Shown: in pieces, positions 1-64,000 of the stretch
Position numbering within the stretch: position 1 is the stretch's first letter
Layout of the letters: each line of letters starts with the position of its first letter
Assembly (NCBI GenBank): GCA_021324825.1
Contig: JAJPII010000026.1
Coordinates: 29,735 to 93,734, forward strand
From: Spartobacteria bacterium
GTDB taxonomy: Bacteria > Verrucomicrobiota > Verrucomicrobiia > Chthoniobacterales > Chthoniobacteraceae
Reading direction: 5' to 3'
Length of the DNA stretch: 64,000 nt
Notes under the pieces: generated by a model
Told to the model about the DNA's origin: nothing
The model's input: only the letters and a program-made list of their open reading frames with translations
Databases searched by the model: none
Position numbers and translations under genes: made by a program

Positions 1-370
1 CTTCATCGAGGTCGTGCTGGCCTATGATGTTGCGGAGGCTGGTGAGCGCGAGTTGATAGACGGCGGAGGCGGCGTTGCTGACGGCGATGACCGATTTCGC
101 GGGATCGACGATGCGGTACCAGAGGACGGCGTTGACTTTGATCGTGACGCTGTCGCGCGTGATGGTCTCCTGCTGCTCGGCGGAGACGGTGGTGATGCGG
201 ATGTCGATGGTGACCGCCCGCTCGATGTTGAGCGGGACGATCCAGTAAAGGCCGGGCCCGCGCATTCCGGCGAAACGGCCCAGGCGGAAGATGACGCCCC
301 GCTGGTATTCCTGCGCGACCCGCAAACCGGTCAGGAAGAGGACGAAGAGGACCGCTAGGATCGGGAACAT
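1..370 (-). CDS. Stomatin-like (slipin, SPFH/band 7) membrane protein, 3' end outside window
   Basis: The reverse strand reads from an ATG at 370 to the window edge without a stop, giving 123 codons of an unfinished protein. It starts with one hydrophobic N-terminal segment (about residues 1-17), then EYQRGVIFRLGRF, GPGLYWIVP, RITTVSAEQQETITRDSVT and VLWYRI, the order typical of the SPFH/band 7 domain of slipins. Family members are membrane-anchored scaffold proteins that oligomerise in membrane microdomains, often beside an NfeD protein; the partner would lie outside the window. The gene is divergent from the large gene starting at 581, with about 210 bp between them for promoters. Family assignment is firm; cellular role is not. 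Confidence 0.85.
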   Translation of the reverse strand, partial: MFPILAVLFVLFLTGLRVAQEYQRGVIFRLGRFAGMRGPGLYWIVPLNIERAVTIDIRITTVSAEQQETITRDSVTIKVNAVLWYRIVDPAKSVIAVSNAASAVYQLALTSLRNIIGQHDLDE

Positions 371-580
371 GGCACGATTTGTAAAGGCGGGCGGCAGTCC
401 GTGTCAATCCGGGGGGCTGTCTCTATTTCGACAATGGTGGCGCGCTTTGGCCATTCCCGCGGGTTGCGCGGCGGCTCGTCTTCACGATTTTCTCTCTTTA
501 GGCGCAACAAAGACGCCGATTATGCGTGTCGAGGCATTGCGCTTGCTGGAGGCGGGAATCTTCTGTTTTCTGTCAGAGCG

Positions 581-3500
581 ATGAGCGATTTGTCCATTCC
601 ACAACGCGAGGCGGGCGTCGGGCTTCCCGCGCCGTCCGCGCCCGGCCACCGGTTGATCCAATACATCAACCTGAAGCTGGCTTCGCTGGGCTGCCCCACC
701 GTGGCGGTGGAGAGCGACGCGGAGTTCCAGCAGATGACCAACGCGCTGCTCGCCCACCAGCGGGAGACGCATCGGCTCCTGGCGAACCATCTCTGCCCGG
801 CGGATAACCGGATACAGACTTTCCTTTACGATTACCTGCAGGACGCGCCGCTCTCCCGGCTCCCGGCCCAGACGCTGGTGCTGGATCGCTACGGCCTGGC
901 GCGCGCGCTGTCGCTGCCGCCTTCCTGCGACCATTTCGCCTCGGATATCATCCACTCTTACCGCGTCAAGCAGGGGGTCTTGCACAACCCAAAAAGCGAC
1001 CGGAGGACGACGCAGGGCATTTTCCACGTCGCCGAAGGCGGCCTGCCCGTGCCGGAGGACAAGATGTGCGTCCCCCTCAAGGCGTTCGCGCGCTTGCTGC
1101 AGCTCGCGCTGAACCCGCCGGCGGAGTTGATGCGCCTCCCCTTCACCGCCGCGCAACAGGCGCAGGCGGAGTGCATGGTTTCGCTCTTGCTGCGGCCCAT
1201 CGTCTGCCCGGAGGTTCCCGGTTTCACCGAACAGAAGTCGATGGAGATACGATTCTTCGCGCCGGGCAGCATGGTGAGCAATCTCGACTTCGTGGAGAGC
1301 ATCTTCGGGAACGCCGGGGACCCGTTCCTGCCGGAGAACGACGCCGGCCTCGACCCGGAGCATTGGACGGGCCATACCGGGTGCGTCATCCTCGCGCCGC
1401 ACCTGGTCAGGGTGAAGAAAAAGGAAATCGGCCTGCCGCATTACGACGCCGCGACCGAACGCCAGCGCCGGGACGGCATGTGCTGGAAGGACGAAGGGGA
1501 GTTCTATAACGGAGGCGGCGCGTTCAAGCTGACCTGCCGCGACCAATCGGGCGTCATCATCACCGTCATCGCGGACAACTACTTCGGCTATTGCAAGAAG
1601 GAGGTCAAAACGCAGATCAGCTATTCCGCGAACCTCATGGGTCTTTGCGAGGAGGAGCACGCGGGCGGCGCGCTCGTTTTCCCATCCTACGATCTGGGGG
1701 AAGAGTTCAGCGGCGAACTGCACGCGCCGAAGCTGGAGCACACTTTCGCGGAGATGTCGGCGCTCTACGGCGAACGGATGGATTTGCGCCCGGAAGGATA
1801 TGGCGTGGACAAAACGTTCCCGGATATCTTCTACGTGCCGGGAAAGGTGAAGTTCGACTTGAACAAACAACGGGTCTCCTGGTCGCATGAGGGAGTGGAA
1901 CGGAGCATCAAGCTCCTCCCGGGACACACGTATGTCCGGCCCTCCGGCTTCAAGGTGCGGATGGAGAAACCGCCCGGCGGACGGGCGTGGCGGCTCGTCG
2001 GCACGGCGGCGGAGGGCACTCTCTGCCACAAGCCGTGCACCGTCTCCGGCGGCGGGAAGTCGGAAATCTCGAAGTCGATCAACGACGCCATCATCCAGGG
2101 GCCGGTCTATGTCGCCGACTTCAAGAAGGACTTCGACCTCGTCGAGGAGCTCATCAACCGCGACTATGCCGGGCGTTTCCGCGACGGCAGGAAGCAGGTC
2201 GAGAGCCGCCCGATCCTCAGTCCCGAGCGGTCGCTGGGTTCGGTCATCCGGCTTCTGACACAGGCGCCAGACGAGTACACGGACGAATACTCCGCGTGGC
2301 TGGAGAGCATCCCCCGTTACATCCGCGAACTGGTCTACGTGGTGAAGCGTTTCTACAAGCCGGGGTGGAGGGACAAATGGCGCGAGCATTTCTCGGTCGA
2401 GATCATCAACGGCGTCCCCGCGCACGAGTTGAAATGCGACAACCGCAAGCTCACAACCAATTTCCTGCGGGTCGGTTACGACCACGACGGCTCCTGGCGG
2501 ACATTCGGCCTGCGAAAGGACTTCAATCCCGCCGCAAAGCTGGCCCTCGAGGATGACATAACCGCTTCGGTCGTCGTGCCCGCCGCCGGCCTGGAAAACA
2601 TCGGCCCCGAGAAGCCGGGCGGCGTTTCGGTGAAGTTCGTCAAGAATTGCGAGTACCGCCTCTTCCAGCGGCCCGACGACGCCATTCATCGCGGCTACGA
2701 CCGGCAGACGGAGGCGGACTTCGCCATGGACGGCAACTTTTTCTCGAACTACGAGCCGCTCACGGTTCAGGACGCCGTCGAACTGCTGGAGGACTCCATC
2801 GGCTTCGATCTCTTCACCGAACCGATGCGGAAACTCATCACGAGCGTGGCGCGGGGAGACGGTTGCTCCTACTTCGTCTCGTCCGCGCAACCGCGGCTCG
2901 TGGGCGGCAAACCGTCCAGGAACCCGCGCTACCTCCAGACGCGCCCGGATTTGTTGAACCCGCGCGACGCCTACCTCGCGGAGATGGGCGCGCGGCTGCG
3001 GCGGCGCATACCGCTCGGCAAGCCGGTGCGGAATCCGGTCAGCGCCGTCCTGCCCGGGCGCCGCAACAACCCGCCCGAGGATGGCGTGCGCCCCATGGCG
3101 GTCTTCAACCCGATCCATTACCTCGAGCTGCCGGAACTCTTCACCGAATTCATTTGCAGCATGACGGGCAAGTCGCCCTCGACCACCGGCGCGGGCTCGG
3201 AGGGCGCCTTGACGAAAGGGCCGTTCAACGCCTTGCCGCCGATCATCGACCTCAACGCCGCGCTCGTCTCCTTCCTGCTGACCGGGCACAACGTCTTCGT
3301 CACCGCCGCCGGCTATGCCGGCCCGCATTTCCGGGTCGACCACGATATCAGCCTCGTCGTCCCGGAAATCTGGTGCCGCATGGCGCCGGCCGAGCGCGAC
3401 CCGCGCTTCCTCATCCGCGAAGGCTACCTCGAAAAATGCGTGGACTTCGACTACCAGGGCCGCAGGATCCTCGCCAGCCGCTTCGGCTACCGCATCACGA

Positions 3501-4027
3501 AGAAATTCGTCATCCGCTATTTCGGCCTCATCTTCCACCATCCCGTCCCCGTCTTCAGCGAGACGATGCTGCGGCCCGAACTGCAAAGCATGGAAATCTT
3601 CGTGGACGGCGTCGACACCATCATCCAGACGCAGAAGCGCGTGGCGCAACTCTACTTCGACGACGGCAGCATCGGGATGGCGTGCCCGCCGCTGAAGGCG
3701 CTCCTGCACATCATGTTGCATGATGAATTTGGGGGCAAAGACCTCTCACACCCCGACATCCGCGCGCTCTTCACGGCGGAAAACATGCTTGCGAGCGACT
3801 GGTACGCCGCGCGGCTCGCCGCCAAGCAGGGGATCGACACCGCCATGTGGGGGCGGCACACCGCCGCGCTGCACGCCTTTTTGGCCAAGTCGAACTACGC
3901 GGATGAAGCCGCGCGCCTCGGCGTCAGCAAGCGCCTTCAAGCCGCCGAGGAGACGTTGCACAAGGTGCGCTCGCCCGAATACCTCGTATGGCTGCGCGGC
4001 ACCCTCGGCGTCCAGCCGTTAAAATAA
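581..4027 (+). CDS. Large PEP carboxykinase-like protein, probably the PPi-dependent type
   Basis: This 1148-residue cytosolic protein has a P-loop-like element VSGGGKSEIS at residues 488-497 and a highly regular block STTGAGSEGALTKGPFNAL near residue 870. Its length and these blocks match my recollection of the pyrophosphate-type PEP carboxykinases of Entamoeba and Propionibacterium, about twice the size of ordinary PEPCK, which interconvert oxaloacetate plus PPi with PEP, phosphate and CO2. I chose the ATG at 581 because the upstream in-frame stretch (from a GTG at 401) is low-complexity and unlike a protein start. Neighbours are unrelated (slipin upstream, aspS downstream). A PPi-type phosphofructokinase at 35890-37098 fits a PPi-using central metabolism. 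The identification is from memory of family motifs; the alternative is an uncharacterised PEPCK-related family. Confidence 0.6.
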   Translation: MSDLSIPQREAGVGLPAPSAPGHRLIQYINLKLASLGCPTVAVESDAEFQQMTNALLAHQRETHRLLANHLCPADNRIQTFLYDYLQDAPLSRLPAQTLVLDRYGLARALSLPPSCDHFASDIIHSYRVKQGVLHNPKSDRRTTQGIFHVAEGGLPVPEDKMCVPLKAFARLLQLALNPPAELMRLPFTAAQQAQAECMVSLLLRPIVCPEVPGFTEQKSMEIRFFAPGSMVSNLDFVESIFGNAGDPFLPENDAGLDPEHWTGHTGCVILAPHLVRVKKKEIGLPHYDAATERQRRDGMCWKDEGEFYNGGGAFKLTCRDQSGVIITVIADNYFGYCKKEVKTQISYSANLMGLCEEEHAGGALVFPSYDLGEEFSGELHAPKLEHTFAEMSALYGERMDLRPEGYGVDKTFPDIFYVPGKVKFDLNKQRVSWSHEGVERSIKLLPGHTYVRPSGFKVRMEKPPGGRAWRLVGTAAEGTLCHKPCTVSGGGKSEISKSINDAIIQGPVYVADFKKDFDLVEELINRDYAGRFRDGRKQVESRPILSPERSLGSVIRLLTQAPDEYTDEYSAWLESIPRYIRELVYVVKRFYKPGWRDKWREHFSVEIINGVPAHELKCDNRKLTTNFLRVGYDHDGSWRTFGLRKDFNPAAKLALEDDITASVVVPAAGLENIGPEKPGGVSVKFVKNCEYRLFQRPDDAIHRGYDRQTEADFAMDGNFFSNYEPLTVQDAVELLEDSIGFDLFTEPMRKLITSVARGDGCSYFVSSAQPRLVGGKPSRNPRYLQTRPDLLNPRDAYLAEMGARLRRRIPLGKPVRNPVSAVLPGRRNNPPEDGVRPMAVFNPIHYLELPELFTEFICSMTGKSPSTTGAGSEGALTKGPFNALPPIIDLNAALVSFLLTGHNVFVTAAGYAGPHFRVDHDISLVVPEIWCRMAPAERDPRFLIREGYLEKCVDFDYQGRRILASRFGYRITKKFVIRYFGLIFHHPVPVFSETMLRPELQSMEIFVDGVDTIIQTQKRVAQLYFDDGSIGMACPPLKALLHIMLHDEFGGKDLSHPDIRALFTAENMLASDWYAARLAAKQGIDTAMWGRHTAALHAFLAKSNYADEAARLGVSKRLQAAEETLHKVRSPEYLVWLRGTLGVQPLK

Positions 4028-4072
4028 GCATTTTCCTGCCCGGTCGTTTGCGAGTACAAGTCTCCTCCCGCC

Positions 4073-5842
4073 ATGTACCGCACCCATGATTGCAACGCCC
4101 TCCGCCCGGCCGATATCGGCAAGACTGTAACGCTTTGCGGCTGGCTGAATTCGCGGCGGGACCACGGCGGGGTCATCTTCATCGACCTGCGCGACCGCGA
4201 AGGTCTGACCCAGGTCGTCTTCCGCCCGGAGGAACACGCGGAGGCCGCCGCCGCGGCGCACGGTTTGCGGGGGGAGGATGTCCTCCAGGTCTCGGGCGTT
4301 GTCGCGGCGCGGTTGCCGGGGACGGAGAACCCGAAGCTGGCCACGGGCGCGATTGAACTGGTGGCGGGCGATCTTACGATCCTGAACAAGGCGGATGTCC
4401 CGCCGTTCCCCATCGACGAGGAGATCGCCAATGAGGATTTGCGGCTGACGTACCGTTTTCTCGATCTGCGCCGTCCCAGGATGGCGCGGAATCTCAAGCT
4501 GCGCCATCGGGTCGTGAAGACTGCGCGCGATTTTCTGGATGAAGCCGGTTACCTGGAGATCGAGACGCCCATCCTTTCCAAGAGCACACCCGAAGGCGCG
4601 CGCGATTTTCTCGTGCCAAGCCGCCTCGCGCCCGGCTTGTTTTACGCGCTGCCGCAGGCGCCGCAGCAATACAAGCAGCTCCTCATGGTCGGCGGCCTCG
4701 AGAAATATTTCCAGATCGCCAAGTGTTTCCGCGACGAGGATTTGCGCGCCGACCGCCAGCCCGAGTTCTCGCAGATAGACATCGAAGCCGCTTTCATAAC
4801 GCCGGAGGATATTTTCTCGCTTATCGAAGGGTTGTTCCGCCGCGTCTTCCAGGCGGCCAGGGGAATCGACCTCCCGACGCCTTTCCCGCGGATGACCTAC
4901 GACGAGGCCATGAACCGCTACGGCAGCGACAAGCCGGATACGCGGTTCGCGATGGAGTTGCGCGACCTGGGCGACGTTTTCGCCGCGAGCGATTTCAAGG
5001 TGTTCAAGGGCGCGCTGGCGGGCGGGGGCGTGGTGAAGGCGATCAACGCGAAGGGATTCGCGGGCGTCACCACGGGCCAGATCGAGGAACTGACCGCGAT
5101 GGCGAAGCTCCACGGGGCGAAGGGCCTCGCCTTCATCAAGGTCGAGAAGGGCGAATGGAAGTCGCCCATCGTCAAATTTTTCAGTGAGCAGGAGAAGCAA
5201 TCGTTGCGCGAACGGCTCGGCATCGAGGAAGGCGATCTCATTCTTTTCGGCGCGGATAAATGGGAGACCGTTTGCAATGTGCTGGGCCGGATCCGGCTGC
5301 GGGTGGCGGAAATCCAGAGGCTGACCGCGGGCATGGAAGCGCTTCATTTCCTGTGGGTGGTTGATTTTCCCCTGCTGGCCTTCAGCGAGGAGGAGAACAA
5401 ATGGAACGCCGTCCACCATCCCTTTACCCGCCCGCTGGCGGAGGACTTGCCGCTGCTGGAGAGGGGCGAGTTTTCCAGGGTGCGCGCGCAGGCGTATGAC
5501 GTGGTGCTGAACGGGGTGGAAGTGGGCGGCGGCAGCATCCGAATCCACGAACAGGCGTTGCAGGCGCGGATGTTCGAAGTCCTCGGCGTCACGCGGGAAC
5601 AACAGCAGACGATGTTCGGCCACTTGCTGCGGGCCTTCAGCTTCGGCGCGCCTCCGCACGGGGGCGTGGCGCTCGGGCTGGACAGGATCATCATGCTCCT
5701 TTGCGGCACGGAAAACATTCGCGACGTCATCGCGTTCCCGAAAAACAACCGGGGCATGGATTTGATGTCCCAATCCCCCAGCGAGGTGGATTTCAAACAG
5801 CTCCGCGAACTGGCTATACAGGTGGTGAAGAAGAACCCATGA
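4073..5842 (+). CDS. aspS: Aspartyl-tRNA synthetase
   Basis: A 589-residue class IIb synthetase that charges tRNA-Asp (possibly also tRNA-Asn). It has the N-terminal OB-fold anticodon domain (TVTLCGWLNSRRDHGG), class II motif 2 FRDEDLRADRQPEF from residue 219, the bacterial GAD insertion in the middle, VHHPFTRP, GGGSIRIHE and motif 3 GVALGLDRI near the C-terminus. Length is exactly that of bacterial AspRS. The ATG at 4073 follows the large PEPCK-like gene by 45 bp. Its stop overlaps the ATG of the next gene (ATGA at 5839), so the two are probably co-translated. Confidence 0.97.
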   Translation: MYRTHDCNALRPADIGKTVTLCGWLNSRRDHGGVIFIDLRDREGLTQVVFRPEEHAEAAAAAHGLRGEDVLQVSGVVAARLPGTENPKLATGAIELVAGDLTILNKADVPPFPIDEEIANEDLRLTYRFLDLRRPRMARNLKLRHRVVKTARDFLDEAGYLEIETPILSKSTPEGARDFLVPSRLAPGLFYALPQAPQQYKQLLMVGGLEKYFQIAKCFRDEDLRADRQPEFSQIDIEAAFITPEDIFSLIEGLFRRVFQAARGIDLPTPFPRMTYDEAMNRYGSDKPDTRFAMELRDLGDVFAASDFKVFKGALAGGGVVKAINAKGFAGVTTGQIEELTAMAKLHGAKGLAFIKVEKGEWKSPIVKFFSEQEKQSLRERLGIEEGDLILFGADKWETVCNVLGRIRLRVAEIQRLTAGMEALHFLWVVDFPLLAFSEEENKWNAVHHPFTRPLAEDLPLLERGEFSRVRAQAYDVVLNGVEVGGGSIRIHEQALQARMFEVLGVTREQQQTMFGHLLRAFSFGAPPHGGVALGLDRIIMLLCGTENIRDVIAFPKNNRGMDLMSQSPSEVDFKQLRELAIQVVKKNP

Positions 5843-6273
5843 AAAAGATAACGCCTTTCCTCTGGTTCGACGGCAAGGCCGAAGAGGCGATGAACTTCTA
5901 CACCTCGATCTTCAAGAACTCGAAGGCGCTCAACGTCAGCTCCCACTCGGTGACCTTCGAGCTGGACGGGCAGGAATTCATCGGCTTGAACGGCGGGCCG
6001 CAGTTTCCGTTCACCGAAGCGGTCTCGTTTTTCATCCGGTGCGAAACCCAGGAGGAGGTGGATGACTTCTGGGAGAAGCTTTCCGAAGGCGGCAAGAAGA
6101 GCCTGTGCGGCTGGCTCAAGGACAAATTCGGCGTCTCCTGGCAGGTCGTACCAATCGTGTTGTTTGAGTTGCTGAACGACCCCGACCCGAATAAATCGGA
6201 GAACGTGATGAACGCGCTTCTTACAATGCAAAAGCTCGATATCGAGGCGTTGAAGCGCGCTCACCAAGGGTAA
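5839..6273 (+). CDS. VOC-superfamily protein (PhnB-like, 3-demethylubiquinone methyltransferase-type fold)
   Basis: A 144-residue protein starting MKKITPFLWFDGKAEEAMNF, with FELDGQEFIGLNGGP, the paired beta-alpha-beta units of the vicinal-oxygen-chelate fold, and the C-terminal MLTMQKLDIEAL seen in the PhnB/glyoxalase-like subgroup. The ATG at 5839 overlaps the aspS stop and its own stop overlaps the next ATG (TAATG at 6271-6275), so it sits in a coupled run of genes. Members of this subgroup are widespread and mostly have no proven substrate, so no reaction is assigned. Confidence 0.85.
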   Translation: MKKITPFLWFDGKAEEAMNFYTSIFKNSKALNVSSHSVTFELDGQEFIGLNGGPQFPFTEAVSFFIRCETQEEVDDFWEKLSEGGKKSLCGWLKDKFGVSWQVVPIVLFELLNDPDPNKSENVMNALLTMQKLDIEALKRAHQG

Positions 6274-8123
6274 TGCATACGACGCAACGGCGGCTCCTGG
6301 TGGGGCTGTTCATTCCGCTTGGGGTGGGGTTGATTTTCATCCTCCCCTGGTTTGTCCCGCAATCCGGGCCGATTGTCTCCGATTCCTATACTTTCGGGTT
6401 CAGCAACGCAGCCGCGGACCTGGGCGTCCTGGCCATGCTGGCCGCGCTCTTTTTCTGGCGCTACAAGGATGGCGGGTGCGCCAATCAACAGGAGGCGTTT
6501 TTCGATCTCCTCGCCGCTCCGCCGCGTCCGAAAACCAACCACAGGCTTTTCTGGCCTGCGACGTTTGCGGTGACGCTTTTCGCCGCGGCGACGGCGGGCG
6601 GGTGGTGGTGGTATCTTCCGAAGGCCTACTTTGGCGAATCGGCCTATTTCCTCACGCGGCTCGACCGGATGCTGATGGGAGAGGCGCCGTATGGCGACTT
6701 CGATTTCGGCTATGGCCCGTGGATGCTCGATGCGCCCTTTTACCTTCATAAACTGGGCGCGGGACGGCTCGGGATCGACACCAGCTACATCCTCTGCCTG
6801 CTGGTTTTCTTTGTGCTCGGCATGCTCGCCCTGGCGGATGTCGTGCGTTCCCTGGCCCTTTCGGAGAAGCTGAAGGCGCTCCTGATCCTCGCATTCGGAG
6901 TGGCCGGCGCGAACATCAGCCTCGGCATCCTCTATACGCCGCTGCGCTACATTCTGCCGCTGTGGGCGGTCATCGTTCACCAGCGCCAGGTCCGCCGGGA
7001 CATCGCGGAGGGCGACACGCTCAGCCTCAGCCAGATCGCCCTCGCTTTCGCCCTGCCCTTCGCGGGCTTCTGCATTTGCCCGGATACCGGGGTGGTGACG
7101 CTTTTCGCGATGGTCGCGGGCTGCCTCTGGTTCTGGCGGACATCGTGGCGCGCGCCGATGCTCGGGGCGCTGGCGGCGGCGGCCTCCGCGGGGATGGTCG
7201 CGCACCTTTACGGCCCCGACTATTTCCGCATGTTCCTTCTCTTCGGGGGCGGCGCCTACAATTTCCCCATCGTCCCCGCGCCGTACATCCTGGTGTTTCT
7301 CGGGTGCGTCTTCTATTTGCTGCCCGATCTGGGAGTCATCGCCCTGGACGAGGAGGGCGCGGAAGCTCCGCTCTTCGCGGCGGTCCTGGTCGCGCTCGGC
7401 TTGTTCATCCCAAGCGCGCTGGGCCGGTGCGACCCGGGGCACGTCTTCGAAAACGGGCTTGGCATCCTCGTGCTCGCGGCGGCGGGCCTGGTCGCCTCCC
7501 CGTCCCCGGCGCGGCGCGGTATTTTCGTATTCGGCGCGATCCTCCTGTTCGGCACGATGGAGGTCGCTTCGTGGAACAACGGCAAGCCAGCCCTGGATTA
7601 TGTCCTCCACCTCCGCAAACAGGCGAGGGAGGGCGGCTTCACCCCGATAGCAAAGACCGGAAAATCGGACATCTTCGACTGGAGCAAACAGACGCCCATC
7701 CCCCAATGGATGCTGGACGGCCTTGCGGGCTACGACAAGGTGGGGCTGCCGCTCGGCGGCGGTGAGGATGTGGATCGCTATCTGAAGATCAGCGGCAAAT
7801 ATGTTTCCGAGTATTTCGTCCCGCCCTACGGGGGGACATTCACGGAACAAAGCCTGCGCCGCAAGCTGCTCAACCTCGACCGGATGGATGTCATCCTCGT
7901 GCCGCGCATCTACTTCAGGCATCTGCAGCCGTTCGACAAGGAGGCCTACGCGAAATCCGCCTGCGCATTGATGCAGGGTCTCTTCCTGTTCCCGGTGCAT
8001 CTGGCCGTCCTCAATGAACCGCTGGAGCCGGAGGCCATCGTCGTGCGGCGGATCGCGCGCGACTTCCTCCCGGTGACGAAGTTCCAGGATTACGTCCTCC
8101 TGCGGCGCAAAACTTCTCCGTGA
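6273..8123 (+). CDS. Polytopic membrane protein, GT-C glycosyltransferase-like
   Basis: A 616-residue integral membrane protein with about ten to twelve hydrophobic segments, the first at residues 8-28. After the third comes an extracytoplasmic loop with MGEAPYGDFDFGYGPWML. An acidic PYxDF...YGP loop at this place is characteristic of lipid-linked-sugar GT-C glycosyltransferases (PMT/DUF2029-like), where the Asp is catalytic. The C-terminal 120 residues are soluble. The start overlaps the previous stop by one base, and its stop overlaps the GTG of rdgB. Transfer of a sugar from a polyprenyl phosphate donor is inferred; acceptor unknown. Confidence 0.6.
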   Translation: MHTTQRRLLVGLFIPLGVGLIFILPWFVPQSGPIVSDSYTFGFSNAAADLGVLAMLAALFFWRYKDGGCANQQEAFFDLLAAPPRPKTNHRLFWPATFAVTLFAAATAGGWWWYLPKAYFGESAYFLTRLDRMLMGEAPYGDFDFGYGPWMLDAPFYLHKLGAGRLGIDTSYILCLLVFFVLGMLALADVVRSLALSEKLKALLILAFGVAGANISLGILYTPLRYILPLWAVIVHQRQVRRDIAEGDTLSLSQIALAFALPFAGFCICPDTGVVTLFAMVAGCLWFWRTSWRAPMLGALAAAASAGMVAHLYGPDYFRMFLLFGGGAYNFPIVPAPYILVFLGCVFYLLPDLGVIALDEEGAEAPLFAAVLVALGLFIPSALGRCDPGHVFENGLGILVLAAAGLVASPSPARRGIFVFGAILLFGTMEVASWNNGKPALDYVLHLRKQAREGGFTPIAKTGKSDIFDWSKQTPIPQWMLDGLAGYDKVGLPLGGGEDVDRYLKISGKYVSEYFVPPYGGTFTEQSLRRKLLNLDRMDVILVPRIYFRHLQPFDKEAYAKSACALMQGLFLFPVHLAVLNEPLEPEAIVVRRIARDFLPVTKFQDYVLLRRKTSP

Positions 8124-8710
8124 CCGCCCTTCTCATCGCCACCCGGAACGGGCGCAAGACAAGGGAATTCCGGGAACTTCTCGGGGACCGCTTTTCCGTG
8201 TCCGATCTCTCGGCGCGCGCGGACATCCCGGAAGCGATCGAGTCCGGGACGACATTCGAGGAGAATGCGGTTCTGAAGGCGCTCGGCGCTTCCCGTTGCG
8301 TCGGAGGGCTGGTATTGGCGGACGATTCCGGCCTGGAGGTCGACGCGCTGGGCGGCGCGCCGGGCGTGTACTCGGCGCGGTACGCCGGGGAAGGGGCGAG
8401 CGACGAGGAGAACCGCCAAAAGCTGCTGGCTGCGCTCGAGCGCACGGGCGCTCGCGGCCCGGCCCGCGCGGCGCGTTTCCGCTGCGTGCTGGCGCTGGCG
8501 AGGGAAGGCGTGGTTTTGGAGACCTTCGCCGGCGCGGTGGAAGGCGTCATAGCAAACCGCGCGAAAGGGGAGGGCGGATTCGGCTACGACCCGGTGTTCA
8601 TCCCGGAGGGACACTGCGGGACATTCGCGGAACTTCCCGCCGAGGTGAAGAACCGCGAGAGCCACCGCGCGCGCGCCCTCGCCAGGGCCGCCGCGCATCT
8701 GCTGGCCTAG
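8120..8710 (+). CDS. rdgB: Non-canonical purine NTP pyrophosphatase, RdgB/HAM1 family
   Basis: A 196-residue enzyme that hydrolyses dITP/XTP to the monophosphate and PPi, keeping deaminated purines out of DNA. The diagnostic stretches are LIATRNGRKTREF (N-terminus), ADDSGLEVDALGGAPGVYSARYAG, EGGFGYDPVFIPEG and KNRESHRARAL. It starts with GTG at 8120, overlapping the TGA of the membrane-protein gene (GTGA). Its last four bases overlap the 3' end of the convergent pseudopilin gene on the other strand. Confidence 0.96.
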   Translation: MTALLIATRNGRKTREFRELLGDRFSVSDLSARADIPEAIESGTTFEENAVLKALGASRCVGGLVLADDSGLEVDALGGAPGVYSARYAGEGASDEENRQKLLAALERTGARGPARAARFRCVLALAREGVVLETFAGAVEGVIANRAKGEGGFGYDPVFIPEGHCGTFAELPAEVKNRESHRARALARAAAHLLA

Positions 8711-9249
8711 GTTCCTCCGGTTTCCTGCTCGATATCTTTCAGGGACTTGGTGCTCCCGTTCATGAAGATAAGGAGGCTGCCGTTTCCGTGCGAGTTCCCC
8801 TTTTCCACGAACCACGGCATGTTCGCCCACCGGTACGGCGTACCCGGCTTGGAATCGAACGGGAAGGCGACATAATCCGCGCGCGGGGCTTGGGGATTAT
8901 CGACCGGGGGATTTCCCATCAAGCGCTGCGTCGTAGGGCAGACCCAGGTATTGCGATCCACCCCCAAGGGAAGAAGCGCTTCAATCCACTGTTCGTCGTG
9001 CGCGGTGCTGTCCGTGGGCGAAGCGGCGATTTGCGGCCAGTGGCCGTACTGCTGGAGGTATGCGCTGGCCCCGACATACAGGTTGCGCATATTTGCCATG
9101 CATGCGGCAGCCTCCGCCCGCGAACGCAATGCGCCCAAGGCGGGCAGAAGCATCACGGCGAGAATGGCGATGACGCACATCACGGTCAGCAACTCCAGCA
9201 GCGTGAAGCCGGCGAACGGATGCGCCGCACGCCTGTCGGGCTGCGTCAC
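8707..9249 (-). CDS. Type II secretion/pilus pseudopilin with prepilin N-terminus
   Basis: A 180-residue protein with a short positive leader and the cleavage motif AG|FTLLELLTVMCVIAILAV, then a long amphipathic helix and a C-terminal domain with two cysteines. This N-terminal form is the prepilin-peptidase substrate found in large numbers in Verrucomicrobia, Planctomycetes and Lentisphaerae. The start is GTG at 9249; the stop (TAG) of the upstream secreted-protein gene overlaps it by one base, so the two form a minus-strand operon. It could be a minor pseudopilin or a stand-alone surface protein; it lies 8 kb or more from the motor genes. Confidence 0.85.
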   Translation of the reverse strand: MTQPDRRAAHPFAGFTLLELLTVMCVIAILAVMLLPALGALRSRAEAAACMANMRNLYVGASAYLQQYGHWPQIAASPTDSTAHDEQWIEALLPLGVDRNTWVCPTTQRLMGNPPVDNPQAPRADYVAFPFDSKPGTPYRWANMPWFVEKGNSHGNGSLLIFMNGSTKSLKDIEQETGGT

Positions 9250-10010
9250 TAGAACAACGTCGGCACCGTGCCCACGTTGACGACGGAACTCTGTTGGGTG
9301 CCTTCAACGGAGAACGTGAAAGCGTCGTTGATAAGCGTGACGCTCTGCGAACCGGAAACGCCGAAGTTACTAAAGGTGTTCTGGAAGGGGTTGATGTTCC
9401 CGACAACCGTGAGGGTGGCGCTTCCGATGAACGAGGCGGAAGCTGTGGAAAGGCCCGTGGTGGTCTGGCCTATAATGGCGGAAACCAAACCCGAGGCCGT
9501 GGCTTGGGCGACACCGCTGGAGGTGACCGTGGCAGCGGTGCTGCCGCTGGAATCAAGGACGCTGAATGACTGGTTATCCGGCGTGAAAGAAGCTCCCAGA
9601 ACGCCGTCGAACTGCTGCTGCTGCGGAATAACCGTGCCGACGATATGTCCCGTAAAAGCCTGGCCCGCCGCAAACATCAGGAAGACGCCGCTGGAAAGTC
9701 CGGTGTCGACGATGCCGAGGCTAAAAAGTCCCAGAGCGTTGGGCGTGACGGTGGTCGCGGGGTTGTTGGTTACGATGGTGTTCGTGGTCTCAACCCCGGT
9801 GACGGGATCGGTGTGCGTGGTCACGGTCTGCGTCTCGCTGGAATCCGATTCGGCGGTGGCTATCAATACGCCCGTATAGGTTCCGACAAAGTTGCCCGCA
9901 GAGCCGTAGTTCGGCCCGCCGTTCGCGGCGATCTCATTGTCCGCCGCGAAGCAGCGCGTTTCGGCATGGAGAAATACGATGCAGAGAAGAAAGGCGAGGA
10001 GGGCTCTCAT
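9249..10010 (-). CDS. Secreted protein of unknown function, Ser/Thr/Gly-rich
   Basis: A 253-residue protein with a clear signal peptide (MRALLAFLLCIVFLHAETRCFA, likely cleaved before ADNE). The mature part is rich in Thr, Ser, Val and Gly with alternating short beta-like strands and no cysteine, as in surface or passenger beta-solenoid/sandwich proteins. I recognise no family. It is co-directional with, and one base overlapping, the pseudopilin gene, so it may be exported or displayed with that pseudopilin. A TTGACA box lies just upstream on this strand. Confidence 0.6.
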   Translation of the reverse strand: MRALLAFLLCIVFLHAETRCFAADNEIAANGGPNYGSAGNFVGTYTGVLIATAESDSSETQTVTTHTDPVTGVETTNTIVTNNPATTVTPNALGLFSLGIVDTGLSSGVFLMFAAGQAFTGHIVGTVIPQQQQFDGVLGASFTPDNQSFSVLDSSGSTAATVTSSGVAQATASGLVSAIIGQTTTGLSTASASFIGSATLTVVGNINPFQNTFSNFGVSGSQSVTLINDAFTFSVEGTQQSSVVNVGTVPTLF

Positions 10011-10017
10011 GGCGGAA

Positions 10018-10047
10018 AAAATATCCGGGATGCCATTTTTATGTCAA
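10018..10047 (-). promoter_or_regulatory. Putative sigma70 promoter for the secreted-protein/pseudopilin pair
   Basis: On the minus strand TTGACA (10047-10042) is followed after 18 bases by TATTTT (10023-10018). The predicted transcript would begin almost at the ATG at 10010, implying a near-leaderless mRNA; that makes the match somewhat suspect. Confidence 0.35.
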
Positions 10048-10109
10048 GGGATTAATGTCTTGAAAATCGCTTGACCGAAACGGACGCCATGGCCGATGTA
10101 ACCGCACCG

Positions 10110-10316
10110 ATGAAAGCCCTTTTTCTTGCGTCCGCCGCCGCCCTCCTCCTGGTTTCTTGCGATAAGGGTGATGTCACCGCCGACAAAACGCCGGTCAATT
10201 CCGGACCGACCCCGGAGGCGACCGCGACTCCCACGCCGGCCCCTTCCGCGTTGCCGAGCCCTTCTCCCTCGCCGTCCGACCTGAGTTCCTCGCCGGCGCC
10301 CTCGCCGACTCCCTAA
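10110..10316 (+). CDS. Small Pro/Ser/Thr-rich lipoprotein
   Basis: A 68-residue product from the ATG at 10110: MKALFLASAAALLLVSC is a lipoprotein signal with lipobox LVSC, after which almost everything is Pro, Ser, Thr and Ala (TPTPAPSALPSPSPSPS). It would be a lipid-anchored, extended tail or linker peptide. Earlier in-frame starts (TTG 10071, ATG 10089) would put charged residues before the signal, so 10110 is preferred. Function unknown. A hairpin repeat follows immediately. Confidence 0.55.
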   Translation: MKALFLASAAALLLVSCDKGDVTADKTPVNSGPTPEATATPTPAPSALPSPSPSPSDLSSSPAPSPTP

Positions 10317-10333
10317 GCTTGGCCCGCTCTTGG

Positions 10334-10470
10334 TTGTAGAGGCGGTTGTGCCAGCCGCCTGGAGCGGGAGGCAACAGCCAAAGCGCCAGACCGTTCCCGG
10401 TCTTTAGCCCGGGGTTAGGCGGCTGGCACAGCCGCCTCTACCAAGACAAAGTGCATGCCACGCTTCAGAC
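10334..10470. repeat. Hairpin repeat doublet, copy A
   Basis: Two copies of the family hairpin lie in opposite orientation: a forward unit at about 10334-10369 (one mismatch in the stem) and a reverse unit at about 10417-10443, each built on a 9-bp stem AGGCGGCTG/CAGCCGCCT with loop TGC or GCA. The right edge (10450-10470) reads GTGCATGCCACGCTTCAGAC, the family terminal sequence. It separates the lipoprotein gene from the 3' end of the convergent glyA fusion gene, whose stop lies 3 bases beyond. Confidence 0.85.
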
Positions 10471-10472
10471 TC

Positions 10473-12224
10473 TCACGATAGCTGCCTGGGCAGCGGGTAC
10501 TCCTGCATGAACTCGCGGACCTTCTTGCGAAGCTTGTGCAGTTCCGGTTCGTTGCCGGCGGCCTTCAGCGCGTCGTGGATGAGGTCGGCTATCTCCATCA
10601 TCTCGTCCTCCTTCATGCCGCGCGTGGTGACGGCGGGCGTGCCGATGCGGATGCCGCCGCCCTTGGTTATCGGCACGGTGTCGAAGGGGATGCCGTTCTT
10701 GTTTACCGTGATGCCCGCCCGGTCGAGAACTTCCTGCGCTTCCTTGCCGGTGATGTTGTTCGGACGCAGGTCGACCAGCATGAGGTGGTTGTCCGTGCCG
10801 CCGGAGACGATGCGGTAGCCGTTCTTCGCCATCCGCGCGGCGAGGGCTTTCGCGTTGTAGGTCACCTGGAGTTGGTACGTCTTGAAGTCCGGCCTCAGCG
10901 CTTCCTGGAAGCAGACGGCTTTCGCGGCGATGACGTGCATGAGCGGGCCGCCCTGTATGCCCGGGAACACCTGGGAATCGATCTGCCGGGCGTATTTCTC
11001 CTTGCAGAGGATGATGCCGCCGCGCGGGCCGCGCAGGCTTTTGTGGGTGGTCGTCGTCACGAAATCGGCCGTCGGCACGGGGGTGGGATGCACTCCGCCG
11101 GCAACCAGCCCGGCGATGTGCGCCATATCGACGAAGAGATACGCCCCGACCGCCTTGGCGATGTCGCCCATCTTCTGGAAATCGATGACGCGCGAATAGG
11201 CGGAAGCGCCCGCGGTGATCATCTTCGGCCTGAATTCCGCGGCTTGCCTTGCCAGGGCGTCGTAATCGATCCGCTCGGTCTCGCGGCTGACTCCGTAATG
11301 GGAGACTTCGAAGAAGCGGCCCGAGAAGTTCGCCTTGTTGCCGTGGGTGAGGTGGCCGCCGTGGCTCAGGTCCATCGTCAGTATGCGGTCGCCGGGCTGG
11401 AGCACGCTGAAATAGACGGCCATGTTGGCCTGGCTGCCGCTGTGGGGCTGCACATTGGCGTGTTCCGCGCCGAAAATGGCCTTCGCCCGGTCGATGGCGA
11501 GTTGCTCGACGACATCGACATTCTCGCAGCCGCCGTACCAGCGCCGTCCCGGGTAGCCCTCGGCATATTTGTTTGTCAGGACGGAGCCCTGGGCTTCCAT
11601 CACGGCCCGGCTCGTGAAGTTTTCCGAGGCGATCAGCTCTATATTCTCAACCTGCCGCAGGATTTCCGCCTCGATCGCCCTGGATATCTCCGGGTCGGTC
11701 TCGGCCAGGTTGCGCTGTTGCGGGGCGGCGGGGGAGTAGTGTGTTTCCATAATACTGGCTGCGTGCGGCGCTTCGTCGATGACGGCCAGCAGGGTCGGAA
11801 GCGCCCGCCGGAGAGTATCGCGGCATTGTAAATAGGCGTCAACGCCCAGCCCGATGGGGTCGGGGATGTCGGGCGACGAGTGCGCGGCGGCGGGGTCGAA
11901 CTCGCATACGAGGAAGGTCTTCTCCGCGGCTTCGGGGAAGAGCATCTGGATCGTCTCCATGTGCCCGCGCGTCATGGCGAAGATCACGGTGGCTTCCTCG
12001 ACCAGTTCTTCCGTCAAGGGGCGGCTGCGCTGGCGGGAGATATCGACGCCCAACTCGCGCAGGACTTCCACGGCGAAAAGGCTCGGCGGCTGGCCGTGGA
12101 TGGCGCCGACGCCGGCGGAACGCACGGCGACATCCCGCCGCCCGCTGACCAAATGGCGGAAAAGCCCTTCCGCCATCGGGCTGCGGCAGATGTTGCCTGT
12201 GCAAACAAAGAGGATATTCTTCAC
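10473..12224 (-). CDS. glyA: Low-molecular-weight tyrosine phosphatase fused to serine hydroxymethyltransferase
   Basis: One reading frame of 583 codons from GTG at 12224. Residues 1-150 are a low-molecular-weight protein tyrosine phosphatase: P-loop CTGNICRS with Cys8 and Arg14, and a general-acid Asp122 in IPDPIG. Residues from about 159 are a complete PLP-dependent SHMT ([40 protein letters not shown] with the Schiff-base Lys), which makes glycine and methylene-THF from serine. The junction [15 protein letters not shown] contains an ATG at 11750 where a normal 425-residue GlyA would begin, with no good ribosome-binding site before it. So either a true bifunctional protein is made or GlyA is also started internally. 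No stop or frameshift separates the halves. An upstream in-frame TTG at 12278 is possible but adds an uncharacteristic leader. Confidence 0.93.
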
Positions 12225-12333
12225 GCCCGTGTTTCTTTGGAAGCGGGGAACATACAGGAGGTATCGGGAGCAAGTCAAACCGCCCCCAACTCCGCGCTTG
12301 AGAACGGGCCGGGGCGACAGTAGGCTTGTTTTC

Positions 12334-12738
12334 TTGCAATCGGCCGCCTTCTCCCCCAGGACTTTGGAAGCGATCTATCGCTTCGCGTTCCTTCTTACGG
12401 GCGATGCCGCGACCGCCTCCTCGGCGGTTCTCGACGCCCTCCGCGAAGGCGCCGCGGCGGCCCAGTTTCGCAATGACAACCATCGCAACGCCTTCATGGC
12501 CATGAAGGTGCGGGCGCTTTGCCTGAAGGCGGCGCCCCCTACCGATGCGGGCGAGGCGTCCTCCGGCTTTCACCTGATGCCCGAGCCGCAACGGAGCGCC
12601 CTGGCCCTGTTCTATCTCGGCCTCGTCGCGCCCGCCGATATTCCCCAGCTCTTTCACCTGAAGCCGGAGGGTTTCGCGGACGCGCTCGCCGCGGGCCGGG
12701 ACTTCCTCCGCGAGCGCCTGACCTCCTCCCCGGCATGA
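12334..12738 (+). CDS. Degenerate ECF sigma-factor-like protein
   Basis: About 134 residues. [25 protein letters not shown] resembles region 2 of extracytoplasmic-function sigma factors, and the last 50 residues ([26 protein letters not shown]) resemble a weak region 4. It is shorter than a normal sigma (about 170-190) and lacks obvious basic DNA-recognition residues. No ATG is available: TTG at 12334 has an AGG nine bases upstream, TTG 12298 is an alternative. It diverges from the phosphatase-GlyA gene and its stop overlaps the next ATG (ATGA at 12735), the common layout for a sigma/anti-sigma pair. Assignment is by weak resemblance and context. Confidence 0.5.
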
Positions 12739-13514
12739 ACGCCAAAGAGGCGCGGATCATTCTCCGGAGCCACCGGCCCGGGCAGCCCCAGGATGCCCGG
12801 TTCCAAAAGGCGCTCGGGGAGGAATCGCTAAAGCAGGAGTACCAGCGGCAGGCGGAGTTGGATAACCGGGTCATGAGCCTCGTCCATGCCATCCCGCTCC
12901 CGGAAGGCCTCCTTGACAAGATGACCAAGGTTGAGCCGGGGAAACGGCGGCTTGACTGGCGGTCGGCCCGTTCGGCCTTGAAGCAGCCGCCGGTGCTGGC
13001 CGCGCTCATCGGGCTGGCCGTCATGGTGGGGATACTCGTGTTTTTCTGGCTGGACAGGATGCAGAGCTTCCCGGGGAGGGAGGCCGTCTTCCGGATGATC
13101 TCGACCACGCAGGAGATGAGCGGCGCGGAACTGGAGCCGTTGATAACGGAGGCCGGCAAGCTCGGCGACTGGTTCATGCTCAAATACGGGCTGGAAGACT
13201 TCAACGTCCCGCCCGAGTTCGCGGGCATGAAGACCGCCGCCTGCCGTCTCTTCAAACAGGACGGCTTCCCCGTGGCGCAGATCGCCATCAAGCGCGAGAA
13301 CGCCGCGGGCATGCTCTTCTTCATCTTCCGCGCGGAAGACTTCGGGGTGAAACTCCCTTCGCCCGACCGCTGGTATATCTTCACGCAGGAGGATTGGTCG
13401 GCCGCGGTGCGCGGGGAGGCGGAGACCAAAACGTGCTTCATGGTGGCTGTCCGCGGCAAGCGCCAGCAACTGGAGGACTTCCTGAAATCGCTGTCGAAGG
13501 AAACCCCGGGCTGA
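12735..13514 (+). CDS. Single-pass membrane protein, candidate anti-sigma partner
   Basis: A 259-residue protein with a basic, helical cytoplasmic N-terminus (about 85 residues), one transmembrane segment at about 87-106 (VLAALIGLAVMVGILVFFWL) and a roughly 150-residue extracytoplasmic domain. This topology, and the ATGA overlap with the sigma-like gene, is what an anti-sigma factor shows, but no zinc-binding HxxxCxxC motif is present. The outer domain is unrecognised. It is followed by a repeat element (copy B). Confidence 0.55.
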   Translation: MNAKEARIILRSHRPGQPQDARFQKALGEESLKQEYQRQAELDNRVMSLVHAIPLPEGLLDKMTKVEPGKRRLDWRSARSALKQPPVLAALIGLAVMVGILVFFWLDRMQSFPGREAVFRMISTTQEMSGAELEPLITEAGKLGDWFMLKYGLEDFNVPPEFAGMKTAACRLFKQDGFPVAQIAIKRENAAGMLFFIFRAEDFGVKLPSPDRWYIFTQEDWSAAVRGEAETKTCFMVAVRGKRQQLEDFLKSLSKETPG

Positions 13515-13530
13515 CGCCCGCCGGCCTTCC

Positions 13531-13638
13531 CAAAGCGTGTCATGCACTTTTCGCCCCGCTTGCCTCCCGCTCCAGGCGGCTGGCACAGCCGCCTCTACAA
13601 CCAGGAGCGGGCTAAGTGCATGACCCATTTCAGACTAG
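13531..13638. repeat. MITE/REP-like element with inverted ends, copy B
   Basis: A left end AGCGTGTCATGCACTTTT (13534-13551), a central hairpin in reverse orientation at 13574-13594, and a right end AAGTGCATGAC...CAGAC (about 13614-13635) make an element of about 100 bp with inverted termini. It lies between two convergent genes. The TAG stop of the amidase gene (complement of 13635-13637) lies at its right edge. Confidence 0.85.
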
Positions 13639-14336
13639 CGGGAAAGCGATTCCGGGCTCCAATTCGACCTGGGCGCGGACGGTCGCTGGGCGGCGGCGGG
13701 CGCGGCTTCGGCGAGGCGGCGCGCGGCTTCCTCGCCGTAACGCTGTTCGATGACGCCTTGGGCGATCCCATCGGCCAGCTTGGCGCGGTAAGCCGGGCTG
13801 GCGCAAAGACCGGCCTCGGAGTTGTTGCTGAGGTAGCCGCACTCGATCAGCACCGCCGGGTATTGATTGTACCGCAACACGCGGAAGCGGGCGAATTTCC
13901 TGAAGCGGATCGGGGCGATCCGGCCAAGGTTCGTTTCGATGCGGCCCGCAAGCTGCGCGGCGGGGCCGGAGTTGTAATAGGCTTCCACGCCCCGGATGCC
14001 GTGGTTCCGGGAGTCGTTGAAGTGGATGCTGACGAAGACGGCGTTTTCCTGCATGTTCGAGATGGCCGCCCGGTCGTTCAACGGGATGAAGACATCGCAG
14101 GTGCGGGTCATGACCGTGCGCAAGCCGGCGCGGCGCAGATCGTCGTTTACATGGAGCGCGACGTCGAGGGCGTTTGCCTTTTCCAGGCCGCCGCGCCTGG
14201 AATGCGCGCCGGGGTCCTTGCCGCCGTGGCCGGGATCGATGACCACGGTCTGGAAGGTCCGGCTCGTGTCCTTGACGCCGGCGCACCCGGCGAGCAGAAG
14301 AACCGCCAGGAGCAATAGCGGCTTGCTATTGCCCAT
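13635..14336 (-). CDS. N-acetylmuramoyl-L-alanine amidase (Amidase_3), lipoprotein
   Basis: A 233-residue peptidoglycan hydrolase that would cut the bond between MurNAc and L-Ala. The zinc-site motifs of Amidase_3 are present in order: [27 protein letters not shown] (Glu), VFVSIHFND and [10 protein letters not shown] (Glu). The N-terminus [20 protein letters not shown] is a lipoprotein signal with lipobox LAGC, so the enzyme is probably anchored in the periplasm. ATG at 14336 is preferred; ATG at 14363 would add nine residues. It diverges from the DUF255 gene at 14388. Its C-terminal tail is Ala/Pro/Ser-rich and ends at the edge of repeat copy B. Confidence 0.92.
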
Positions 14337-14387
14337 CCGACGTTCGACCGTGCCCTCATTCATGGCTTCATCCCGAAAGCAGGAATC

Positions 14388-16439
<2,052 letters not shown>

Positions 16440-16828
16440 CGGATATGCGGCCTTTACATGCATGCCCAATAGGCTTAGACTGAGCGGCTTGAGTATGGAT
16501 CTACAAATGACGGAGGCGAAAGGCGAGGTGTCGCGCCGGGAAGCCAGGCGGGGCAGCATTCGTCTTCGCCGAGGTAAGCACCGTGGGGAACGAGAAGTTC
16601 TTCGCGCACTGTTTGATAAGGCGCGCGGCCGCCTTTTTCGCGCCGCGTCCGATGCATTGGACGGCGCTGGAATCAGCTACAAGTTTCGAATCCCGGATGC
16701 AATGGAGGGCATCTCCAACGACAGAGTGGCGACGGAGAAATCAAAAGCACGTTTTCATTTGGAAGATCGTTATCCCGATTAATCTCGTCGCCCTGGGGGT
16801 ATTGCTCGGTCATCTGCTTCGATAAGAT
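16440..16828. other. Unresolved 389-bp stretch between genes
   Basis: No recognisable gene. Two overlapping plus-strand frames stay open: from 16462 to 16782 (Arg-rich, no family) and from a GTG at 16583 to 16825, whose last 25 residues (KHVFIWKIVIPINLVALGVLLGHLL) look like a transmembrane segment. The composition is slightly less GC-rich than the neighbours around 16730-16830. It could hold a decayed small membrane-protein gene, leader sequence for the gene at 16829, or a structured RNA; I recognise no RNA family. Confidence 0.4.
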
Positions 16829-17590
16829 TTGGCTGCATTTCGACCATTACTGTTTTATTGCGCGGCCTTTCTGCTGGCCGGCTCCGCCCATGCCCAGCGG
16901 AAGTTCGACTTCGCGCGCGATTCCTTCGCCTTCGCCAACGACACGCTCTGGGCTTATTCCATCGATGCGCAGGGGAATCTCCACATCCGCCAGCGGGCCA
17001 GGCCGCCGGAGTATTCCAGGCGCTGTTTCGTCCTGTGCCGGGCGGCCATCGAGTTTTACCGGTTCGTCCGGTTCGACCCGGGCTCGCCGAAGCTCTCCGA
17101 CGCCGAATACCTGCGGCGCATCCGCCATGTCTGCCGCATCCCGGTCTGGTTCCCGCCGAGGGAACATGTGGTCATCCCCGGTTACGCGGACTTGCGATCC
17201 TTCTCGAAGGCCTACCAGCGCGTATTGGAACAAGAGCTCGGGAACTGGTGGCCCAGCTATTTCCGCGTGGGGAACTGGCGCATGGCCCTCCCATTCCCCA
17301 GAATCTGGCAGAAGAAGCTGGCAAACCAGCTCGCCGCGCGGCTGGACAAAGGCGCCATCCAGGCGGTCTTCATGACGTCTTTCCGGCCGCTGAACCATTG
17401 CGTCATCGCCTACGACTACAAGCGGACGCCCGGCGGCATCCGCTTCCAGGTCTATGACCCGAACACCTCGAAAGCTCCCAGCACCCTGACCTTCGACCGG
17501 GAATCCAGTTCCTTTCTTTTTGGGAGGACGACCTATTTCAACGGAGGCGCGGTGAATTGTTTCGAGGCGTACGTCGCCCCCTGGAAATAA
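16829..17590 (+). CDS. Secreted protein, possibly papain-like/C39-like
   Basis: A 253-residue protein from a TTG start with signal peptide PLLFYCAAFLLAGSAHA, cleaved before QRKF. The mature part has SRRCFVLCRAAIEFYRF and later LNHCVIAYDYK...VYDPNTS. A Cys near the N-terminus of a helix, a His in a strand followed by a hydrophobic Y-Y pattern, and Asp-Pro-Asn in the next strand is the order of the catalytic Cys, His and Asp/Asn of papain-like C39 peptidases. This is inference from motif order only; I cannot name a family. It is monocistronic between unrelated genes. If the reading is wrong it is simply a secreted protein of unknown function. Confidence 0.5.
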   Translation: MAAFRPLLFYCAAFLLAGSAHAQRKFDFARDSFAFANDTLWAYSIDAQGNLHIRQRARPPEYSRRCFVLCRAAIEFYRFVRFDPGSPKLSDAEYLRRIRHVCRIPVWFPPREHVVIPGYADLRSFSKAYQRVLEQELGNWWPSYFRVGNWRMALPFPRIWQKKLANQLAARLDKGAIQAVFMTSFRPLNHCVIAYDYKRTPGGIRFQVYDPNTSKAPSTLTFDRESSSFLFGRTTYFNGGAVNCFEAYVAPWK

Positions 17591-17660
17591 AAGGCTCTCA
17601 ATTCTGGCGCCGTGGACGTGGAAGGCACGGTTCTAGCTGGTTGGAAGAGAAGTGCTGACG

Positions 17661-18587
17661 ATGAGTGCCAACGTTTCCGCGGAAGAACAGGAGCAGATTC
17701 TCCAGACGATTGAGATGTTCGAGGTCATCGCGCAGGCCAACCCGAACGATTGCCAGTCGCTGGAGATTCTGAAAGACGCCTACTGGAAACTCGGGCGGCA
17801 GAAGGAGGCCCTCACCGTCACCCGCAAACTTGCGGATACCTACACCTCCATGGGGCAGTATTCTTCGGCGCTCCAGGAATACGAAGGCATCCTGCAAAAG
17901 GAGCCGAACTCGCCCGAAGTCGCCGCGCTGCTCGAGGAAGTCACGGCCAAGCTTCAGCAATCCGGCAACAGCGAATCCCCGGCCGCCGTTTCCACCAATC
18001 ACGGCGGCGCCATAGCCCTGGACTTCGGCAGCCTGGCCCAGGACGCCGACCTCATCACCACGGAGGCCACCCAGCGTGGCGAGACCGTCCGCAAGGAGAT
18101 CATCCACAATCTCGACAACGACGGCAACGAGCCGCTGGCCAAATTCCTCATCCAGCACCGGCTGGCGCCGGAGGACGTGGTGCATCAGGCGATGGAGCAC
18201 GTCCAGAAGACGAACAAGACCCTCGGCGGCCAGGCGCTCGCGGCCTCCCTCATCGACGAGATCGCCAAAAGCCACGCCGTCTCCCTGGACGCCCTCCTGT
18301 GCGGCATCCTCGAACGCTCGAAGTTCGCGTTCATCCCGCTCGATTACTACGACGTGGACCGCCAGATCGTCAAAATGCTCCCCGAAAGCCTGACCCTGGG
18401 CCGTCTCATCGCCCCTTTTGACATGATAAGCCGCACCGTCATGGTCGCGATGGCCAACCCCTTCGACGTCATGGGCAAGGAGGCGGTGCAGCAGCTTTTC
18501 GACTACAACATCCAGTGGCATCTCGCGGCGCCCGCGGCCATCTGCAAAGTGCTGCGCGACACGTACCGCCTGGACGCGCGCGACTAG
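17661..18587 (+). CDS. TPR protein with GspE N-terminal-like (MshEN) domain
   Basis: A 308-residue cytosolic protein. Residues 1-100 form about two to three tetratricopeptide-type helix pairs (LEILKDAYWKLGRQKEALTV, MGQYSSALQEYEGILQKEP). Residues about 205-308 (IPLDYYDVDRQIVKMLPESL, GRLIAPFDMISRTVMVAMANPFDV) match the MshEN-type domain found at the N-terminus of PilB/GspE ATPases, a fold that in some relatives binds cyclic di-GMP. The ATG at 17661 follows GGAAGAGAAG. It is 13 bp upstream of a GspE-type ATPase gene, so it is probably an adaptor of that ATPase. It carries no Walker motif. Confidence 0.75.
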   Translation: MSANVSAEEQEQILQTIEMFEVIAQANPNDCQSLEILKDAYWKLGRQKEALTVTRKLADTYTSMGQYSSALQEYEGILQKEPNSPEVAALLEEVTAKLQQSGNSESPAAVSTNHGGAIALDFGSLAQDADLITTEATQRGETVRKEIIHNLDNDGNEPLAKFLIQHRLAPEDVVHQAMEHVQKTNKTLGGQALAASLIDEIAKSHAVSLDALLCGILERSKFAFIPLDYYDVDRQIVKMLPESLTLGRLIAPFDMISRTVMVAMANPFDVMGKEAVQQLFDYNIQWHLAAPAAICKVLRDTYRLDARD

Positions 18588-18600
18588 AAGTCATGAGGTC

Positions 18601-20316
18601 ATGAGCATCAAATCCTTCGGAGAACGGATAGCGGATGTCCTGATCGAGGACGGCCTCCTCCTGCCGAGCCAGCTCGACGAGGCGATGGACATCCAGAAGA
18701 AGCAGGGCGGCCGGCTCCTGAAGCTCCTGACCGACAAGCAATACGTCACCGAGCAGGACATGGTCATCAGCATGGGCCGCTGCCTCGACACGCCGCCCAT
18801 CAATCTCTCCAAGGTCCGCGTCCCCGAAGAGATACTCGACATCGTGCCGAAGGAGATGGCGCGCGCGTACAAGCTCGCCCCCATCTGCAAGCTGGGGAAC
18901 AAGCTCTTCGTCGCGATGGCCGACCCGCTCAACGTCCTGGCGCTCGACGACTTGCGCCAGCGGACGAAGCTCGAGATCGTCCCGATGATAACCACCGAGC
19001 GGAGCGTGAACGAAGCGCTCAGCGGGGTGAACAGCGCCGGCGCGGCGATGGACCAGATGTTGAAGGAAGCCGCGGCGTCCGGCAGCGCCGAGGTGGAGGA
19101 GGTGACCAACAAGCGGGAGGACATCGACCTCGACCGCCTGGCGCACGAGAGCGAGGACGCCCCCGTGGTCAAGATCGTCAACCTCATCCTCGTGCAGGCG
19201 CTCAAGGAAAAGGCGTCGGACATCCACATCGAGCCGTTTGAGAAAACCTTGAAACTCCGGTACCGCGTGGATGGCGCGTTGATCGAAGCCAGCTCCCCGC
19301 CCAAGGCGCTCCAGCTTCCCATCGCCTCCCGCATCAAGATCCTCGCCGGACTCGACATCGCCGAACGCCGCCTCCCGCAGGATGGCCGGTTCCGCATCCG
19401 CGTCTCCGGCAAGGAAGTCGATCTCCGCATCTCCGTCCTCCCCACCGTGCATGGGGAGAAGATCGTCATCCGTCTGCTGGACAAGGGCGCCCTTTCCGGC
19501 AGCGTCGAGCAACTCGGCATGGACGAATACACCCTCGCCCAGTTCCGCAAGGCCATCGACGCCCCGCACGGCATGATCCTCGTCACCGGCCCCACCGGCT
19601 CGGGCAAGACGACGACCCTCTACTCCGTCCTCCAGGAACTCAACAGCCCGGAATACAACATCGTCACGGTCGAGGACCCCATCGAATACCAGCTGCCCGG
19701 CGTCAACCAGGTCGCGGTCAAGAGCGACATCGGCCTCGACTTCGCCAGCGCCCTCCGCTCGATCCTCCGCCAGGACCCCGACATCGTCATGATCGGTGAA
19801 ATCCGCGATAACGAGACCGCGGACATCGCCGTCAAAGCGGCCCTCACCGGCCACCAGGTGCTGAGCACCCTGCACACGAACGACGCCGCCGGCGCCATCA
19901 CCCGTCTCGACGACATGGGCATCGAGCCGTTCCTTATTTCCAGTTCCATCCTGCTCGCCTGCGCTCAACGGCTTGTCCGCCGCATCTGCCCGAACTGCCG
20001 GGAGGAGTTTTCGCCCGACCCCGAAACGCTCTCGAAGCTTTCCATCGAGGATGGGGAAGACTCCGTCTTCTACCACGGCGTCGGGTGCGACCGGTGCAAA
20101 CGGCGCGGGTATCTCGGGCGCGCGGCGATCATCGAAGTGCTGCCCGTCTCCGAGACGATCCGCCGGCTCATCATCAAGCGCGCCTCGGCGGCCGTCATCA
20201 AAAACCAGGCGACCAGCGAAGGAATGAAAACCTTGCGGATGGTTGGCATTGACAAAGCGCGCGAGGGGATTACGACTTTAGAGGAAGTCTGCCGGGTAAC
20301 GGCGGAGGACCACTAG
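18601..20316 (+). CDS. GspE/PilB-type hexameric secretion ATPase (copy 1)
   Basis: A 571-residue assembly ATPase. An MshEN-type N-terminal domain (1-150) is followed by the T2SSE core: EKASDIHIEPFE (Asp box), Walker A GPTGSGKT at 330-337, VEDPIEY, Walker B DIVMIGEIRD at 394-403, and the His box [10 protein letters not shown] four-cysteine zinc site (CPNC...CDRC) is present near residues 460-500, as in PilB/GspE. The enzyme would power pseudopilus or pilus extension at the inner membrane. It is encoded with a TPR/MshEN protein upstream, and its TAG overlaps the GTG of the roadblock-like gene (TAGTG). There is no PilC or pilin in this operon, so it may serve a machine encoded elsewhere. Confidence 0.93.
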   Translation: MSIKSFGERIADVLIEDGLLLPSQLDEAMDIQKKQGGRLLKLLTDKQYVTEQDMVISMGRCLDTPPINLSKVRVPEEILDIVPKEMARAYKLAPICKLGNKLFVAMADPLNVLALDDLRQRTKLEIVPMITTERSVNEALSGVNSAGAAMDQMLKEAAASGSAEVEEVTNKREDIDLDRLAHESEDAPVVKIVNLILVQALKEKASDIHIEPFEKTLKLRYRVDGALIEASSPPKALQLPIASRIKILAGLDIAERRLPQDGRFRIRVSGKEVDLRISVLPTVHGEKIVIRLLDKGALSGSVEQLGMDEYTLAQFRKAIDAPHGMILVTGPTGSGKTTTLYSVLQELNSPEYNIVTVEDPIEYQLPGVNQVAVKSDIGLDFASALRSILRQDPDIVMIGEIRDNETADIAVKAALTGHQVLSTLHTNDAAGAITRLDDMGIEPFLISSSILLACAQRLVRRICPNCREEFSPDPETLSKLSIEDGEDSVFYHGVGCDRCKRRGYLGRAAIIEVLPVSETIRRLIIKRASAAVIKNQATSEGMKTLRMVGIDKAREGITTLEEVCRVTAEDH

Positions 20317-20918
20317 TGACTGCATCCCGCATCGACGGCGCGTTCATCCAACTCCGTCTCGCAGCCATCGCGCGCGAGCTTCCTCCGGGGTCGGCGGACG
20401 GCGCGCTTCCCGAAACCCTACGGATATCCGTTCCATTCGCGTGGATCGAGCCGCAGCTTGCAAAAGGCGCGGTGGAACTCCCGCGCGACCGCTTCGTGGA
20501 ATCCCTGCCCGTCGAATGGCGGCCCCGCTTCCACCTCGCCGAAAACGTCTCCCTCCCGCTCGAGGAAATCCTCCTCAATCTGCCCGGGAATAATTCCTCC
20601 GAAGAAACGCCCCCTACGCCTTCCGCTCCCGCGCCCGATATCAAGGAAATAGCCGGCCTCATCCGCGCCCTTCCCGGCCTGGAGGGATGCGTCCTCCTCT
20701 CGGGGACGAACGGCGCGAGCGCGGGGGAAGTCCCGGTTCATCCCGACGATGTCCGGAAGATCGCCTCCAGCCTCGACGGCGCCGGCATGGCCGCCACCTT
20801 TCTAGTCCGCGACCGGTTTTGCCTTTGCGTCTTCCACGGCGGCGGCCGGGTCGGATTCGAGCCGGGCGTTCTGGAAAAGCTGGACTCCATCACCGGGAAA
20901 ATGGCAAAAGGAGAGTAA
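20316..20918 (+). CDS. Roadblock/LC7-like regulatory protein
   Basis: A 200-residue protein starting with GTG overlapping the ATPase stop. Residues 1-85 contain IDGAFIQLRLAAIARELPP, RISVPFAWIEPQLAKGAVELP and VSLPLEEILLNLP, a domain I associate with Verrucomicrobial roadblock proteins. After a Pro-rich linker (about 92-105), residues 108-200 (EIAGLIRALPGLEGCVLLSGTNG...) have the helix-strand pattern of roadblock/LC7 (MglB-like) domains. MglB-type proteins are GTPase-activating partners of MglA-type small GTPases, and the next gene encodes an MglA-like protein, so partnership is very likely. Confidence 0.7.
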   Translation: MTASRIDGAFIQLRLAAIARELPPGSADGALPETLRISVPFAWIEPQLAKGAVELPRDRFVESLPVEWRPRFHLAENVSLPLEEILLNLPGNNSSEETPPTPSAPAPDIKEIAGLIRALPGLEGCVLLSGTNGASAGEVPVHPDDVRKIASSLDGAGMAATFLVRDRFCLCVFHGGGRVGFEPGVLEKLDSITGKMAKGE

Positions 20919-20922
20919 CTCC

Positions 20923-21558
20923 ATGCCCATCATCAATTTCACAACCCGCGAAGTGCGGCTGAAGATCGCCCTTCATGGAACCCCGGCGTCCGGCAGGGCG
21001 GCCACCCTCGCCAAGCTGCACGCCGACAGCCCCGCCTCGAAAGGCGGCCTCGCCATACCGGAAGACGCGAAGGACAAGCCGTTCTCCTTCAGCTTCTCCG
21101 GCGAAGACCGGAGCGTTTTCGAAGGATTCACCACGCGGTTCGAGTTTCATTCCCTGACGGGCGGTCCGTCTTCGCCCGATTCCGTGCGGCTCCTGCTGCG
21201 GGATGCGGACGGAGTCGTCTTCGTAGTCGATTCCCAATGGGAAAAACTGGAGGACAACCTCCAGAGCCTCCAGGAGGCCGAAGAGGCCCTGAAAGCAGAC
21301 GGCTCCGCGCTGGATGAAATCCCCTGGGTTCTCCAGTACAACAAACGCGACCTCCCGGAAGTAGCCCCGGCCAACTACATCGACTTCCTTCTCAACAACC
21401 GCTCGAAACCCGCGCCCGTCTTCGAAACCGTGGCAACCACGGGAGACGGCATTCCCGCGCTGCGAAAGGCAATCGTGGAACGAGTCCTCGCCCGCTTCGC
21501 CGAAGAATATGGGCAGAAACTCGTGGCCCCGGAAGAGCAAGCCTCCTCCGCCGCGTAG
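20923..21558 (+). CDS. MglA-like Ras-family protein with degenerate P-loop
   Basis: A 211-residue protein whose whole length follows MglA: INFTTREVRLKIALHG (MglA INYSSREINCKIVYYG), RFEFHSLTG, LLRDADGVVFVVDSQWEKLEDNLQSL, IPWVLQYNKRDLP. The G4 motif NKRD (140-143) is intact. The P-loop at 19-26 reads GTPASGRA in place of GPGLCGKT, so the invariant Lys is Arg and the Thr is Ala, and the switch II segment reads SLTGGPSS in place of TVPGQ. It therefore probably cannot bind or hydrolyse GTP in the usual way and may be a pseudo-GTPase scaffold. AAAGGAGAG precedes the ATG by 8 bases. It is the last gene of the ATPase operon. Confidence 0.85.
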   Translation: MPIINFTTREVRLKIALHGTPASGRAATLAKLHADSPASKGGLAIPEDAKDKPFSFSFSGEDRSVFEGFTTRFEFHSLTGGPSSPDSVRLLLRDADGVVFVVDSQWEKLEDNLQSLQEAEEALKADGSALDEIPWVLQYNKRDLPEVAPANYIDFLLNNRSKPAPVFETVATTGDGIPALRKAIVERVLARFAEEYGQKLVAPEEQASSAA

Positions 21559-21648
21559 TTTTACGGCTGCACTTCCAAACCGGCACGATGTCCGGCTTCT
21601 TGGCGCTCCCGCGCGTGCGCCAGCCCCCGAGCGGCGTCGTTGTCGTTG

Positions 21649-21685
21649 TAGAGGCGGCTGTGCCAGCCGCCTGGAGCGGGAAGCA
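21649..21685 (+). repeat. Hairpin repeat, copy C
   Basis: A single forward unit: GTTGTAG, then a perfect 9-bp stem hairpin at 21652-21672 with loop TGC, then CTGGAGCGGGAAGCA. No family termini are visible on either side. It is the main recognisable content of the 254-bp gap between the MglA-like gene and the tetR gene; TTAGATTAGACTTAGACTAA follows at about 21713. Confidence 0.85.
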
Positions 21686-21768
21686 GCATCAGAGTTCCAG
21701 GTCGTCAGTTAGTTAGATTAGACTTAGACTAAACAACCAACAGCGCGGTAACGAATCAAATTTTTCAC

Positions 21769-21796
21769 TTGCGGGGCTGCTTTTTGTGGTTAAAAT
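21769..21796 (+). promoter_or_regulatory. Putative promoter of the TetR-efflux operon
   Basis: TTGCGG (21769-21774), 16 bases, TAAAAT (21791-21796). Transcription would start near 21803, which argues against the ATG at 21795 and the GTG at 21786 as starts of the tetR gene. Confidence 0.35.
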
Positions 21797-21812
21797 GCAA
21801 GCAAGCACTTAC
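21797..21812 (+). promoter_or_regulatory. Putative TetR operator
   Basis: GCAAGCAAGCACTTAC has a GNAAG-N6-CTTNC dyad, lies directly between the -10 box and the tetR start codon, and covers the expected transcription start. That is where an autorepressing TetR protein would bind. No second copy was found. Confidence 0.3.
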
Positions 21813-22433
21813 ATGAATATCGAACCGCCAGTTTTGCCCAAGTCGCCTCATTCCACCCAGGAACGCCTCCTGGACGCCGCCGCGCGGGTGTTCGCACGCG
21901 ATGGCCTCCAAAGGGCCACCACGCGCGAAATCGCCTCCGAAGCCGGCGTGAACGAGGTGACGCTTTTTCGCCATTTCCACCACAAGGAGAATCTCCTCGC
22001 GGCCGTGTTTCGCAGGGCCGCGACGGATTACGCCCAGGCGCTCGGGGAGGGGGATTCCTCGACGCAGGATATCCATCGCGATCTGCTGCGGTGCGCCCGC
22101 CGTTACCATGAATTGCTGGAGGCGAACGAGGCGCTCATCCGCATGCTCATCGGGGAGGCTTCCCGGTACCCGGAGCATGCGAGGAAGGTCATCCACGAGG
22201 CCATCCAGCCGCTTCGGATGAAGCTGATCGGTTACCTGGAGGCGGGCAAGGCCGCGGGCGCGGTTCGCGAGGCGCTGGATGTCGGCCCGGCGGTCGATGT
22301 CTTCACCGGGATGCTCCTGGCCGCGATGCTCCGCCGGACATCCCAATGCGCGCCCGCCGAGTATTCGCGGCACGATTATCTCAACACCGCGGTCGATGTT
22401 TTCGTCCGCGGCATCCAGACGGAGGCCAGATGA
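21813..22433 (+). CDS. TetR/AcrR-family transcriptional repressor
   Basis: A 206-residue regulator. The N-terminal three-helix DNA-binding domain is clear: TQERLLDAAARVFARDG then the helix-turn-helix ATTREIASEAGVNEVTLFRHFHHKENLL (about 35-62). The C-terminal ligand domain is unlike any I can name. The ATG at 21813 is chosen because the promoter-like boxes cover the earlier in-frame starts. The stop overlaps the ATG of the HlyD gene (ATGA), so the repressor is the first gene of the efflux operon it presumably controls, released by a substrate of the pump. Confidence 0.93.
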   Translation: MNIEPPVLPKSPHSTQERLLDAAARVFARDGLQRATTREIASEAGVNEVTLFRHFHHKENLLAAVFRRAATDYAQALGEGDSSTQDIHRDLLRCARRYHELLEANEALIRMLIGEASRYPEHARKVIHEAIQPLRMKLIGYLEAGKAAGAVREALDVGPAVDVFTGMLLAAMLRRTSQCAPAEYSRHDYLNTAVDVFVRGIQTEAR

Positions 22434-23671
22434 AAACCGCCGAACCGCCCGCCGCCGTTCAAATCCCGCTCGATCCCGTCGAGGACGCGCCGCCCGCCAA
22501 AAGGCCGTTTTTCCGAAGGCCGGCCGTTATTCTCCTGCTGCTCGCGGCCGCCATCGCGGGCGTGGTTTTTGGGGCTGTCGTTCTTTTGCACGCGCTCACG
22601 CACGAAACGACGGACGACGCGTTCATTGACGGCAATGTCGTTTCCATCGCGCCGAAGATCGCGGGGAAGGTGCTCTCCGTCCGCGTGACGGACAACCAGG
22701 CTGTGAAGAAGGGCGACCCGCTTTTCACCATCGACCCGGCGGACTGCCAGGCGCTCGTGGAGCAGCGGAAGGCCGCCCTGGAAGTGGCGCTGGCGAAACA
22801 GGGGAGCGCCGACGCCTCGGTCCGGCAATCGCGGGCGCATGTGAAGACCATCGAACTCGCGGTGCAGTCCGCGCAGGCTTCCGCCGACGAGGCGCAGGCC
22901 TCGGCCAGCCTGGCGAAGGCCGACTTCGAGCGGAGCAAATCCCTCTCCGGCGGCGGCGTCATATCGAAGCAGGACTATGACCATTCGTTTACCGGGTCGG
23001 TCACGGCCATCGCGGTCTTGCAATCGAAAGTCCGGCAGGTGGACGCCGCGGTCGCCTATGTAACGGAGGCGCGCACCATGGCCGACTCCGCCGTGGCGGA
23101 AGCGGCGGCGGCGAGGGCGTCGGTGGCGCAGGCGAAGGCCGCGCTGGCCGAGGCGCAGTTGCAGCTTTCCTATACGCAGCCCGTCGCGCCGGAGGAGGGC
23201 ATCGTCACGAACAAAGCCGTGGAGGCCGGCGATTACGTGCAGGTCGGCCAGACGCTGGCGGCGATCGTGCCGCACCGGGTGTGGGTCACGGCGAACTTCA
23301 AGGAGACGCAGATAACCGCGATGCGCCGGGGCCAGCCGGTTGAAGTCGGAATCGACGCGTACCCGGGCCGGAAGCTGAAGGGGCATGTCGACAGCATCCA
23401 GGCCGGAAGCGGGGCGCGGTTCAGCCTGCTGCCGCCGGAGAACGCCACGGGCAATTTCGTGAAGGTCGTCCAGCGGGTGCCGGTCAAGATACTGCTCGAC
23501 GGCAACCCGGAGGAAGGCGAAGTGTTCGGCCCCGGCATGTCCGTGGTTCCGGATGTGAGGGTGCGCGACGGCGTCGCGGCGGCCTTTGTCGTGACGGCGC
23601 TGGCCGCGGCGGCGATCGTCGCGCTGGTGATCGGCGGACTGTTCCTCCTGGCGAAAGCGCGCCGCGGATGA
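22430..23671 (+). CDS. HlyD/EmrA-family periplasmic adaptor with an extra C-terminal membrane segment
   Basis: A 413-residue membrane-fusion protein: cytoplasmic N-terminus, transmembrane segment at about 32-55, lipoyl half-motifs (IAPKIAGKVLSVRVTDNQAVKKGDPLFTID and VAPEEGIVTNKAVEAGDYVQVG), a long Ala-rich coiled coil between them, and a beta-barrel domain (VWVTANFKETQITAMRRGQPVEV). It would link the inner-membrane MFS pump to an outer-membrane channel. Unusually, the last 35 residues form a second hydrophobic helix (FVVTALAAAAIVALVIGGLF), which EmrA-type proteins normally lack. The ATG follows GGAGG and overlaps the tetR stop; its own stop overlaps the MFS gene. Confidence 0.93.
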   Translation: MKTAEPPAAVQIPLDPVEDAPPAKRPFFRRPAVILLLLAAAIAGVVFGAVVLLHALTHETTDDAFIDGNVVSIAPKIAGKVLSVRVTDNQAVKKGDPLFTIDPADCQALVEQRKAALEVALAKQGSADASVRQSRAHVKTIELAVQSAQASADEAQASASLAKADFERSKSLSGGGVISKQDYDHSFTGSVTAIAVLQSKVRQVDAAVAYVTEARTMADSAVAEAAAARASVAQAKAALAEAQLQLSYTQPVAPEEGIVTNKAVEAGDYVQVGQTLAAIVPHRVWVTANFKETQITAMRRGQPVEVGIDAYPGRKLKGHVDSIQAGSGARFSLLPPENATGNFVKVVQRVPVKILLDGNPEEGEVFGPGMSVVPDVRVRDGVAAAFVVTALAAAAIVALVIGGLFLLAKARRG

Positions 23672-25233
23672 GCGCCGAGCAGGAGCAGCATTGGACGCCG
23701 AGCCACAGTCCGATGCTCATCGCCTTCTCGGTGATGCTCGCGACCTTCATGGAGGTGCTCGACACTTCCGTCGCGAACGTCTCGCTGCCGCACATCGCGG
23801 GAAACCTTTCCGCCACGCCGGAGGAAGCGACCTGGGTGCTCACGAGCTATCTTGTCGCGAACGCCATCATTCTTCCCGCGACCAACTATCTCGGCGGCCT
23901 CTTTGGCAGGAAACGGTTTTTCCTGGGGTGCATCGTCCTCTTCACCCTCTCCTCCGCGTTGTGCGGGGCGGCGAACAGCCTCGGCTTCCTCATCCTGGCG
24001 CGCGTCTTGCAAGGCGCGGGGGGCGGCGCGCTGCAACCGATCTCGCAAGCCGTCCTGCTCGAGAGCTTTCCTCCCGCGAAGCGCGGCTCGGGCATGGCGA
24101 TCTTCGCGATGGGCGTGGTCGTGGCGCCGATCCTCGGGCCGACGCTCGGCGGCTGGATAACCGACAACTTTTCCTGGCGCTGGATTTTCTATATCAATCT
24201 GCCCATCGGCCTCATCGCCATTTTGATGGTGAATACATTCATCGAAGACCCGCCCTATCTGAAGAAAACGGCGGGACGCATCGACTACATCGGCTTCGGT
24301 CTGCTCGCGGTCTGGCTGGCGACGATGCAATTCATCCTGGACAAAGGGCAGGAACTCGACTGGTTCGGTTCGCACCTCATCGCCTGGTGCTTCGTCATCT
24401 CCTGCCTCGCATGCGTGGCATTCATCGCCCATGAATTGACGGTCGCGGATCCGTTGGTCGATCTCCGGATATTGAAGAACCGCAACTTCGCCGTGGGGGT
24501 CGGCCTCATCACCCTGCTGGGCGCGCTGCTCTACGGCACCACCGCCGTGCTGCCGCTGTTCATGCAGGAGTTGCTCGGCTATCCCGCGCTCGCCGCCGGC
24601 CTCGCGATGAGTCCGCGCGGCATTGGGGCGTTCACCGCCACCATGCTTGTCGGGCGGCTCGTCGGGAAGGTCAACAACCGGATGTTGATCGCATTCGGGT
24701 TCCTCATCCTGGCGTATTCGTCCTTTATGCTCGGGAGCGTCAACCTGGGCATCGGGATGAAGAACATCATCTGGCCGAGCATTTTGAACGGCATCGCCAT
24801 CAGCTTCATCTTCGTGCCGATGACGACGTCCACCATGGGCACGCTGAGCCAGCGGCAGATGGGAAACGCAACCGGCATCTTCAATCTCATGAGGAATGTC
24901 GGCGGCAGTCTGGGCATCGCGGCCATCACCACTTTCATAGCGCGCGGGGCCCAGGTGAACCAGGCGCTGCTGGTCGGGCATTTGTCGCCGTTCAAGCCGG
25001 GTTACCGGCAACGGCTCGCGGGGATCCAGGCCGGGCTGGCCGTGCACACGGGCTCCTGGCAGGCGGCGAGGCAGGCGCACGGATTATTGTACGGGGTATT
25101 GCAGCAGCAGGCGAACCTGGTGACCTACGTGCATAACTTCCGGCTGTTCGGCATCGTCTGCCTTGTCTGCACGCCGCTGGTGCTCCTTTTCAAGAAGGTC
25201 GGGAAACCGAAGGGCCCCATCGCGGCCCATTGA
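23668..25233 (+). CDS. DHA2-family MFS drug exporter (EmrB/QacA type)
   Basis: A 521-residue 14-helix transporter. The N-terminus MLIAFSVMLATFMEVLDTSVANVSLPHIAG carries the DHA2 motif D1 (LDTTVVNVALP-like), followed by the loop 2-3 motif GRKRFF and motif C (GPTLGGWI). It would export hydrophobic compounds by proton antiport, through the HlyD adaptor encoded directly upstream; the starts overlap (ATGA). No outer-membrane channel gene is in the operon, so one encoded elsewhere is presumably used. The substrate cannot be deduced. Confidence 0.95.
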   Translation: MSAEQEQHWTPSHSPMLIAFSVMLATFMEVLDTSVANVSLPHIAGNLSATPEEATWVLTSYLVANAIILPATNYLGGLFGRKRFFLGCIVLFTLSSALCGAANSLGFLILARVLQGAGGGALQPISQAVLLESFPPAKRGSGMAIFAMGVVVAPILGPTLGGWITDNFSWRWIFYINLPIGLIAILMVNTFIEDPPYLKKTAGRIDYIGFGLLAVWLATMQFILDKGQELDWFGSHLIAWCFVISCLACVAFIAHELTVADPLVDLRILKNRNFAVGVGLITLLGALLYGTTAVLPLFMQELLGYPALAAGLAMSPRGIGAFTATMLVGRLVGKVNNRMLIAFGFLILAYSSFMLGSVNLGIGMKNIIWPSILNGIAISFIFVPMTTSTMGTLSQRQMGNATGIFNLMRNVGGSLGIAAITTFIARGAQVNQALLVGHLSPFKPGYRQRLAGIQAGLAVHTGSWQAARQAHGLLYGVLQQQANLVTYVHNFRLFGIVCLVCTPLVLLFKKVGKPKGPIAAH

Positions 25234-25236
25234 TTT

Positions 25237-25851
25237 TCAGGCGGCGTCCGCTTCGCGCCAGAGATACCAGGCGGCGGTGGTGGCGTAGGGACGCCAGATT
25301 TCTCCATACGCGAGGATTTCCTTCGGCTTCGGCATTTCGTCCAGGCCGAAGGCGACGCGGTAGCCGTTGCGGATCCCGAAATCATCCGCGGGCAGCACGT
25401 CGGGCCGGCCGAGCTTGAAAATCAGCAGCATTTCCACGGTCCAGCGCCCGACTCCGCGGACTTGCGTCAGGCGCTCGATGATCTCGTCGTCCCCGAGCTT
25501 CATGATCGCGCGATGGCTCGGCACGAGGCCGGAAAGCGTCTTCTCCGCGATATCGCGCAACGAGGCGATCTTCTGCCGGGAAAACCCCGACGCGCGCAAG
25601 GCGTCGTCGCCGACGGAAGCAAGTTCGGAGGCGTTGGGGAAACGGCGGCGGTTCGGGAAGAGCGCGAGGAACCGGCGCAGGATGCTTTCCGCGGCGGTTC
25701 CGTTCAACTGCTGGTGGGCGACGGCGCGGACGAGCGATTCGAACGGGGAGAGGCGCGTATCCGCGACGAGATCGCACGGGCCGTGCGCGGCGATGAGGCG
25801 GCGCATGACTTTACACTTCCTCTTGAGATGGGCGATGGCTTCAGGCGTCAT
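25237..25851 (-). CDS. DNA-3-methyladenine glycosylase II (AlkA-like HhH-GPD)
   Basis: A 204-residue base-excision enzyme that removes alkylated purines. The order is FESLVRAVAHQQLNGTAAESILRRF, the helix-hairpin-helix LTQVRGVGRWTVEMLLIFKLGRPD, and the catalytic Asp in LPADDFGIR. It lacks the N-terminal AlkA domain of E. coli, which makes it like the short Mag/AlkA type. ATG at 25851 overlaps the stop of prfC (ATGA), so both are read from one minus-strand transcript. The 3' end is convergent with the MFS gene, 3 bases apart. Confidence 0.93.
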   Translation of the reverse strand: MTPEAIAHLKRKCKVMRRLIAAHGPCDLVADTRLSPFESLVRAVAHQQLNGTAAESILRRFLALFPNRRRFPNASELASVGDDALRASGFSRQKIASLRDIAEKTLSGLVPSHRAIMKLGDDEIIERLTQVRGVGRWTVEMLLIFKLGRPDVLPADDFGIRNGYRVAFGLDEMPKPKEILAYGEIWRPYATTAAWYLWREADAA

Positions 25852-27443
25852 GGTTTTTTTGAGTCCGCGGAGAGGTCGAAAAGCGCGACGCCGGGATTCT
25901 GTTTCTCGAAATAGCCGAGCGTCCACGCGTTGGGAAAAAGAACCACGGGTTCCTCGTCGCTGTCGCGCGCGATCCGGCAGCCGGTTGGCAGTTTCACTTC
26001 CTTCAATTCCTCCGGCGTTCCGCCCGCGCGGAGCCATTTCACGGCTTCGTACGGCGCGGGCTCCAGCCGCGATTGCGCGCCGTATTCGGACTCGAGGCGG
26101 TACTGGACGACCTCGAACTGCAACGGGCCGACCGCCGCGAGAAGAGGGACGCGCCGGCCGGCGCCGGTCAAATGGAAGACCTGGATGACGCCCTCCTGCA
26201 GGAGCTGCTCGACCCCTTTGCGGAATTGTTTGAACTTCGACGGGTTCGGATTGTCGAGCCTGGCGAAGCACTCGGGCGGGAAGCGGGGGATTTCATTATA
26301 CACCACCGAGCCGTCCTCGCTGAGCGTGTCGCCGATGCCGAAGTCGGCGTGGCCCACCAGCCCCACGACGTCGCCAGCGAAGGCTTCGTCGACGGTCTCG
26401 CGCTCCTGGCCGAAGAGCTTGTGCGAACTCGAGAGCCGCACCCGTTTGCCGGACTGCGCGTGGGTCACGACCATGTCGCGCTCGAACCGCCCGGAACAGA
26501 CGCGGACGAACGCGATGCGGTCGCGGTGTTTCGGGTCCATGTTCGCCTGGATCTTGAAGACGAAACCGGAGAACGCCGGGTCGTCCGGGGCGATGACGCG
26601 GCCCCCGGCCTTGTGCGGAGCGGGCGGGGAGGAGCGTTTCAGAAACGAGTCGAGGAGAAGCTGGACGCCGAAATTGTTCGCCGCGCTGCCGAAATAGACC
26701 GGGGTCAATCCGCCCGCAAGGACGGCTTGGGCGGAGTATTCCACGCCCGCGTGTTCGAGCATCTCGAGGTCTTCGAGAACGCGCGCGCGGGTTTGCGCGT
26801 CGAGCTTTTCGCGGACGAGCGGGTCGTCCAGGTTCGTGATCGTGACCGGCGCGCGGTACGCGCCTTCGCGGGTGCGCTCGAAGAAGTGGACTTCCTTCGT
26901 CTGCCGGTCATAGACACCCCGGAAATCCGGGCCGGCGCCGAGGGGCCAATTCACCGGGAACGCGCCGATGCCGAGCACGTTTTCCAGTTCGTCCAGGAGA
27001 GCGAGCGGATCGCGCGCGGGGCGGTCCAGCTTGTTCATGAAAGTGAAGATGGGCACGCCGCGGCGGCGGCAGACCTCGAACAGTTTCCTGGTCTGGCTCT
27101 CGATGCCCTTGCCGGCGTCGATGACCATCACCACCGCGTCCACGGCGGTCAGGACGCGGTACGTATCCTCCGAGAAATCCTTGTGGCCTGGCGTGTCGAG
27201 CAGGTTCAGGCGGTAGCCGTCGTAGTCGAACTGGAGCACCGTGGAACTGATCGATATGCCGCGCTTGCGCTCGAGTTCCATCCAGTCGGAGGTCGCGGCC
27301 CGGGCCGATTTGCGCGCCGTCACCGAACCGGCGAGCTGCACCGCGCCGCCGTACAGGAGCAGCTTCTCCGTCAGCGTCGTCTTGCCCGCGTCGGGATGCG
27401 AGATGATGGCGAATGTGCGGCGCCTGGCTATCTCCTCTTTCAT
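25848..27443 (-). CDS. prfC: Peptide chain release factor 3
   Basis: A 531-residue translational GTPase that recycles RF1/RF2 after peptide release. G1 [21 protein letters not shown]2/G3 [12 protein letters not shown] and [17 protein letters not shown]4 [12 protein letters not shown] are all intact; the RF3-specific middle and C-terminal domains follow ([50 protein letters not shown]). The ATG at 27443 fits the family N-terminus ([20 protein letters not shown]). It diverges from ilvD, with 88 bp between. Confidence 0.97.
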
Positions 27444-27492
27444 CGGCGGCAGTCTCCCGAATCGCGCCGCAAACCGCAAGCGCCGGCGCCGC

Positions 27493-27521
27493 TTGTGGAA
27501 AAAGCGGCGGGCGGCTAGTAT
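27493..27521 (+). promoter_or_regulatory. Putative promoter of ilvD
   Basis: TTGTGG (27493-27498), 17 bases, TAGTAT (27516-27521) in the 88-bp divergent gap. The predicted start near 27528 leaves only about four bases before the ATG at 27532, so the mRNA could be almost leaderless. Confidence 0.35.
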
Positions 27522-27531
27522 AGCGGTCCCT

Positions 27532-29229
27532 ATGGATTCTCCCACTTCCGCCAAACGTGCGTTTTCTTCCCTCATCGTGGACGGCGCGGAGCGCGCCCCC
27601 AGCCGCGCGATGCTTTATGCCGTCGGTTTCAAACGCGAGGATTTCAAGCGATCCCAGGTCGGCATAGCCTCGACCTGGAGCATGGTGACCCCTTGCAACA
27701 TGCACATCGACGGCCTCGCCCGCGAGGCCGCCGCAGGGGTTGACGCGGCGGGGGGCAAGCCGGTCATCTTCGGCACGATCACGGTTTCCGACGGCATTTC
27801 GATGGGGACGGAAGGGATGAAATATTCCCTCGTCTCGCGCGAGGTCATCGCGGATTCCATCGAGACGGTGGTGGCGGGCGAAGGCTTCGACGGCGTCGTG
27901 GCCATCGGCGGTTGCGACAAGAACATGCCGGGGTGCCTCATCGCTTTGGCGCGGCTGAACCGGCCCGCGGTCTTCGTCTATGGCGGCACGATCCTTCCCG
28001 GCTGCCTCACGGGGCGGCTCCTGGACATCGTTTCCGTTTTTGAAGCGGTCGGCGCGCACGCCAACGGCGGCATCGGCGACGCGGAACTGGCGGAGATCGA
28101 GGAGAACGCCATCCCGGGCGCGGGTTCGTGCGGCGGGATGTACACGGCGAACACCATGGCCTCGGCCATCGAAGCGCTCGGCATGAGCCTGCCGAACAGT
28201 TCCGCGCAGGCCGCGCTCTCGCAGGCGAAGCGGGATGACTGCCGCCGCGCGGGCCAGGCCGTGCTGAACCTGCTGGAGAAGGGCGTCCGCCCGCTCGACA
28301 TCATGACGCGCGAGGCGTTCGAGAACGCGATCACCGTGGTCATCGCGCTCGGCGGTTCGACCAACGCCGTGCTGCATCTTCTCGCGATGGCCCATGCCGC
28401 CCGCGTTCCGCTGAAGATCGACGACTTCACCGAGATCGGGAAGCGCGTTCCCGTGCTCGCGGACTTGAAGCCGAGCGGGAAGTATCTCATGTCGGAGTTG
28501 GTGGAGATCGGCGGCATACGACCCTTGATGAAGACGTTGCTGGACAAGGGGTTGCTGCATGGCGGCTGCGTGACCGTCACGGGCCGGACGGTGGCGGAGA
28601 ACCTCGCGGACGTGGAGCCGTATCCCGCGGGGCAGCGCATCATCCGGCCCTGGGAAGAGCCGATCAAGCCGGAGAGCCACCTCGTCATCCTCTACGGCAA
28701 CCTGGCGCCCACCGGCGCAGTCGCGAAGATCTCGGGCAAGGAAGGGCTGCGCTTCAGCGGAACGGCGCGCGTGTTCGAGGCGGAGGAACTGGCGCTGGCG
28801 AAAATCCTGGACGGCACCATAACCAAGGGCGACGTCATCGTCATACGCCATGAAGGGCCGCACGGCGGGCCGGGGATGCGCGAGATGCTGGCCCCCACTT
28901 CCGCGGTGATGGGCAAAGGCCTCGGCAAGGACGTGGCCTTGATAACCGACGGGCGGTTCTCGGGCGGCAGCCACGGGTTCGTCGTCGGGCATATAACCCC
29001 GGAAGCAAGCCGCGGCGGCCCGCTGGCCATCGTGCGGGACGGCGACCAAATAACCATCGACGCCGAGAAGCGCACCATCGACGTGGAGCTTCCCCTCGAG
29101 GAAATCGAAGCCCGCCTCGGGGCCTGGGAGGCGCCCGCCCCGCGTTACACCAGAGGCGTCCTCGCCAAGTACGCGCGGGTGGTCGGCTCGGCTTCCACGG
29201 GCGCCGTCACCGACGGTTCCGCGCCGTGA
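27532..29229 (+). CDS. ilvD: Dihydroxy-acid dehydratase
   Basis: A 565-residue iron-sulfur enzyme of valine and isoleucine synthesis (2,3-dihydroxy-3-methyl acid to 2-oxo acid). The cluster cysteines are in [16 protein letters not shown] and [10 protein letters not shown], and the C-terminal [21 protein letters not shown] block is present. The length is standard. [11 protein letters not shown] from ATG 27532 is chosen; the frame remains open further upstream but into prfC. No other branched-chain amino acid genes are near. Confidence 0.97.
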
Positions 29230-29245
29230 AATTATGACGCGCGCG

Positions 29246-29274
29246 TTGACATCGCTTGAGCCTCTCACTAGGGT
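29246..29274 (+). promoter_or_regulatory. Probable promoter of the pilus motor operon
   Basis: A perfect TTGACA (29246-29251), 17 bases, and TAGGGT (29269-29274). The predicted transcription start near 29281 leaves a short leader containing GGAGG (29294-29298) nine bases before the GTG at 29308. Best promoter match in the window. Confidence 0.5.
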
Positions 29275-29307
29275 CCGGTGTGCGCGGCGCAGTGGAGGCG
29301 CATCCTC

Positions 29308-31002
29308 GTGACAAACCCCGAATACGTCCTTGAGATCCTGGTCGACGTAGGGATCGTAACCCGCAAACAGGTGGATGCCGCGCGCGCGGAGGCCAAGGAC
29401 GGCGACGTCATCGCCGCTTTGATCAACCTCGGGATCGTCACGGAGGAGGACATCATCCGGGCGCTGTCGGGGCACGCCACGATGGACTTCGTGGACCTGA
29501 CGCAGATGGCGATCAGCGAGGAGGTCATCTCCCTCATCCCCGGCGACATCGCCAGGAAATACCGGGTTATACCCGTGGCGCTGCTGGACACGAGCCTCAT
29601 GGTCGCCATCGACGACCCGCTCAACTTCGACACGTTCGACAACCTGCGCTACGTCCTGAAGCGCGACCTGGATTTCATCTGCGCCACCCCGAGCCAGATC
29701 GACAGTTCCCTCATCAAATACTACGGCAGCGCCGAGGAAGCGGCGGATGTCCTTCGCAAACAGCTCGGCGAGGATATCGAGATCGGCGGCGATATCGCCA
29801 TCGGCGGCGACGGCGGGCAGGAATCGGGCGACGCGCCCATCATCAAGATGGTGACGATGCTCCTGCTGGAAGGGTACAAGAGCCGGGCGAGCGACATCCA
29901 CCTGGAGCCGCTGGAAAAAAGTTTCCGCGTCCGGTTCCGCGTGGACGGCGTGCTGCACGAGATGCAGAGCCCGCCGAAGAAGCTCCAGTCGGCCATCGTC
30001 AGCCGCCTCAAGATCATGACCGGGTCGATGAGCATCGCCGAGAAGCGCCTGCCGCAGGACGGGCGCATCCAGGTGAAGATCGGCAAGAAATCGATCGACC
30101 TGCGCGTCTCGACCATCCCGACCAATCACGGGGAGAGCGTCGTCATGCGTATTCTCGACAAATCGAGCCTCTCGCTCGGCTTGCCCGAACTCGGCTTCCT
30201 CAGCGACGACCAGGAAGTCTTCGAGCGCCTGCTCAATCTGCCGGACGGCATCCTGCTCGTCACGGGCCCCACCGGTTCGGGCAAGACCACGACCCTCTAC
30301 GCGTGCCTCCACTACATCAACAAGCCGGATCGCAAGATCATCACCGTGGAAGACCCCGTCGAGTACCAGATGACAGGCATCAACCAGGTGCAGGTCAATT
30401 CGGATGTCGGCATGACCTTCCCGGCGGCGCTCCGCTCGATGCTGCGCCAGGCGCCGAACATCATCATGATCGGCGAGATTCGCGACGTGGAAACGGCGAA
30501 CATCGCCATCAACGCCAGCCTCACGGGCCACCTCGTCTTCAGCACTCTCCACACCAACGACGCCCCCGGCGCCGTCGCCCGCCTCGTCGATATCGGCGTG
30601 CAGCCGTTCCTCGTCTCCAGTTCCGTGCGGGCCATCATGGCGCAACGCCTCGTCCGCAAGCTCTGCCCGAAGTGCAAGCAGCCCCACTCCCTCTCCGAAG
30701 CCGAGATGCGCGCGCTGCGCATCGACCACGGCCAGTTGGGCGACGCAAACGTCATGAAAGCGGTCGGCTGCGACCAGTGCCGCCACCTCGGCTACAAGGG
30801 CCGGATCGGGATTTTCGAAATCCTGATCATCGACGACGAGACGCGCTTCATGATCAACGACCGCGCTTCGACCCTCCAGATCCGCAAGCGCGCGCGGGAA
30901 CTCGGCATGCGGACGTTGCGCGAGGACGGCGTGCGCAAAGTCCTGGCCGGAAGCACCACGGCGGAGGAAGTCATCGCCGCCACGATGGTCGACGCCGACT
31001 AG
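29308..31002 (+). CDS. pilB: PilB/GspE-type assembly ATPase (copy 2)
   Basis: A 564-residue hexameric motor: MshEN-type N-terminal domain (about 1-140), T2SSE core with [12 protein letters not shown], Walker A GPTGSGKT at 320-327, VEDPVEY, Walker [10 protein letters not shown], His box VFSTLHTND and the zinc tetracysteine CPKC...CDQC. GTG at 29308 is chosen because GGAGG sits nine bases upstream; the frame opens earlier at 29278. It is first in an operon with pilT, a third ATPase, pilC and a pilin, so one of the two PilB-like proteins should drive pilus extension. Which of them is the real PilB cannot be told from sequence. Confidence 0.93.
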
Positions 31003-31015
31003 CGGAGTCTCCTCA

Positions 31016-32080
31016 ATGTCCGCCGCCCCGATGGAAGACCTTCTGCGACTCGTCGTGGAAGAAAACGCCTCGGACCTCCATCTTTCCGCCGGCTCGCCGC
31101 CCGCGTTGCGCATCCGAGGGAGCCTCACGAAGCTCAACGCGCCGCCGCTGACCCCGGAGGACACCGCCGCGCTCGCGCGCGCCATCGCGAGCGAAGACCA
31201 GATGGCCAGGGTCTCGGAGGACGGGAGCGTCGATTTCGCCTTCTCCTTCCACGAGGACCGGTTTCGCGCCAGCGTGTACCGGCAGCGCGGCGCGGTGGGC
31301 GTCGCGTTGCGGCTCATACCAAAGAACCTCATGACGCTGGAGGAGATCGGCCTGCCGCCCGCCGTGCGCAAGCTGCTGGACCTGCCGCGCGGCCTGGTGC
31401 TCGTGACCGGCCCGACCGGTTCCGGCAAGACGACGTCGCTGGCGAGCATGCTCAACGTCATCAACCGGGAGCGGCGCGGGCACATCATGACCATCGAAGA
31501 CCCCATCGAATATTTCCATGCCCACGGGCTGGGCATCGTGAACCAGCGGGAGGTCGGCGTCGATGTCCCCAGTTTCGCGGAAGGCCTGCGCCGCGCCTTG
31601 CGCCAGGACCCGGATGTCATCCTCGTCGGCGAGATGCGCGACCTGGAGACGATGGAGATCGCCATAACCGCCGCCGAGACGGGCCACCTCGTCTTCTCCA
31701 CCCTGCACACCACCGGCGCCGCGCGCACCGTCGATAGAATAGTCGACGCCTTCCCCGCCTCCCGCCAGGAGCAGGTGAGGATACAACTCGCGGGCAACTT
31801 GAAAGCGGTGCTCTCCCAACTCCTCCTGCCGCGGCAGGACGGCAAGGGGCGCGTCGCCGCCTTCGAACTGATGATCAACACCCCCTCCATCGCCACCCTC
31901 ATCCGCGAGAACAAGACCTTCCGGATTGCGAGTGACATCCAGACGGGATCAAAGTATGGTATGGTGTCGCTGGAGGCGAACCTTGCCGACCTGCATCAGC
32001 GCGGGATCATCTCCCGCGACGAGGTGACGGCCAAGGCGCAGGACCCGGAAGCCGCCGCGCAGTTGCTAGGCAAACAATGA
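31016..32080 (+). CDS. pilT: PilT twitching-motility retraction ATPase
   Basis: A 354-residue ATPase without the MshEN domain: [20 protein letters not shown], Walker A GPTGSGKT at 132-139, TIEDPIEY, Walker [19 protein letters not shown], and the C-terminal [17 protein letters not shown] block that matches the PilT AIRNLIRE signature. PilT depolymerises pili, pulling the cell. It lies 13 bp after the second ATPase gene, and its stop overlaps the start of the third (ATGA). Confidence 0.95.
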
Positions 32081-33771
32081 ACGCCAAACAGGTACTCGAC
32101 CTCTTCGTGGAGCGGGGCGTCGTCGATCCCGACCAGGTGGATGACATCGTCCGCGAGATAACCGGCGCCAACCGGGGCGTCCAGGAAGTCCTGGTCGATT
32201 TCGGCTTTGTCACCGAAGAGCAATTTTTCAAGGCCATCGCCGATTCGCTCGGAACCGATTACGTCGACCTGAAGGATTTCGATCCTCCGCCCGAAGTCCT
32301 GCGGCTGCTGCCCGCGGGCCTCGCCCGGCTTCACGGCGCCATGCCGCTCGGGATGAGCGGCGACGCCGTCACCGTCGCGCTCGTCGACCCGATGAACCCG
32401 ACCGCCGGGGACGATTTGCGCTTCGCCCTCGGCAAGAATGTCCACGTCGTCGTCTCGCCCACGCACCAGATCGAGGAACTGCTCCGGACAAAGTACACCA
32501 CGGACATGGCGAACATGGACGAAATCCTCGCGGAGTTCGCCAAGGAAGGCGAAGTCTCCTTCGCGGCGGGCGCCGAGGGTTTCGGCAGCGGCCAGAACGT
32601 CGAGGCCGAAGCCAACGCCACGCCGATCATCCGTTACGTGGACCTGATCCTCTATCAAGCGATCCAGGACAGGGCCAGCGACATCCACTTCGAACCGTTC
32701 GAGAACGAATTCAAAATCCGCTACCGGGTCGACGGCGCGCTTTACGAGATGGCCCCCCCGCCGCGGCACCTGGCTCTGCCGGTCATCTCCCGCGTCAAGG
32801 TCATGGCCAACCTGAACATCGCCGAACGCCGTCTGCCGCAGGACGGGCGCATCCAGAAGTCGATCGGCGGGCGGCAGGTCGATCTCCGCGTCTCCACCCT
32901 GCCGACGCAGTTCGGCGAGAGCGTCGTGCTCCGCGTGCTGGACCGCAGCACCATCAACCTGAGCCTCGAAGCGCTTGGCATGCCGGACTACATCTACCAG
33001 TTCATCCTGGAGACCATCGAACGGCCCAACGGCATCTTCATCGTCACCGGCCCCACCGGCTCGGGCAAGACCACAACGCTCTACGCGTGCCTCAACAAGA
33101 TCAACACCATCGACTCGAAGCTCCTCACCGCCGAAGACCCGGTGGAGTATGACATCGAGGGCCTCATCCAGGTGCCCGTCAACGAGCAAATCGGCCTCAC
33201 CTTCGCCAGGATATTGCGCGCCTTCCTCCGCCAGGACCCGGACCGCATCATGGTGGGAGAAACCCGCGACCTGGAGACCGCGCAGATTTCCATACAGGCC
33301 TCGCTCACGGGCCACCTCGTTTTTTCCACGCTTCATACCAACGACGCTCCCGGCGCGGTCACCCGCTTGATAGACATGGGCGTCGAGCCGTTCCTCATCT
33401 CCTCCTCGCTGGAAGCCGTCCTTGGGCAGCGCCTCATCCGGCGCATCTGCTACAACTGCCGCACCGCGTACGAGCCGACCGAGGCCATCCTCTCCCAACT
33501 CGGCCTCTCCCCGCATGAGATCGGCGACAAGAACTTCTACTACGGCAAGGGTTGCGAGGTTTGCAACCACACCGGCTACAAGGGCCGGAAAGGCATTTAC
33601 GAGTTGCTCCGCGTCAGCGATCCCATCCGCGAATTGATCAACCAGCGCGCGCCGTCCGTGGTATTGAAACAAAAGGCCATCGAACTGGGGATGGTCACCC
33701 TGCGCGAGGACGGCCTGCGAAGCATCTATGACGGGGACACCTCCATCGAGGAAGTCCTCAAGTACACCTGA
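32077..33771 (+). CDS. PilB/GspE-type assembly ATPase (copy 3)
   Basis: A 564-residue motor with the same architecture as copy 2: MshEN-type N-terminus, [11 protein letters not shown], Walker A GPTGSGKT at 325-332, AEDPVEYD, Walker [20 protein letters not shown] and the tetracysteine CYNC...CEVC. Its ATG overlaps the pilT stop. The Walker B variant GETRD (GEIRD in copies 1 and 2) and its place directly before pilC suggest that this copy, not the first gene, may be the partner of PilC. Two intact PilB-like genes in one operon is unusual. Confidence 0.93.
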
Positions 33772-33838
33772 CCCGCTTTCCTATCGACAATACGGATCGC
33801 AAGAACTAAATTCGGACCAGCCCCCTCGTTAAATCCCC

Positions 33839-35128
33839 ATGCCCAGGTATAACTACGTCGCCCTTGATGCGCGAGGGCAGGAGTCCACCGGAGTGCTGGA
33901 CGCCCCTTCGCAGAATGATGTCGTAGCCCAGCTTCGCAAGTCCGGGTTCTTCCCGACCAGCGTCGTGGAGGAAGGCAAAGGCGCGGTCGCCAAGGCGAAG
34001 AAGGGCGGCAAACCCGCTAAAGCCGGCGTGCAATCGCCCGCCGGGGCGAAGCCCAAGGGCGCGGCGAAGAAGAAGGTCAAGACGAAGACCCTCATGATCT
34101 TCACCCGGCAACTGGCGACCCTCATCGACGCCGGGCTGCCCTTGCTGCGCGGTCTCACCGTCCTCGCCAAGCAGGAGAAAGACCTCGCCCTCAAGCACGC
34201 CATCGGCGCGCTGGCGGACTCCGTGCAAGGCGGCAGCACCTTCTCGGAAAGCCTGGCCCAGCACCCCAAAGTTTTCAACAAACTCTACATCAACATGGTC
34301 AAGGCCGGCGAAGTCGGCGGCGTGCTCGAACTCGTCCTGAACCGGCTCGCCGAGTTCCAGGAGAAAGCCGAGAAGATCAAGGGCAAGGTCGTCGCCGCGA
34401 TGTTTTACCCCATCGCCGTCATGCTGATCGCCGTCATCATCGTGACCTTTCTCATGATCGTCATCGTTCCGAAGTTCCAGGCGATCTTCAAGGACATGCT
34501 CAACGGCAAACCGCTGCCGGCCATCACCCAGTTCGTCATCAACATCAGCGACGCCTTCCAGAATCACTTCCTCGTCGCCATCGGCATCATCATCGTCATC
34601 GTCATCGCTTACAAGTTCGCCGCCCGCACCGACGCCGGGCGCGTATTCCTCGACCGGCTGAAACTCAAGATGCCCGTCTTTGGCGACATCATCCGCAAGA
34701 CCTCCATTTCCCGGTTCAGCCGCACCCTCGGCACGCTGGTCACCAGCGGCGTCCCGATCCTCCAGGCGTTGAGCATCACCAAGGAGACGGCGGAGAACTC
34801 CGTCATCGGCGACGCCATCGGCAAGGTCCACGACAGCGTCAAGGAGGGCGAATCGATCGTCCACCCGCTCGAAGCCAGCGGCGTCTTCCCCCCGATGGTC
34901 ATCAGCATGATCGACGTCGGCGAAGAGACCGGCCAGTTGCCCGAGATGCTCCTGAAGATCGCCGAGGTCTATGACGACGAGGTGGACAACGCCGTGAGCA
35001 GCCTCACCTCCATGCTCGAACCGATCATGATCGTCTTTCTCGCCGTCGTCGTCGGCACCATCGTCATCGTCTTATTCATGCCGCTCATCACCATCATCCA
35101 AACCATGTCCAGCGGCGGCAACGGCTAG
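33839..35128 (+). CDS. pilC: PilC/GspF inner-membrane platform protein
   Basis: A 429-residue polytopic protein with two T2SSF repeats: TLMIFTRQLATLIDAGLPLLRGL (first) and RFSRTLGTLVTSGVPILQAL (second), each followed by transmembrane segments (about 195-225, 240-260 and a C-terminal helix about 400-425). It couples the ATPase to pilin assembly. Residues about 48-82 form an Ala/Lys/Gly-rich linker (VAKAKKGGKPAKAG...) between the N-terminal strand and the first domain. Its TAG stop is at the boundary of repeat copy D (ctag|agcgtgtcatgc). Confidence 0.95.
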   Translation: MPRYNYVALDARGQESTGVLDAPSQNDVVAQLRKSGFFPTSVVEEGKGAVAKAKKGGKPAKAGVQSPAGAKPKGAAKKKVKTKTLMIFTRQLATLIDAGLPLLRGLTVLAKQEKDLALKHAIGALADSVQGGSTFSESLAQHPKVFNKLYINMVKAGEVGGVLELVLNRLAEFQEKAEKIKGKVVAAMFYPIAVMLIAVIIVTFLMIVIVPKFQAIFKDMLNGKPLPAITQFVINISDAFQNHFLVAIGIIIVIVIAYKFAARTDAGRVFLDRLKLKMPVFGDIIRKTSISRFSRTLGTLVTSGVPILQALSITKETAENSVIGDAIGKVHDSVKEGESIVHPLEASGVFPPMVISMIDVGEETGQLPEMLLKIAEVYDDEVDNAVSSLTSMLEPIMIVFLAVVVGTIVIVLFMPLITIIQTMSSGGNG

Positions 35129-35293
35129 AGCGTGTCATGCAACTTTTCGCCCCCATTCCCCCGCGTCCCGCGAGTTGTTCCCCGAGTTGCGTCGTTGTAG
35201 AGGCGGCTGTGCCGGCCGCCTGGGGCGGAAGATCACCAAAGCGCCGTTGCGGTTCCTGCTTTTATTAAGCAACCAAGGGCATGACACGCTCCA
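35126..35293. repeat. MITE/REP-like element with inverted ends, copy D
   Basis: The most complete copy: left end AGCGTGTCATGC (35129-35140) and right end GCATGACACGCT (35279-35290) are perfect inverted repeats 162 bp apart, with the forward hairpin at 35201-35221 (stem change CAG to CGG). It lies between pilC and the pilin gene, and has probably separated genes that were once adjacent. No ORF is inside. Confidence 0.9.
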
Positions 35294-35309
35294 GAGATTT
35301 CCCCCCTTC

Positions 35310-35888
35310 GTGAAAAGACCAATAAACGCCAAGCGCCGGCGCAGCTTCACCTTGATCGAACTGCTGACGGTGGTGGCGGTGATCGGCATCCTGGCCGCCA
35401 TCGTCCTCGGCGCGGCGGGCTACGTGCAGAACAAAGCGGCGCTATCCCGCGCCTCCTCCGAAATCCAGGCCCTGGAAAACGCCTGCGAGGGCTACAAGGC
35501 CGACAATGGGACGTACCCCAGGACAAGCGGGTCGGCGACGACCTCGACGGACGGTTTGTCTGCCAGGAACACTTACACGCCCACCAGCTACCAGACCCAG
35601 AGTTTGTTCCTTTACACCGCTCTCACCGGGGATACGAACGGCGCGGGCGTCGCCACGGTCTCCTACTTCCCCATCAAGCCCGCCATGTGCTACCGGACGA
35701 CGATGTCGGCGGCCATCAGCGGTTCCAACACGGTGCAATTCCTCATGGACCCGTGGGGAAACAGCTACGGGTATTCCACCGCCGGCCAGGTAAGCGGGAC
35801 GAGCGGCTACAACTCCACCTTCGACCTCTGGAGCACCGGCGGGAACACCAGTTCAAGCGGCACGGGCCAGTGGATCAAAAACTGGTAA
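35310..35888 (+). CDS. Type IV pilin/pseudopilin (PilA/GspG-like)
   Basis: A 192-residue protein from GTG at 35310: leader VKRPINAKRRRS, then FTLIELLTVVAVIGILAAIVLG, the prepilin transmembrane helix with Glu5, and a C-terminal globular domain (ALENACEGYKADNGTYPRT... typical of GspG-like major pseudopilins, two Cys). The residue before the cleavage point is Ser where the usual residue is Gly. Annotating from the earlier in-frame start (35175) would place repeat element D inside the protein. It is probably the pilin moved by the ATPases upstream. Confidence 0.88.
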   Translation: MKRPINAKRRRSFTLIELLTVVAVIGILAAIVLGAAGYVQNKAALSRASSEIQALENACEGYKADNGTYPRTSGSATTSTDGLSARNTYTPTSYQTQSLFLYTALTGDTNGAGVATVSYFPIKPAMCYRTTMSAAISGSNTVQFLMDPWGNSYGYSTAGQVSGTSGYNSTFDLWSTGGNTSSSGTGQWIKNW

Positions 35889-35889
35889 A

Positions 35890-37098
35890 TCAGATCGCCG
35901 CAACCTTGGGGGCGCGGAAGCGGTGCGGCCTCGGCAGAGTCGAGCCCGCCAGCGGGCGGCAGTACCGGAGGAAGGCGTCCGTGACGCCGTTGCCTTCGCC
36001 GTTCAGGAATTCGTCCGGCATGTGGCGGGTCTTTCCGGCCACGTCCGCCAGCGGCGCGAGAGCGTATTCAACGCCGTAATCCAGGATCGGGCGGCGGATG
36101 ACCACCGAGCCGTCCTTGTCATCCAGCAAGGCGTATTGGACGGCCATCTCTCCCACTTCGCGCGCTTCCCGGGCGTCGCGATCCGACACCACGCCCATGA
36201 ACGACCTCTGCAGATAGCCAAAGGTGTCCGCGCGAACGCGCTTCAGTTTCAATTTATCCTTGAGCAGACCCGCCAGGAGATCGCCCAGCGCTCCCGTGCC
36301 GGAAAGCTGCACGTTGCCGTGCGCGTCGCGCTCGACGGTTGTCGCAAGCTTGGTGGCGATGGCCTCGCCCGCTTCGTCCTGGATGCCTTCCGAGACCGCG
36401 ATAATGCAGAGGCCTTCCTTGTGCATGACGCGATCCACATCCGCCAGAAACCGGTCGGTGGAAAAAGGCCGCTCCGGCACGTAAATGAGATGCGGCCCGT
36501 CATCGGGATACTTTTGGGCGAGCGCGGAAGCCGCCGTGAGGAACCCCGCGTGCCGCCCCATCACGACGCCGATCAGCACCCCTTCGAGCGCCCGGTTGTC
36601 CAGGTTCAACCCCATGAACGCCTGCGAAACAAACCGCGCCGCGGAGCCGAAGCCGGGGCAGTGGTCGTTGCAGGCCAGGTCGTTGTCGATCGTCTTCGGG
36701 ATGTGCACCGCGCGGAATTCGTAGCCGATGTCCCTCGCCTGCTGGTTTACGATTCGCACCGTGTCGGAGGAATCGTTCCCGCCGGCATAGAAGAAGTAGC
36801 GGATGTCGTGCTTACGCATGATTTCGAACATGCGCGCGCAGTATTCCTCATCCGGCTTGTCGCGGGTCGAGAGCAGCCCCGAGGAAGGGGTGGCCGCGAC
36901 CAATTCCAGGTTGTCGGGCGTCTCGCGGCTTAGGTTGATGAAGTCCTCCTTGACGATGCCGCGCACCCCGTGGAGGGCGCCATACACGGAACGCACCTGG
37001 GCGTATTTGCGCGCTTCCAGCGCCACGCCCACTACGCTCTGGTTGATGACGGCGGTCGGGCCGCCGCCTTGCGCGACGAGTATATTTCCGGGGTTCAT
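35890..37098 (-). CDS. pfp: Pyrophosphate-type phosphofructokinase
   Basis: A 402-residue enzyme of the PFK superfamily: ILVAQGGGPTAVINQSVVG (phosphate loop), YFFYAGGNDSSDTV and HIPKTIDNDL. Lys in PKTIDND (Gly in ATP-dependent PFK) and Asp in GGNDS are the hallmarks of the PPi-dependent enzymes, which interconvert fructose-6-phosphate plus PPi with fructose-1,6-bisphosphate plus phosphate. The reversible reaction serves both glycolysis and gluconeogenesis. It is convergent with the pilin gene (one-base gap) and has no operon partner. The PPi donor is an inference from those residues. Confidence 0.9.
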   Translation of the reverse strand: MNPGNILVAQGGGPTAVINQSVVGVALEARKYAQVRSVYGALHGVRGIVKEDFINLSRETPDNLELVAATPSSGLLSTRDKPDEEYCARMFEIMRKHDIRYFFYAGGNDSSDTVRIVNQQARDIGYEFRAVHIPKTIDNDLACNDHCPGFGSAARFVSQAFMGLNLDNRALEGVLIGVVMGRHAGFLTAASALAQKYPDDGPHLIYVPERPFSTDRFLADVDRVMHKEGLCIIAVSEGIQDEAGEAIATKLATTVERDAHGNVQLSGTGALGDLLAGLLKDKLKLKRVRADTFGYLQRSFMGVVSDRDAREAREVGEMAVQYALLDDKDGSVVIRRPILDYGVEYALAPLADVAGKTRHMPDEFLNGEGNGVTDAFLRYCRPLAGSTLPRPHRFRAPKVAAI

Positions 37099-37147
37099 GG
37101 CTCAAAGAGTCGCCCAACCCGGCGCGCATTGGCAATTCCTTTCGCGA

Positions 37148-37447
37148 TCATTGCGCCGGCTCTTGCGGCGGAGACGGCGGGGCCTCGCCGGGCGGCGGCG
37201 TTGGCCCGGGCGTGGTCGCCGCTTCGGGGCCGGTGCGGATGTTCCGGTCGTCCGTGGCGCCGCCGGCGGGGACTTTCGTCTTATGTTTGGCGGCTTCCTT
37301 CTGCCGTTGCTGCTGCGCTTTCCAGGAGTTGCCGAGATACCGCTCGTAAGCCTTCTCCCTGCGGGTCGCCTGCGACTCGAACAACCCGCACGCCGGCACG
37401 AGTAAAACCGCCGCCAGCGCCACGCGCAGGAATTTCGGCGGGGCCAT
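37148..37447 (-). CDS. Small lipoprotein
   Basis: A 99-residue protein: signal MAPPKFLRVALAAVLLVPAC with lipobox VPAC, a short basic helical segment (RREKAYERYLGNSWKAQQQRQKEAAKHK), then a Pro-rich C-terminal tail. Unknown function. It sits 18 bp downstream of the transglycosylase gene on the same strand, so an envelope role is plausible. Confidence 0.7.
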   Translation of the reverse strand: MAPPKFLRVALAAVLLVPACGLFESQATRREKAYERYLGNSWKAQQQRQKEAAKHKTKVPAGGATDDRNIRTGPEAATTPGPTPPPGEAPPSPPQEPAQ

Positions 37448-37465
37448 CCCGTCTTCCTGCCCTGT

Positions 37466-38167
37466 TTACCTCAGGAGTTCAATCGGAAAATGAACGCTCC
37501 CCGCCTCGCGCAGGACGCGCTGCTCCCGTTTAACCAGCGCCCCCTCCGGGCGTCGCGGGTCCCATTGCCGCGGGTTCGGGAGCATCGCCGCGAGCAGGGC
37601 CGTCTGTTCGCGCGTCAGATTCGCCGGGGACGCGCCGAAGTGGTGCTTCGAAGCCGCGCGCACGCCGTAGACGCCGTCGCCCATCTCGATGACGTTGACG
37701 TAAAGCTCGAATATCCGCCTCTTCGGCAGGAACGCCTCCATCAGCGCCGTGTAGTAAGCCTCCAGGCCTTTGCGAACCCATGAGCGGCCTTCCCAGAGGA
37801 AGGTCGAGCGGGCGCATTGCTGGGTGATGGTCGAGGCCCCCCACGCCGGCTTCCCTTTTTTCTCCGCGATTTTTATGTCCCGCTCGATCTCCTTGAAATC
37901 GAATCCGTTGTGCTTGAAAAAGCGCTCGTCCTCCGCGATCCAGACATCCTTCAGGAACGCGGGAGGCGTCTCGCGCAGCGGAATCCACTCGTAAAGAATC
38001 CGCCGCGGATGTTTGTTGGAAAAGCCCGCCGCGATCCTCCGCAAAACCATGAGCGGCGTAATGGGGGGGGTGATAAACCGGGCGCAAGCCACTTCCAGGA
38101 CCGGCAGGAGCAACGTCGCGGCAAGAAGGATCAGCGTCCATCTTCCGCCTTTTCGGGATTTCGCCAC
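37466..38167 (-). CDS. mtgA: Monofunctional peptidoglycan transglycosylase
   Basis: A 233-residue GT51 enzyme that polymerises lipid II into glycan strands. Features: an N-terminal membrane helix (WTLILLAATLLLPVLEVA), EDERFFKHNGFD with the catalytic Glu, GASTITQQCARS, and KRRIFELYVNVIEMGDGVYGVRAAS. No penicillin-binding transpeptidase domain follows. The start is GTG at 38167; no in-frame ATG is well placed. It diverges from the receiver-domain gene. Confidence 0.95.
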   Translation of the reverse strand: MAKSRKGGRWTLILLAATLLLPVLEVACARFITPPITPLMVLRRIAAGFSNKHPRRILYEWIPLRETPPAFLKDVWIAEDERFFKHNGFDFKEIERDIKIAEKKGKPAWGASTITQQCARSTFLWEGRSWVRKGLEAYYTALMEAFLPKRRIFELYVNVIEMGDGVYGVRAASKHHFGASPANLTREQTALLAAMLPNPRQWDPRRPEGALVKREQRVLREAGSVHFPIELLR

Positions 38168-38251
38168 AACGGGGCGACCATCTCTCGCGGCGGGGCGCCT
38201 TGGCCATCCAAAAAGGATGACAGGGAGGCGGTTGGCGGCTATGATCTCCCG

Positions 38252-38695
38252 ATGGCAGAACCGAATCCCCTGGCGCACGAACCCTCGCGGGAAGTGCCGG
38301 ATCTCGAGATCAAGAGCATCCTCCTCCTGGACGACGACGTCGAGTTGGCGGACACGCTCAAGACGTTGCTGGAGACGCACAACTACATCGTCACCATCGC
38401 CAAGAACGGCGTCGAGGGCCTGCGCGAAGTCATGTCGCTCGATTTCGACATCATCATGTGCGACATGATGATGCCCGCCATGCCCGGCGACATGTTTTAC
38501 CTCGCCGTCGAACGGATAAAACCGCAGCTCTGCCGGCGGTTCGTCTTCCTCACCGGCCACGCGGACAACCCGAAGGTCAGCGAATTCCTCGCCAGGATAA
38601 AAGCCACGGTCCTCTACAAACCGGTCACCAACGAGGAATTGATCCACACCATCGCGCTGGTGCTCCAGAAAGAGCGCGCGCTCCCGCCGGAGTAA
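38252..38695 (+). CDS. Stand-alone response-regulator receiver protein
   Basis: A 147-residue CheY-like protein with acidic pocket DDD (27-29), phosphoacceptor Asp71 in IIMCDMMMP, Thr in FLTGH and Lys in VLYKPVTNEE. There is no output domain; it has a 20-residue N-terminal extension. No kinase gene is near, so the signal and target are unknown. The ATG at 38252 is the only sensible start within a longer open frame. Confidence 0.9.
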   Translation: MAEPNPLAHEPSREVPDLEIKSILLLDDDVELADTLKTLLETHNYIVTIAKNGVEGLREVMSLDFDIIMCDMMMPAMPGDMFYLAVERIKPQLCRRFVFLTGHADNPKVSEFLARIKATVLYKPVTNEELIHTIALVLQKERALPPE

Positions 38696-38789
38696 GCCGC
38701 TGCGCCTTCTGGCGTCCGATGAAGCAGCGGGCAAACCGGGAACTGTTTTTGCCCATTGCAAACGGACGGGGCGCGAATCAGAATGGCGC

Positions 38790-39311
38790 ATGCTTACGAG
38801 TCAGAAAATCGTCGACGCAATGAATGAGCAGATCGGCAACGAGTTCAGCGCGATGCTCCAGTATATCGCCATCGCCGCGTATTTCGACGCGGTGACGCTG
38901 CCGCAACTCTGCACCCACTTCTACGGGCAGGCGGAGGAGGAGAAGAACCACGCCCATCGCTTCGTCAAATACGTGGTGGATACGGGCGGCAAGCTCGAGA
39001 TCCCGGCCATCCCCGCGCCGAAGGTGCAATTCGCGGCGGCGGAAGAGGCGGTAAAGCTCTCGCTGGACCAGGAAAAGAAAGTCACGAGCCAGATCAACGC
39101 GCTGGTGGATATCGCCAAGACGGAGCGCGATTATACGTCGGACAATTTCCTGCAATGGTTCGTGCGCGAGCAACTCGAAGAGGTGACTTCGATGGAAGAC
39201 CTGCTCCACATCGTGCGCCGGGCCGGCGAGGATAATCTGCTGCGGGTGGAGGAATATCTCGCGCGCAAGAACGGCCGGGGCGCCGGGTTCCCAACCGAAG
39301 AAGGAGCATAG
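38790..39311 (+). CDS. Non-heme ferritin
   Basis: A 173-residue iron-storage protein (FtnA-type). The four-helix bundle has the ferroxidase ligands in MNEQIGNEFSAMLQYIAIAAYF (Glu) and QAEEEKNHAHRFVKYV (Glu, His), with FLQWFVREQLEEVTSMEDLL in helix D. There is no heme-binding Met. It oxidises Fe(II) and stores it. The stop lies just upstream of the ABC-transporter coding region, and AAGGAG is embedded in the last codons. Confidence 0.95.
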   Translation: MLTSQKIVDAMNEQIGNEFSAMLQYIAIAAYFDAVTLPQLCTHFYGQAEEEKNHAHRFVKYVVDTGGKLEIPAIPAPKVQFAAAEEAVKLSLDQEKKVTSQINALVDIAKTERDYTSDNFLQWFVREQLEEVTSMEDLLHIVRRAGEDNLLRVEEYLARKNGRGAGFPTEEGA

Positions 39312-39460
39312 CCGTCAGCGGCGACCCTTCGGACTGGGCTCTGATCCGGCGCCTGCTGGTCTTTAGCTGGCGCTACCGCGCGGGGTGCGTCAAGGTTCTG
39401 GCGCTCCAGACCGCCATCCTGGCGTTCGGGCTTTTCGGCCTCGGTTTTACAGGCGTCGGC

Positions 39461-41122
39461 GTGGATGAGATTCGCTGGTTCATCCACGCGGCGCCCGCTC
39501 CGCCGCGGCTGCCGTTCCATTTTTCCTTCCCGCGCGCCTGGGCGCCGCTGGGGGTCATCGGGGCCGTGGCGGCCGCGGTGCTGGCGTTCGCGCTGTTGCG
39601 CGCGCTCATCGACTATCTTTACCGCGTCGAACTGAACGATCTCGTGCAGGCCCGCATCGTCGTCCAGCTCCGCGCCGATATTTACGCGAAGCTCAACCGC
39701 CTCAGCTTCCGTTTCTTCGACGCGAACGCCAGCAGTTCCCTCATCAACCGCGTGACGGGCGACGCGCAACTCGTCCGCATGTTCATCGAGAACGTCGTCA
39801 TCCAGGCGATCATCCTTCTCATCTCGCTGGCGGCGTTTCTTTGTTACATGCTCAGCCTGCACCCGGCGCTGACGTTCGCCTGCCTGGCGACCACGCCGTT
39901 CCTCTTTCTTCGCGGCATCACGTTTTCGAACAGGGTCGCGCCGGCGTATATCCGCAACAAGGCGCTGGCGGACTTCATGATCCAGCGGCTCGCGGAGAAC
40001 ATCCGCGGCATCCACGTCATCAAGGCCTTCTCGCAGGAAGCGGCGGAGCGGGAGAAGTTCCGGCGTTCCAACGCGGACGTGGTCGAGCAGAAGCGGCATA
40101 TCTTCCGCGAGATCAGCGCGTTCAACTCCACCACCGGCTTCCTCAGCCAGATCAATCTCGTCATCCTGCTCGGCTACGGCGGCAGCCTCGTGATAAAGGG
40201 GGAGTTCCCGCTCGGGACGGGCCTCATCGCCTTCGCGGGGATACTGCAACAGTTCTCCACGCAGGTCGGCAACATCGCGACCATAGCCAACAGCATGCAG
40301 GAAAGCCTGACCGGCGCGCGCCGCGTCTTCGAGGTGCTCGACGCCCCGCTCGAAATCCAGACGCGCGAAAACCCCGTGCGGCTGGCCCGCGCGCGCGGCC
40401 GCGTGCGGTTCGAGCAGGTCTGGTTCGACCACGGGCGCGAGCCGGTCCTGCGCGAGATCGACTTCGAGGCGCGCCCCGGCCAATGCGTCGCCATCGTCGG
40501 CCCGACCGGCTCCGGGAAGAGCGCGCTCATGAGCCTCATCCCGCGTTTTTACGACCCGACCGCGGGCCGCGTCCTCATGGACGGCAACAACCTGCGGGAT
40601 CTCGACCTGAACGACCTCCGCAAAAATGTCGGCCTCGTCTTCCAGGAGAGCTTCCTTTTCAGCACGAGCGTCGCGGCGAACATCGCCTTCGGCCACCCGG
40701 ACGCGACGCGCGAGCAGATCGAACGCGCCGCGCGCATCGCCGCCGCAGAGGAATTCATCGAGCGCCTGCCGAAGGGTTACGACACCGTGCTCGGCCAGAG
40801 CGGCGTCGGCCTTTCCGGCGGGCAGCGGCAGCGGCTGGCGCTGGCCCGCGCGCTGTTGCTCGACCCCGCCCTGCTTTTGCTGGACGACCCGACCGCCTCC
40901 ATCGACCCAGGCGTCGAACACGAGATAATGGCCGCCATGGATTCCGCGATGGCCGCGCGCACCACGTTCCTCGTCGCGCACAGGCTCCGGATGCTGCGGC
41001 GCGCGGATGTCATCGTCGTTCTGGACAAGGGGCGCATTTCTCAAATCGGCTCGCACGAAGACTTGATGCGGAATCCCGGTTACTACGCCCACGCCGCCCG
41101 GTTGCAGGAAAATGAAAAATAG
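39461..41122 (+). CDS. ABC exporter half-transporter, subunit with impaired ATP site
   Basis: A type I ABC exporter half (transmembrane domain plus ATPase). Walker A GPTGSGKS, signature LSGGQ and Walker B LLLLDD are present, but the catalytic Glu after Walker B is Asp (DDPTAS), as in the degenerate member of heterodimeric exporters (BmrC, LmrC). GTG at 39461 is the first canonical start, giving 553 residues. However, the in-frame codons back to about 39311 encode a convincing first helix (DWALIRRLLVFSWRYRAGCV, ALQTAILAFGLFGLGFTGV), so the real protein probably starts upstream at a non-standard codon, or a base is missing. The partner gene overlaps by 11 bases. Confidence 0.88.
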   Translation: MDEIRWFIHAAPAPPRLPFHFSFPRAWAPLGVIGAVAAAVLAFALLRALIDYLYRVELNDLVQARIVVQLRADIYAKLNRLSFRFFDANASSSLINRVTGDAQLVRMFIENVVIQAIILLISLAAFLCYMLSLHPALTFACLATTPFLFLRGITFSNRVAPAYIRNKALADFMIQRLAENIRGIHVIKAFSQEAAEREKFRRSNADVVEQKRHIFREISAFNSTTGFLSQINLVILLGYGGSLVIKGEFPLGTGLIAFAGILQQFSTQVGNIATIANSMQESLTGARRVFEVLDAPLEIQTRENPVRLARARGRVRFEQVWFDHGREPVLREIDFEARPGQCVAIVGPTGSGKSALMSLIPRFYDPTAGRVLMDGNNLRDLDLNDLRKNVGLVFQESFLFSTSVAANIAFGHPDATREQIERAARIAAAEEFIERLPKGYDTVLGQSGVGLSGGQRQRLALARALLLDPALLLLDDPTASIDPGVEHEIMAAMDSAMAARTTFLVAHRLRMLRRADVIVVLDKGRISQIGSHEDLMRNPGYYAHAARLQENEK

Positions 41123-42920
41123 CTTCGTCCTGGCCCAGCCCTCGCGCGACGAGGACGACGAGCCGATAACGCTCGGGCCGTTCGGCTTCTTCCGGCTGAT
41201 GCGGCGGCTCTTCGCGTACACCCATCCGCATGCGATGAAGCGCAACCAGCTCATCGCCTTGGTCATCATCCGCTCCGTGCAACTGCCGATGCTCGCCTGG
41301 GCGCTTGGCGCCGTCATCAACGGCCCGATCGCCCGCGGCGATCTGCACGGCACGCTGCGCGCCGCGCTCTGGTTCGCCGCGCTCGCCGCCTTTACCCAGG
41401 CGTGTTTCTACTTCCGCGTACGGCTCGCATTGGAGTTGGGCGAAGCGGTCATCTTCGACCTGCGCAACGAACTCTTCGCCCACCTGCAGACGATGACCGC
41501 GCGCTTCTACGACAAGGTCAAGCCGGGGCGGATCATCAGCCGCATGACATCGGATGTCGAAGCCATCCGCGCCGGCGTGCAGGATGTCGTCTTCGTCAGC
41601 GTCGTCCAGGCGGGGCAGATGCTCATCAGCGGCCTTCTCATGCTCTGGTACAACTGGGCGCTCTTCCTCGTCGTGCTGGCGATAGCTCCGGTCATCTGGG
41701 CCATCAACCGGTATTTCCGAAGCCGGCTCGCGTATACGCAACGCCAGGCCCAGGAGAGCTTCAGCCGGGTCATCTCCACCGTCGCGGAATCGGTCGAAGG
41801 CATCCGCGTAACCCAGGGGTTTTCCCGCCAGGACGTGAATGCCAGCATGTTCCGGGAACTGGCCGGCGACCACGCGCGCTTCGTCATGGGCGCGGCGCGG
41901 ACGTCCGCCGTCTTCCTGCCGCTGCTGGAGCTCAACAGCCAATTCTTCATCGCCATGCTCCTGCTGATGGGCGGGTACCGCGTGCTGAATCCGGCGATAG
42001 CCGATCCCATTGGCGACATCGTGCAATTCTTCTTCCTCGCCGCGCTCTTCTTTGATCCTGTGCGCATCATCGGCGCGCAATATACGACGGCGCTCACTGC
42101 CATGGTCGGCGCGGAGCGCGTCTTCACCCTGCTGGATCAGAAGCCGGATTGGCAGGACCCCGCGGACGCCATCCCCCTGCCGGACATCTCCGGGCGTGTC
42201 GAGTTTCGAGACGTCTCCTTCGGCTACGAACCGAACCTCACCGTGCTGAGAAACATCAACTTCACCGCCGAGCCGGGGCGGACCATCGCCCTGGTCGGAC
42301 ACACCGGAAGCGGCAAGACATCCATCACCGCCCTCATCGCCAAGGCGTACCTGCCCACCGCCGGCGCGCTCCTCATCGACGGGCGCGACATCCGTTCCAT
42401 CCGCTCCGAGTCATTGCGGCGGCGGCTCGGCATCGTCCAGCAGCAGAACTTTCTTTTTGAAGGCGACGTTCTTCAGAACATCCGTTTTGGCCGCCCGGGC
42501 GCCGGCGACGACGAAGTCCTGGAGGCCGTGAGAAAACTCGACTTCCTCGACATGATCGAAGCGCTGCCCGACGGCTTCCGGACGCCGGTCGGCGAAGGCG
42601 GCTCCGGCCTCTCCGTCGGGCAGCGGCAGTTGATCTGCTTCGCCCGCGCGCTGCTCGCCGACCCGCGCATCCTCATCCTGGACGAAGCCACGAGTTCCAT
42701 CGACGCCATAACGGAAGCGCGCATCCAGCATTCTCTGGCCGCGCTGCTGCGAGGCCGCACCAGCTTCGTCATCGCCCACCGGTTGAGCACCGTGCGCGAG
42801 GCCGACACGATCCTCGTCCTGCGCCGGGGCGAGATCGTCGAACGCGGCAGCCACCGCGAACTGCTGGCTCTGGGCGGCGTCTATAAGGAATTGCACAACC
42901 GCTTCATCGCCGAGGGTTGA
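41112..42920 (+). CDS. ABC exporter half-transporter, catalytic partner
   Basis: A 602-residue half-exporter with six transmembrane helices (residues about 35-320) and an ATPase domain: Walker A GHTGSGKT, Q-loop QQQNFLFEG, signature LSVGQ, Walker B ILILDEATSS with the catalytic Glu, H-loop IAHRLS. Together with the upstream subunit it forms a heterodimeric exporter with one consensus and one impaired ATP site, as for BmrCD. It overlaps that gene by 11 bases. The substrate is unknown; a hydrophobic drug or lipid is typical of the family. Confidence 0.93.
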   Translation: MKNSFVLAQPSRDEDDEPITLGPFGFFRLMRRLFAYTHPHAMKRNQLIALVIIRSVQLPMLAWALGAVINGPIARGDLHGTLRAALWFAALAAFTQACFYFRVRLALELGEAVIFDLRNELFAHLQTMTARFYDKVKPGRIISRMTSDVEAIRAGVQDVVFVSVVQAGQMLISGLLMLWYNWALFLVVLAIAPVIWAINRYFRSRLAYTQRQAQESFSRVISTVAESVEGIRVTQGFSRQDVNASMFRELAGDHARFVMGAARTSAVFLPLLELNSQFFIAMLLLMGGYRVLNPAIADPIGDIVQFFFLAALFFDPVRIIGAQYTTALTAMVGAERVFTLLDQKPDWQDPADAIPLPDISGRVEFRDVSFGYEPNLTVLRNINFTAEPGRTIALVGHTGSGKTSITALIAKAYLPTAGALLIDGRDIRSIRSESLRRRLGIVQQQNFLFEGDVLQNIRFGRPGAGDDEVLEAVRKLDFLDMIEALPDGFRTPVGEGGSGLSVGQRQLICFARALLADPRILILDEATSSIDAITEARIQHSLAALLRGRTSFVIAHRLSTVREADTILVLRRGEIVERGSHRELLALGGVYKELHNRFIAEG

Positions 42921-42934
42921 GGTTTTGGCTCCGC

Positions 42935-42966
42935 TCCAGGCGGCTGGCACAGCCGCCTCTACAACG
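42935..42966 (-). repeat. Hairpin repeat, copy E
   Basis: A single reverse-orientation unit with a perfect hairpin at 42939-42959, flanked by TCCGCTC and CTACAACGACAACGACG. Downstream, CTAGAGCGCGGGCGAAC (42983-42999) resembles a truncated family end. It lies between the ABC operon and the copper-related group. Confidence 0.8.
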
Positions 42967-43049
42967 ACAACGACGCCGCCAACTAGAGCGCGGGCGAACT
43001 TCGTTTGACCTTGACCTTGAGCAGCCGCCGCCTTAACTAAACGACGTTC

Positions 43050-43442
43050 ATGCCAGCAGGCTTTTTCAGATTTGGCCAGGCGCTGATGCTCGCGGCTCTT
43101 CTCGCCGCGTCGGGAGGGCATTGGGCCGTGCTGCAATCCGTGGCTTGGACAACGATGATCGTGGATTACTCCCGCACTTCCAGGATCAGCGACGCGGTCG
43201 CCAAGACCTTTGATGGCGAGCATCCGTGCCCTCTTTGCAAGACGATCGCCAAAGGCCGCGCATCGGAAAACCGGCCCGATTCGCAGGCGGCAGTCTCCAA
43301 GGTGGATTTCTTTTTTCGGCAGGCCGGCGCCTTCATTCCTCCATCGCTTTCCTCCTGGCGTTGCGTCGCTTCTTCGGATATAGCCGATGAGCGCGCGCAT
43401 CTTCCGGCGCTACAGCCGCCGCGGGTTTTCTTCACAGCTTAA
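43050..43442 (+). CDS. Small membrane/secreted protein with HPCPLC motif
   Basis: A 130-residue protein with a hydrophobic N-terminal segment (ALMLAALLAASGGHWAVLQSVAW) and EHPCPLCKTIAKGR. Small proteins with an HxCPLC motif recur beside copper and other metal-handling genes and resemble DUF2946-type proteins; a role in metal binding is inferred from the Cys/His and the neighbouring CopC and CopD genes. No catalytic residue can be named. Confidence 0.6.
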   Translation: MPAGFFRFGQALMLAALLAASGGHWAVLQSVAWTTMIVDYSRTSRISDAVAKTFDGEHPCPLCKTIAKGRASENRPDSQAAVSKVDFFFRQAGAFIPPSLSSWRCVASSDIADERAHLPALQPPRVFFTA

Positions 43443-43576
43443 AGGCTGAGAACCCGGCGGGGCCGCCTTTTCGGCTGCCCCTCAAATCAAACCCTTCGCG
43501 CCCTGCGTGTGCATGGGGATCGCGATCACATTCCGACAACCGGGCCTGCGTCCGCCCAAAAAAACTTAATAGCTCC

Positions 43577-44515
43577 TTGAAATCTCTCGACAACATAACA
43601 TCTCTGCTCTGTAACGGCGCGGGGGCCGCGATCCTCGCGACTTCCGCCTTGATCTTCACGCCGCGCGTGTCCGCGCACGGATTCGAGGGGAGCCGTTTCT
43701 TTCCTCCCACCATCCAGACGGACGATCCGTTCGCGACCGACGAGCTTTCGTTGGGCGTCCAGGTATTTAACAACCCCGCCGGCGAGGGAAGCCCCAAGAC
43801 TCGCGAGATCGACTTCGGCGGAGCACTGGACAAGGAGATTTTCCCGAAATTCGCGCTCGGCATAAGCGGCGCATACACTCTTCTCGAGCCGCAGGGACAG
43901 GCCGGCATCCACGGGTTTGATAACATTACCCTTAGCGCGAAACGCCAACTCCTCGAGATCCCCGCTCACGAGTTCATTTTCTCGATCGGCGCCGAATGGG
44001 AAGTCGGCGACACCGGCAGCCAGTCGGTTGGAGCAAACACGTTCAGCACCTTCACGCCGACCATCTATGCCGGCAAAGGCATGGGCGACCTTCCGGACAG
44101 CGCGCCCTTCCTCAAGCCCTTCGCAATCACCGGCACGCTGGGCGTCGATCTCCCCTTGAAAGCCGACCCGAACAATCTCGATTGGGGGCTGGCTGTCGAA
44201 TACAGCCTCCCCTACCTCGAACAAAACGTGAAGGAGACCGGACTGCCCCGTCCATTCCGCGACATGATCCCTCTTGTGGAGTTCGCCGTGACCCAACCGC
44301 TCAACCGCGGAGGCGGCGGGGCCACGGGAACCATCAATCCCGGGGTGCTTTGGGAGACGAAGGACTTCCAGGCCGGCCTGGAAGCCGTCATTCCGATCAA
44401 TCCCCGGACAGGACCGAACGTCGGCGTTGTTTTCAATGTGCAAATCTTCATCGATGATCTGTTCCCCAGAATCTTCGGGCATCCGATCTTCGGCGGCGAT
44501 AAAGCTCAACCATGA
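43577..44515 (+). CDS. Secreted or outer-membrane beta-rich protein in copper cluster
   Basis: A 312-residue protein from a TTG at 43577 with signal peptide ending PRVSA, then a beta-rich mature part (HGFEGSRFFPPTIQTDDPFATDEL, EFIFSIGAEWEVGDTGSQSVG, GTINPGVLWETKDFQAGLEAVIP) that alternates polar and hydrophobic residues as in outer-membrane barrels or transporter-like proteins. Its stop overlaps the copC start (ATGA), which ties it to copper handling. Likely an outer-membrane component; substrate not shown by sequence. Confidence 0.65.
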   Translation: MKSLDNITSLLCNGAGAAILATSALIFTPRVSAHGFEGSRFFPPTIQTDDPFATDELSLGVQVFNNPAGEGSPKTREIDFGGALDKEIFPKFALGISGAYTLLEPQGQAGIHGFDNITLSAKRQLLEIPAHEFIFSIGAEWEVGDTGSQSVGANTFSTFTPTIYAGKGMGDLPDSAPFLKPFAITGTLGVDLPLKADPNNLDWGLAVEYSLPYLEQNVKETGLPRPFRDMIPLVEFAVTQPLNRGGGGATGTINPGVLWETKDFQAGLEAVIPINPRTGPNVGVVFNVQIFIDDLFPRIFGHPIFGGDKAQP

Positions 44516-44886
44516 TAACCCGGATGAAAACACCCCGCCTCATCCTCTGGATCGCACTGCTTTTGGCGAACGTCCGTTTTGCGGATGCCCATGCTTTCCC
44601 AGACCATGCCGACCCGAAAGTCGGCGGCGCGATTCACGCCTCTCCGCCGGAGGTGAAAGTCTGGTTCACCCAGAAACTCGTCGTTGTGTTCTGCAATCTC
44701 CAGGTCTTCGACGCAACCGGCAAGGAGGTGGACAAGCACGACAAAAAAATCGACGCCAAGGATTCCACGCTGCTCATGGTCTCCGTGCCGCCCTTGAAGC
44801 CTGGCAAGTACAAGGTGGTCTGGCGCGCGACCTCCGTGGATACCCACGTCACCCATGGCGACTTCTCCTTTGTAGTCACCCCCTAG
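44512..44886 (+). CDS. copC: CopC-family copper-binding protein
   Basis: A 124-residue periplasmic protein: signal peptide ending ANVRFADA, mature N-terminus HAFPDHADPKVGG whose first His is a Cu(II) ligand in CopC, strand patterns VWFTQKLVV and TGKEVDKH, and the C-terminal TSVDTHVTHGDFSFVV carrying the conserved Asp-x-His. ATG at 44512 overlaps the previous stop; ATG at 44524 would give a tidier signal peptide. It would bind Cu(II) in the periplasm and hand it to CopD. Confidence 0.9.
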   Translation: MITRMKTPRLILWIALLLANVRFADAHAFPDHADPKVGGAIHASPPEVKVWFTQKLVVVFCNLQVFDATGKEVDKHDKKIDAKDSTLLMVSVPPLKPGKYKVVWRATSVDTHVTHGDFSFVVTP

Positions 44887-44907
44887 CAGCGATCCGCGCG
44901 AAGGAGA

Positions 44908-45921
44908 ATGACGCCCCTGCTCGCCATCATCCGGGCCGTCCATTTCGCTGCGTGCCTGCTGCCGCTGTCGGTGTTCGGCATGAGCGCGCTTGTGGTGAAC
45001 CCGACGATGGCTTGGATGATCGGGGAAGCCGCGAGCCTAGCCGATCCGTGCGGGTTTGTGGAAACTTTCCACAGGCGGGTTCACCGGTTGCTGGCGGCTT
45101 GCCTCGCCTTGGCCTTCGTGTCGGGGTTTCTGTGGCTCTGGTTCTCCATTGCGGGAATGAGCGGCTCATCCTTGCGGGAATCGCTGAATGCCGATCTGTT
45201 CAAGATGGTTCTTACCCAGACGCCGCCCGGCCGTGTATGGTTGCTGCGAGCCGGGATCGCGCTGGCGCTCGCCGGCGCCTATCAACGGGGTTTCAAAACA
45301 GCGCGGGGGCCGTTTTGGCTTTGCACGCTCCTCAGCGCATCGCTGGCCGGCTCGCTCGCCTGGCTCGGCCATGCCGCCGCGGCCGAAGGGGTTTTGGCGG
45401 ACATCCATCTCGGCGCCGACGTCTTGCATCTTCTCACGGCGGCAGTCTGGCCGGGCGGCCTCCTGCCATTCGCTTTATTGCCAAGGCCGTCTCTAAGATC
45501 GTCGGCGCCGATTGAAGTCCACTGTGTGGCGACCCGCCGTTTCTCCTCTGTCAGCCTTATGGCGGTCGGCGTTCTTGCCGCCTCCGGCAGCGTAAACAGC
45601 TACTGCCTCGTCGGCAATCTCGACGCATTGTTCTCCACCGAATATGGCCGGCTGCTCCTGCTTAAACTGGGACTCTTCGCAGCCATTGTGACCCTCGGCG
45701 CGGTCAATCTCCTGCGTCTCAAACCCGCGCTTTCCGGCCTTCCGGGCCGGGCTGCGAACGATGGGGCGGTTCTCAGAAAACTCTCCCGCAACGTAAGGAT
45801 GGAATTGTGCCTGGCTGCCGCAATCCTCCTGGTCGTCGGCATACTCGGCGTCACTCCGCCTGCCCGCCAGGATGCGGACGCGCATCGCGCCGGCGATCCT
45901 GGCCTTGGATATCATCCTTGA
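44908..45921 (+). CDS. copD: CopD-family copper membrane protein
   Basis: A 337-residue inner-membrane protein of about eight helices with conserved His residues (IIRAVHFAACLLPL, AWLGHAAAAEG, DVLHLLTAAVWPGGLLP), the pattern of CopD. AAGGAG stands just before the ATG. The last ten bases overlap the 3' end of the convergent M20 gene. CopD works with CopC in copper import or resistance. Confidence 0.9.
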   Translation: MTPLLAIIRAVHFAACLLPLSVFGMSALVVNPTMAWMIGEAASLADPCGFVETFHRRVHRLLAACLALAFVSGFLWLWFSIAGMSGSSLRESLNADLFKMVLTQTPPGRVWLLRAGIALALAGAYQRGFKTARGPFWLCTLLSASLAGSLAWLGHAAAAEGVLADIHLGADVLHLLTAAVWPGGLLPFALLPRPSLRSSAPIEVHCVATRRFSSVSLMAVGVLAASGSVNSYCLVGNLDALFSTEYGRLLLLKLGLFAAIVTLGAVNLLRLKPALSGLPGRAANDGAVLRKLSRNVRMELCLAAAILLVVGILGVTPPARQDADAHRAGDPGLGYHP

Positions 45922-47246
45922 GCCAGTTCTTCCAGCAGGGCCTGGTTCAGGCGGATGCCGGCGAAGAAGTTCTCCAGCGGGAAATTTTCGTTGGGGGCGT
46001 GGACGCGGCAATCGGGCAGCGCAAGGCCCAGCAGCAACGTATCGACTCCGAGGATGGTCTTGAAGCTGTTGACGATGGGGATGCTCCCGCCCTCCCGTAT
46101 GAGGGCGGGTTCGCCGCCGAAGGTTCTCTGCAATGCGCGGCGCGCGGCCATGCCTTGCGGGGAATCGGGGTCGCAAAGGTAGGGCGCGCCGGTGTGGCCG
46201 CCGGTTATTTCCAAAACGACGCCGGGCGGCGTGTGTTGTGTCAGATGCGCTTTGACCTTGTCGATCACTTCGTCGGGTTTCTGGTCCGGGACGAGGCGGA
46301 AGGTCAGTTTCGCGGAGGCTTCTTTCGGGATGACGGTCTTGGTTCCTTCGCCCTGGTAGCCGCCTTTCAACCCGTTTACTTCCGCCGTGGGCCGCGCCCA
46401 GACGCGTTCCAGCGTGGTGCAACCCGCTTCGCCAAAAAGTTGGGGCGCGCCCGTGAGTTGCAGGATGAGCGCGTCGTTCAGCGGCAGGCGGCCCCACCGG
46501 TCTTTCTCCGCCTGACTCACCGGCTGGACGCCGTCGTAGAAACCCTCCACCGCCACGCGCCCTTCCGCGGTGTGGAGCGTGGCGAGAAGCCGGGCGAGCA
46601 TGGTGGCGGGGTTGGCGACCGCGCCTCCGTAAATGCCGGAGTGCAGATCGGTGGACGGCCCGGTGACTTTGATCTCGAGGGCTCCGATGCCTCGCAGCCC
46701 GTAGGTGAAGGTGGGGATGTTTCTCCCGACCATGCCGGTGTCGGAGACGGCGATGATATCGCACCGCAGCGAGTCGCGGTGCGCGAGGAGGAACGGCTCG
46801 AGATGCGCGCTGCCGATTTCCTCTTCGCCCTCGATGAGAAAGATGAGGTTGACGGGGAGTTCGCCCGTTCGCTTCATGGCTTCCCCGACGCCAAGGACGT
46901 GCGCGAGGATCTGGCCCTTGTTATCCGTCGCGCCGCGGGCGGTGACGATCCCGTTTTCTATGTGGGGCTCAAAAGGCGGGTGCGTCCAGAGTTCCAACGG
47001 ATCGGGCGGCTGCACGTCGTAGTGTCCGTAGATCAAGACCGTCTTGCGGCCGGTTTCGTGACGATTCCTCGCGACGACCGCCGGATGCCCGGGCGTGGGA
47101 TGCGTCTCCGCCTCGAGCCCCAGCGCCTTTAGCCTGGCGCAAAGCCACTGGGCGCACTCCGCGACCTTGCCCGCGCACGCGGGGTCGGTCGAGACGCTCG
47201 GGAATCGGAGGAAGGCCAGGAGATCATTGACGGCGGCGGCGTCCAT
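45912..47246 (-). CDS. M20-family metallopeptidase (dipeptidase)
   Basis: A 444-residue di-zinc exopeptidase: YGHYDVQPPDP, RGATDNKGQ (bridging Asp), EGEEEIGS (general base and ligand Glu), the dimerisation insert, and the last ligand His in DCRVHAPNENFPLE. The length fits the M20/ArgE/CPG2 dipeptidase subgroup. The start ATG at 47246 is divergent from the AsmA-like gene. Substrate class cannot be set more finely. Confidence 0.94.
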   Translation of the reverse strand: MDAAAVNDLLAFLRFPSVSTDPACAGKVAECAQWLCARLKALGLEAETHPTPGHPAVVARNRHETGRKTVLIYGHYDVQPPDPLELWTHPPFEPHIENGIVTARGATDNKGQILAHVLGVGEAMKRTGELPVNLIFLIEGEEEIGSAHLEPFLLAHRDSLRCDIIAVSDTGMVGRNIPTFTYGLRGIGALEIKVTGPSTDLHSGIYGGAVANPATMLARLLATLHTAEGRVAVEGFYDGVQPVSQAEKDRWGRLPLNDALILQLTGAPQLFGEAGCTTLERVWARPTAEVNGLKGGYQGEGTKTVIPKEASAKLTFRLVPDQKPDEVIDKVKAHLTQHTPPGVVLEITGGHTGAPYLCDPDSPQGMAARRALQRTFGGEPALIREGGSIPIVNSFKTILGVDTLLLGLALPDCRVHAPNENFPLENFFAGIRLNQALLEELAQG

Positions 47247-47304
47247 GGCGGAAAGAGTAGCGGTGTTTGCCTTTGCGCGGCGAGTTTTTTAGGATGGCGG
47301 TCCT

Positions 47305-49644
47305 GTGGCGCGCGTTGCGAGATTTGCGATCCGACTTTTTCTGACCGCCTGTTTTATCGGGCTGTCCTGGGGCGGCTGGTATCTCTCGACGAAAGGCCTG
47401 GGGCGGGGCTTCCGGCAGTTCATCAACTCGGAGTTCCACAAGCGCGGTGCGGAGGTTTCCATCGGACGCCTCACGCTCGACCCTTTCCAGGGCCTCATCG
47501 CCCGCGACGTGCAGGTAATGGACGAGCGCGACCGCAGCCGCACCCTGGCGGTCGTCAACCGCATCATCCTGGACATCAATTATCCGAACCTGGTGCGCCG
47601 CGAACCTTTCCTGGACGCCGTGGACCTTCTGAATGCAAAGCTCGACCTGCCGCTGGACCCTTCGCGCAAGAGCGGCCCGCGCGTGCGTATTCTCGTTCTC
47701 AACGCGCATGTGCAGTTTCCGCCGCACGCCATTTACCTGCCGCACGCGGAGGCGGATGTCTACGGCCTCCACATCACGGCGAGCGGACGGCTTGTCAACC
47801 CGGAGCTTTTTCATCCTTCGCGCGGCGGGAAGGAAAGGGCGAAGACGCGCGGGATCGAGACGCTGCTGGACGAATTGCGGCGCCTCCGGTTTCCTTCCGG
47901 TCCGGCGCGGCTGGACGTGCGCGTCACGGGCGATCTCGCGCACCCGGAAGGCCAGTTCGCGGAGGCGACCTTCCAGGCGCGGGAAGTCGAGCGGGAAGGA
48001 TACCGGCTTCGCAACGTCTACGCGGCCGCGACCTTGCGCGACGGGGTCATCGACCTCAAGCGGTGCGCGGCCGCCGACAACACGGGCGCGCTGGACGCGG
48101 GAGCGCTTTACGACGTGGCCGCGCGCGCCGTCCGGTTCCAGGTTCACTCCACGCTGGACTTGCGGGCGATGGCCCGCCCGGTCCGGCGCTGGCTCGAGCG
48201 AAACGGGATCACCCTCCGCGCGCCGCCGGACATCCAGCTTAGCGGCAGCGCGCATTTCGCGGAGACGCTGGAACTCAACGCCTCCGGGCGCGCGGGCCTC
48301 GGGAAGTTTTCCGTCAAGTCGGTTCCATTCCAGGGATTGGGCGCCCGGTTCTCGGTGGACGGGGCGCGATGGTTCATCCGGAATCTCCGCGCGGACGCGG
48401 CCTCCGGCGGGCTTGCCGCCGACGCCATCCAGCTTCCGGGAGATTTCCGCCTGCGCCTGCACAGCACGCTCAATCCCAAAGTCCTGCTGCCGCTCCTGCC
48501 GCGCAAGGCCGTCGAGACGCTGGGCGACTGGGACTTCGCGCAGGCGCCCGACGCCGACTGGGAGGTGCGGGGGGCCTCCGCGGGCGAGCCGGGCGATTGG
48601 GACGCGCAAGGCCAGGTCCGCCTGCGCCGGACGGTGCTGCGCGGCGTGGCGATGAACTCCGCCGTCTCGAAGGTGCGCTTCAAGGAGGGCGCGTTCACCT
48701 GCCAGGACTTCAGGGTAGATCGCGACGAAGGCTCGGCCACGGGCACATTCAGCTACGATTTTCGCCGGCACGAAGCGCGGCTCTCCGGCATCAAGTCCGC
48801 CTTGAACCCGGGCGAAGCGCTGGCGTGGATCGACCCCGGCCTCGTCAAGCACGTAACGCCCTACCGGTTTCACACGCGTCCGAACCTCTCCGTCAACGGC
48901 ACGGTCGGCGACAAGGGCACGAACCTGGAGATACTCCTCGACGCGCCCGGCGGGATGAGCTACACCTTCCTCGGGAAGAACCTCCCCGCCTCGGGCATTT
49001 CGGGCCGCCTGCTTTTCACCGATGACCGGCTGCGCATCTTCGGGCTGGACGCGGCGCTTTTCGGCGGACATCTGCAAGGCGGCGCGGACATTTCCCTGGC
49101 GAGAAATTCGAAAGCATACAGCGCGCACCTGACCGCCCTCGCCATCGATTTTGAAAAATTGACGAAACTTTACTTCGATTACGACGGCTCAAAGGGCGTC
49201 CTGGACGGCCAATACGAATTCACCGGCGTCGGGGATAATACGCGGGCGATGCAGGGGCGGGGCGCCATCACGGTCTCGGAAGGGAATGTTTTCGCCATAC
49301 CGGTGCTGGGGCCGCTCTCGGGATTGCTGAACAGCCTCGTGCCCGGCATGGGTTACAACGTCGCGCGGAAAGCTTCCTGCTCTTACGAGGTGCGGGATGG
49401 AACGGTCGAGACCCGGAACTTCGTCGTGGACGGACGGGGGTTCAGCATGATCGGCGCGGGCAAGATCGACTTCGAGGACGACAAGATGGACTTCAACATC
49501 CGCCTCAACGCGAAGGGCATCCCCGGCACGCTCCTCTTCCCGGTCAGCAAGCTGTTTGAATACAGCTCCACGGGCACGATGGCGCGCCCTTCCTGGCATC
49601 TGAAGCGCCTGCCATCCCTCCCGCCGCCGAAGGAAACGCCATGA
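47305..49644 (+). CDS. AsmA-like protein
   Basis: A 779-residue protein from GTG at 47305 with one N-terminal membrane helix (FAIRLFLTACFIGLSWGGWYL), then a long repetitive beta-rich periplasmic region, and the AsmA C-terminal block (GKGAITVSEG-like: GRGAITVSEGNVFAIPVLGPLSG). AsmA/TamB/YhdP relatives span the periplasm and move phospholipids or help outer-membrane assembly. Its stop overlaps the nfo start (ATGA). The role is by family; no residue is diagnostic of a substrate. Confidence 0.75.
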   Translation: MARVARFAIRLFLTACFIGLSWGGWYLSTKGLGRGFRQFINSEFHKRGAEVSIGRLTLDPFQGLIARDVQVMDERDRSRTLAVVNRIILDINYPNLVRREPFLDAVDLLNAKLDLPLDPSRKSGPRVRILVLNAHVQFPPHAIYLPHAEADVYGLHITASGRLVNPELFHPSRGGKERAKTRGIETLLDELRRLRFPSGPARLDVRVTGDLAHPEGQFAEATFQAREVEREGYRLRNVYAAATLRDGVIDLKRCAAADNTGALDAGALYDVAARAVRFQVHSTLDLRAMARPVRRWLERNGITLRAPPDIQLSGSAHFAETLELNASGRAGLGKFSVKSVPFQGLGARFSVDGARWFIRNLRADAASGGLAADAIQLPGDFRLRLHSTLNPKVLLPLLPRKAVETLGDWDFAQAPDADWEVRGASAGEPGDWDAQGQVRLRRTVLRGVAMNSAVSKVRFKEGAFTCQDFRVDRDEGSATGTFSYDFRRHEARLSGIKSALNPGEALAWIDPGLVKHVTPYRFHTRPNLSVNGTVGDKGTNLEILLDAPGGMSYTFLGKNLPASGISGRLLFTDDRLRIFGLDAALFGGHLQGGADISLARNSKAYSAHLTALAIDFEKLTKLYFDYDGSKGVLDGQYEFTGVGDNTRAMQGRGAITVSEGNVFAIPVLGPLSGLLNSLVPGMGYNVARKASCSYEVRDGTVETRNFVVDGRGFSMIGAGKIDFEDDKMDFNIRLNAKGIPGTLLFPVSKLFEYSSTGTMARPSWHLKRLPSLPPPKETP

Positions 49645-50492
49645 ACATCCTCCTCGGCGCACATACGTCCATCGCGGGCGGCCCCGGCAAGGCCATCGAC
49701 CGGGCGCTTTCCATCGGCGCCACGGCCATGCAGATTTTCGTCAAGAACAACATGCAGTGGTTCGCCACGCCGTTCTCCGACGCCGAATTGCGCGAGTTCA
49801 GCGAACACCCGCGGCGGAAGGAATTGAAGGCCGTCTTCGGCCACAGCGGTTACATGATCAACCTCGGGGCGACGAACGCCGATTTCCACGCAAAGTCCCT
49901 GCGCGCCTTGAAGGAAGAACTGACGCGGGCGGACCAGCTCGGCCTGCCTTTCCTGGTGTTGCATCCCGGCGCGCACATGGGCGAAGGCGTCGAGGCCGGG
50001 CTGGCGAAGATAGCCGGAAGCCTGGACGCCGTCCTCAAGGCGCTGCCAAAGGTCAAGACCCGCGTCGCCCTGGAAACGACGGCGGGCCAGGGTTCCTCGC
50101 TCGGGCACACCTTCGAGCAACTCCGGCTGCTGTTCGATCACTCGGCTTATCCGGAGCGGCTCTGCGTTTGCATCGACACCGCGCACCTCTTCGCCGCCGG
50201 CTACGATATCTCCACCGAAACCGGCGCGCGGGAGACGTTCAGGCGATTCGACAAAATCGTCGGGGCGGAACGTCTGGCGGCCATCCATTGCAACGACTCC
50301 AAAACCGCGCTCGGCTCGCGCGTGGACCGGCACGAGCACATCGGCAAGGGGAAGATCGGGCTCGCGGCCTTCCGCCATATCATGCGCGCCCGGCGTTTCG
50401 CGGCCGTCCCGAAGGTGCTCGAAACGCCGAAGGGCAAGGACATGGCCGAGGACGTGGAGAACATGGCCCTCCTCCGCTCGTTGCTGGACTAA
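49641..50492 (+). CDS. nfo: Endonuclease IV (AP endonuclease)
   Basis: A 283-residue TIM-barrel repair enzyme that nicks 5' of abasic sites. Zinc ligands and signatures in order: GAHTSIAGG, HSGYMINL, HPGAHMGEG, ALETTAGQG (Glu), CIDTAHLFAAGYD, IHCNDSK, VDRHEHIGKGKIG, LETPKG. The length is normal. The ATG overlaps the AsmA-like stop, and the 3' end overlaps the convergent PH-domain gene by four bases. Confidence 0.97.
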   Translation: MNILLGAHTSIAGGPGKAIDRALSIGATAMQIFVKNNMQWFATPFSDAELREFSEHPRRKELKAVFGHSGYMINLGATNADFHAKSLRALKEELTRADQLGLPFLVLHPGAHMGEGVEAGLAKIAGSLDAVLKALPKVKTRVALETTAGQGSSLGHTFEQLRLLFDHSAYPERLCVCIDTAHLFAAGYDISTETGARETFRRFDKIVGAERLAAIHCNDSKTALGSRVDRHEHIGKGKIGLAAFRHIMRARRFAAVPKVLETPKGKDMAEDVENMALLRSLLD

Positions 50493-50971
50493 CTCTGGAG
50501 CGAGCGCACCGTGTCGCGCACCCTGTCGGCGTCGGGGATGTTGGCGAAAACCACGTCGGCGTCATCCCGTGCGGCGGAGGAAAACTCCACGCTGCCGATG
50601 CCGATCATTCCCGGCAACCCGTTCTTGGAAACGTTGATGCTGCGGATGTCCTGAATCCTGAGCTCGTTGGAACTCCTGGCGAGTATGCCCCATTCCATGA
50701 TCACCCGCTTGTTGGTGACTTGGTAAACCCGGCGGTTGCGGTCGAGCTGGATGAGGAAAAACACGGCCGCCGCGCAGAGCAAGGGCGCGAGCCGGATCAG
50801 GAACGCCGCGCCTCCGCCGCCGAAATAGCTTCCGTCCATCAGGAACATGCCCGCGCTGCCCGCAAACAGAAAAACGATGAGCGCCCACTTCCCCGAATAA
50901 TGCCAGTTTGAACACCTTGCCGAAAGGATGACCTGCTCGGTGGAACGCACTTCGTTCTGGCTGCTATTCAT
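50489..50971 (-). CDS. PH-domain membrane protein (bPH_2/YdbT-like)
   Basis: A 160-residue protein with two hydrophobic segments (WALIVFLFAGSAGMFLM and FLIRLAPLLCAAAVFFLI), then a bacterial PH-like domain: YQVTNKRVIMEWGILARSSNELRIQDIRSINVSKNG and GIGSVEFSSAARDDADVVFANIPDADRV. ATG at 50971 has AGGAG ten bases upstream, so it is preferred over the ATG at 51037. Function unknown; small PH-domain membrane proteins of this type occur widely. Confidence 0.85.
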   Translation of the reverse strand: MNSSQNEVRSTEQVILSARCSNWHYSGKWALIVFLFAGSAGMFLMDGSYFGGGGAAFLIRLAPLLCAAAVFFLIQLDRNRRVYQVTNKRVIMEWGILARSSNELRIQDIRSINVSKNGLPGMIGIGSVEFSSAARDDADVVFANIPDADRVRDTVRSLQS

Positions 50972-51113
50972 TTTGGTGGAACTCCTATAGTTTGAAGGAA
51001 CGTCCGCCGCGAGCCAAAACTGCCATGAGACCCGCATGAGGATCGCGCAAATTTACAGCCGCCTGAACGGTCTCGAAATTCCTCAGGCGTTTTTTCGCCC
51101 ACGCTCCATGAGT

Positions 51114-51150
51114 GGCGTCGTTGCCTGGGGCGGAGAGCAATGCCAAAGGT
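51114..51150 (+). repeat. Decayed repeat copy lacking the hairpin
   Basis: GGCGTCGTTG followed directly by CCTGGGGCGGAGAGCAATGCCAAAGG matches the flanks of forward repeat copies (compare copy D), but the hairpin arm TAGAGGCGGCTGTGC...CG between them is missing. It lies upstream of the PH-domain gene, in a 260-bp gap. Confidence 0.55.
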
Positions 51151-51231
51151 CATCCAATCCGGGATATTATGAGGGCGAACTTTACAACGTAGTGAGTAAC
51201 GGGAGGGGTGTTCCCGCGGTTCCGCTGGCGA

Positions 51232-51942
51232 TCATTGGCGTGGCGCCGCGATCGCAGCCATCAACTGCCGGGCGAATTGCGGGCCGGCGCCCTTTTCTTC
51301 GTGCTTGTAATAGACGAAGACGTCTTTCCACCGGTCGCGATGCGCGGCGAGGACGGCGGCCCAGCGCGCGACGTCCTGCTCGCCGTAGTCCTCGCGCCGC
51401 AGCCGTAGGTAGCCGTAGTCCGCGGTTGCCACGACGGGGGCGGTCATCTTGTCGCTTTCGGCTATGCAGAGCGCGGCGTTGCGTTTCTCCAGCAAGGAGA
51501 AGATTTCCGGGTCGTGCCAGGAGGGGTGCCTGAACTCGAACGCCGCGCGAAGGGACGCGGGGAGCAGAGCGAGAAACGCTTCCAGAACGGGGGCGTTCCT
51601 TTTGAAAGAGGGCGGCAGTTGAAAGAGGATGACCCCCAGCTTCGGCCCCAGCACGCCCACGGCTTCGATGAACCGCCCCAGCAGTTCTTCGCAGCCCTGG
51701 AGTTTGGCGTCGTGGGTTATGCGCCGCGGCGCCTTCAGGCTGAAGACGAAGCCGTCCGGCGTGCCCGCGGCCCAGCCGTCGAGCGTCTTTATGCTCGGTA
51801 TCCGGTAGAAACTGTAGTTGATCTCCGTGGTGAGAAAGACGCCGGAGTAATACCCGAGCATCTTCGCCGCGGAAAAGCCTCCCGGGTAGAAGCTGCCGCG
51901 CCATTCGGGATACTGGAACCCTGATGTGCCGATGAACTCCAC
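51232..51942 (-). CDS. DUF72 protein (YecE-like TIM barrel)
   Basis: A 236-residue protein starting (GTG) VEFIGTSGFQYPEWRGSFYPGG with the DUF72 blocks TTEINYSFYRIPS, FVFSLKAPRRITHDAKL, GVILFQLPPSFK and AFEFRHPSWHDPEIF. The family is widespread and of unknown reaction. It is divergent from the cytochrome oxidase operon with 78 bp between, an AT-rich gap likely to hold both promoters. Confidence 0.93.
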   Translation of the reverse strand: MEFIGTSGFQYPEWRGSFYPGGFSAAKMLGYYSGVFLTTEINYSFYRIPSIKTLDGWAAGTPDGFVFSLKAPRRITHDAKLQGCEELLGRFIEAVGVLGPKLGVILFQLPPSFKRNAPVLEAFLALLPASLRAAFEFRHPSWHDPEIFSLLEKRNAALCIAESDKMTAPVVATADYGYLRLRREDYGEQDVARWAAVLAAHRDRWKDVFVYYKHEEKGAGPQFARQLMAAIAAPRQ

Positions 51943-52020
51943 TCGCCGAAAAGATGCTCCAGGCGCCGCGCCGCGCCAAGAAACTTGTTTTTTTGCAAAT
52001 GTTTATATACACATTGGGCT

Positions 52021-52965
52021 GTGGAGTTCATCGCGACCGGCAATCTGACAGCCTTTGATCCGCAATCGCCCGGCGCGCGCGCGATTTTTAACCTGTGGCA
52101 TCTGGGGTTTCTCGTTTTCGGAGCCATCTTCGTTCTCGTGGCCGGGGCGATTTTTTACGCGCTGGTCCGGTACCGCTGGCGCGAGGGGGAGCTTGATCCC
52201 AAGCAGATCGCCGGCAACAAGACGGTCGAGATCATCTGGACGGCGATCCCGTTCCTCGTTGTCGTCATGCTTTTCACGGCTACGGCGCGCACGATGAGCC
52301 TTTCCGATCCGCCGCCCGCGCCGAAGCCCGATCTCATCGTGGTGGGGCATCAATGGTGGTGGGAAATTCGTTACCCGGACTCCGGGGTCGTCACGGCGAA
52401 TGAAATTCACATCCCGGTGGGGAAGCCGTTTTCGGTGCGGCTCGATTCGGTCGATGTCCTGCATGAGTTCTGGGTTCCGCAGTTGGGGCGCAAGATGACG
52501 ACCGTCCCCGGCCACTTGAACAACATCTGGATCGAGGCGGACGCCCCCGGGACGTATCTCGGCTTCTGCACGGAGTTTTGCGGCCTGCAGCACGCCTGGA
52601 TGCATTTTCACGTCGTCGCGGAACCCCAGGCGGACTTCGACGACTGGATGCGCGCGCAGCGCAAGCCCGCGGCGGCTCCCGTGGGCGAGGCGGCTGTGAA
52701 GGGCCTCGCGGTGTTCCGGCAGTTCACTTGCGTGAATTGCCACGCGGTGAACGGCATCCACGCCGACGCGCGCGTGGCGCCGGACCTGACTCATTTCGGC
52801 AGCCGCAAATTCCTCGGCGCGGGCGTGCGGGAGAACACGCCGGAAAACCTGCGCGCCTGGCTCAAGGACCCGCAGGAGGTGAAACCGGGCGCGCTCATGC
52901 CAAACTTCAACCTGACCGGCGAGCAGATCGACCAGCTCACGGCCTATTTCGAGGAGCAACGATGA
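52021..52965 (+). CDS. coxB: caa3 cytochrome c oxidase subunit II with fused cytochrome c
   Basis: A 314-residue subunit: two transmembrane helices, VGHQWWWEIRYPDS, the CuA site CTEFCGLQHAWMHF, and a C-terminal heme-c domain (CVNCH, LMPNF distal Met). The fused cytochrome c makes it a caa3-type oxidase that takes electrons without a separate soluble cytochrome. GTG at 52021 is the likely start; TTG at 51985 is possible. The frame begins 78 bp from the divergent DUF72 gene, in an AT-rich stretch (TTTATATAC). The next start lies after a duplicated segment. Confidence 0.95.
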   Translation: MEFIATGNLTAFDPQSPGARAIFNLWHLGFLVFGAIFVLVAGAIFYALVRYRWREGELDPKQIAGNKTVEIIWTAIPFLVVVMLFTATARTMSLSDPPPAPKPDLIVVGHQWWWEIRYPDSGVVTANEIHIPVGKPFSVRLDSVDVLHEFWVPQLGRKMTTVPGHLNNIWIEADAPGTYLGFCTEFCGLQHAWMHFHVVAEPQADFDDWMRAQRKPAAAPVGEAAVKGLAVFRQFTCVNCHAVNGIHADARVAPDLTHFGSRKFLGAGVRENTPENLRAWLKDPQEVKPGALMPNFNLTGEQIDQLTAYFEEQR

Positions 52966-52988
52966 ACGTTGAGGAGCAACGATGAACG
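52951..52988 (+). repeat. Tandem duplication of the ribosome-binding/start segment
   Basis: GAGGAGCAACGATGAACG occurs twice, at 52951-52968 and 52971-52988, separated by TT. Copy one supplies the coxB stop and an ATG at 52962 that opens a 7-codon ORF (MNVEEQR) ending in TGA at 52983-52985; copy two supplies the ATG of the oxidase subunit I gene overlapping that TGA. Confidence 0.95.
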
Positions 52989-55207
52989 AAGCGACCCTTG
53001 CGCCCGACAGCCTCGCCGCCGAGCGCGACGACGCGTTCCGACGGTTGGCGTGGCTCTCCACGGTCGATCACAAAAAGATCGGCATCCTCTATCTGCTGAC
53101 GGCGCTCGTCTTCTTCGTCGCGGGCGGGGTCGAGGCGATCTTCATCCGCCTCCAGCTCGCCGTGCCGAACAACACGCTCCTGAGCCCGGAAACTTACAAC
53201 GCGCTCTTCACCCTGCACGGGACGACGATGATCTTCCTCGTCGCCATGCCGGCGCTCTTCGGGCTGGCGAACTATTTCGTGCCGCTGCAGATCGGCGCGC
53301 GGGACATGGCCTTCCCGCGCCTGAACGCCTTCAGCTTCTGGGTCGTGCCGATGGGGGGCATCCTGCTCCATTTGAGTCTTCTCTCGGGCAGCGCTCCGTC
53401 GATGGGGTGGTTCGCGTACGCGCCGTTGAGCGAGAAGGCGTATTCCTCGCAACTCGGGGTCGATTACTGGGCGCTCTCCCTCTTCGTCCTGGGCATTGGC
53501 TCGGTCGGGACTTCCATCAACATCATCGCCACCGTGCTCTGCCTCCGCGCGCCGGGTATGACGCTGCGCCGCGTGCCGCTCTTCACCTGGATGAATTTCG
53601 TCAACTCCTTCATCGTCATCCTCGCGCTGCCCGTCCTGAACGCGGGTCTCGCCATGCTCCTTATCGACCGGCGTCTGGACGCGCACTTTTTCATGCCGTC
53701 CGGCGGCGGCTCGGCCATCCTGTGGCAGCACATCTTCTGGGCGTTCGGGCACCCGGAGGTTTACATCGTGGCGGTGCCGGCTTTCGGCATCATCTCGGAG
53801 ATCATCCCCGTTTTTTCGAGAAAGCCGATCTTTGGCTATGAATTCGTCGCCGCTTCCACAGTCGCCATCGCCATCCTCAGCCTCGGCGTGTGGGCGCACC
53901 ATATGTTCACCGTCGGCATGGGGCGGACCGCGGATTTATTCTTCGTCGTCTCGAGCATGCTCATCGCCATCCCAACCGGCGTCAAAGTGCTCAACTGGAC
54001 GGCCACCCTGCTCCATGGCCGCATCCAGTTCAAAACGCCGATGCTCTTCGCCATCGCGGCGCTGGTCCAATTCCTTTGCGGCGGGCTCACGGGCATCAGC
54101 CACGCGATGGCGGCGCTCGACTGGCAGACCAAGAACAGCTACTTCCTCGTGGCCCATTTCCATTTCGTCATCGTCGGCCTCATCGTTTTCATGATCATGG
54201 GCGGCCTCGCGTACTGGCTCCCGAAGATCACGGGCCGGATGCTTTCCGAGCGCATCGGGAAATGGACGTTCTGGTTGATGACCATCGGGTTCAACATGAC
54301 CTTCATCATCCAGCATTTCCTCGGCTTCGCCGGGATGCCGCGCCGCGTCTACACCTACCCCGACCTGCCGGGCTGGGCGTGGATGAACATGGTCTCGACC
54401 ATCGGCGTATTCTTCATGACCGCCGCCTCCCTTTTGCTGGTATGGAACATCGTGGCGAGCCTGCTTTGGGGCAAACCGGCCGGCGACAACCCGTGGGACG
54501 CCTGGACGCTGGAATGGGCCACGACTTCGCCTCCGCCCCACGAGAATTTCCACGAACTGCCGCCGATACGCGGCCGCCGTCCGTTGTGGGACTATGCGAA
54601 CCCGGATCGGCCCGACCCCGTCGTCGGCCCGGTCCATGCCGTCGAGCCGGCCCCGCCGGACAAGACGAAGTCCGCCGTCCTCCTGTTCATCTTCTCGGAG
54701 ACCGGCTTTTTCCTGGTCCTGATCCTCGCGTTTCTCTTCTATAACTCCACGCCGCAACCGGGGCCGGGGCCGAAGGAACTCGACCTGCTGAAGACCGGGC
54801 TGTTCAGCCTCTGCCTTTTCGCAAGCAGCTTTACTCTATGGCGGTCGGAAGTCGGCGAGCACAACCGCGACAACGGCTCGATGATCCGCTGGCTCGCGGC
54901 GACCCTGGTGCTCGGCGGGGTTTTCATCATCGGGCAGGGGCTGGAATATTGGGGCCTTTTCAAGAGCGGCGTCGCCGTCAACACGAATCTTTTCGCCACG
55001 ACGTTTTTCACCCTCACCGGGTTCCACGGTCTGCACGTTTGCATCGGCCTCATCGCCCTGGCGATCGTCCTCGGCTTTGCCGTCGGCGGCGAGTTCAAGC
55101 ACCGTCCTTCCGTCGCTCTCAAGGCCGTGGGGTATTACTGGCATTTCGTCGATGTTGTCTGGGTATTGGTTCTGACCGTTGTCTATATTCTGCCTCGCTT
55201 ACGATGA
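52982..55207 (+). CDS. coxA: Cytochrome c oxidase subunit I-III fusion
   Basis: A 741-residue fusion. Residues 1-530 are subunit I, with heme and CuB ligands LHGTTM, FGHPEVYIVAVPAFG (His-Glu with the cross-linking Tyr), WAHHMFTVGM and AHFHFVIVG, so an A-type K/D-channel oxidase. After a linker, residues about 560-741 are subunit III-like (SETGFFLVLILAFLFYNS, TTFFTLTGFHGLHVCIG, YYWHFVDVVWVLVLTVVYI). It reduces oxygen to water and pumps protons. GAGGAGCAACG precedes the ATG. A I-III fusion is known in some caa3 oxidases. The stop overlaps the next gene. Confidence 0.96.
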   Translation: MNEATLAPDSLAAERDDAFRRLAWLSTVDHKKIGILYLLTALVFFVAGGVEAIFIRLQLAVPNNTLLSPETYNALFTLHGTTMIFLVAMPALFGLANYFVPLQIGARDMAFPRLNAFSFWVVPMGGILLHLSLLSGSAPSMGWFAYAPLSEKAYSSQLGVDYWALSLFVLGIGSVGTSINIIATVLCLRAPGMTLRRVPLFTWMNFVNSFIVILALPVLNAGLAMLLIDRRLDAHFFMPSGGGSAILWQHIFWAFGHPEVYIVAVPAFGIISEIIPVFSRKPIFGYEFVAASTVAIAILSLGVWAHHMFTVGMGRTADLFFVVSSMLIAIPTGVKVLNWTATLLHGRIQFKTPMLFAIAALVQFLCGGLTGISHAMAALDWQTKNSYFLVAHFHFVIVGLIVFMIMGGLAYWLPKITGRMLSERIGKWTFWLMTIGFNMTFIIQHFLGFAGMPRRVYTYPDLPGWAWMNMVSTIGVFFMTAASLLLVWNIVASLLWGKPAGDNPWDAWTLEWATTSPPPHENFHELPPIRGRRPLWDYANPDRPDPVVGPVHAVEPAPPDKTKSAVLLFIFSETGFFLVLILAFLFYNSTPQPGPGPKELDLLKTGLFSLCLFASSFTLWRSEVGEHNRDNGSMIRWLAATLVLGGVFIIGQGLEYWGLFKSGVAVNTNLFATTFFTLTGFHGLHVCIGLIALAIVLGFAVGGEFKHRPSVALKAVGYYWHFVDVVWVLVLTVVYILPRLR

Positions 55208-55944
55208 AGACGCTCCTACTCTCCGGCTGGACTTCGAACCCCGCGGCCGTTCTTTGCTGCGCGGCGGGGGCCGCGCTTTACTTCGTCCTCTTCGGCGCGT
55301 CGCGGCGCGCGTGGTTCCTGGCCGCCGCGGAAGCTGTCGTGCTGCTCGCGCTGGCGTCGCCCGTCAACGCGCTCGCGGACGGTTATCTCTTCAGCGCGCA
55401 CATGCTCCAGCACATCCTGCTCCTGCTCGTCGCGCCGCCGCTGCTCCTGGCGAGCCTGCCGCCGACGGTCTCTTTTCCGATGCACCCGGTTGCGGGATGG
55501 CTCGCGGGCGTCGGCGCCATGTGGTTCTGGCACGCGCCCGCCTTGTGCGACGCCGCGGCCGCTTCGCGCCCCATCCATGCCGTGCAGACCCTCTCGCTGC
55601 TCGCGCTCGGGAGCGCGTTCTGGCTGCAAATCCTCGCGCCGTGCGAAAGCCGGCGGCTGAGGCCGCTTCCGGCGGTGCTCTATCTTTTCACCGCGTGCAC
55701 CGCGTGCAGCGTGCTCGGGATCATCCTGACGTTTTCGCCCGTAACCATCTGCTCCAGATACATGCACCCTGTCGACAGGCTCGGGATCGCGGGCCTTCTC
55801 AACGGCTGGGGCATGACGATGAACCGGGACCAGCAGATCGGCGGCCTTCTCATGTGGGTTCCGATGTGCTTCCTCTATCTCTGCGCCATCTTCTCGCAAT
55901 TCGCCCGCTGGTACGGCGAGCGCGACGCTGAACCGACGATATGA
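55204..55944 (+). CDS. ctaG: CtaG-type cytochrome c oxidase assembly protein (caa3)
   Basis: A 246-residue seven-helix membrane protein: LFSAHMLQHILLLLVAPPLLLASLPP, AMWFWHAPALCDAAAAS and DQQIGGLLMWVPMCFLYL, the His/Trp-rich pattern of the Bacillus-type CtaG (caa3_CtaG), which assists CuB insertion into caa3 oxidases. The ATG overlaps the previous stop, and the stop overlaps the next gene. Confidence 0.93.
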   Translation: MKTLLLSGWTSNPAAVLCCAAGAALYFVLFGASRRAWFLAAAEAVVLLALASPVNALADGYLFSAHMLQHILLLLVAPPLLLASLPPTVSFPMHPVAGWLAGVGAMWFWHAPALCDAAAASRPIHAVQTLSLLALGSAFWLQILAPCESRRLRPLPAVLYLFTACTACSVLGIILTFSPVTICSRYMHPVDRLGIAGLLNGWGMTMNRDQQIGGLLMWVPMCFLYLCAIFSQFARWYGERDAEPTI

Positions 55945-56159
55945 ACGAACCGCAAACCGCAAACCGCCCCGGCTGGCGGCATCTTCCTCCGGAACATCTG
56001 CCGCAACCGACTTATTTCCCGTCCGGTCTGGCGATGGGGACAGCCTTCATGTTCTGGGGCGTGATAACCTCGCTGGTGATCTTCCTGGTCGGCGCGGGGC
56101 TCTTCGCCGCGTCGCTGGCGGGCTGGCTCTACGAAATGCACCTGGAACGCCGCAAATAA
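55941..56159 (+). CDS. Small single-pass membrane protein of the oxidase operon
   Basis: A 72-residue protein with a soluble Pro-rich N-terminus (GWRHLPPEHLPQPTYFPSG) and one membrane helix (VITSLVIFLVGAGLFAASLAGWLYE). Its place between ctaG and the Rieske gene, overlapping ctaG (ATGA), suggests a small accessory subunit of the oxidase or the bc complex. No family recognised with confidence. Confidence 0.7.
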   Translation: MNEPQTANRPGWRHLPPEHLPQPTYFPSGLAMGTAFMFWGVITSLVIFLVGAGLFAASLAGWLYEMHLERRK

Positions 56160-56163
56160 GACT

Positions 56164-56709
56164 ATGGATCCAACCGAAATACCGGACGCTCTATCGCGAA
56201 GAAAATTTTTTGAGGCGCTCTGTTACGGGCTTGGCGGCCTGTGCGCGGCCATCCTGGGGCTGCCGCTGGTCGGCTTCGTCGTCGCGCCGCTCTTCCGCAA
56301 GACGCCGGAGTCGTGGGTGAACGTTTATATACGGAACCCGGACGGCTTCGACCAGGTCGGGAGAGTTCAGAATTTCGTCATCGACAAGACGGTCAACGTC
56401 ACCATCGAAGACCCCTCGCCGCTGCCGTGGGCGGGCATCACCTCCAAGAGCGGGGCGTGGCTGCGCCGCACGGGCGAGAACACATTCATCGCCTTCTCGG
56501 TCAACTGCACCCACCTCGGATGCCCCGTGCGCTGGGAGGAAAGCGCGGAGTTGTTCATGTGCCCGTGCCACGGAGGCGTCTATTACAAGAATGGGGATGT
56601 GGCGGCCGGCCCGCCTCCGAAGCCGCTCTTCCGGTACGAAGTGCGCGTCTCGCCGAACGGCGAGGTTCAGATAAAGTCCGCCGCGATCCCGATCACGACA
56701 ACGGTATGA
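56164..56709 (+). CDS. qcrA: Rieske iron-sulfur protein
   Basis: A 181-residue protein with an N-terminal SRRKFFEALCYGLGG segment (short Tat-like sequence plus membrane anchor) and the 2Fe-2S ligands CTHLGC and CPCHGG. It takes electrons from quinol and passes them on to heme c. Its stop overlaps the cytochrome b start (ATGA). Confidence 0.95.
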   Translation: MDPTEIPDALSRRKFFEALCYGLGGLCAAILGLPLVGFVVAPLFRKTPESWVNVYIRNPDGFDQVGRVQNFVIDKTVNVTIEDPSPLPWAGITSKSGAWLRRTGENTFIAFSVNCTHLGCPVRWEESAELFMCPCHGGVYYKNGDVAAGPPPKPLFRYEVRVSPNGEVQIKSAAIPITTTV

Positions 56710-58115
56710 TAAAGCGGCTCATCCTCGCGGTCTGGGAATGGATCGACGACCGGCTCGGCATCTCCGACCTTATCGGCCCGTCGATGAGTCACCTGGTGCC
56801 GAGCGACGCCAAGTGGTGGTACGTCTTCGGCAGCGCCACCATGCTCGCCTTCATCGTGCAAGTCGTCACGGGGGTCGCGCTCGCCTTTTCCTACGTGCCG
56901 TCGTCCTCGCAGGCTTACGATACGCTTCTCTTCATCTCGAACAACGCGCCGTTCGGGCGTTTCCTGCGCGGGCTGCATTACTTCGGCGCTTCGGCCATGG
57001 TGCTCATGATCGGCGCGCACATGGCGCAGACGTTCCTTTTCGGCGCCTACAAATACCCTCGCGAGATGAACTGGACGACCGGCGTCCTGCTGCTCGGGTT
57101 CACGCTGGCCATGGGTTTCACCGGCCAGCTTCTCCGCTGGGACCAGACCGCGGCGTGGTCCGTCGTCATCGCCGCCGAGCAGGCCGGGCGCGTCCCGTTC
57201 CTGGGAAGCTGGCTCGCGCGGTTCATCCTCGGGGGCAATACCATCGGCGGCGCGACCCTCAGCCGCTTTTTCGCCATCCACGTCTTTCTCATCCCGGCGT
57301 TTCTTTTTGGCTTCATCGGCCTGCACTTGTGGCTCGTCCTGCGCCACGGCATCTCGGAGCCGCCCACCGCCGGCAAGCCCGTCGATCCCAAAACGTACCG
57401 CAAGGAATACCACGACCTGCTCGAAAAGAGCGGCCACCCCTTCTTCCCCGACGGCGCGTGGCGCGACTTCGTCTTCGGGGCGGCGTTGATCCTGGCGATA
57501 GCTCTGCTCGCACTGATTGTCGGGCCGCCCGTCATCGAGAAACCGCCCGACCCGAGCCTGCTGGACGCCGATCCGCGGCCCGACTGGTACCTGCTCTGGT
57601 ATTTCGCCGTCCTCTCGCTCATCCCCGCGAAGACGGAAGGGTTCGTCATGATCCTGGCGCCGGCGTTCATAGGCATGCTGCTGCTCGTGGTGCCGATCCT
57701 GAACAACAAGGGCGAACGCGCCGCCTCGCGCCGCCCCTGGGCCATCGCCGTCGTGCTCCTGAGCGTCATCATGATCGGTTCGCTCTGGATCGCCGGGGCG
57801 CAATCGCCGTGGTCGCCGAACTTCAATGCCATGCCGCTGCCCGAGAGCGTTGTCGGCGTCTCCGGCGGCCCGGTGCATGATGGCGGCGTTCTTTTCCACG
57901 ACAAATCGTGCCTCAACTGCCACCTCATCGCCGGCCTGGGCGGACGGCGCGGCCCCGATCTCACCTATGCGGGCGACCGGCTCACGAAAGACAACATCGT
58001 CCTCCGCATCGTGAACGGCGGAAATAACATGCCCGCGTTCGGCAGCATGTTGAAGCCGGCGGAACTGGACGCCCTGACAGCTTTCCTCCAATCCAGGAAA
58101 CGCCCGGTCCGGTGA
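56706..58115 (+). CDS. qcrB: Cytochrome b fused to cytochrome c
   Basis: A 469-residue fusion. Residues 1-390 are cytochrome b, with heme ligands in LHYFGASAMVLMIGAHMAQ and FFAIHVFLIPAFLFGFIGLHLWLV, and the Qo-site motif RPDWYLLWY (PDWY where mitochondrial-type enzymes have PEWY). A C-terminal cytochrome c domain follows (CLNCH, NNMPAFG). With the Rieske protein it makes a quinol:cytochrome c reductase directly upstream of the fused caa3 oxidase. Its stop overlaps the cobI start (GTGA). Confidence 0.95.
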   Translation: MIKRLILAVWEWIDDRLGISDLIGPSMSHLVPSDAKWWYVFGSATMLAFIVQVVTGVALAFSYVPSSSQAYDTLLFISNNAPFGRFLRGLHYFGASAMVLMIGAHMAQTFLFGAYKYPREMNWTTGVLLLGFTLAMGFTGQLLRWDQTAAWSVVIAAEQAGRVPFLGSWLARFILGGNTIGGATLSRFFAIHVFLIPAFLFGFIGLHLWLVLRHGISEPPTAGKPVDPKTYRKEYHDLLEKSGHPFFPDGAWRDFVFGAALILAIALLALIVGPPVIEKPPDPSLLDADPRPDWYLLWYFAVLSLIPAKTEGFVMILAPAFIGMLLLVVPILNNKGERAASRRPWAIAVVLLSVIMIGSLWIAGAQSPWSPNFNAMPLPESVVGVSGGPVHDGGVLFHDKSCLNCHLIAGLGGRRGPDLTYAGDRLTKDNIVLRIVNGGNNMPAFGSMLKPAELDALTAFLQSRKRPVR

Positions 58116-58831
58116 GGGAAGGCGTTTTCTACGGCATAGGCGTCGGGCCGGGAGAACCCGGTATGGTTCCAGTCGTGGCGTGGCAGGCGCTCCAGTTGTG
58201 CGAAGTCATCTTCGCCCCGCGCGCGGAATCCGCCAAGGTCTCGGCGGCGCGGAAATGCCTGGAGGGCCTGGACGTTCCCGGGGAGCGAATACGCGAGGTG
58301 GAATTCAAAAGCATGGAGCGCAAAGCCTTGCGAACGCAGTACCGCGATCTGGCGCGCGCTATCGCCGTGGAATTGCGCGCGGGAAGGAATGTCGCTTACA
58401 TCACCATCGGCGATCCATTCACCTACTCCACGTACGGCGACGCACTCGCCGCGCTTCGGGACATCCATCCCGGCGTGGCGCATCGCACGTTTCCCGGCGT
58501 CACGAGCTACGCCGCCGCATCCGCCGCATTGAACTGGCCGCTGGGAGAAGGCAGGGAGCGCGTCCTCATAGCGCCTTGCCCCGGGGAGATGGCGAAGCTG
58601 CGGGAAGACATCGAGAGCCACGACATCGTCGTCCTGATGAAGATAGGAGACCAGCTTCCCGAAGTCCTCGCCCTCGTGCGAGAGATGGGCATCGAGGAAA
58701 ATTGCGCCCTGGCGGTCCGCGCGGGCATGCGGGAGGAAAAGCTCTTCGCCAGCCTGGCGAACGTCGAATCCGACAAAGCCCTCGGCGTTCTCTCGACCCT
58801 GCTCATCCGCAAAAAGCCGAAGCTTTATTGA
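58112..58831 (+). CDS. cobI: Precorrin-2 C20-methyltransferase-like SAM enzyme
   Basis: A 239-residue class III tetrapyrrole methyltransferase: FYGIGVGPGEPGMVP (SAM-binding N-terminus), YITIGDPFTYSTYGDAL, TFPGVTSYAAASAALNWPL and VVLMKIGDQLPEVL, the pattern of CobI/CbiL. These methylate precorrin-2 at C20 in cobalamin synthesis. It is the last gene of the coupled respiratory operon (GTG overlapping the cytochrome b stop), an odd place for a lone cobalamin gene; it could instead act on another tetrapyrrole. Confidence 0.9.
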   Translation: MREGVFYGIGVGPGEPGMVPVVAWQALQLCEVIFAPRAESAKVSAARKCLEGLDVPGERIREVEFKSMERKALRTQYRDLARAIAVELRAGRNVAYITIGDPFTYSTYGDALAALRDIHPGVAHRTFPGVTSYAAASAALNWPLGEGRERVLIAPCPGEMAKLREDIESHDIVVLMKIGDQLPEVLALVREMGIEENCALAVRAGMREEKLFASLANVESDKALGVLSTLLIRKKPKLY

Positions 58832-59072
58832 GCGGGAGCCTTGTGCCCATCTTTTTTAATAACCACCCAACAAGACCCAGCAACCTCATCCCGGCCCGGC
58901 CCCGGCCTCTTTCTTCGCTTCCCCCTCCTTTTCTATTCACACGTTTCCAGTCCGGTGGAACGCCCGCCATTTCGATGTGGAACGCGATTTCCCGACGTTG
59001 TTCACACATTCTGCTATTAATAATTTGAATGAACTTTCTCCAATCAATCATCTTTGCTTGTGAACAAACTGC
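58832..59072. other. Intergenic region with inverted repeat before malQ
   Basis: No gene. The left part (about 58850-58960) is C- and T-rich. The right part holds a perfect inverted repeat TTGTTCACA (58998-59006) and TGTGAACAA (59059-59067) 52 bp apart, around the AT-rich TATTAATAATTTGAATGAAC. The right half lies just before the malQ ATG. It may be a paired operator; no regulator gene is adjacent. Confidence 0.5.
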
Positions 59073-60761
59073 ATGAACCTCTCGCCCGATAAGCCGATAG
59101 CCGGCTTGCTTGCTCCTCTTTTCGCCCTGAGATCCGAAGACGATCTAGGCATCGGCGACGTGGGATCGCTCCGGCAGTTTGTCGATTGGGCGGCCAGCCA
59201 AGGATTCGGTCTCATTCAGCTTTTACCCATCAACGAAACGGGCAACGACAACAGCCCTTACAACGCGATCAGTTCGGTGGCCATCGAACCGTCGACCCTT
59301 GTCGTTTCGCCCGAAGCCATTCCCGACCTGGATACGGCGGGAAAAGTCGAGACTTCAAAGGGATCGGTCGATTACCCGGCGGTTAAGAAGTTGAAGAGGG
59401 CCTTGCTCGAAAAGGCGTTCCATAATTTCTCGAAGAAACATCTCGGGCGCGGCACCGTCCGGGCGGGGAAGTTCAGGGCGTTTGCGCGAGAGGAGGCCGC
59501 ATGGCTGGAGAGCTACGCTTTTTTCCGCGCGTTGATGGACGAGAACGGCGGCAGCGAAGCGTGGGATGCATGGCCGGAAAAGCAGCGCACCCTCCAGGGA
59601 GCGAAGGAATGGCTCGCCCAGCAGAAGCCCACCCCCCGCAGGACGTTCGAGTGGAAGATGCGATTTTTCATGTACGTGCAATGGCTCGCCTTTTCCCAAT
59701 GGAAGGAAATGCACGACTATTGCAGCGCGAAGAACGTCGCGCTGATGGGCGACGTTCCTTACGGGATAAGCCTTTACAGCGCCGACGTCTTTTCACAGCG
59801 GGAGATATTCGATCTCCAATGGAGCGGCGGAGCGCCGCCGGAGCCGTATTTCAAGGACGACCAGTTCACCCAGAAATGGGGCCAGAACTGGGGGATGCCT
59901 CTGTACCGGTGGGACGTGATGCGGACAAAAAACTACGCATGGTGGCGGCGCAGGGTGAGGATGGTGCGCGAGATATTCCACCTCTTCCGCATCGACCACA
60001 TACTGGGGTTCTACCGCATCTATTCCTTCCCCTGGCGTCCCCAGGCGAATCAGGAATTCCTTTCGCTCTCCGAAGACCAGGCGCGTGGGAAAACAGGGGG
60101 CAAGCTGCCCCATTTCCTGCCCCGGGACGATTCGACGAGCCATAACCGCCACGCGAATTGCCGCGAGGGAGAGGAATATCTCCGGGCGCTGGTGGAAGAA
60201 ACAGGCGAGCATCGGCTGATAGGGGAAGACCTCGGCATGGTGCCGGACTACGTGCGTCCGAATCTGACGAAGCTGGGCATCGCCGGGTTCAAGATCCCGA
60301 TGTGGGAAGGCAGGGAAGACGGGAGCCTCGTTCCCGGGAGCGATTACCAGCGCCTTTCCGTCGCGACCTACGCCACGCATGATCACGACCCGCTCCGCCG
60401 TCTCTGGACGAACTGGGCCTCCGCCGCGGCGCACGGCGACGGAGGCGCCCTCCACGAAATGCGAAGGCTGGCCGGTTTTGCGCAAATGCAAGGCGCCCAG
60501 CCGCAACCCTGGAGCGACGCCGTGCATGAACAACTCCTGCGCGCCCTCTTCCAGTGCAATTCCTGGATAGCCGTGTGCATGATAACCGACCTCTTCGCCA
60601 CGGAGCAGCGCTTCAATGTCCCCGGCGCCGTCGCCTCCTCCAACTGGAGCGAACGCCTCCCCCGCACGGTCGAGGGCTTCAAGAAAAGCCGCACCATCCG
60701 CGCCAAGATGGAGGCCGTCCGCACGATCCTCGCCGAATGCGGACGGGAGAGGAAGGGTTGA
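59073..60761 (+). CDS. malQ: 4-alpha-glucanotransferase (amylomaltase)
   Basis: A 562-residue GH77 enzyme that transfers maltodextrin units. Signatures: LFALRSEDDLGIGDVGSLRQFVDWA, INETGNDNSPYNAISS, RIDHILGFYRIYSFPW with the nucleophile Asp, GEDLGMVPDYV with the general acid Glu, and TYATHDHDPLRR. The start at 59073 fits the family. It follows the inverted repeat, which may regulate it; mdh follows with a 33-bp gap. Confidence 0.95.
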   Translation: MNLSPDKPIAGLLAPLFALRSEDDLGIGDVGSLRQFVDWAASQGFGLIQLLPINETGNDNSPYNAISSVAIEPSTLVVSPEAIPDLDTAGKVETSKGSVDYPAVKKLKRALLEKAFHNFSKKHLGRGTVRAGKFRAFAREEAAWLESYAFFRALMDENGGSEAWDAWPEKQRTLQGAKEWLAQQKPTPRRTFEWKMRFFMYVQWLAFSQWKEMHDYCSAKNVALMGDVPYGISLYSADVFSQREIFDLQWSGGAPPEPYFKDDQFTQKWGQNWGMPLYRWDVMRTKNYAWWRRRVRMVREIFHLFRIDHILGFYRIYSFPWRPQANQEFLSLSEDQARGKTGGKLPHFLPRDDSTSHNRHANCREGEEYLRALVEETGEHRLIGEDLGMVPDYVRPNLTKLGIAGFKIPMWEGREDGSLVPGSDYQRLSVATYATHDHDPLRRLWTNWASAAAHGDGGALHEMRRLAGFAQMQGAQPQPWSDAVHEQLLRALFQCNSWIAVCMITDLFATEQRFNVPGAVASSNWSERLPRTVEGFKKSRTIRAKMEAVRTILAECGRERKG

Positions 60762-60794
60762 CATTCTTCCCGCCTTGCTGGTGAAATTGGTCTT

Positions 60795-61769
60795 ATGAAA
60801 TCCCCCATCAAAGTCGCCGTCACGGGCGCCAATGGCCAGATCGGCTACTCGCTTCTTTTTCGGATCGCCTCCGGCTCGATGTTCGGCCCGGAACAACCGG
60901 TCGCATTGCAACTGATCGAGATCCCGCAGGCGATCGATTCGCTCCAGGGCGTGGTGATGGAATTGTCCGATTGCGCCTTCCCGCTCCTCAGCGGGATAAC
61001 CGCGACCGCCGACCTGGACGAAGGCTTTCGCGGGGTAAACTGGGCGCTCCTGGTCGGCAGCGTGCCGCGCAAGGCCGGCATGGAAAGAAAAGACCTCCTC
61101 AACATCAACGGCAAGATTTTCACCGGCCAGGGCAAAGCCATCGAAAAGAACGCCGCGGCGGACGTCCGCACCCTGGTCGTGGGCAACCCGTGCAACACGA
61201 ATTGCCTCATCGCGATGAGCAACGCCACCGACATCCCGCGCGACCGCTGGTTCGCCATGACGCGGCTCGATGAAAACCGGGCCAAATCGCAGTTGGCCCT
61301 GCGCGCCGGGGTGGATGTCGCGAGCGTCACGAACCTCGCCATATGGGGCAACCATTCCAGCACCCAGTTCCCCGATTTCTACAACGCAAAGATCAACGGC
61401 AGGCCCGCCGCCGAAGCTATCGGCGACGAAACGTGGCTGCGAGAGACCTTCATCCCCCTCGTCCAGCAACGGGGCGCCGCGATCATCAAGGCGCGCGGTC
61501 TTTCCTCCGCCGCCTCGGCCGCGAACGCCGTCGTGGATACCGTCCGCTCGCTCGCCACGCCCACTCCTTCGGGCGATTGGCACAGCGTCGCGGTCTGTTC
61601 CGACGGTTCCTACGACGTTGAGGCCGGGCTCATCTCCGGCTTCCCCATCCGCGGCGCGGGCGAAATCGTGCAAGGCCTGTCCGTCAACGATTTTTCACGG
61701 AAATGCATCGACAAGAGCATCGCCGAGTTGAAGGAAGAAAAGTCCCTCGTGGCCGAACTGCTTGGATGA
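60795..61769 (+). CDS. mdh: Malate dehydrogenase
   Basis: A 324-residue NAD-dependent enzyme: [17 protein letters not shown] (nucleotide loop), [14 protein letters not shown] (substrate Arg), [21 protein letters not shown] with the catalytic Asp and Arg, and [13 protein letters not shown] (catalytic His). The sequence is of the cytosolic/dimeric type 2 class. Its stop overlaps the next start (ATGA). Confidence 0.97.
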
Positions 61770-62278
61770 GGAAAATCTATCTCGCCGGGCCGGAAGTCTT
61801 CCTGCCGGACGCCGTCGAGTTTTTTGAGCGGCATAAAGCCCTCTGCCTGCGATACGGCTTCGAGCCGCTCTCGCCGCTGGACAACAACGCGGCTGCGTTC
61901 ACCGGCGTCGAACTGGCCCGGTTTATCTTCAACGCGAACGCGGAGATGATCGACCGGTGCGACATCGTCGCGGCGAATTGCAACCCATTCCGCGGCGCGT
62001 GCGTCGATGACGGCACAGCGTGGGAGATCGGCTACGCCCACGCGCGCGGCAAGCGCATCTACGGCTACGTCGCGAGCAAGGAGGCCCTGCCGGCAATCGT
62101 CCAATCCCGCGTAGCAACGCATCCTCACGCTTCCGGCCACCCCATCGACTCCGACGGCTACCTGGTCAACGAGGACTTCGGCAACACCCTCAACCTCATG
62201 CTCGAGTTTTCCATCGAAGCTTCGGGAGGAAAACTGGTTCAGGGAGATTTGGAACGATGCCTGGCCGAAATGCGCTAG
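61766..62278 (+). CDS. Nucleoside 2-deoxyribosyltransferase-like protein
   Basis: A 170-residue protein: [49 protein letters not shown], where the Glu in WEIG matches the catalytic Glu of the family, and [22 protein letters not shown]. It would exchange bases between deoxynucleosides, or hydrolyse a glycosidic bond. It is coupled to mdh by an ATGA overlap, and its 3' end overlaps the next gene by 22 bases. Confidence 0.9.
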
Positions 62279-63840
62279 CCCTTTTAGGCGCGCTGCTCGC
62301 TGTCGCAGCCAGCCCCGCCCCGCCCGCCAAACTCTCCGCCGTCGCCCCGATAGAAACCGTCATCCGCCTGAACTGGAAAGCCTCGGAAGGCGCCGCGCGC
62401 TACAATGTCTATCGGGGCGGCGCGCTGCTGAAAACCGTGGAGGGAACCTTCTTCACCGATTTCACGGGCGCCGACGGCGAAACGTATTCCTACCGCGTCT
62501 CCGCCCTGAACGGCGACGGCGAGAGCGGCTTGTCCAACGAAGCGTCCGCCACGACCAAGCCGCCGGTGACCGGCAGCCTCTCCGCCGAATCCGCCCGCAA
62601 TGGCGTCGAATTGAAATGGGCGGAGTCGAAGAGCGCCATCGGCTACAAACTGTATCGGACCTCGCTTTACGATGCCGCGACTTTTCTGACGGCCGGGCTT
62701 TCGTTCATCGACACGAACGTCGTGGGCGGCAGGACGTATTACTACCAGCTCGCTCCCATCGGCGTCAGCGGCGAGCAAGCCCAGCCCGGGCCGCAGGCAT
62801 TCGCCGCGGCGCGAGACGGAGTAAAGCCCGTGCGCCCCGCGGGCGGCGAGCCTTCGCGGGCCGGCGCGCTGACAATGTCCGCGGCGGCTTCTCCCAAGCC
62901 CTTTCGCGGCGAAATCACCGCCGGCGTTCCCGGAGAAGAAAGCCAGTCGTATCAAGTCTTCCTCCCGGACTTGAACAGACCTGTCCGCGCCGTGTTCATC
63001 TATTCCATGGTCGGCATCGACCAGCCGCGATTGACCGCGCTCGCCGCCGGCTATAACGCCATGATAATCGGCTTCGGCCCTTATAAATTCGAAGGCCGGG
63101 CCCATTCCACGCCGGACGATGGCGACCACCCGATCCTCACGCTGGATTACCGTTGGGTTACTGAAAGCGCACGCAGGGTCAGGGCCGTTCTGGAGCAGGC
63201 GTCGAACCGGTTCGCCCATCCCGAAATCCAAAAGTGCGGCGTGGTCTTCTATGGATTCTCGGAGGGAACCGAGAATGTCGATCTGGTCGCCGCGCAGCCG
63301 GAGTTCATCCATCGGCTCCTGGCGGTCATTCATCTGCACGCCATCGGCGAAGACCGCTACAACCCGGTGCGCCAGATGGTCGCCGCGCCGCATCTCTTCC
63401 TCTCCTCGTTCGGGAGCGACTCGGCCTCCCCATTGCTGGACGGAATGGAAGAGATGCCCTCCGTGACCCACGACGCCTACGCGCGCTCTCTCGCGACAAA
63501 CCAGGGCGCGCCGCTCACCGTCGTAGACCACGTCGGCCAGAAGCACGGCGGCGATCCCGACGCCCCCTTCATCAGCATCTGGCTGAAGAGCGTGCTGGAA
63601 CGGCGCGGGCCGGATTTCGACTGGCTCGGCACGTATGACGTCGTGAAAAACACGCATACCCCGCCGTGGGGGGACGAGCAACGCCTGGTAAACGTCGTCA
63701 TCGCGCCGCGCGCCGAATATCACGACAGCAGGCCCTCTATCTGGCTGCCCGACAAGGAAACCGCCGAGGTCTGGAAATCCTATTCAACGCTTGGCGTCAT
63801 GCCAGTGCTGCCGCGAAGCCGTCCAGACTTCGGCCGATAA
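62257..63840 (+). CDS. Secreted protein with two FN3 domains and a C-terminal alpha/beta-hydrolase-like domain
   Basis: A 527-residue protein: signal peptide [19 protein letters not shown], two fibronectin type III repeats (about 25-110, VIRLNWKASEGAARYNVYR, and about 112-190, GVELKWAESKSAIGYKLYR), then from about residue 225 a domain with VFIYSMVGIDQPR, GVVFYGFSEGTENVDLV (GxSxG elbow) and VVDHVGQKHGGDPDAP (His), consistent with an esterase-like alpha/beta hydrolase. ATG at 62257 follows GGGAG and gives the signal peptide; the same frame opens earlier. Substrate unknown; binding to polysaccharide by FN3 modules is plausible. Confidence 0.75.
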   Translation: MPGRNALALLGALLAVAASPAPPAKLSAVAPIETVIRLNWKASEGAARYNVYRGGALLKTVEGTFFTDFTGADGETYSYRVSALNGDGESGLSNEASATTKPPVTGSLSAESARNGVELKWAESKSAIGYKLYRTSLYDAATFLTAGLSFIDTNVVGGRTYYYQLAPIGVSGEQAQPGPQAFAAARDGVKPVRPAGGEPSRAGALTMSAAASPKPFRGEITAGVPGEESQSYQVFLPDLNRPVRAVFIYSMVGIDQPRLTALAAGYNAMIIGFGPYKFEGRAHSTPDDGDHPILTLDYRWVTESARRVRAVLEQASNRFAHPEIQKCGVVFYGFSEGTENVDLVAAQPEFIHRLLAVIHLHAIGEDRYNPVRQMVAAPHLFLSSFGSDSASPLLDGMEEMPSVTHDAYARSLATNQGAPLTVVDHVGQKHGGDPDAPFISIWLKSVLERRGPDFDWLGTYDVVKNTHTPPWGDEQRLVNVVIAPRAEYHDSRPSIWLPDKETAEVWKSYSTLGVMPVLPRSRPDFGR

Positions 63841-63850
63841 ACCTGTCAAA

Positions 63851-63998
63851 TTGTAGAAGCGGCCGGGGCCAGCCCTCTAATCTAATAAAACCCGAACCGC
63901 GCGGCGCTCTGGCATTGCCTCCCCGCCCCAGGCGGCTGGCACAGCCGCCTCTACCACCCAAGTGCGGGCGAAAGGTGCAGGACACGCTTTAGACTAGC
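63851..63998. repeat. Hairpin repeat doublet with family end, copy F
   Basis: A decayed forward unit (TTGTAGAAGCGGCCGGGGCC, from 63851), then a perfect reverse hairpin at 63930-63950, then GCGGGCGAAAGGTGCAGGAC and ACGCTTTAGACTAG (63964-63998), which matches the inverted end of copies B and D with two changes. It follows the FN3/hydrolase gene and may run up to a convergent gene outside the window. Confidence 0.85.
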
Positions 63999-64000
63999 CA

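Follow-up and report, generated by a model that had tools for sequence, protein, structure and literature searches.

The window, a stretch of 64,000 nucleotides from contig JAJPII010000026.1 of a Spartobacteria bacterium, carries the gene of a 211-residue descendant of the polarity GTPase MglA, and the reading best supported by its sequence is that this protein is a pseudo-GTPase. It lacks the residues of the phosphate, Mg and hydrolysis motifs, retains a predicted G fold, and shares the loss of its nucleotide-binding motifs with the other members of a six-member clade. Its gene is the last of a four-gene set that encodes a TPR-MshEN protein, a PilB/GspE-type ATPase, a short protein that we call ORF3, and the MglA-like protein; the first two genes are 13 bases apart, the second and third overlap by one base, and the last two are 4 bases apart. 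The next gene downstream of it is a TetR regulator at 21786. The features discussed below are as follows.

17652..18587, + strand: TPR protein with a C-terminal MshEN domain (PilB N-terminal type), first gene of the operon; Pfam TPR_19 at 26.9 bits and MshEN at 34.2 bits, both above cut-off
18601..20316, + strand: PilB/GspE-type motor ATPase; T2SSE at 474.2 bits, Walker A GPTGSGKT and DIVMIGEIRD intact
20316..20918, + strand: ORF3, a short two-part protein with one repeat module and, at the C-terminus, a putative eroded roadblock-like domain; its start codon shares one base with the PilB stop
20923..21558, + strand: MglA-derived predicted pseudo-GTPase, 211 aa
20977..21000, + strand: P-loop of that protein, residues 19-26, GTPASGRA (canonical GxxxxGKT), from the codons and the clade state
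21151..21165, + strand: switch II, residues 77-81, SLTGG (canonical TVPGQ), from alignment
21340..21351, + strand: G4 guanine-base motif NKRD, residues 140-143, invariant in the clade

The open reading frame of the MglA-like protein begins with ATG, and AAAGGAGAG, a good ribosome-binding site, stops 7 bases upstream of it. In a phmmer search against the PDB, the protein matched M. xanthus and Thermus MglA with E-values of 1.8e-28 to 2.6e-28, over as much as residues 1-193. Its identity to MglA is 30-35% along the full length, which bears out the claim of the earlier note that it is MglA-like throughout. The motifs described in that note are confirmed as well. The codons GGA ACC CCG GCG TCC GGC AGG GCG spell GTPASGRA, in which Lys25 and Thr26 of the canonical P-loop are Arg and Ala, and the alignment places NKRD at residues 140-143 and SLTGG at residues 77-81, where the catalytic Gln of TVPGQ has become Gly. 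A further change, which the note did not contain, is that of the G2 Arg-Thr pair to Lys52-Pro53; the G2 arginine finger and the adjacent Thr are a Group 1 feature according to the available part of a survey of prokaryotic Ras proteins (PMC4316618).

Among the marks of the MglA family of small GTPases, full-length G-domain similarity and the G4 motif [NT]KxD are present in the window protein, and G1 GxxxxGK[T/S], the G2 arginine finger with its Thr, G3 TVPGQ/GTPGQ and a coupled MglB are missing. Compared with the polarity GTPase of M. xanthus and Thermus (PDB 5ymx, 3t1o), it has in common the G-domain fold, similarity along the full length, NKRD and the operon position seen within the order, but differs at Lys25, Thr26, the G2 Arg-Thr pair and the Gln of TVPGQ, and no MglB gene was found. 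The AlphaFold model (pLDDT 79.7, pTM 0.80, with residues 46-48 below pLDDT 50) is closer to M. xanthus GDP-bound MglA (TMq 0.82-0.85) than to GTPgammaS-bound or GTPgammaS/MglB-bound MglA (0.77-0.80), this being a single model without a control. Given its likeness to the GDP-bound protein, the model speaks against a form frozen ON. A PHROGs search with the protein gave no match.

The altered P-loop is conserved among the closest relatives of the protein. In the best 120 of 5617 homologues, the P-loop ends in GKT in 107, GKS in 5, GRA in 6, GRT in 1 and GKK in 1, and PGQ is found in 105; the seven sequences with GR are the window protein and its six nearest matches. The nearest full-length homologues among the matches listed, P0002-P0006, are 59-65% identical to the window protein and all have SGR[A/T]. 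Together with the window protein they make up what we call the Arg clade. P0007 (305 aa, GRA) looks frame-shifted, with a sequence that diverges from P0003 beyond about residue 160, and is therefore not counted in the clade; P0008 (GKK) was also kept out. All six members of the clade have Arg25 in place of Lys25 and have lost the G2 Arg and the catalytic Gln, and PGQ occurs in none of them. Thr26 is lost in five, the exception being P0006 (GRT), and so is the G2 Thr, the exception being P0003; the G2 pair consists of K or E followed by P, A or T. NKRD is invariant. Pairwise identity among the six proteins is 59-84%, and 82 of the 211 query positions are the same in all of them, including R25, seven of seven positions in G4 and four of five in G5.

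The Arg clade is monophyletic, with support of 100/99 in a tree in which the motif columns were masked, and its sister is a GKS group with a TIAGE-type switch II (93/86 in a wider tree). Six long-branch rows were omitted from the masked tree, and five, along with 24 near-duplicate canonical loci, from the wider one. The earlier note had proposed a check on whether the P-loop is conserved across the clade, and had named an isolated mutation among relatives with GKT as one outcome that would overturn its view. Given that the losses in the P-loop, switch II and G2 are common to six members, the mutation is not an isolated one, and the same state in five other full-length homologues rules out an assembly error too. 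Elsewhere, the best-match loci in relatives' genomes (L007-L034) have GKT in 28 of 28 and TVPGQ in 27 of 28, with L034 (VAGK) as the exception. Across 213 genomes of the order, only the window's own match exceeded 43% identity, and across 384 genomes of the class only that match reached an E-value of 1e-47. For the sister GKS group (query P0021), matches in the 213 genomes had at most 51% identity.

Conservation within the protein was compared with that of canonical MglA in an alignment (A1) of 38 sequences chosen from the best 120 of 5617 homologues. The canonical set comprises 24 of these 38 rows, the others being the six clade members, P0008, five GKS rows, P0015 and P0047. Of 3000 six-row samples drawn from the canonical set, 2753 match the overall identity of the Arg clade. 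Mean column identity over switches I and II (48-56, 76-84) is 0.657 in the Arg clade versus 0.929 (lowest 0.898) in the matched samples, and over G4 and G5 (138-144, 167-174) it is 0.989 versus 0.824 (highest 0.911). The P-loop, with Arg25 fixed, has a value of 0.875, compared with 0.90 in canonical proteins. By this comparison, the phosphate and switch side of the Arg clade is changed and the base side is tightened. The P-loop had been called destroyed in the earlier note. Since the guanine-base motifs are kept, and are conserved above the matched canonical sets, the word fits the phosphate/Mg side but not the base side. Outside the motifs, lobe 2 of the Arg-clade proteins is also conserved above lobe 1 (0.804 versus 0.742), and thus the conservation of G4 and G5 may reflect a protein interface.

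The ATPase next to ORF3 scores 659.6 bits with the PilB model TIGR02538 (cut-off 675.65) and 628.2 bits with the GspE model (cut-off 630.25), just under the cut-off in both cases. We favour PilB over GspE as its identity, given that the PilB model scores higher, though also below its cut-off; a T2SSE domain, intact Walker motifs and an MshEN domain mark it as a PilB-type ATPase. It has a match at E<=1e-200 in 31 of 57 genomes, its own included. A homologue of the TPR-MshEN protein lies directly upstream of PilB in 27 of the 27 relatives' loci tested (out of 29 PilB loci, with L125 and L128 outside the test). A PilT-family gene (TIGR01420, above cut-off) comes after the PilB orthologue in all four loci scanned (G001, G008, G018, G023), and G013 (L134) has the same PilB-PilT order by eye, with an open reading frame that runs off the locus. 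The window's genome has pilus machinery, with twelve PilT-profile matches, six of them above cut-off.

A few other observations concern the neighbourhood of the operon. The TPR protein at 17652-18587, in which an MshEN domain without an ATPase is fused to TPRs, is a possible c-di-GMP-reading counterpart of SgmX, a TPR protein of M. xanthus. The gene at 16829-17590, upstream of the operon, has counterparts in L071 (49% identity, E 1.9e-75) and L073 (40%, E 2.0e-56), and so the conserved neighbourhood extends further upstream. There is also a second pilus cluster in the window, at 29278-33447, with a PilB-type ATPase (29278-31002), a PilT-family gene above cut-off (31031-32050) and a PilT-profile match under cut-off (32647-33447).

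ORF3 has five homologues besides itself. One of them, P0122, comes from a contig whose length, 4,263,133, equals that of the contig with the MglA-like protein P0006, and the contigs of P0125 and P0003 likewise agree (26,286); we take each pair to share a contig. ORF3 aligns with the last repeat module and the C-terminal domain of the long operon protein of relatives; it has 200 aa, versus 554-971 aa in four complete long proteins read out, and is without about 20 residues that its own homologues retain. In its AlphaFold model (pLDDT 80.3, pTM 0.44), residues 100-200 resemble roadblock folds, with Foldseek matches that are all weaker than E<=0.001 and phytochrome/GAF folds that score equally. 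In Pfam, ORF3 matched 0 families, Robl_LC7 included. Among its homologues, P0126 scores 17.3 bits with Robl_LC7 (cut-off 23) and P0122, P0124 and P0125 have no match, and the long protein of syntenic loci scores 23.6 bits in L071, above cut-off, and 11.3 bits in L072, under it. Because hhalign gave a probability of 0.1% between the ORF3 family and MglB, we call ORF3 roadblock-type by synteny and fold only. The earlier note had placed a GspE-type ATPase and a roadblock protein in the operon. The ATPase stands, as PilB/GspE-type; the putative roadblock part is eroded, has no Pfam match in ORF3 itself, and can be recognized by comparison only.

In six genomes from other families of the same order (G037, G038, G042, G044, G045, G052), one contig carries, in this order, genes for TPR-MshEN, PilB, the long protein, canonical MglA and MglB. 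TPR-MshEN is upstream in six of six, and the MglA has GKT and TVPGQ in six of six. By its place in this order, the window protein corresponds to canonical MglA, with mglB missing. Given the intact P-loop and the MglB of the syntenic operon in other families, the state in the window looks like a lineage-specific conversion. The window's genome, which is 94.55% complete, gave 0 matches to Robl_LC7, in a search that was above cut-off in 25 of 57 genomes and, among the 28 relatives that match MglA strongly, in 25. A search of that genome with an MglB profile, run without a positive control, found none, and no second MglA-type gene was found in it at this level of completeness. A strict rule that the lack of a GAP means the lack of a switch is refuted by family f5 (G039, G048, G055), where the genomes have no Robl_LC7 match yet GKT and TVPGQ are retained; GAP loss alone is therefore insufficient for the motif change. 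In G055 (L073), a gene that is TolQ/ExbB-like by eye follows the canonical MglA in place of mglB.

Other PilB-linked copies of MglA with altered motifs are found in the window's own family. In three genomes of genus g6 (G005, G016, G021), a second MglA lies 0.4-0.6 kb downstream of PilB. These copies have the P-loops GKG, GKA and GKA, respectively, lack both the G2 Arg-Thr and the PGQ glutamine, and have no MglB beside them in the stretches read; a canonical MglA-MglB pair is present elsewhere in each genome. Like the window protein, they lie downstream of TPR-MshEN and PilB without an adjoining MglB match, and have a broken P-loop and a switch II that is not PGQ. However, they keep the P-loop Lys, come from genomes with the canonical pair elsewhere, and belong to a different clade of the tree, within which the three PilB-linked copies are nested (99/97). 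A single common clade of the Arg group and the g6 copies is compatible with the data (p-AU 0.281), with long branches involved. All four PilB-linked copies found inside the family (G000, G005, G016, G021) are broken (GRA, GKG, GKA, GKA) and none has an adjoining MglB match, whereas the six found outside it are all intact; with so few lineages, we regard this split as a pattern rather than a test.

In several genera of the family, the stretch that was read beside the PilB gene has no MglA. In G017, G006 and G022 (L146-L148), the gene after PilB encodes the roadblock-type protein in its long form or a part of it, and the stretch read, which in G022 ends with the contig, contains no MglA; canonical MglA with Robl_LC7 neighbours is found elsewhere in these genomes. 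Further second copies of MglA, with GKT and altered G2 and G3, occur in G025, G035, G011 and G028. In L142 and L143 (from G011 and G028), as in P0127, P0128, P0151, P0152 and P0154, MglA-type proteins with altered G2/G3 have an unusual fusion to a C-terminal PF04828, which we take to be the GFA zinc-binding family.

We consider the chances to be about even that the window protein is a non-cycling MglA descendant that acts as a fixed adaptor, joining ORF3 and the TPR protein to the pilus ATPase PilB. The TPR protein, PilB, the roadblock-type protein and the MglA shape are still together, and the GTP chemistry and the GAP are gone; a permanent adaptor is thus the simplest reading. In an MglA descendant without the P-loop Lys/Thr, the G2 Arg/Thr and the catalytic Gln, GTP/GDP cycling is likely lost. 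We suspect that the protein does not hydrolyse GTP, stays in one state and makes contact with ORF3, the TPR protein or PilB. A guanine nucleotide or base may still be bound in it, in a structural role. Counted in favour of an adaptor are the clade-wide motif loss, the conservation of the partners, the canonical MglA and MglB of syntenic operons and the intact Walker A of PilB, as well as the broken PilB-linked copies within the family, the genome search that found no MglB and no second MglA, and switches that are relaxed beside invariant guanine-base motifs. Against it stands the chance of weak nucleotide binding: Arg for Lys is a conservative change, Thr26 is retained in P0006, and the G2 Thr in P0003.

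The arrangement could be modelled on the MglA-SgmX-PilB chain of M. xanthus, with the switch removed. There, according to the available part of one report, SgmX is bound by MglA-GTP and matters for the polar location of PilB, and MglA-GTP is cleared from the opposite pole by MglB (PMC7519303). In the accessible portion of another, the M. xanthus changes K25A and T26N, at the same two positions as in the window protein, left MglA undetected on immunoblot, without complementation and without single-cell movement on agarose, and a T26/27N double mutant of another group is reported to be more stable (PMC3000849). Since K25A and T26N were undetected, a stable Arg25/Ala26 protein must differ from these mutants. 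The lineage would need another way to keep the fold stable without Lys25 and Thr26, for which Arg25 or a partner are candidates. In Bdellovibrio, MglA (Bd3734) acts with pili in the absence of MglB and has a TPR protein as binding partner, so that it resembles the window protein in having no GAP, a tie to the type IV pilus and a TPR partner; however, it keeps the GTP-binding residues that the window protein has lost and is argued, in the part of the paper available, to be permanently GTP-bound (PMC3983030).

Some of the same observations would fit a module in decay, in which the GAP was lost, the polarity switch became useless, and the gene and its partner are drifting out of the lineage. The relaxed switch regions of the Arg clade, the shortened ORF3 with its missing residues, the genera with PilB and no adjoining MglA, and the failure to find MglB in the window's genome are all consistent with decay. 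However, six full-length proteins with their level of identity and 82 invariant positions, R25 and most of G4 and G5 among them, as well as the good ribosome-binding site and the 4-base spacing of the window gene, make it unlikely. We are also rather doubtful of a nucleotide-binding protein with a non-standard P-loop, in which Arg25 would hold the phosphates without Mg and the GTPase would be permanently loaded, very slow or inactive. In its favour, Arg25 is fixed in six of six, P-loop identity is near the canonical value, and G4 and G5 exceed the highest of the 2753 matched samples. Yet five of the six proteins have lost Thr26, and five the G2 Thr, both expected to be Mg ligands, and K25A abolishes detectable MglA in M. 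xanthus, Arg not being among the changes of K25 seen in the available part of that study (PMC3000849). That the protein is an ordinary active MglA with unusual-looking residues, switching canonically with another GAP, seems very improbable: the fold, the full-length similarity and NKRD would agree with it, but it has lost the Lys/Thr of G1, the Arg/Thr of G2 and the Gln of G3, and the genome has neither a Robl_LC7 nor an MglB-profile match.

The fixed adaptor may be one case of a more general conversion, which we put forward tentatively. Next to the same pilus-motor gene, bacteria could have made a pseudo-GTPase out of a Ras-family polarity switch on two or more occasions. After uncoupling from its GAP MglB, PilB-linked MglA would lose the phosphate/Mg chemistry and turn into a structural subunit that stays permanently in the type IV pilus motor; its guanine pocket would be retained, for structure or to bind a ligand. 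The pocket would perhaps serve for another guanine nucleotide, e.g., c-di-GMP, as MshEN receptor domains are present in both neighbouring proteins.

From the perspective of protein evolution, the domains pG1 and pG2 of p190RhoGAP are comparable to the window protein in their GTPase-like fold, defective nucleotide binding (predicted for the window protein) and retention by evolution. However, according to the part of the literature source available, they are parts of large eukaryotic proteins, and their binding defects have been measured (PMC5593906), whereas the window protein is a stand-alone bacterial descendant of MglA in a pilus-ATPase operon. Among the open-access papers listed, judged by title and the start of the abstract, none dealt with loss of the P-loop in MglA or in another Ras-family protein of bacteria, and the words 'degenerate' and 'pseudo' have 0 occurrences in the main text of the prokaryotic Ras survey (PMC4316618). 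The pseudoGTPases that did come up in such titles and abstracts are eukaryotic; here the predicted state is found in a clade of bacteria whose relatives still show the ancestral operon. This makes for a natural before-and-after experiment, in which the same pilus motor occurs with a working Ras-type switch and its GAP and with the switch apparently removed. The system could tell whether MglA at PilB needs GTP cycling or only a docking surface, and what selects for a guanine pocket without its phosphate side.
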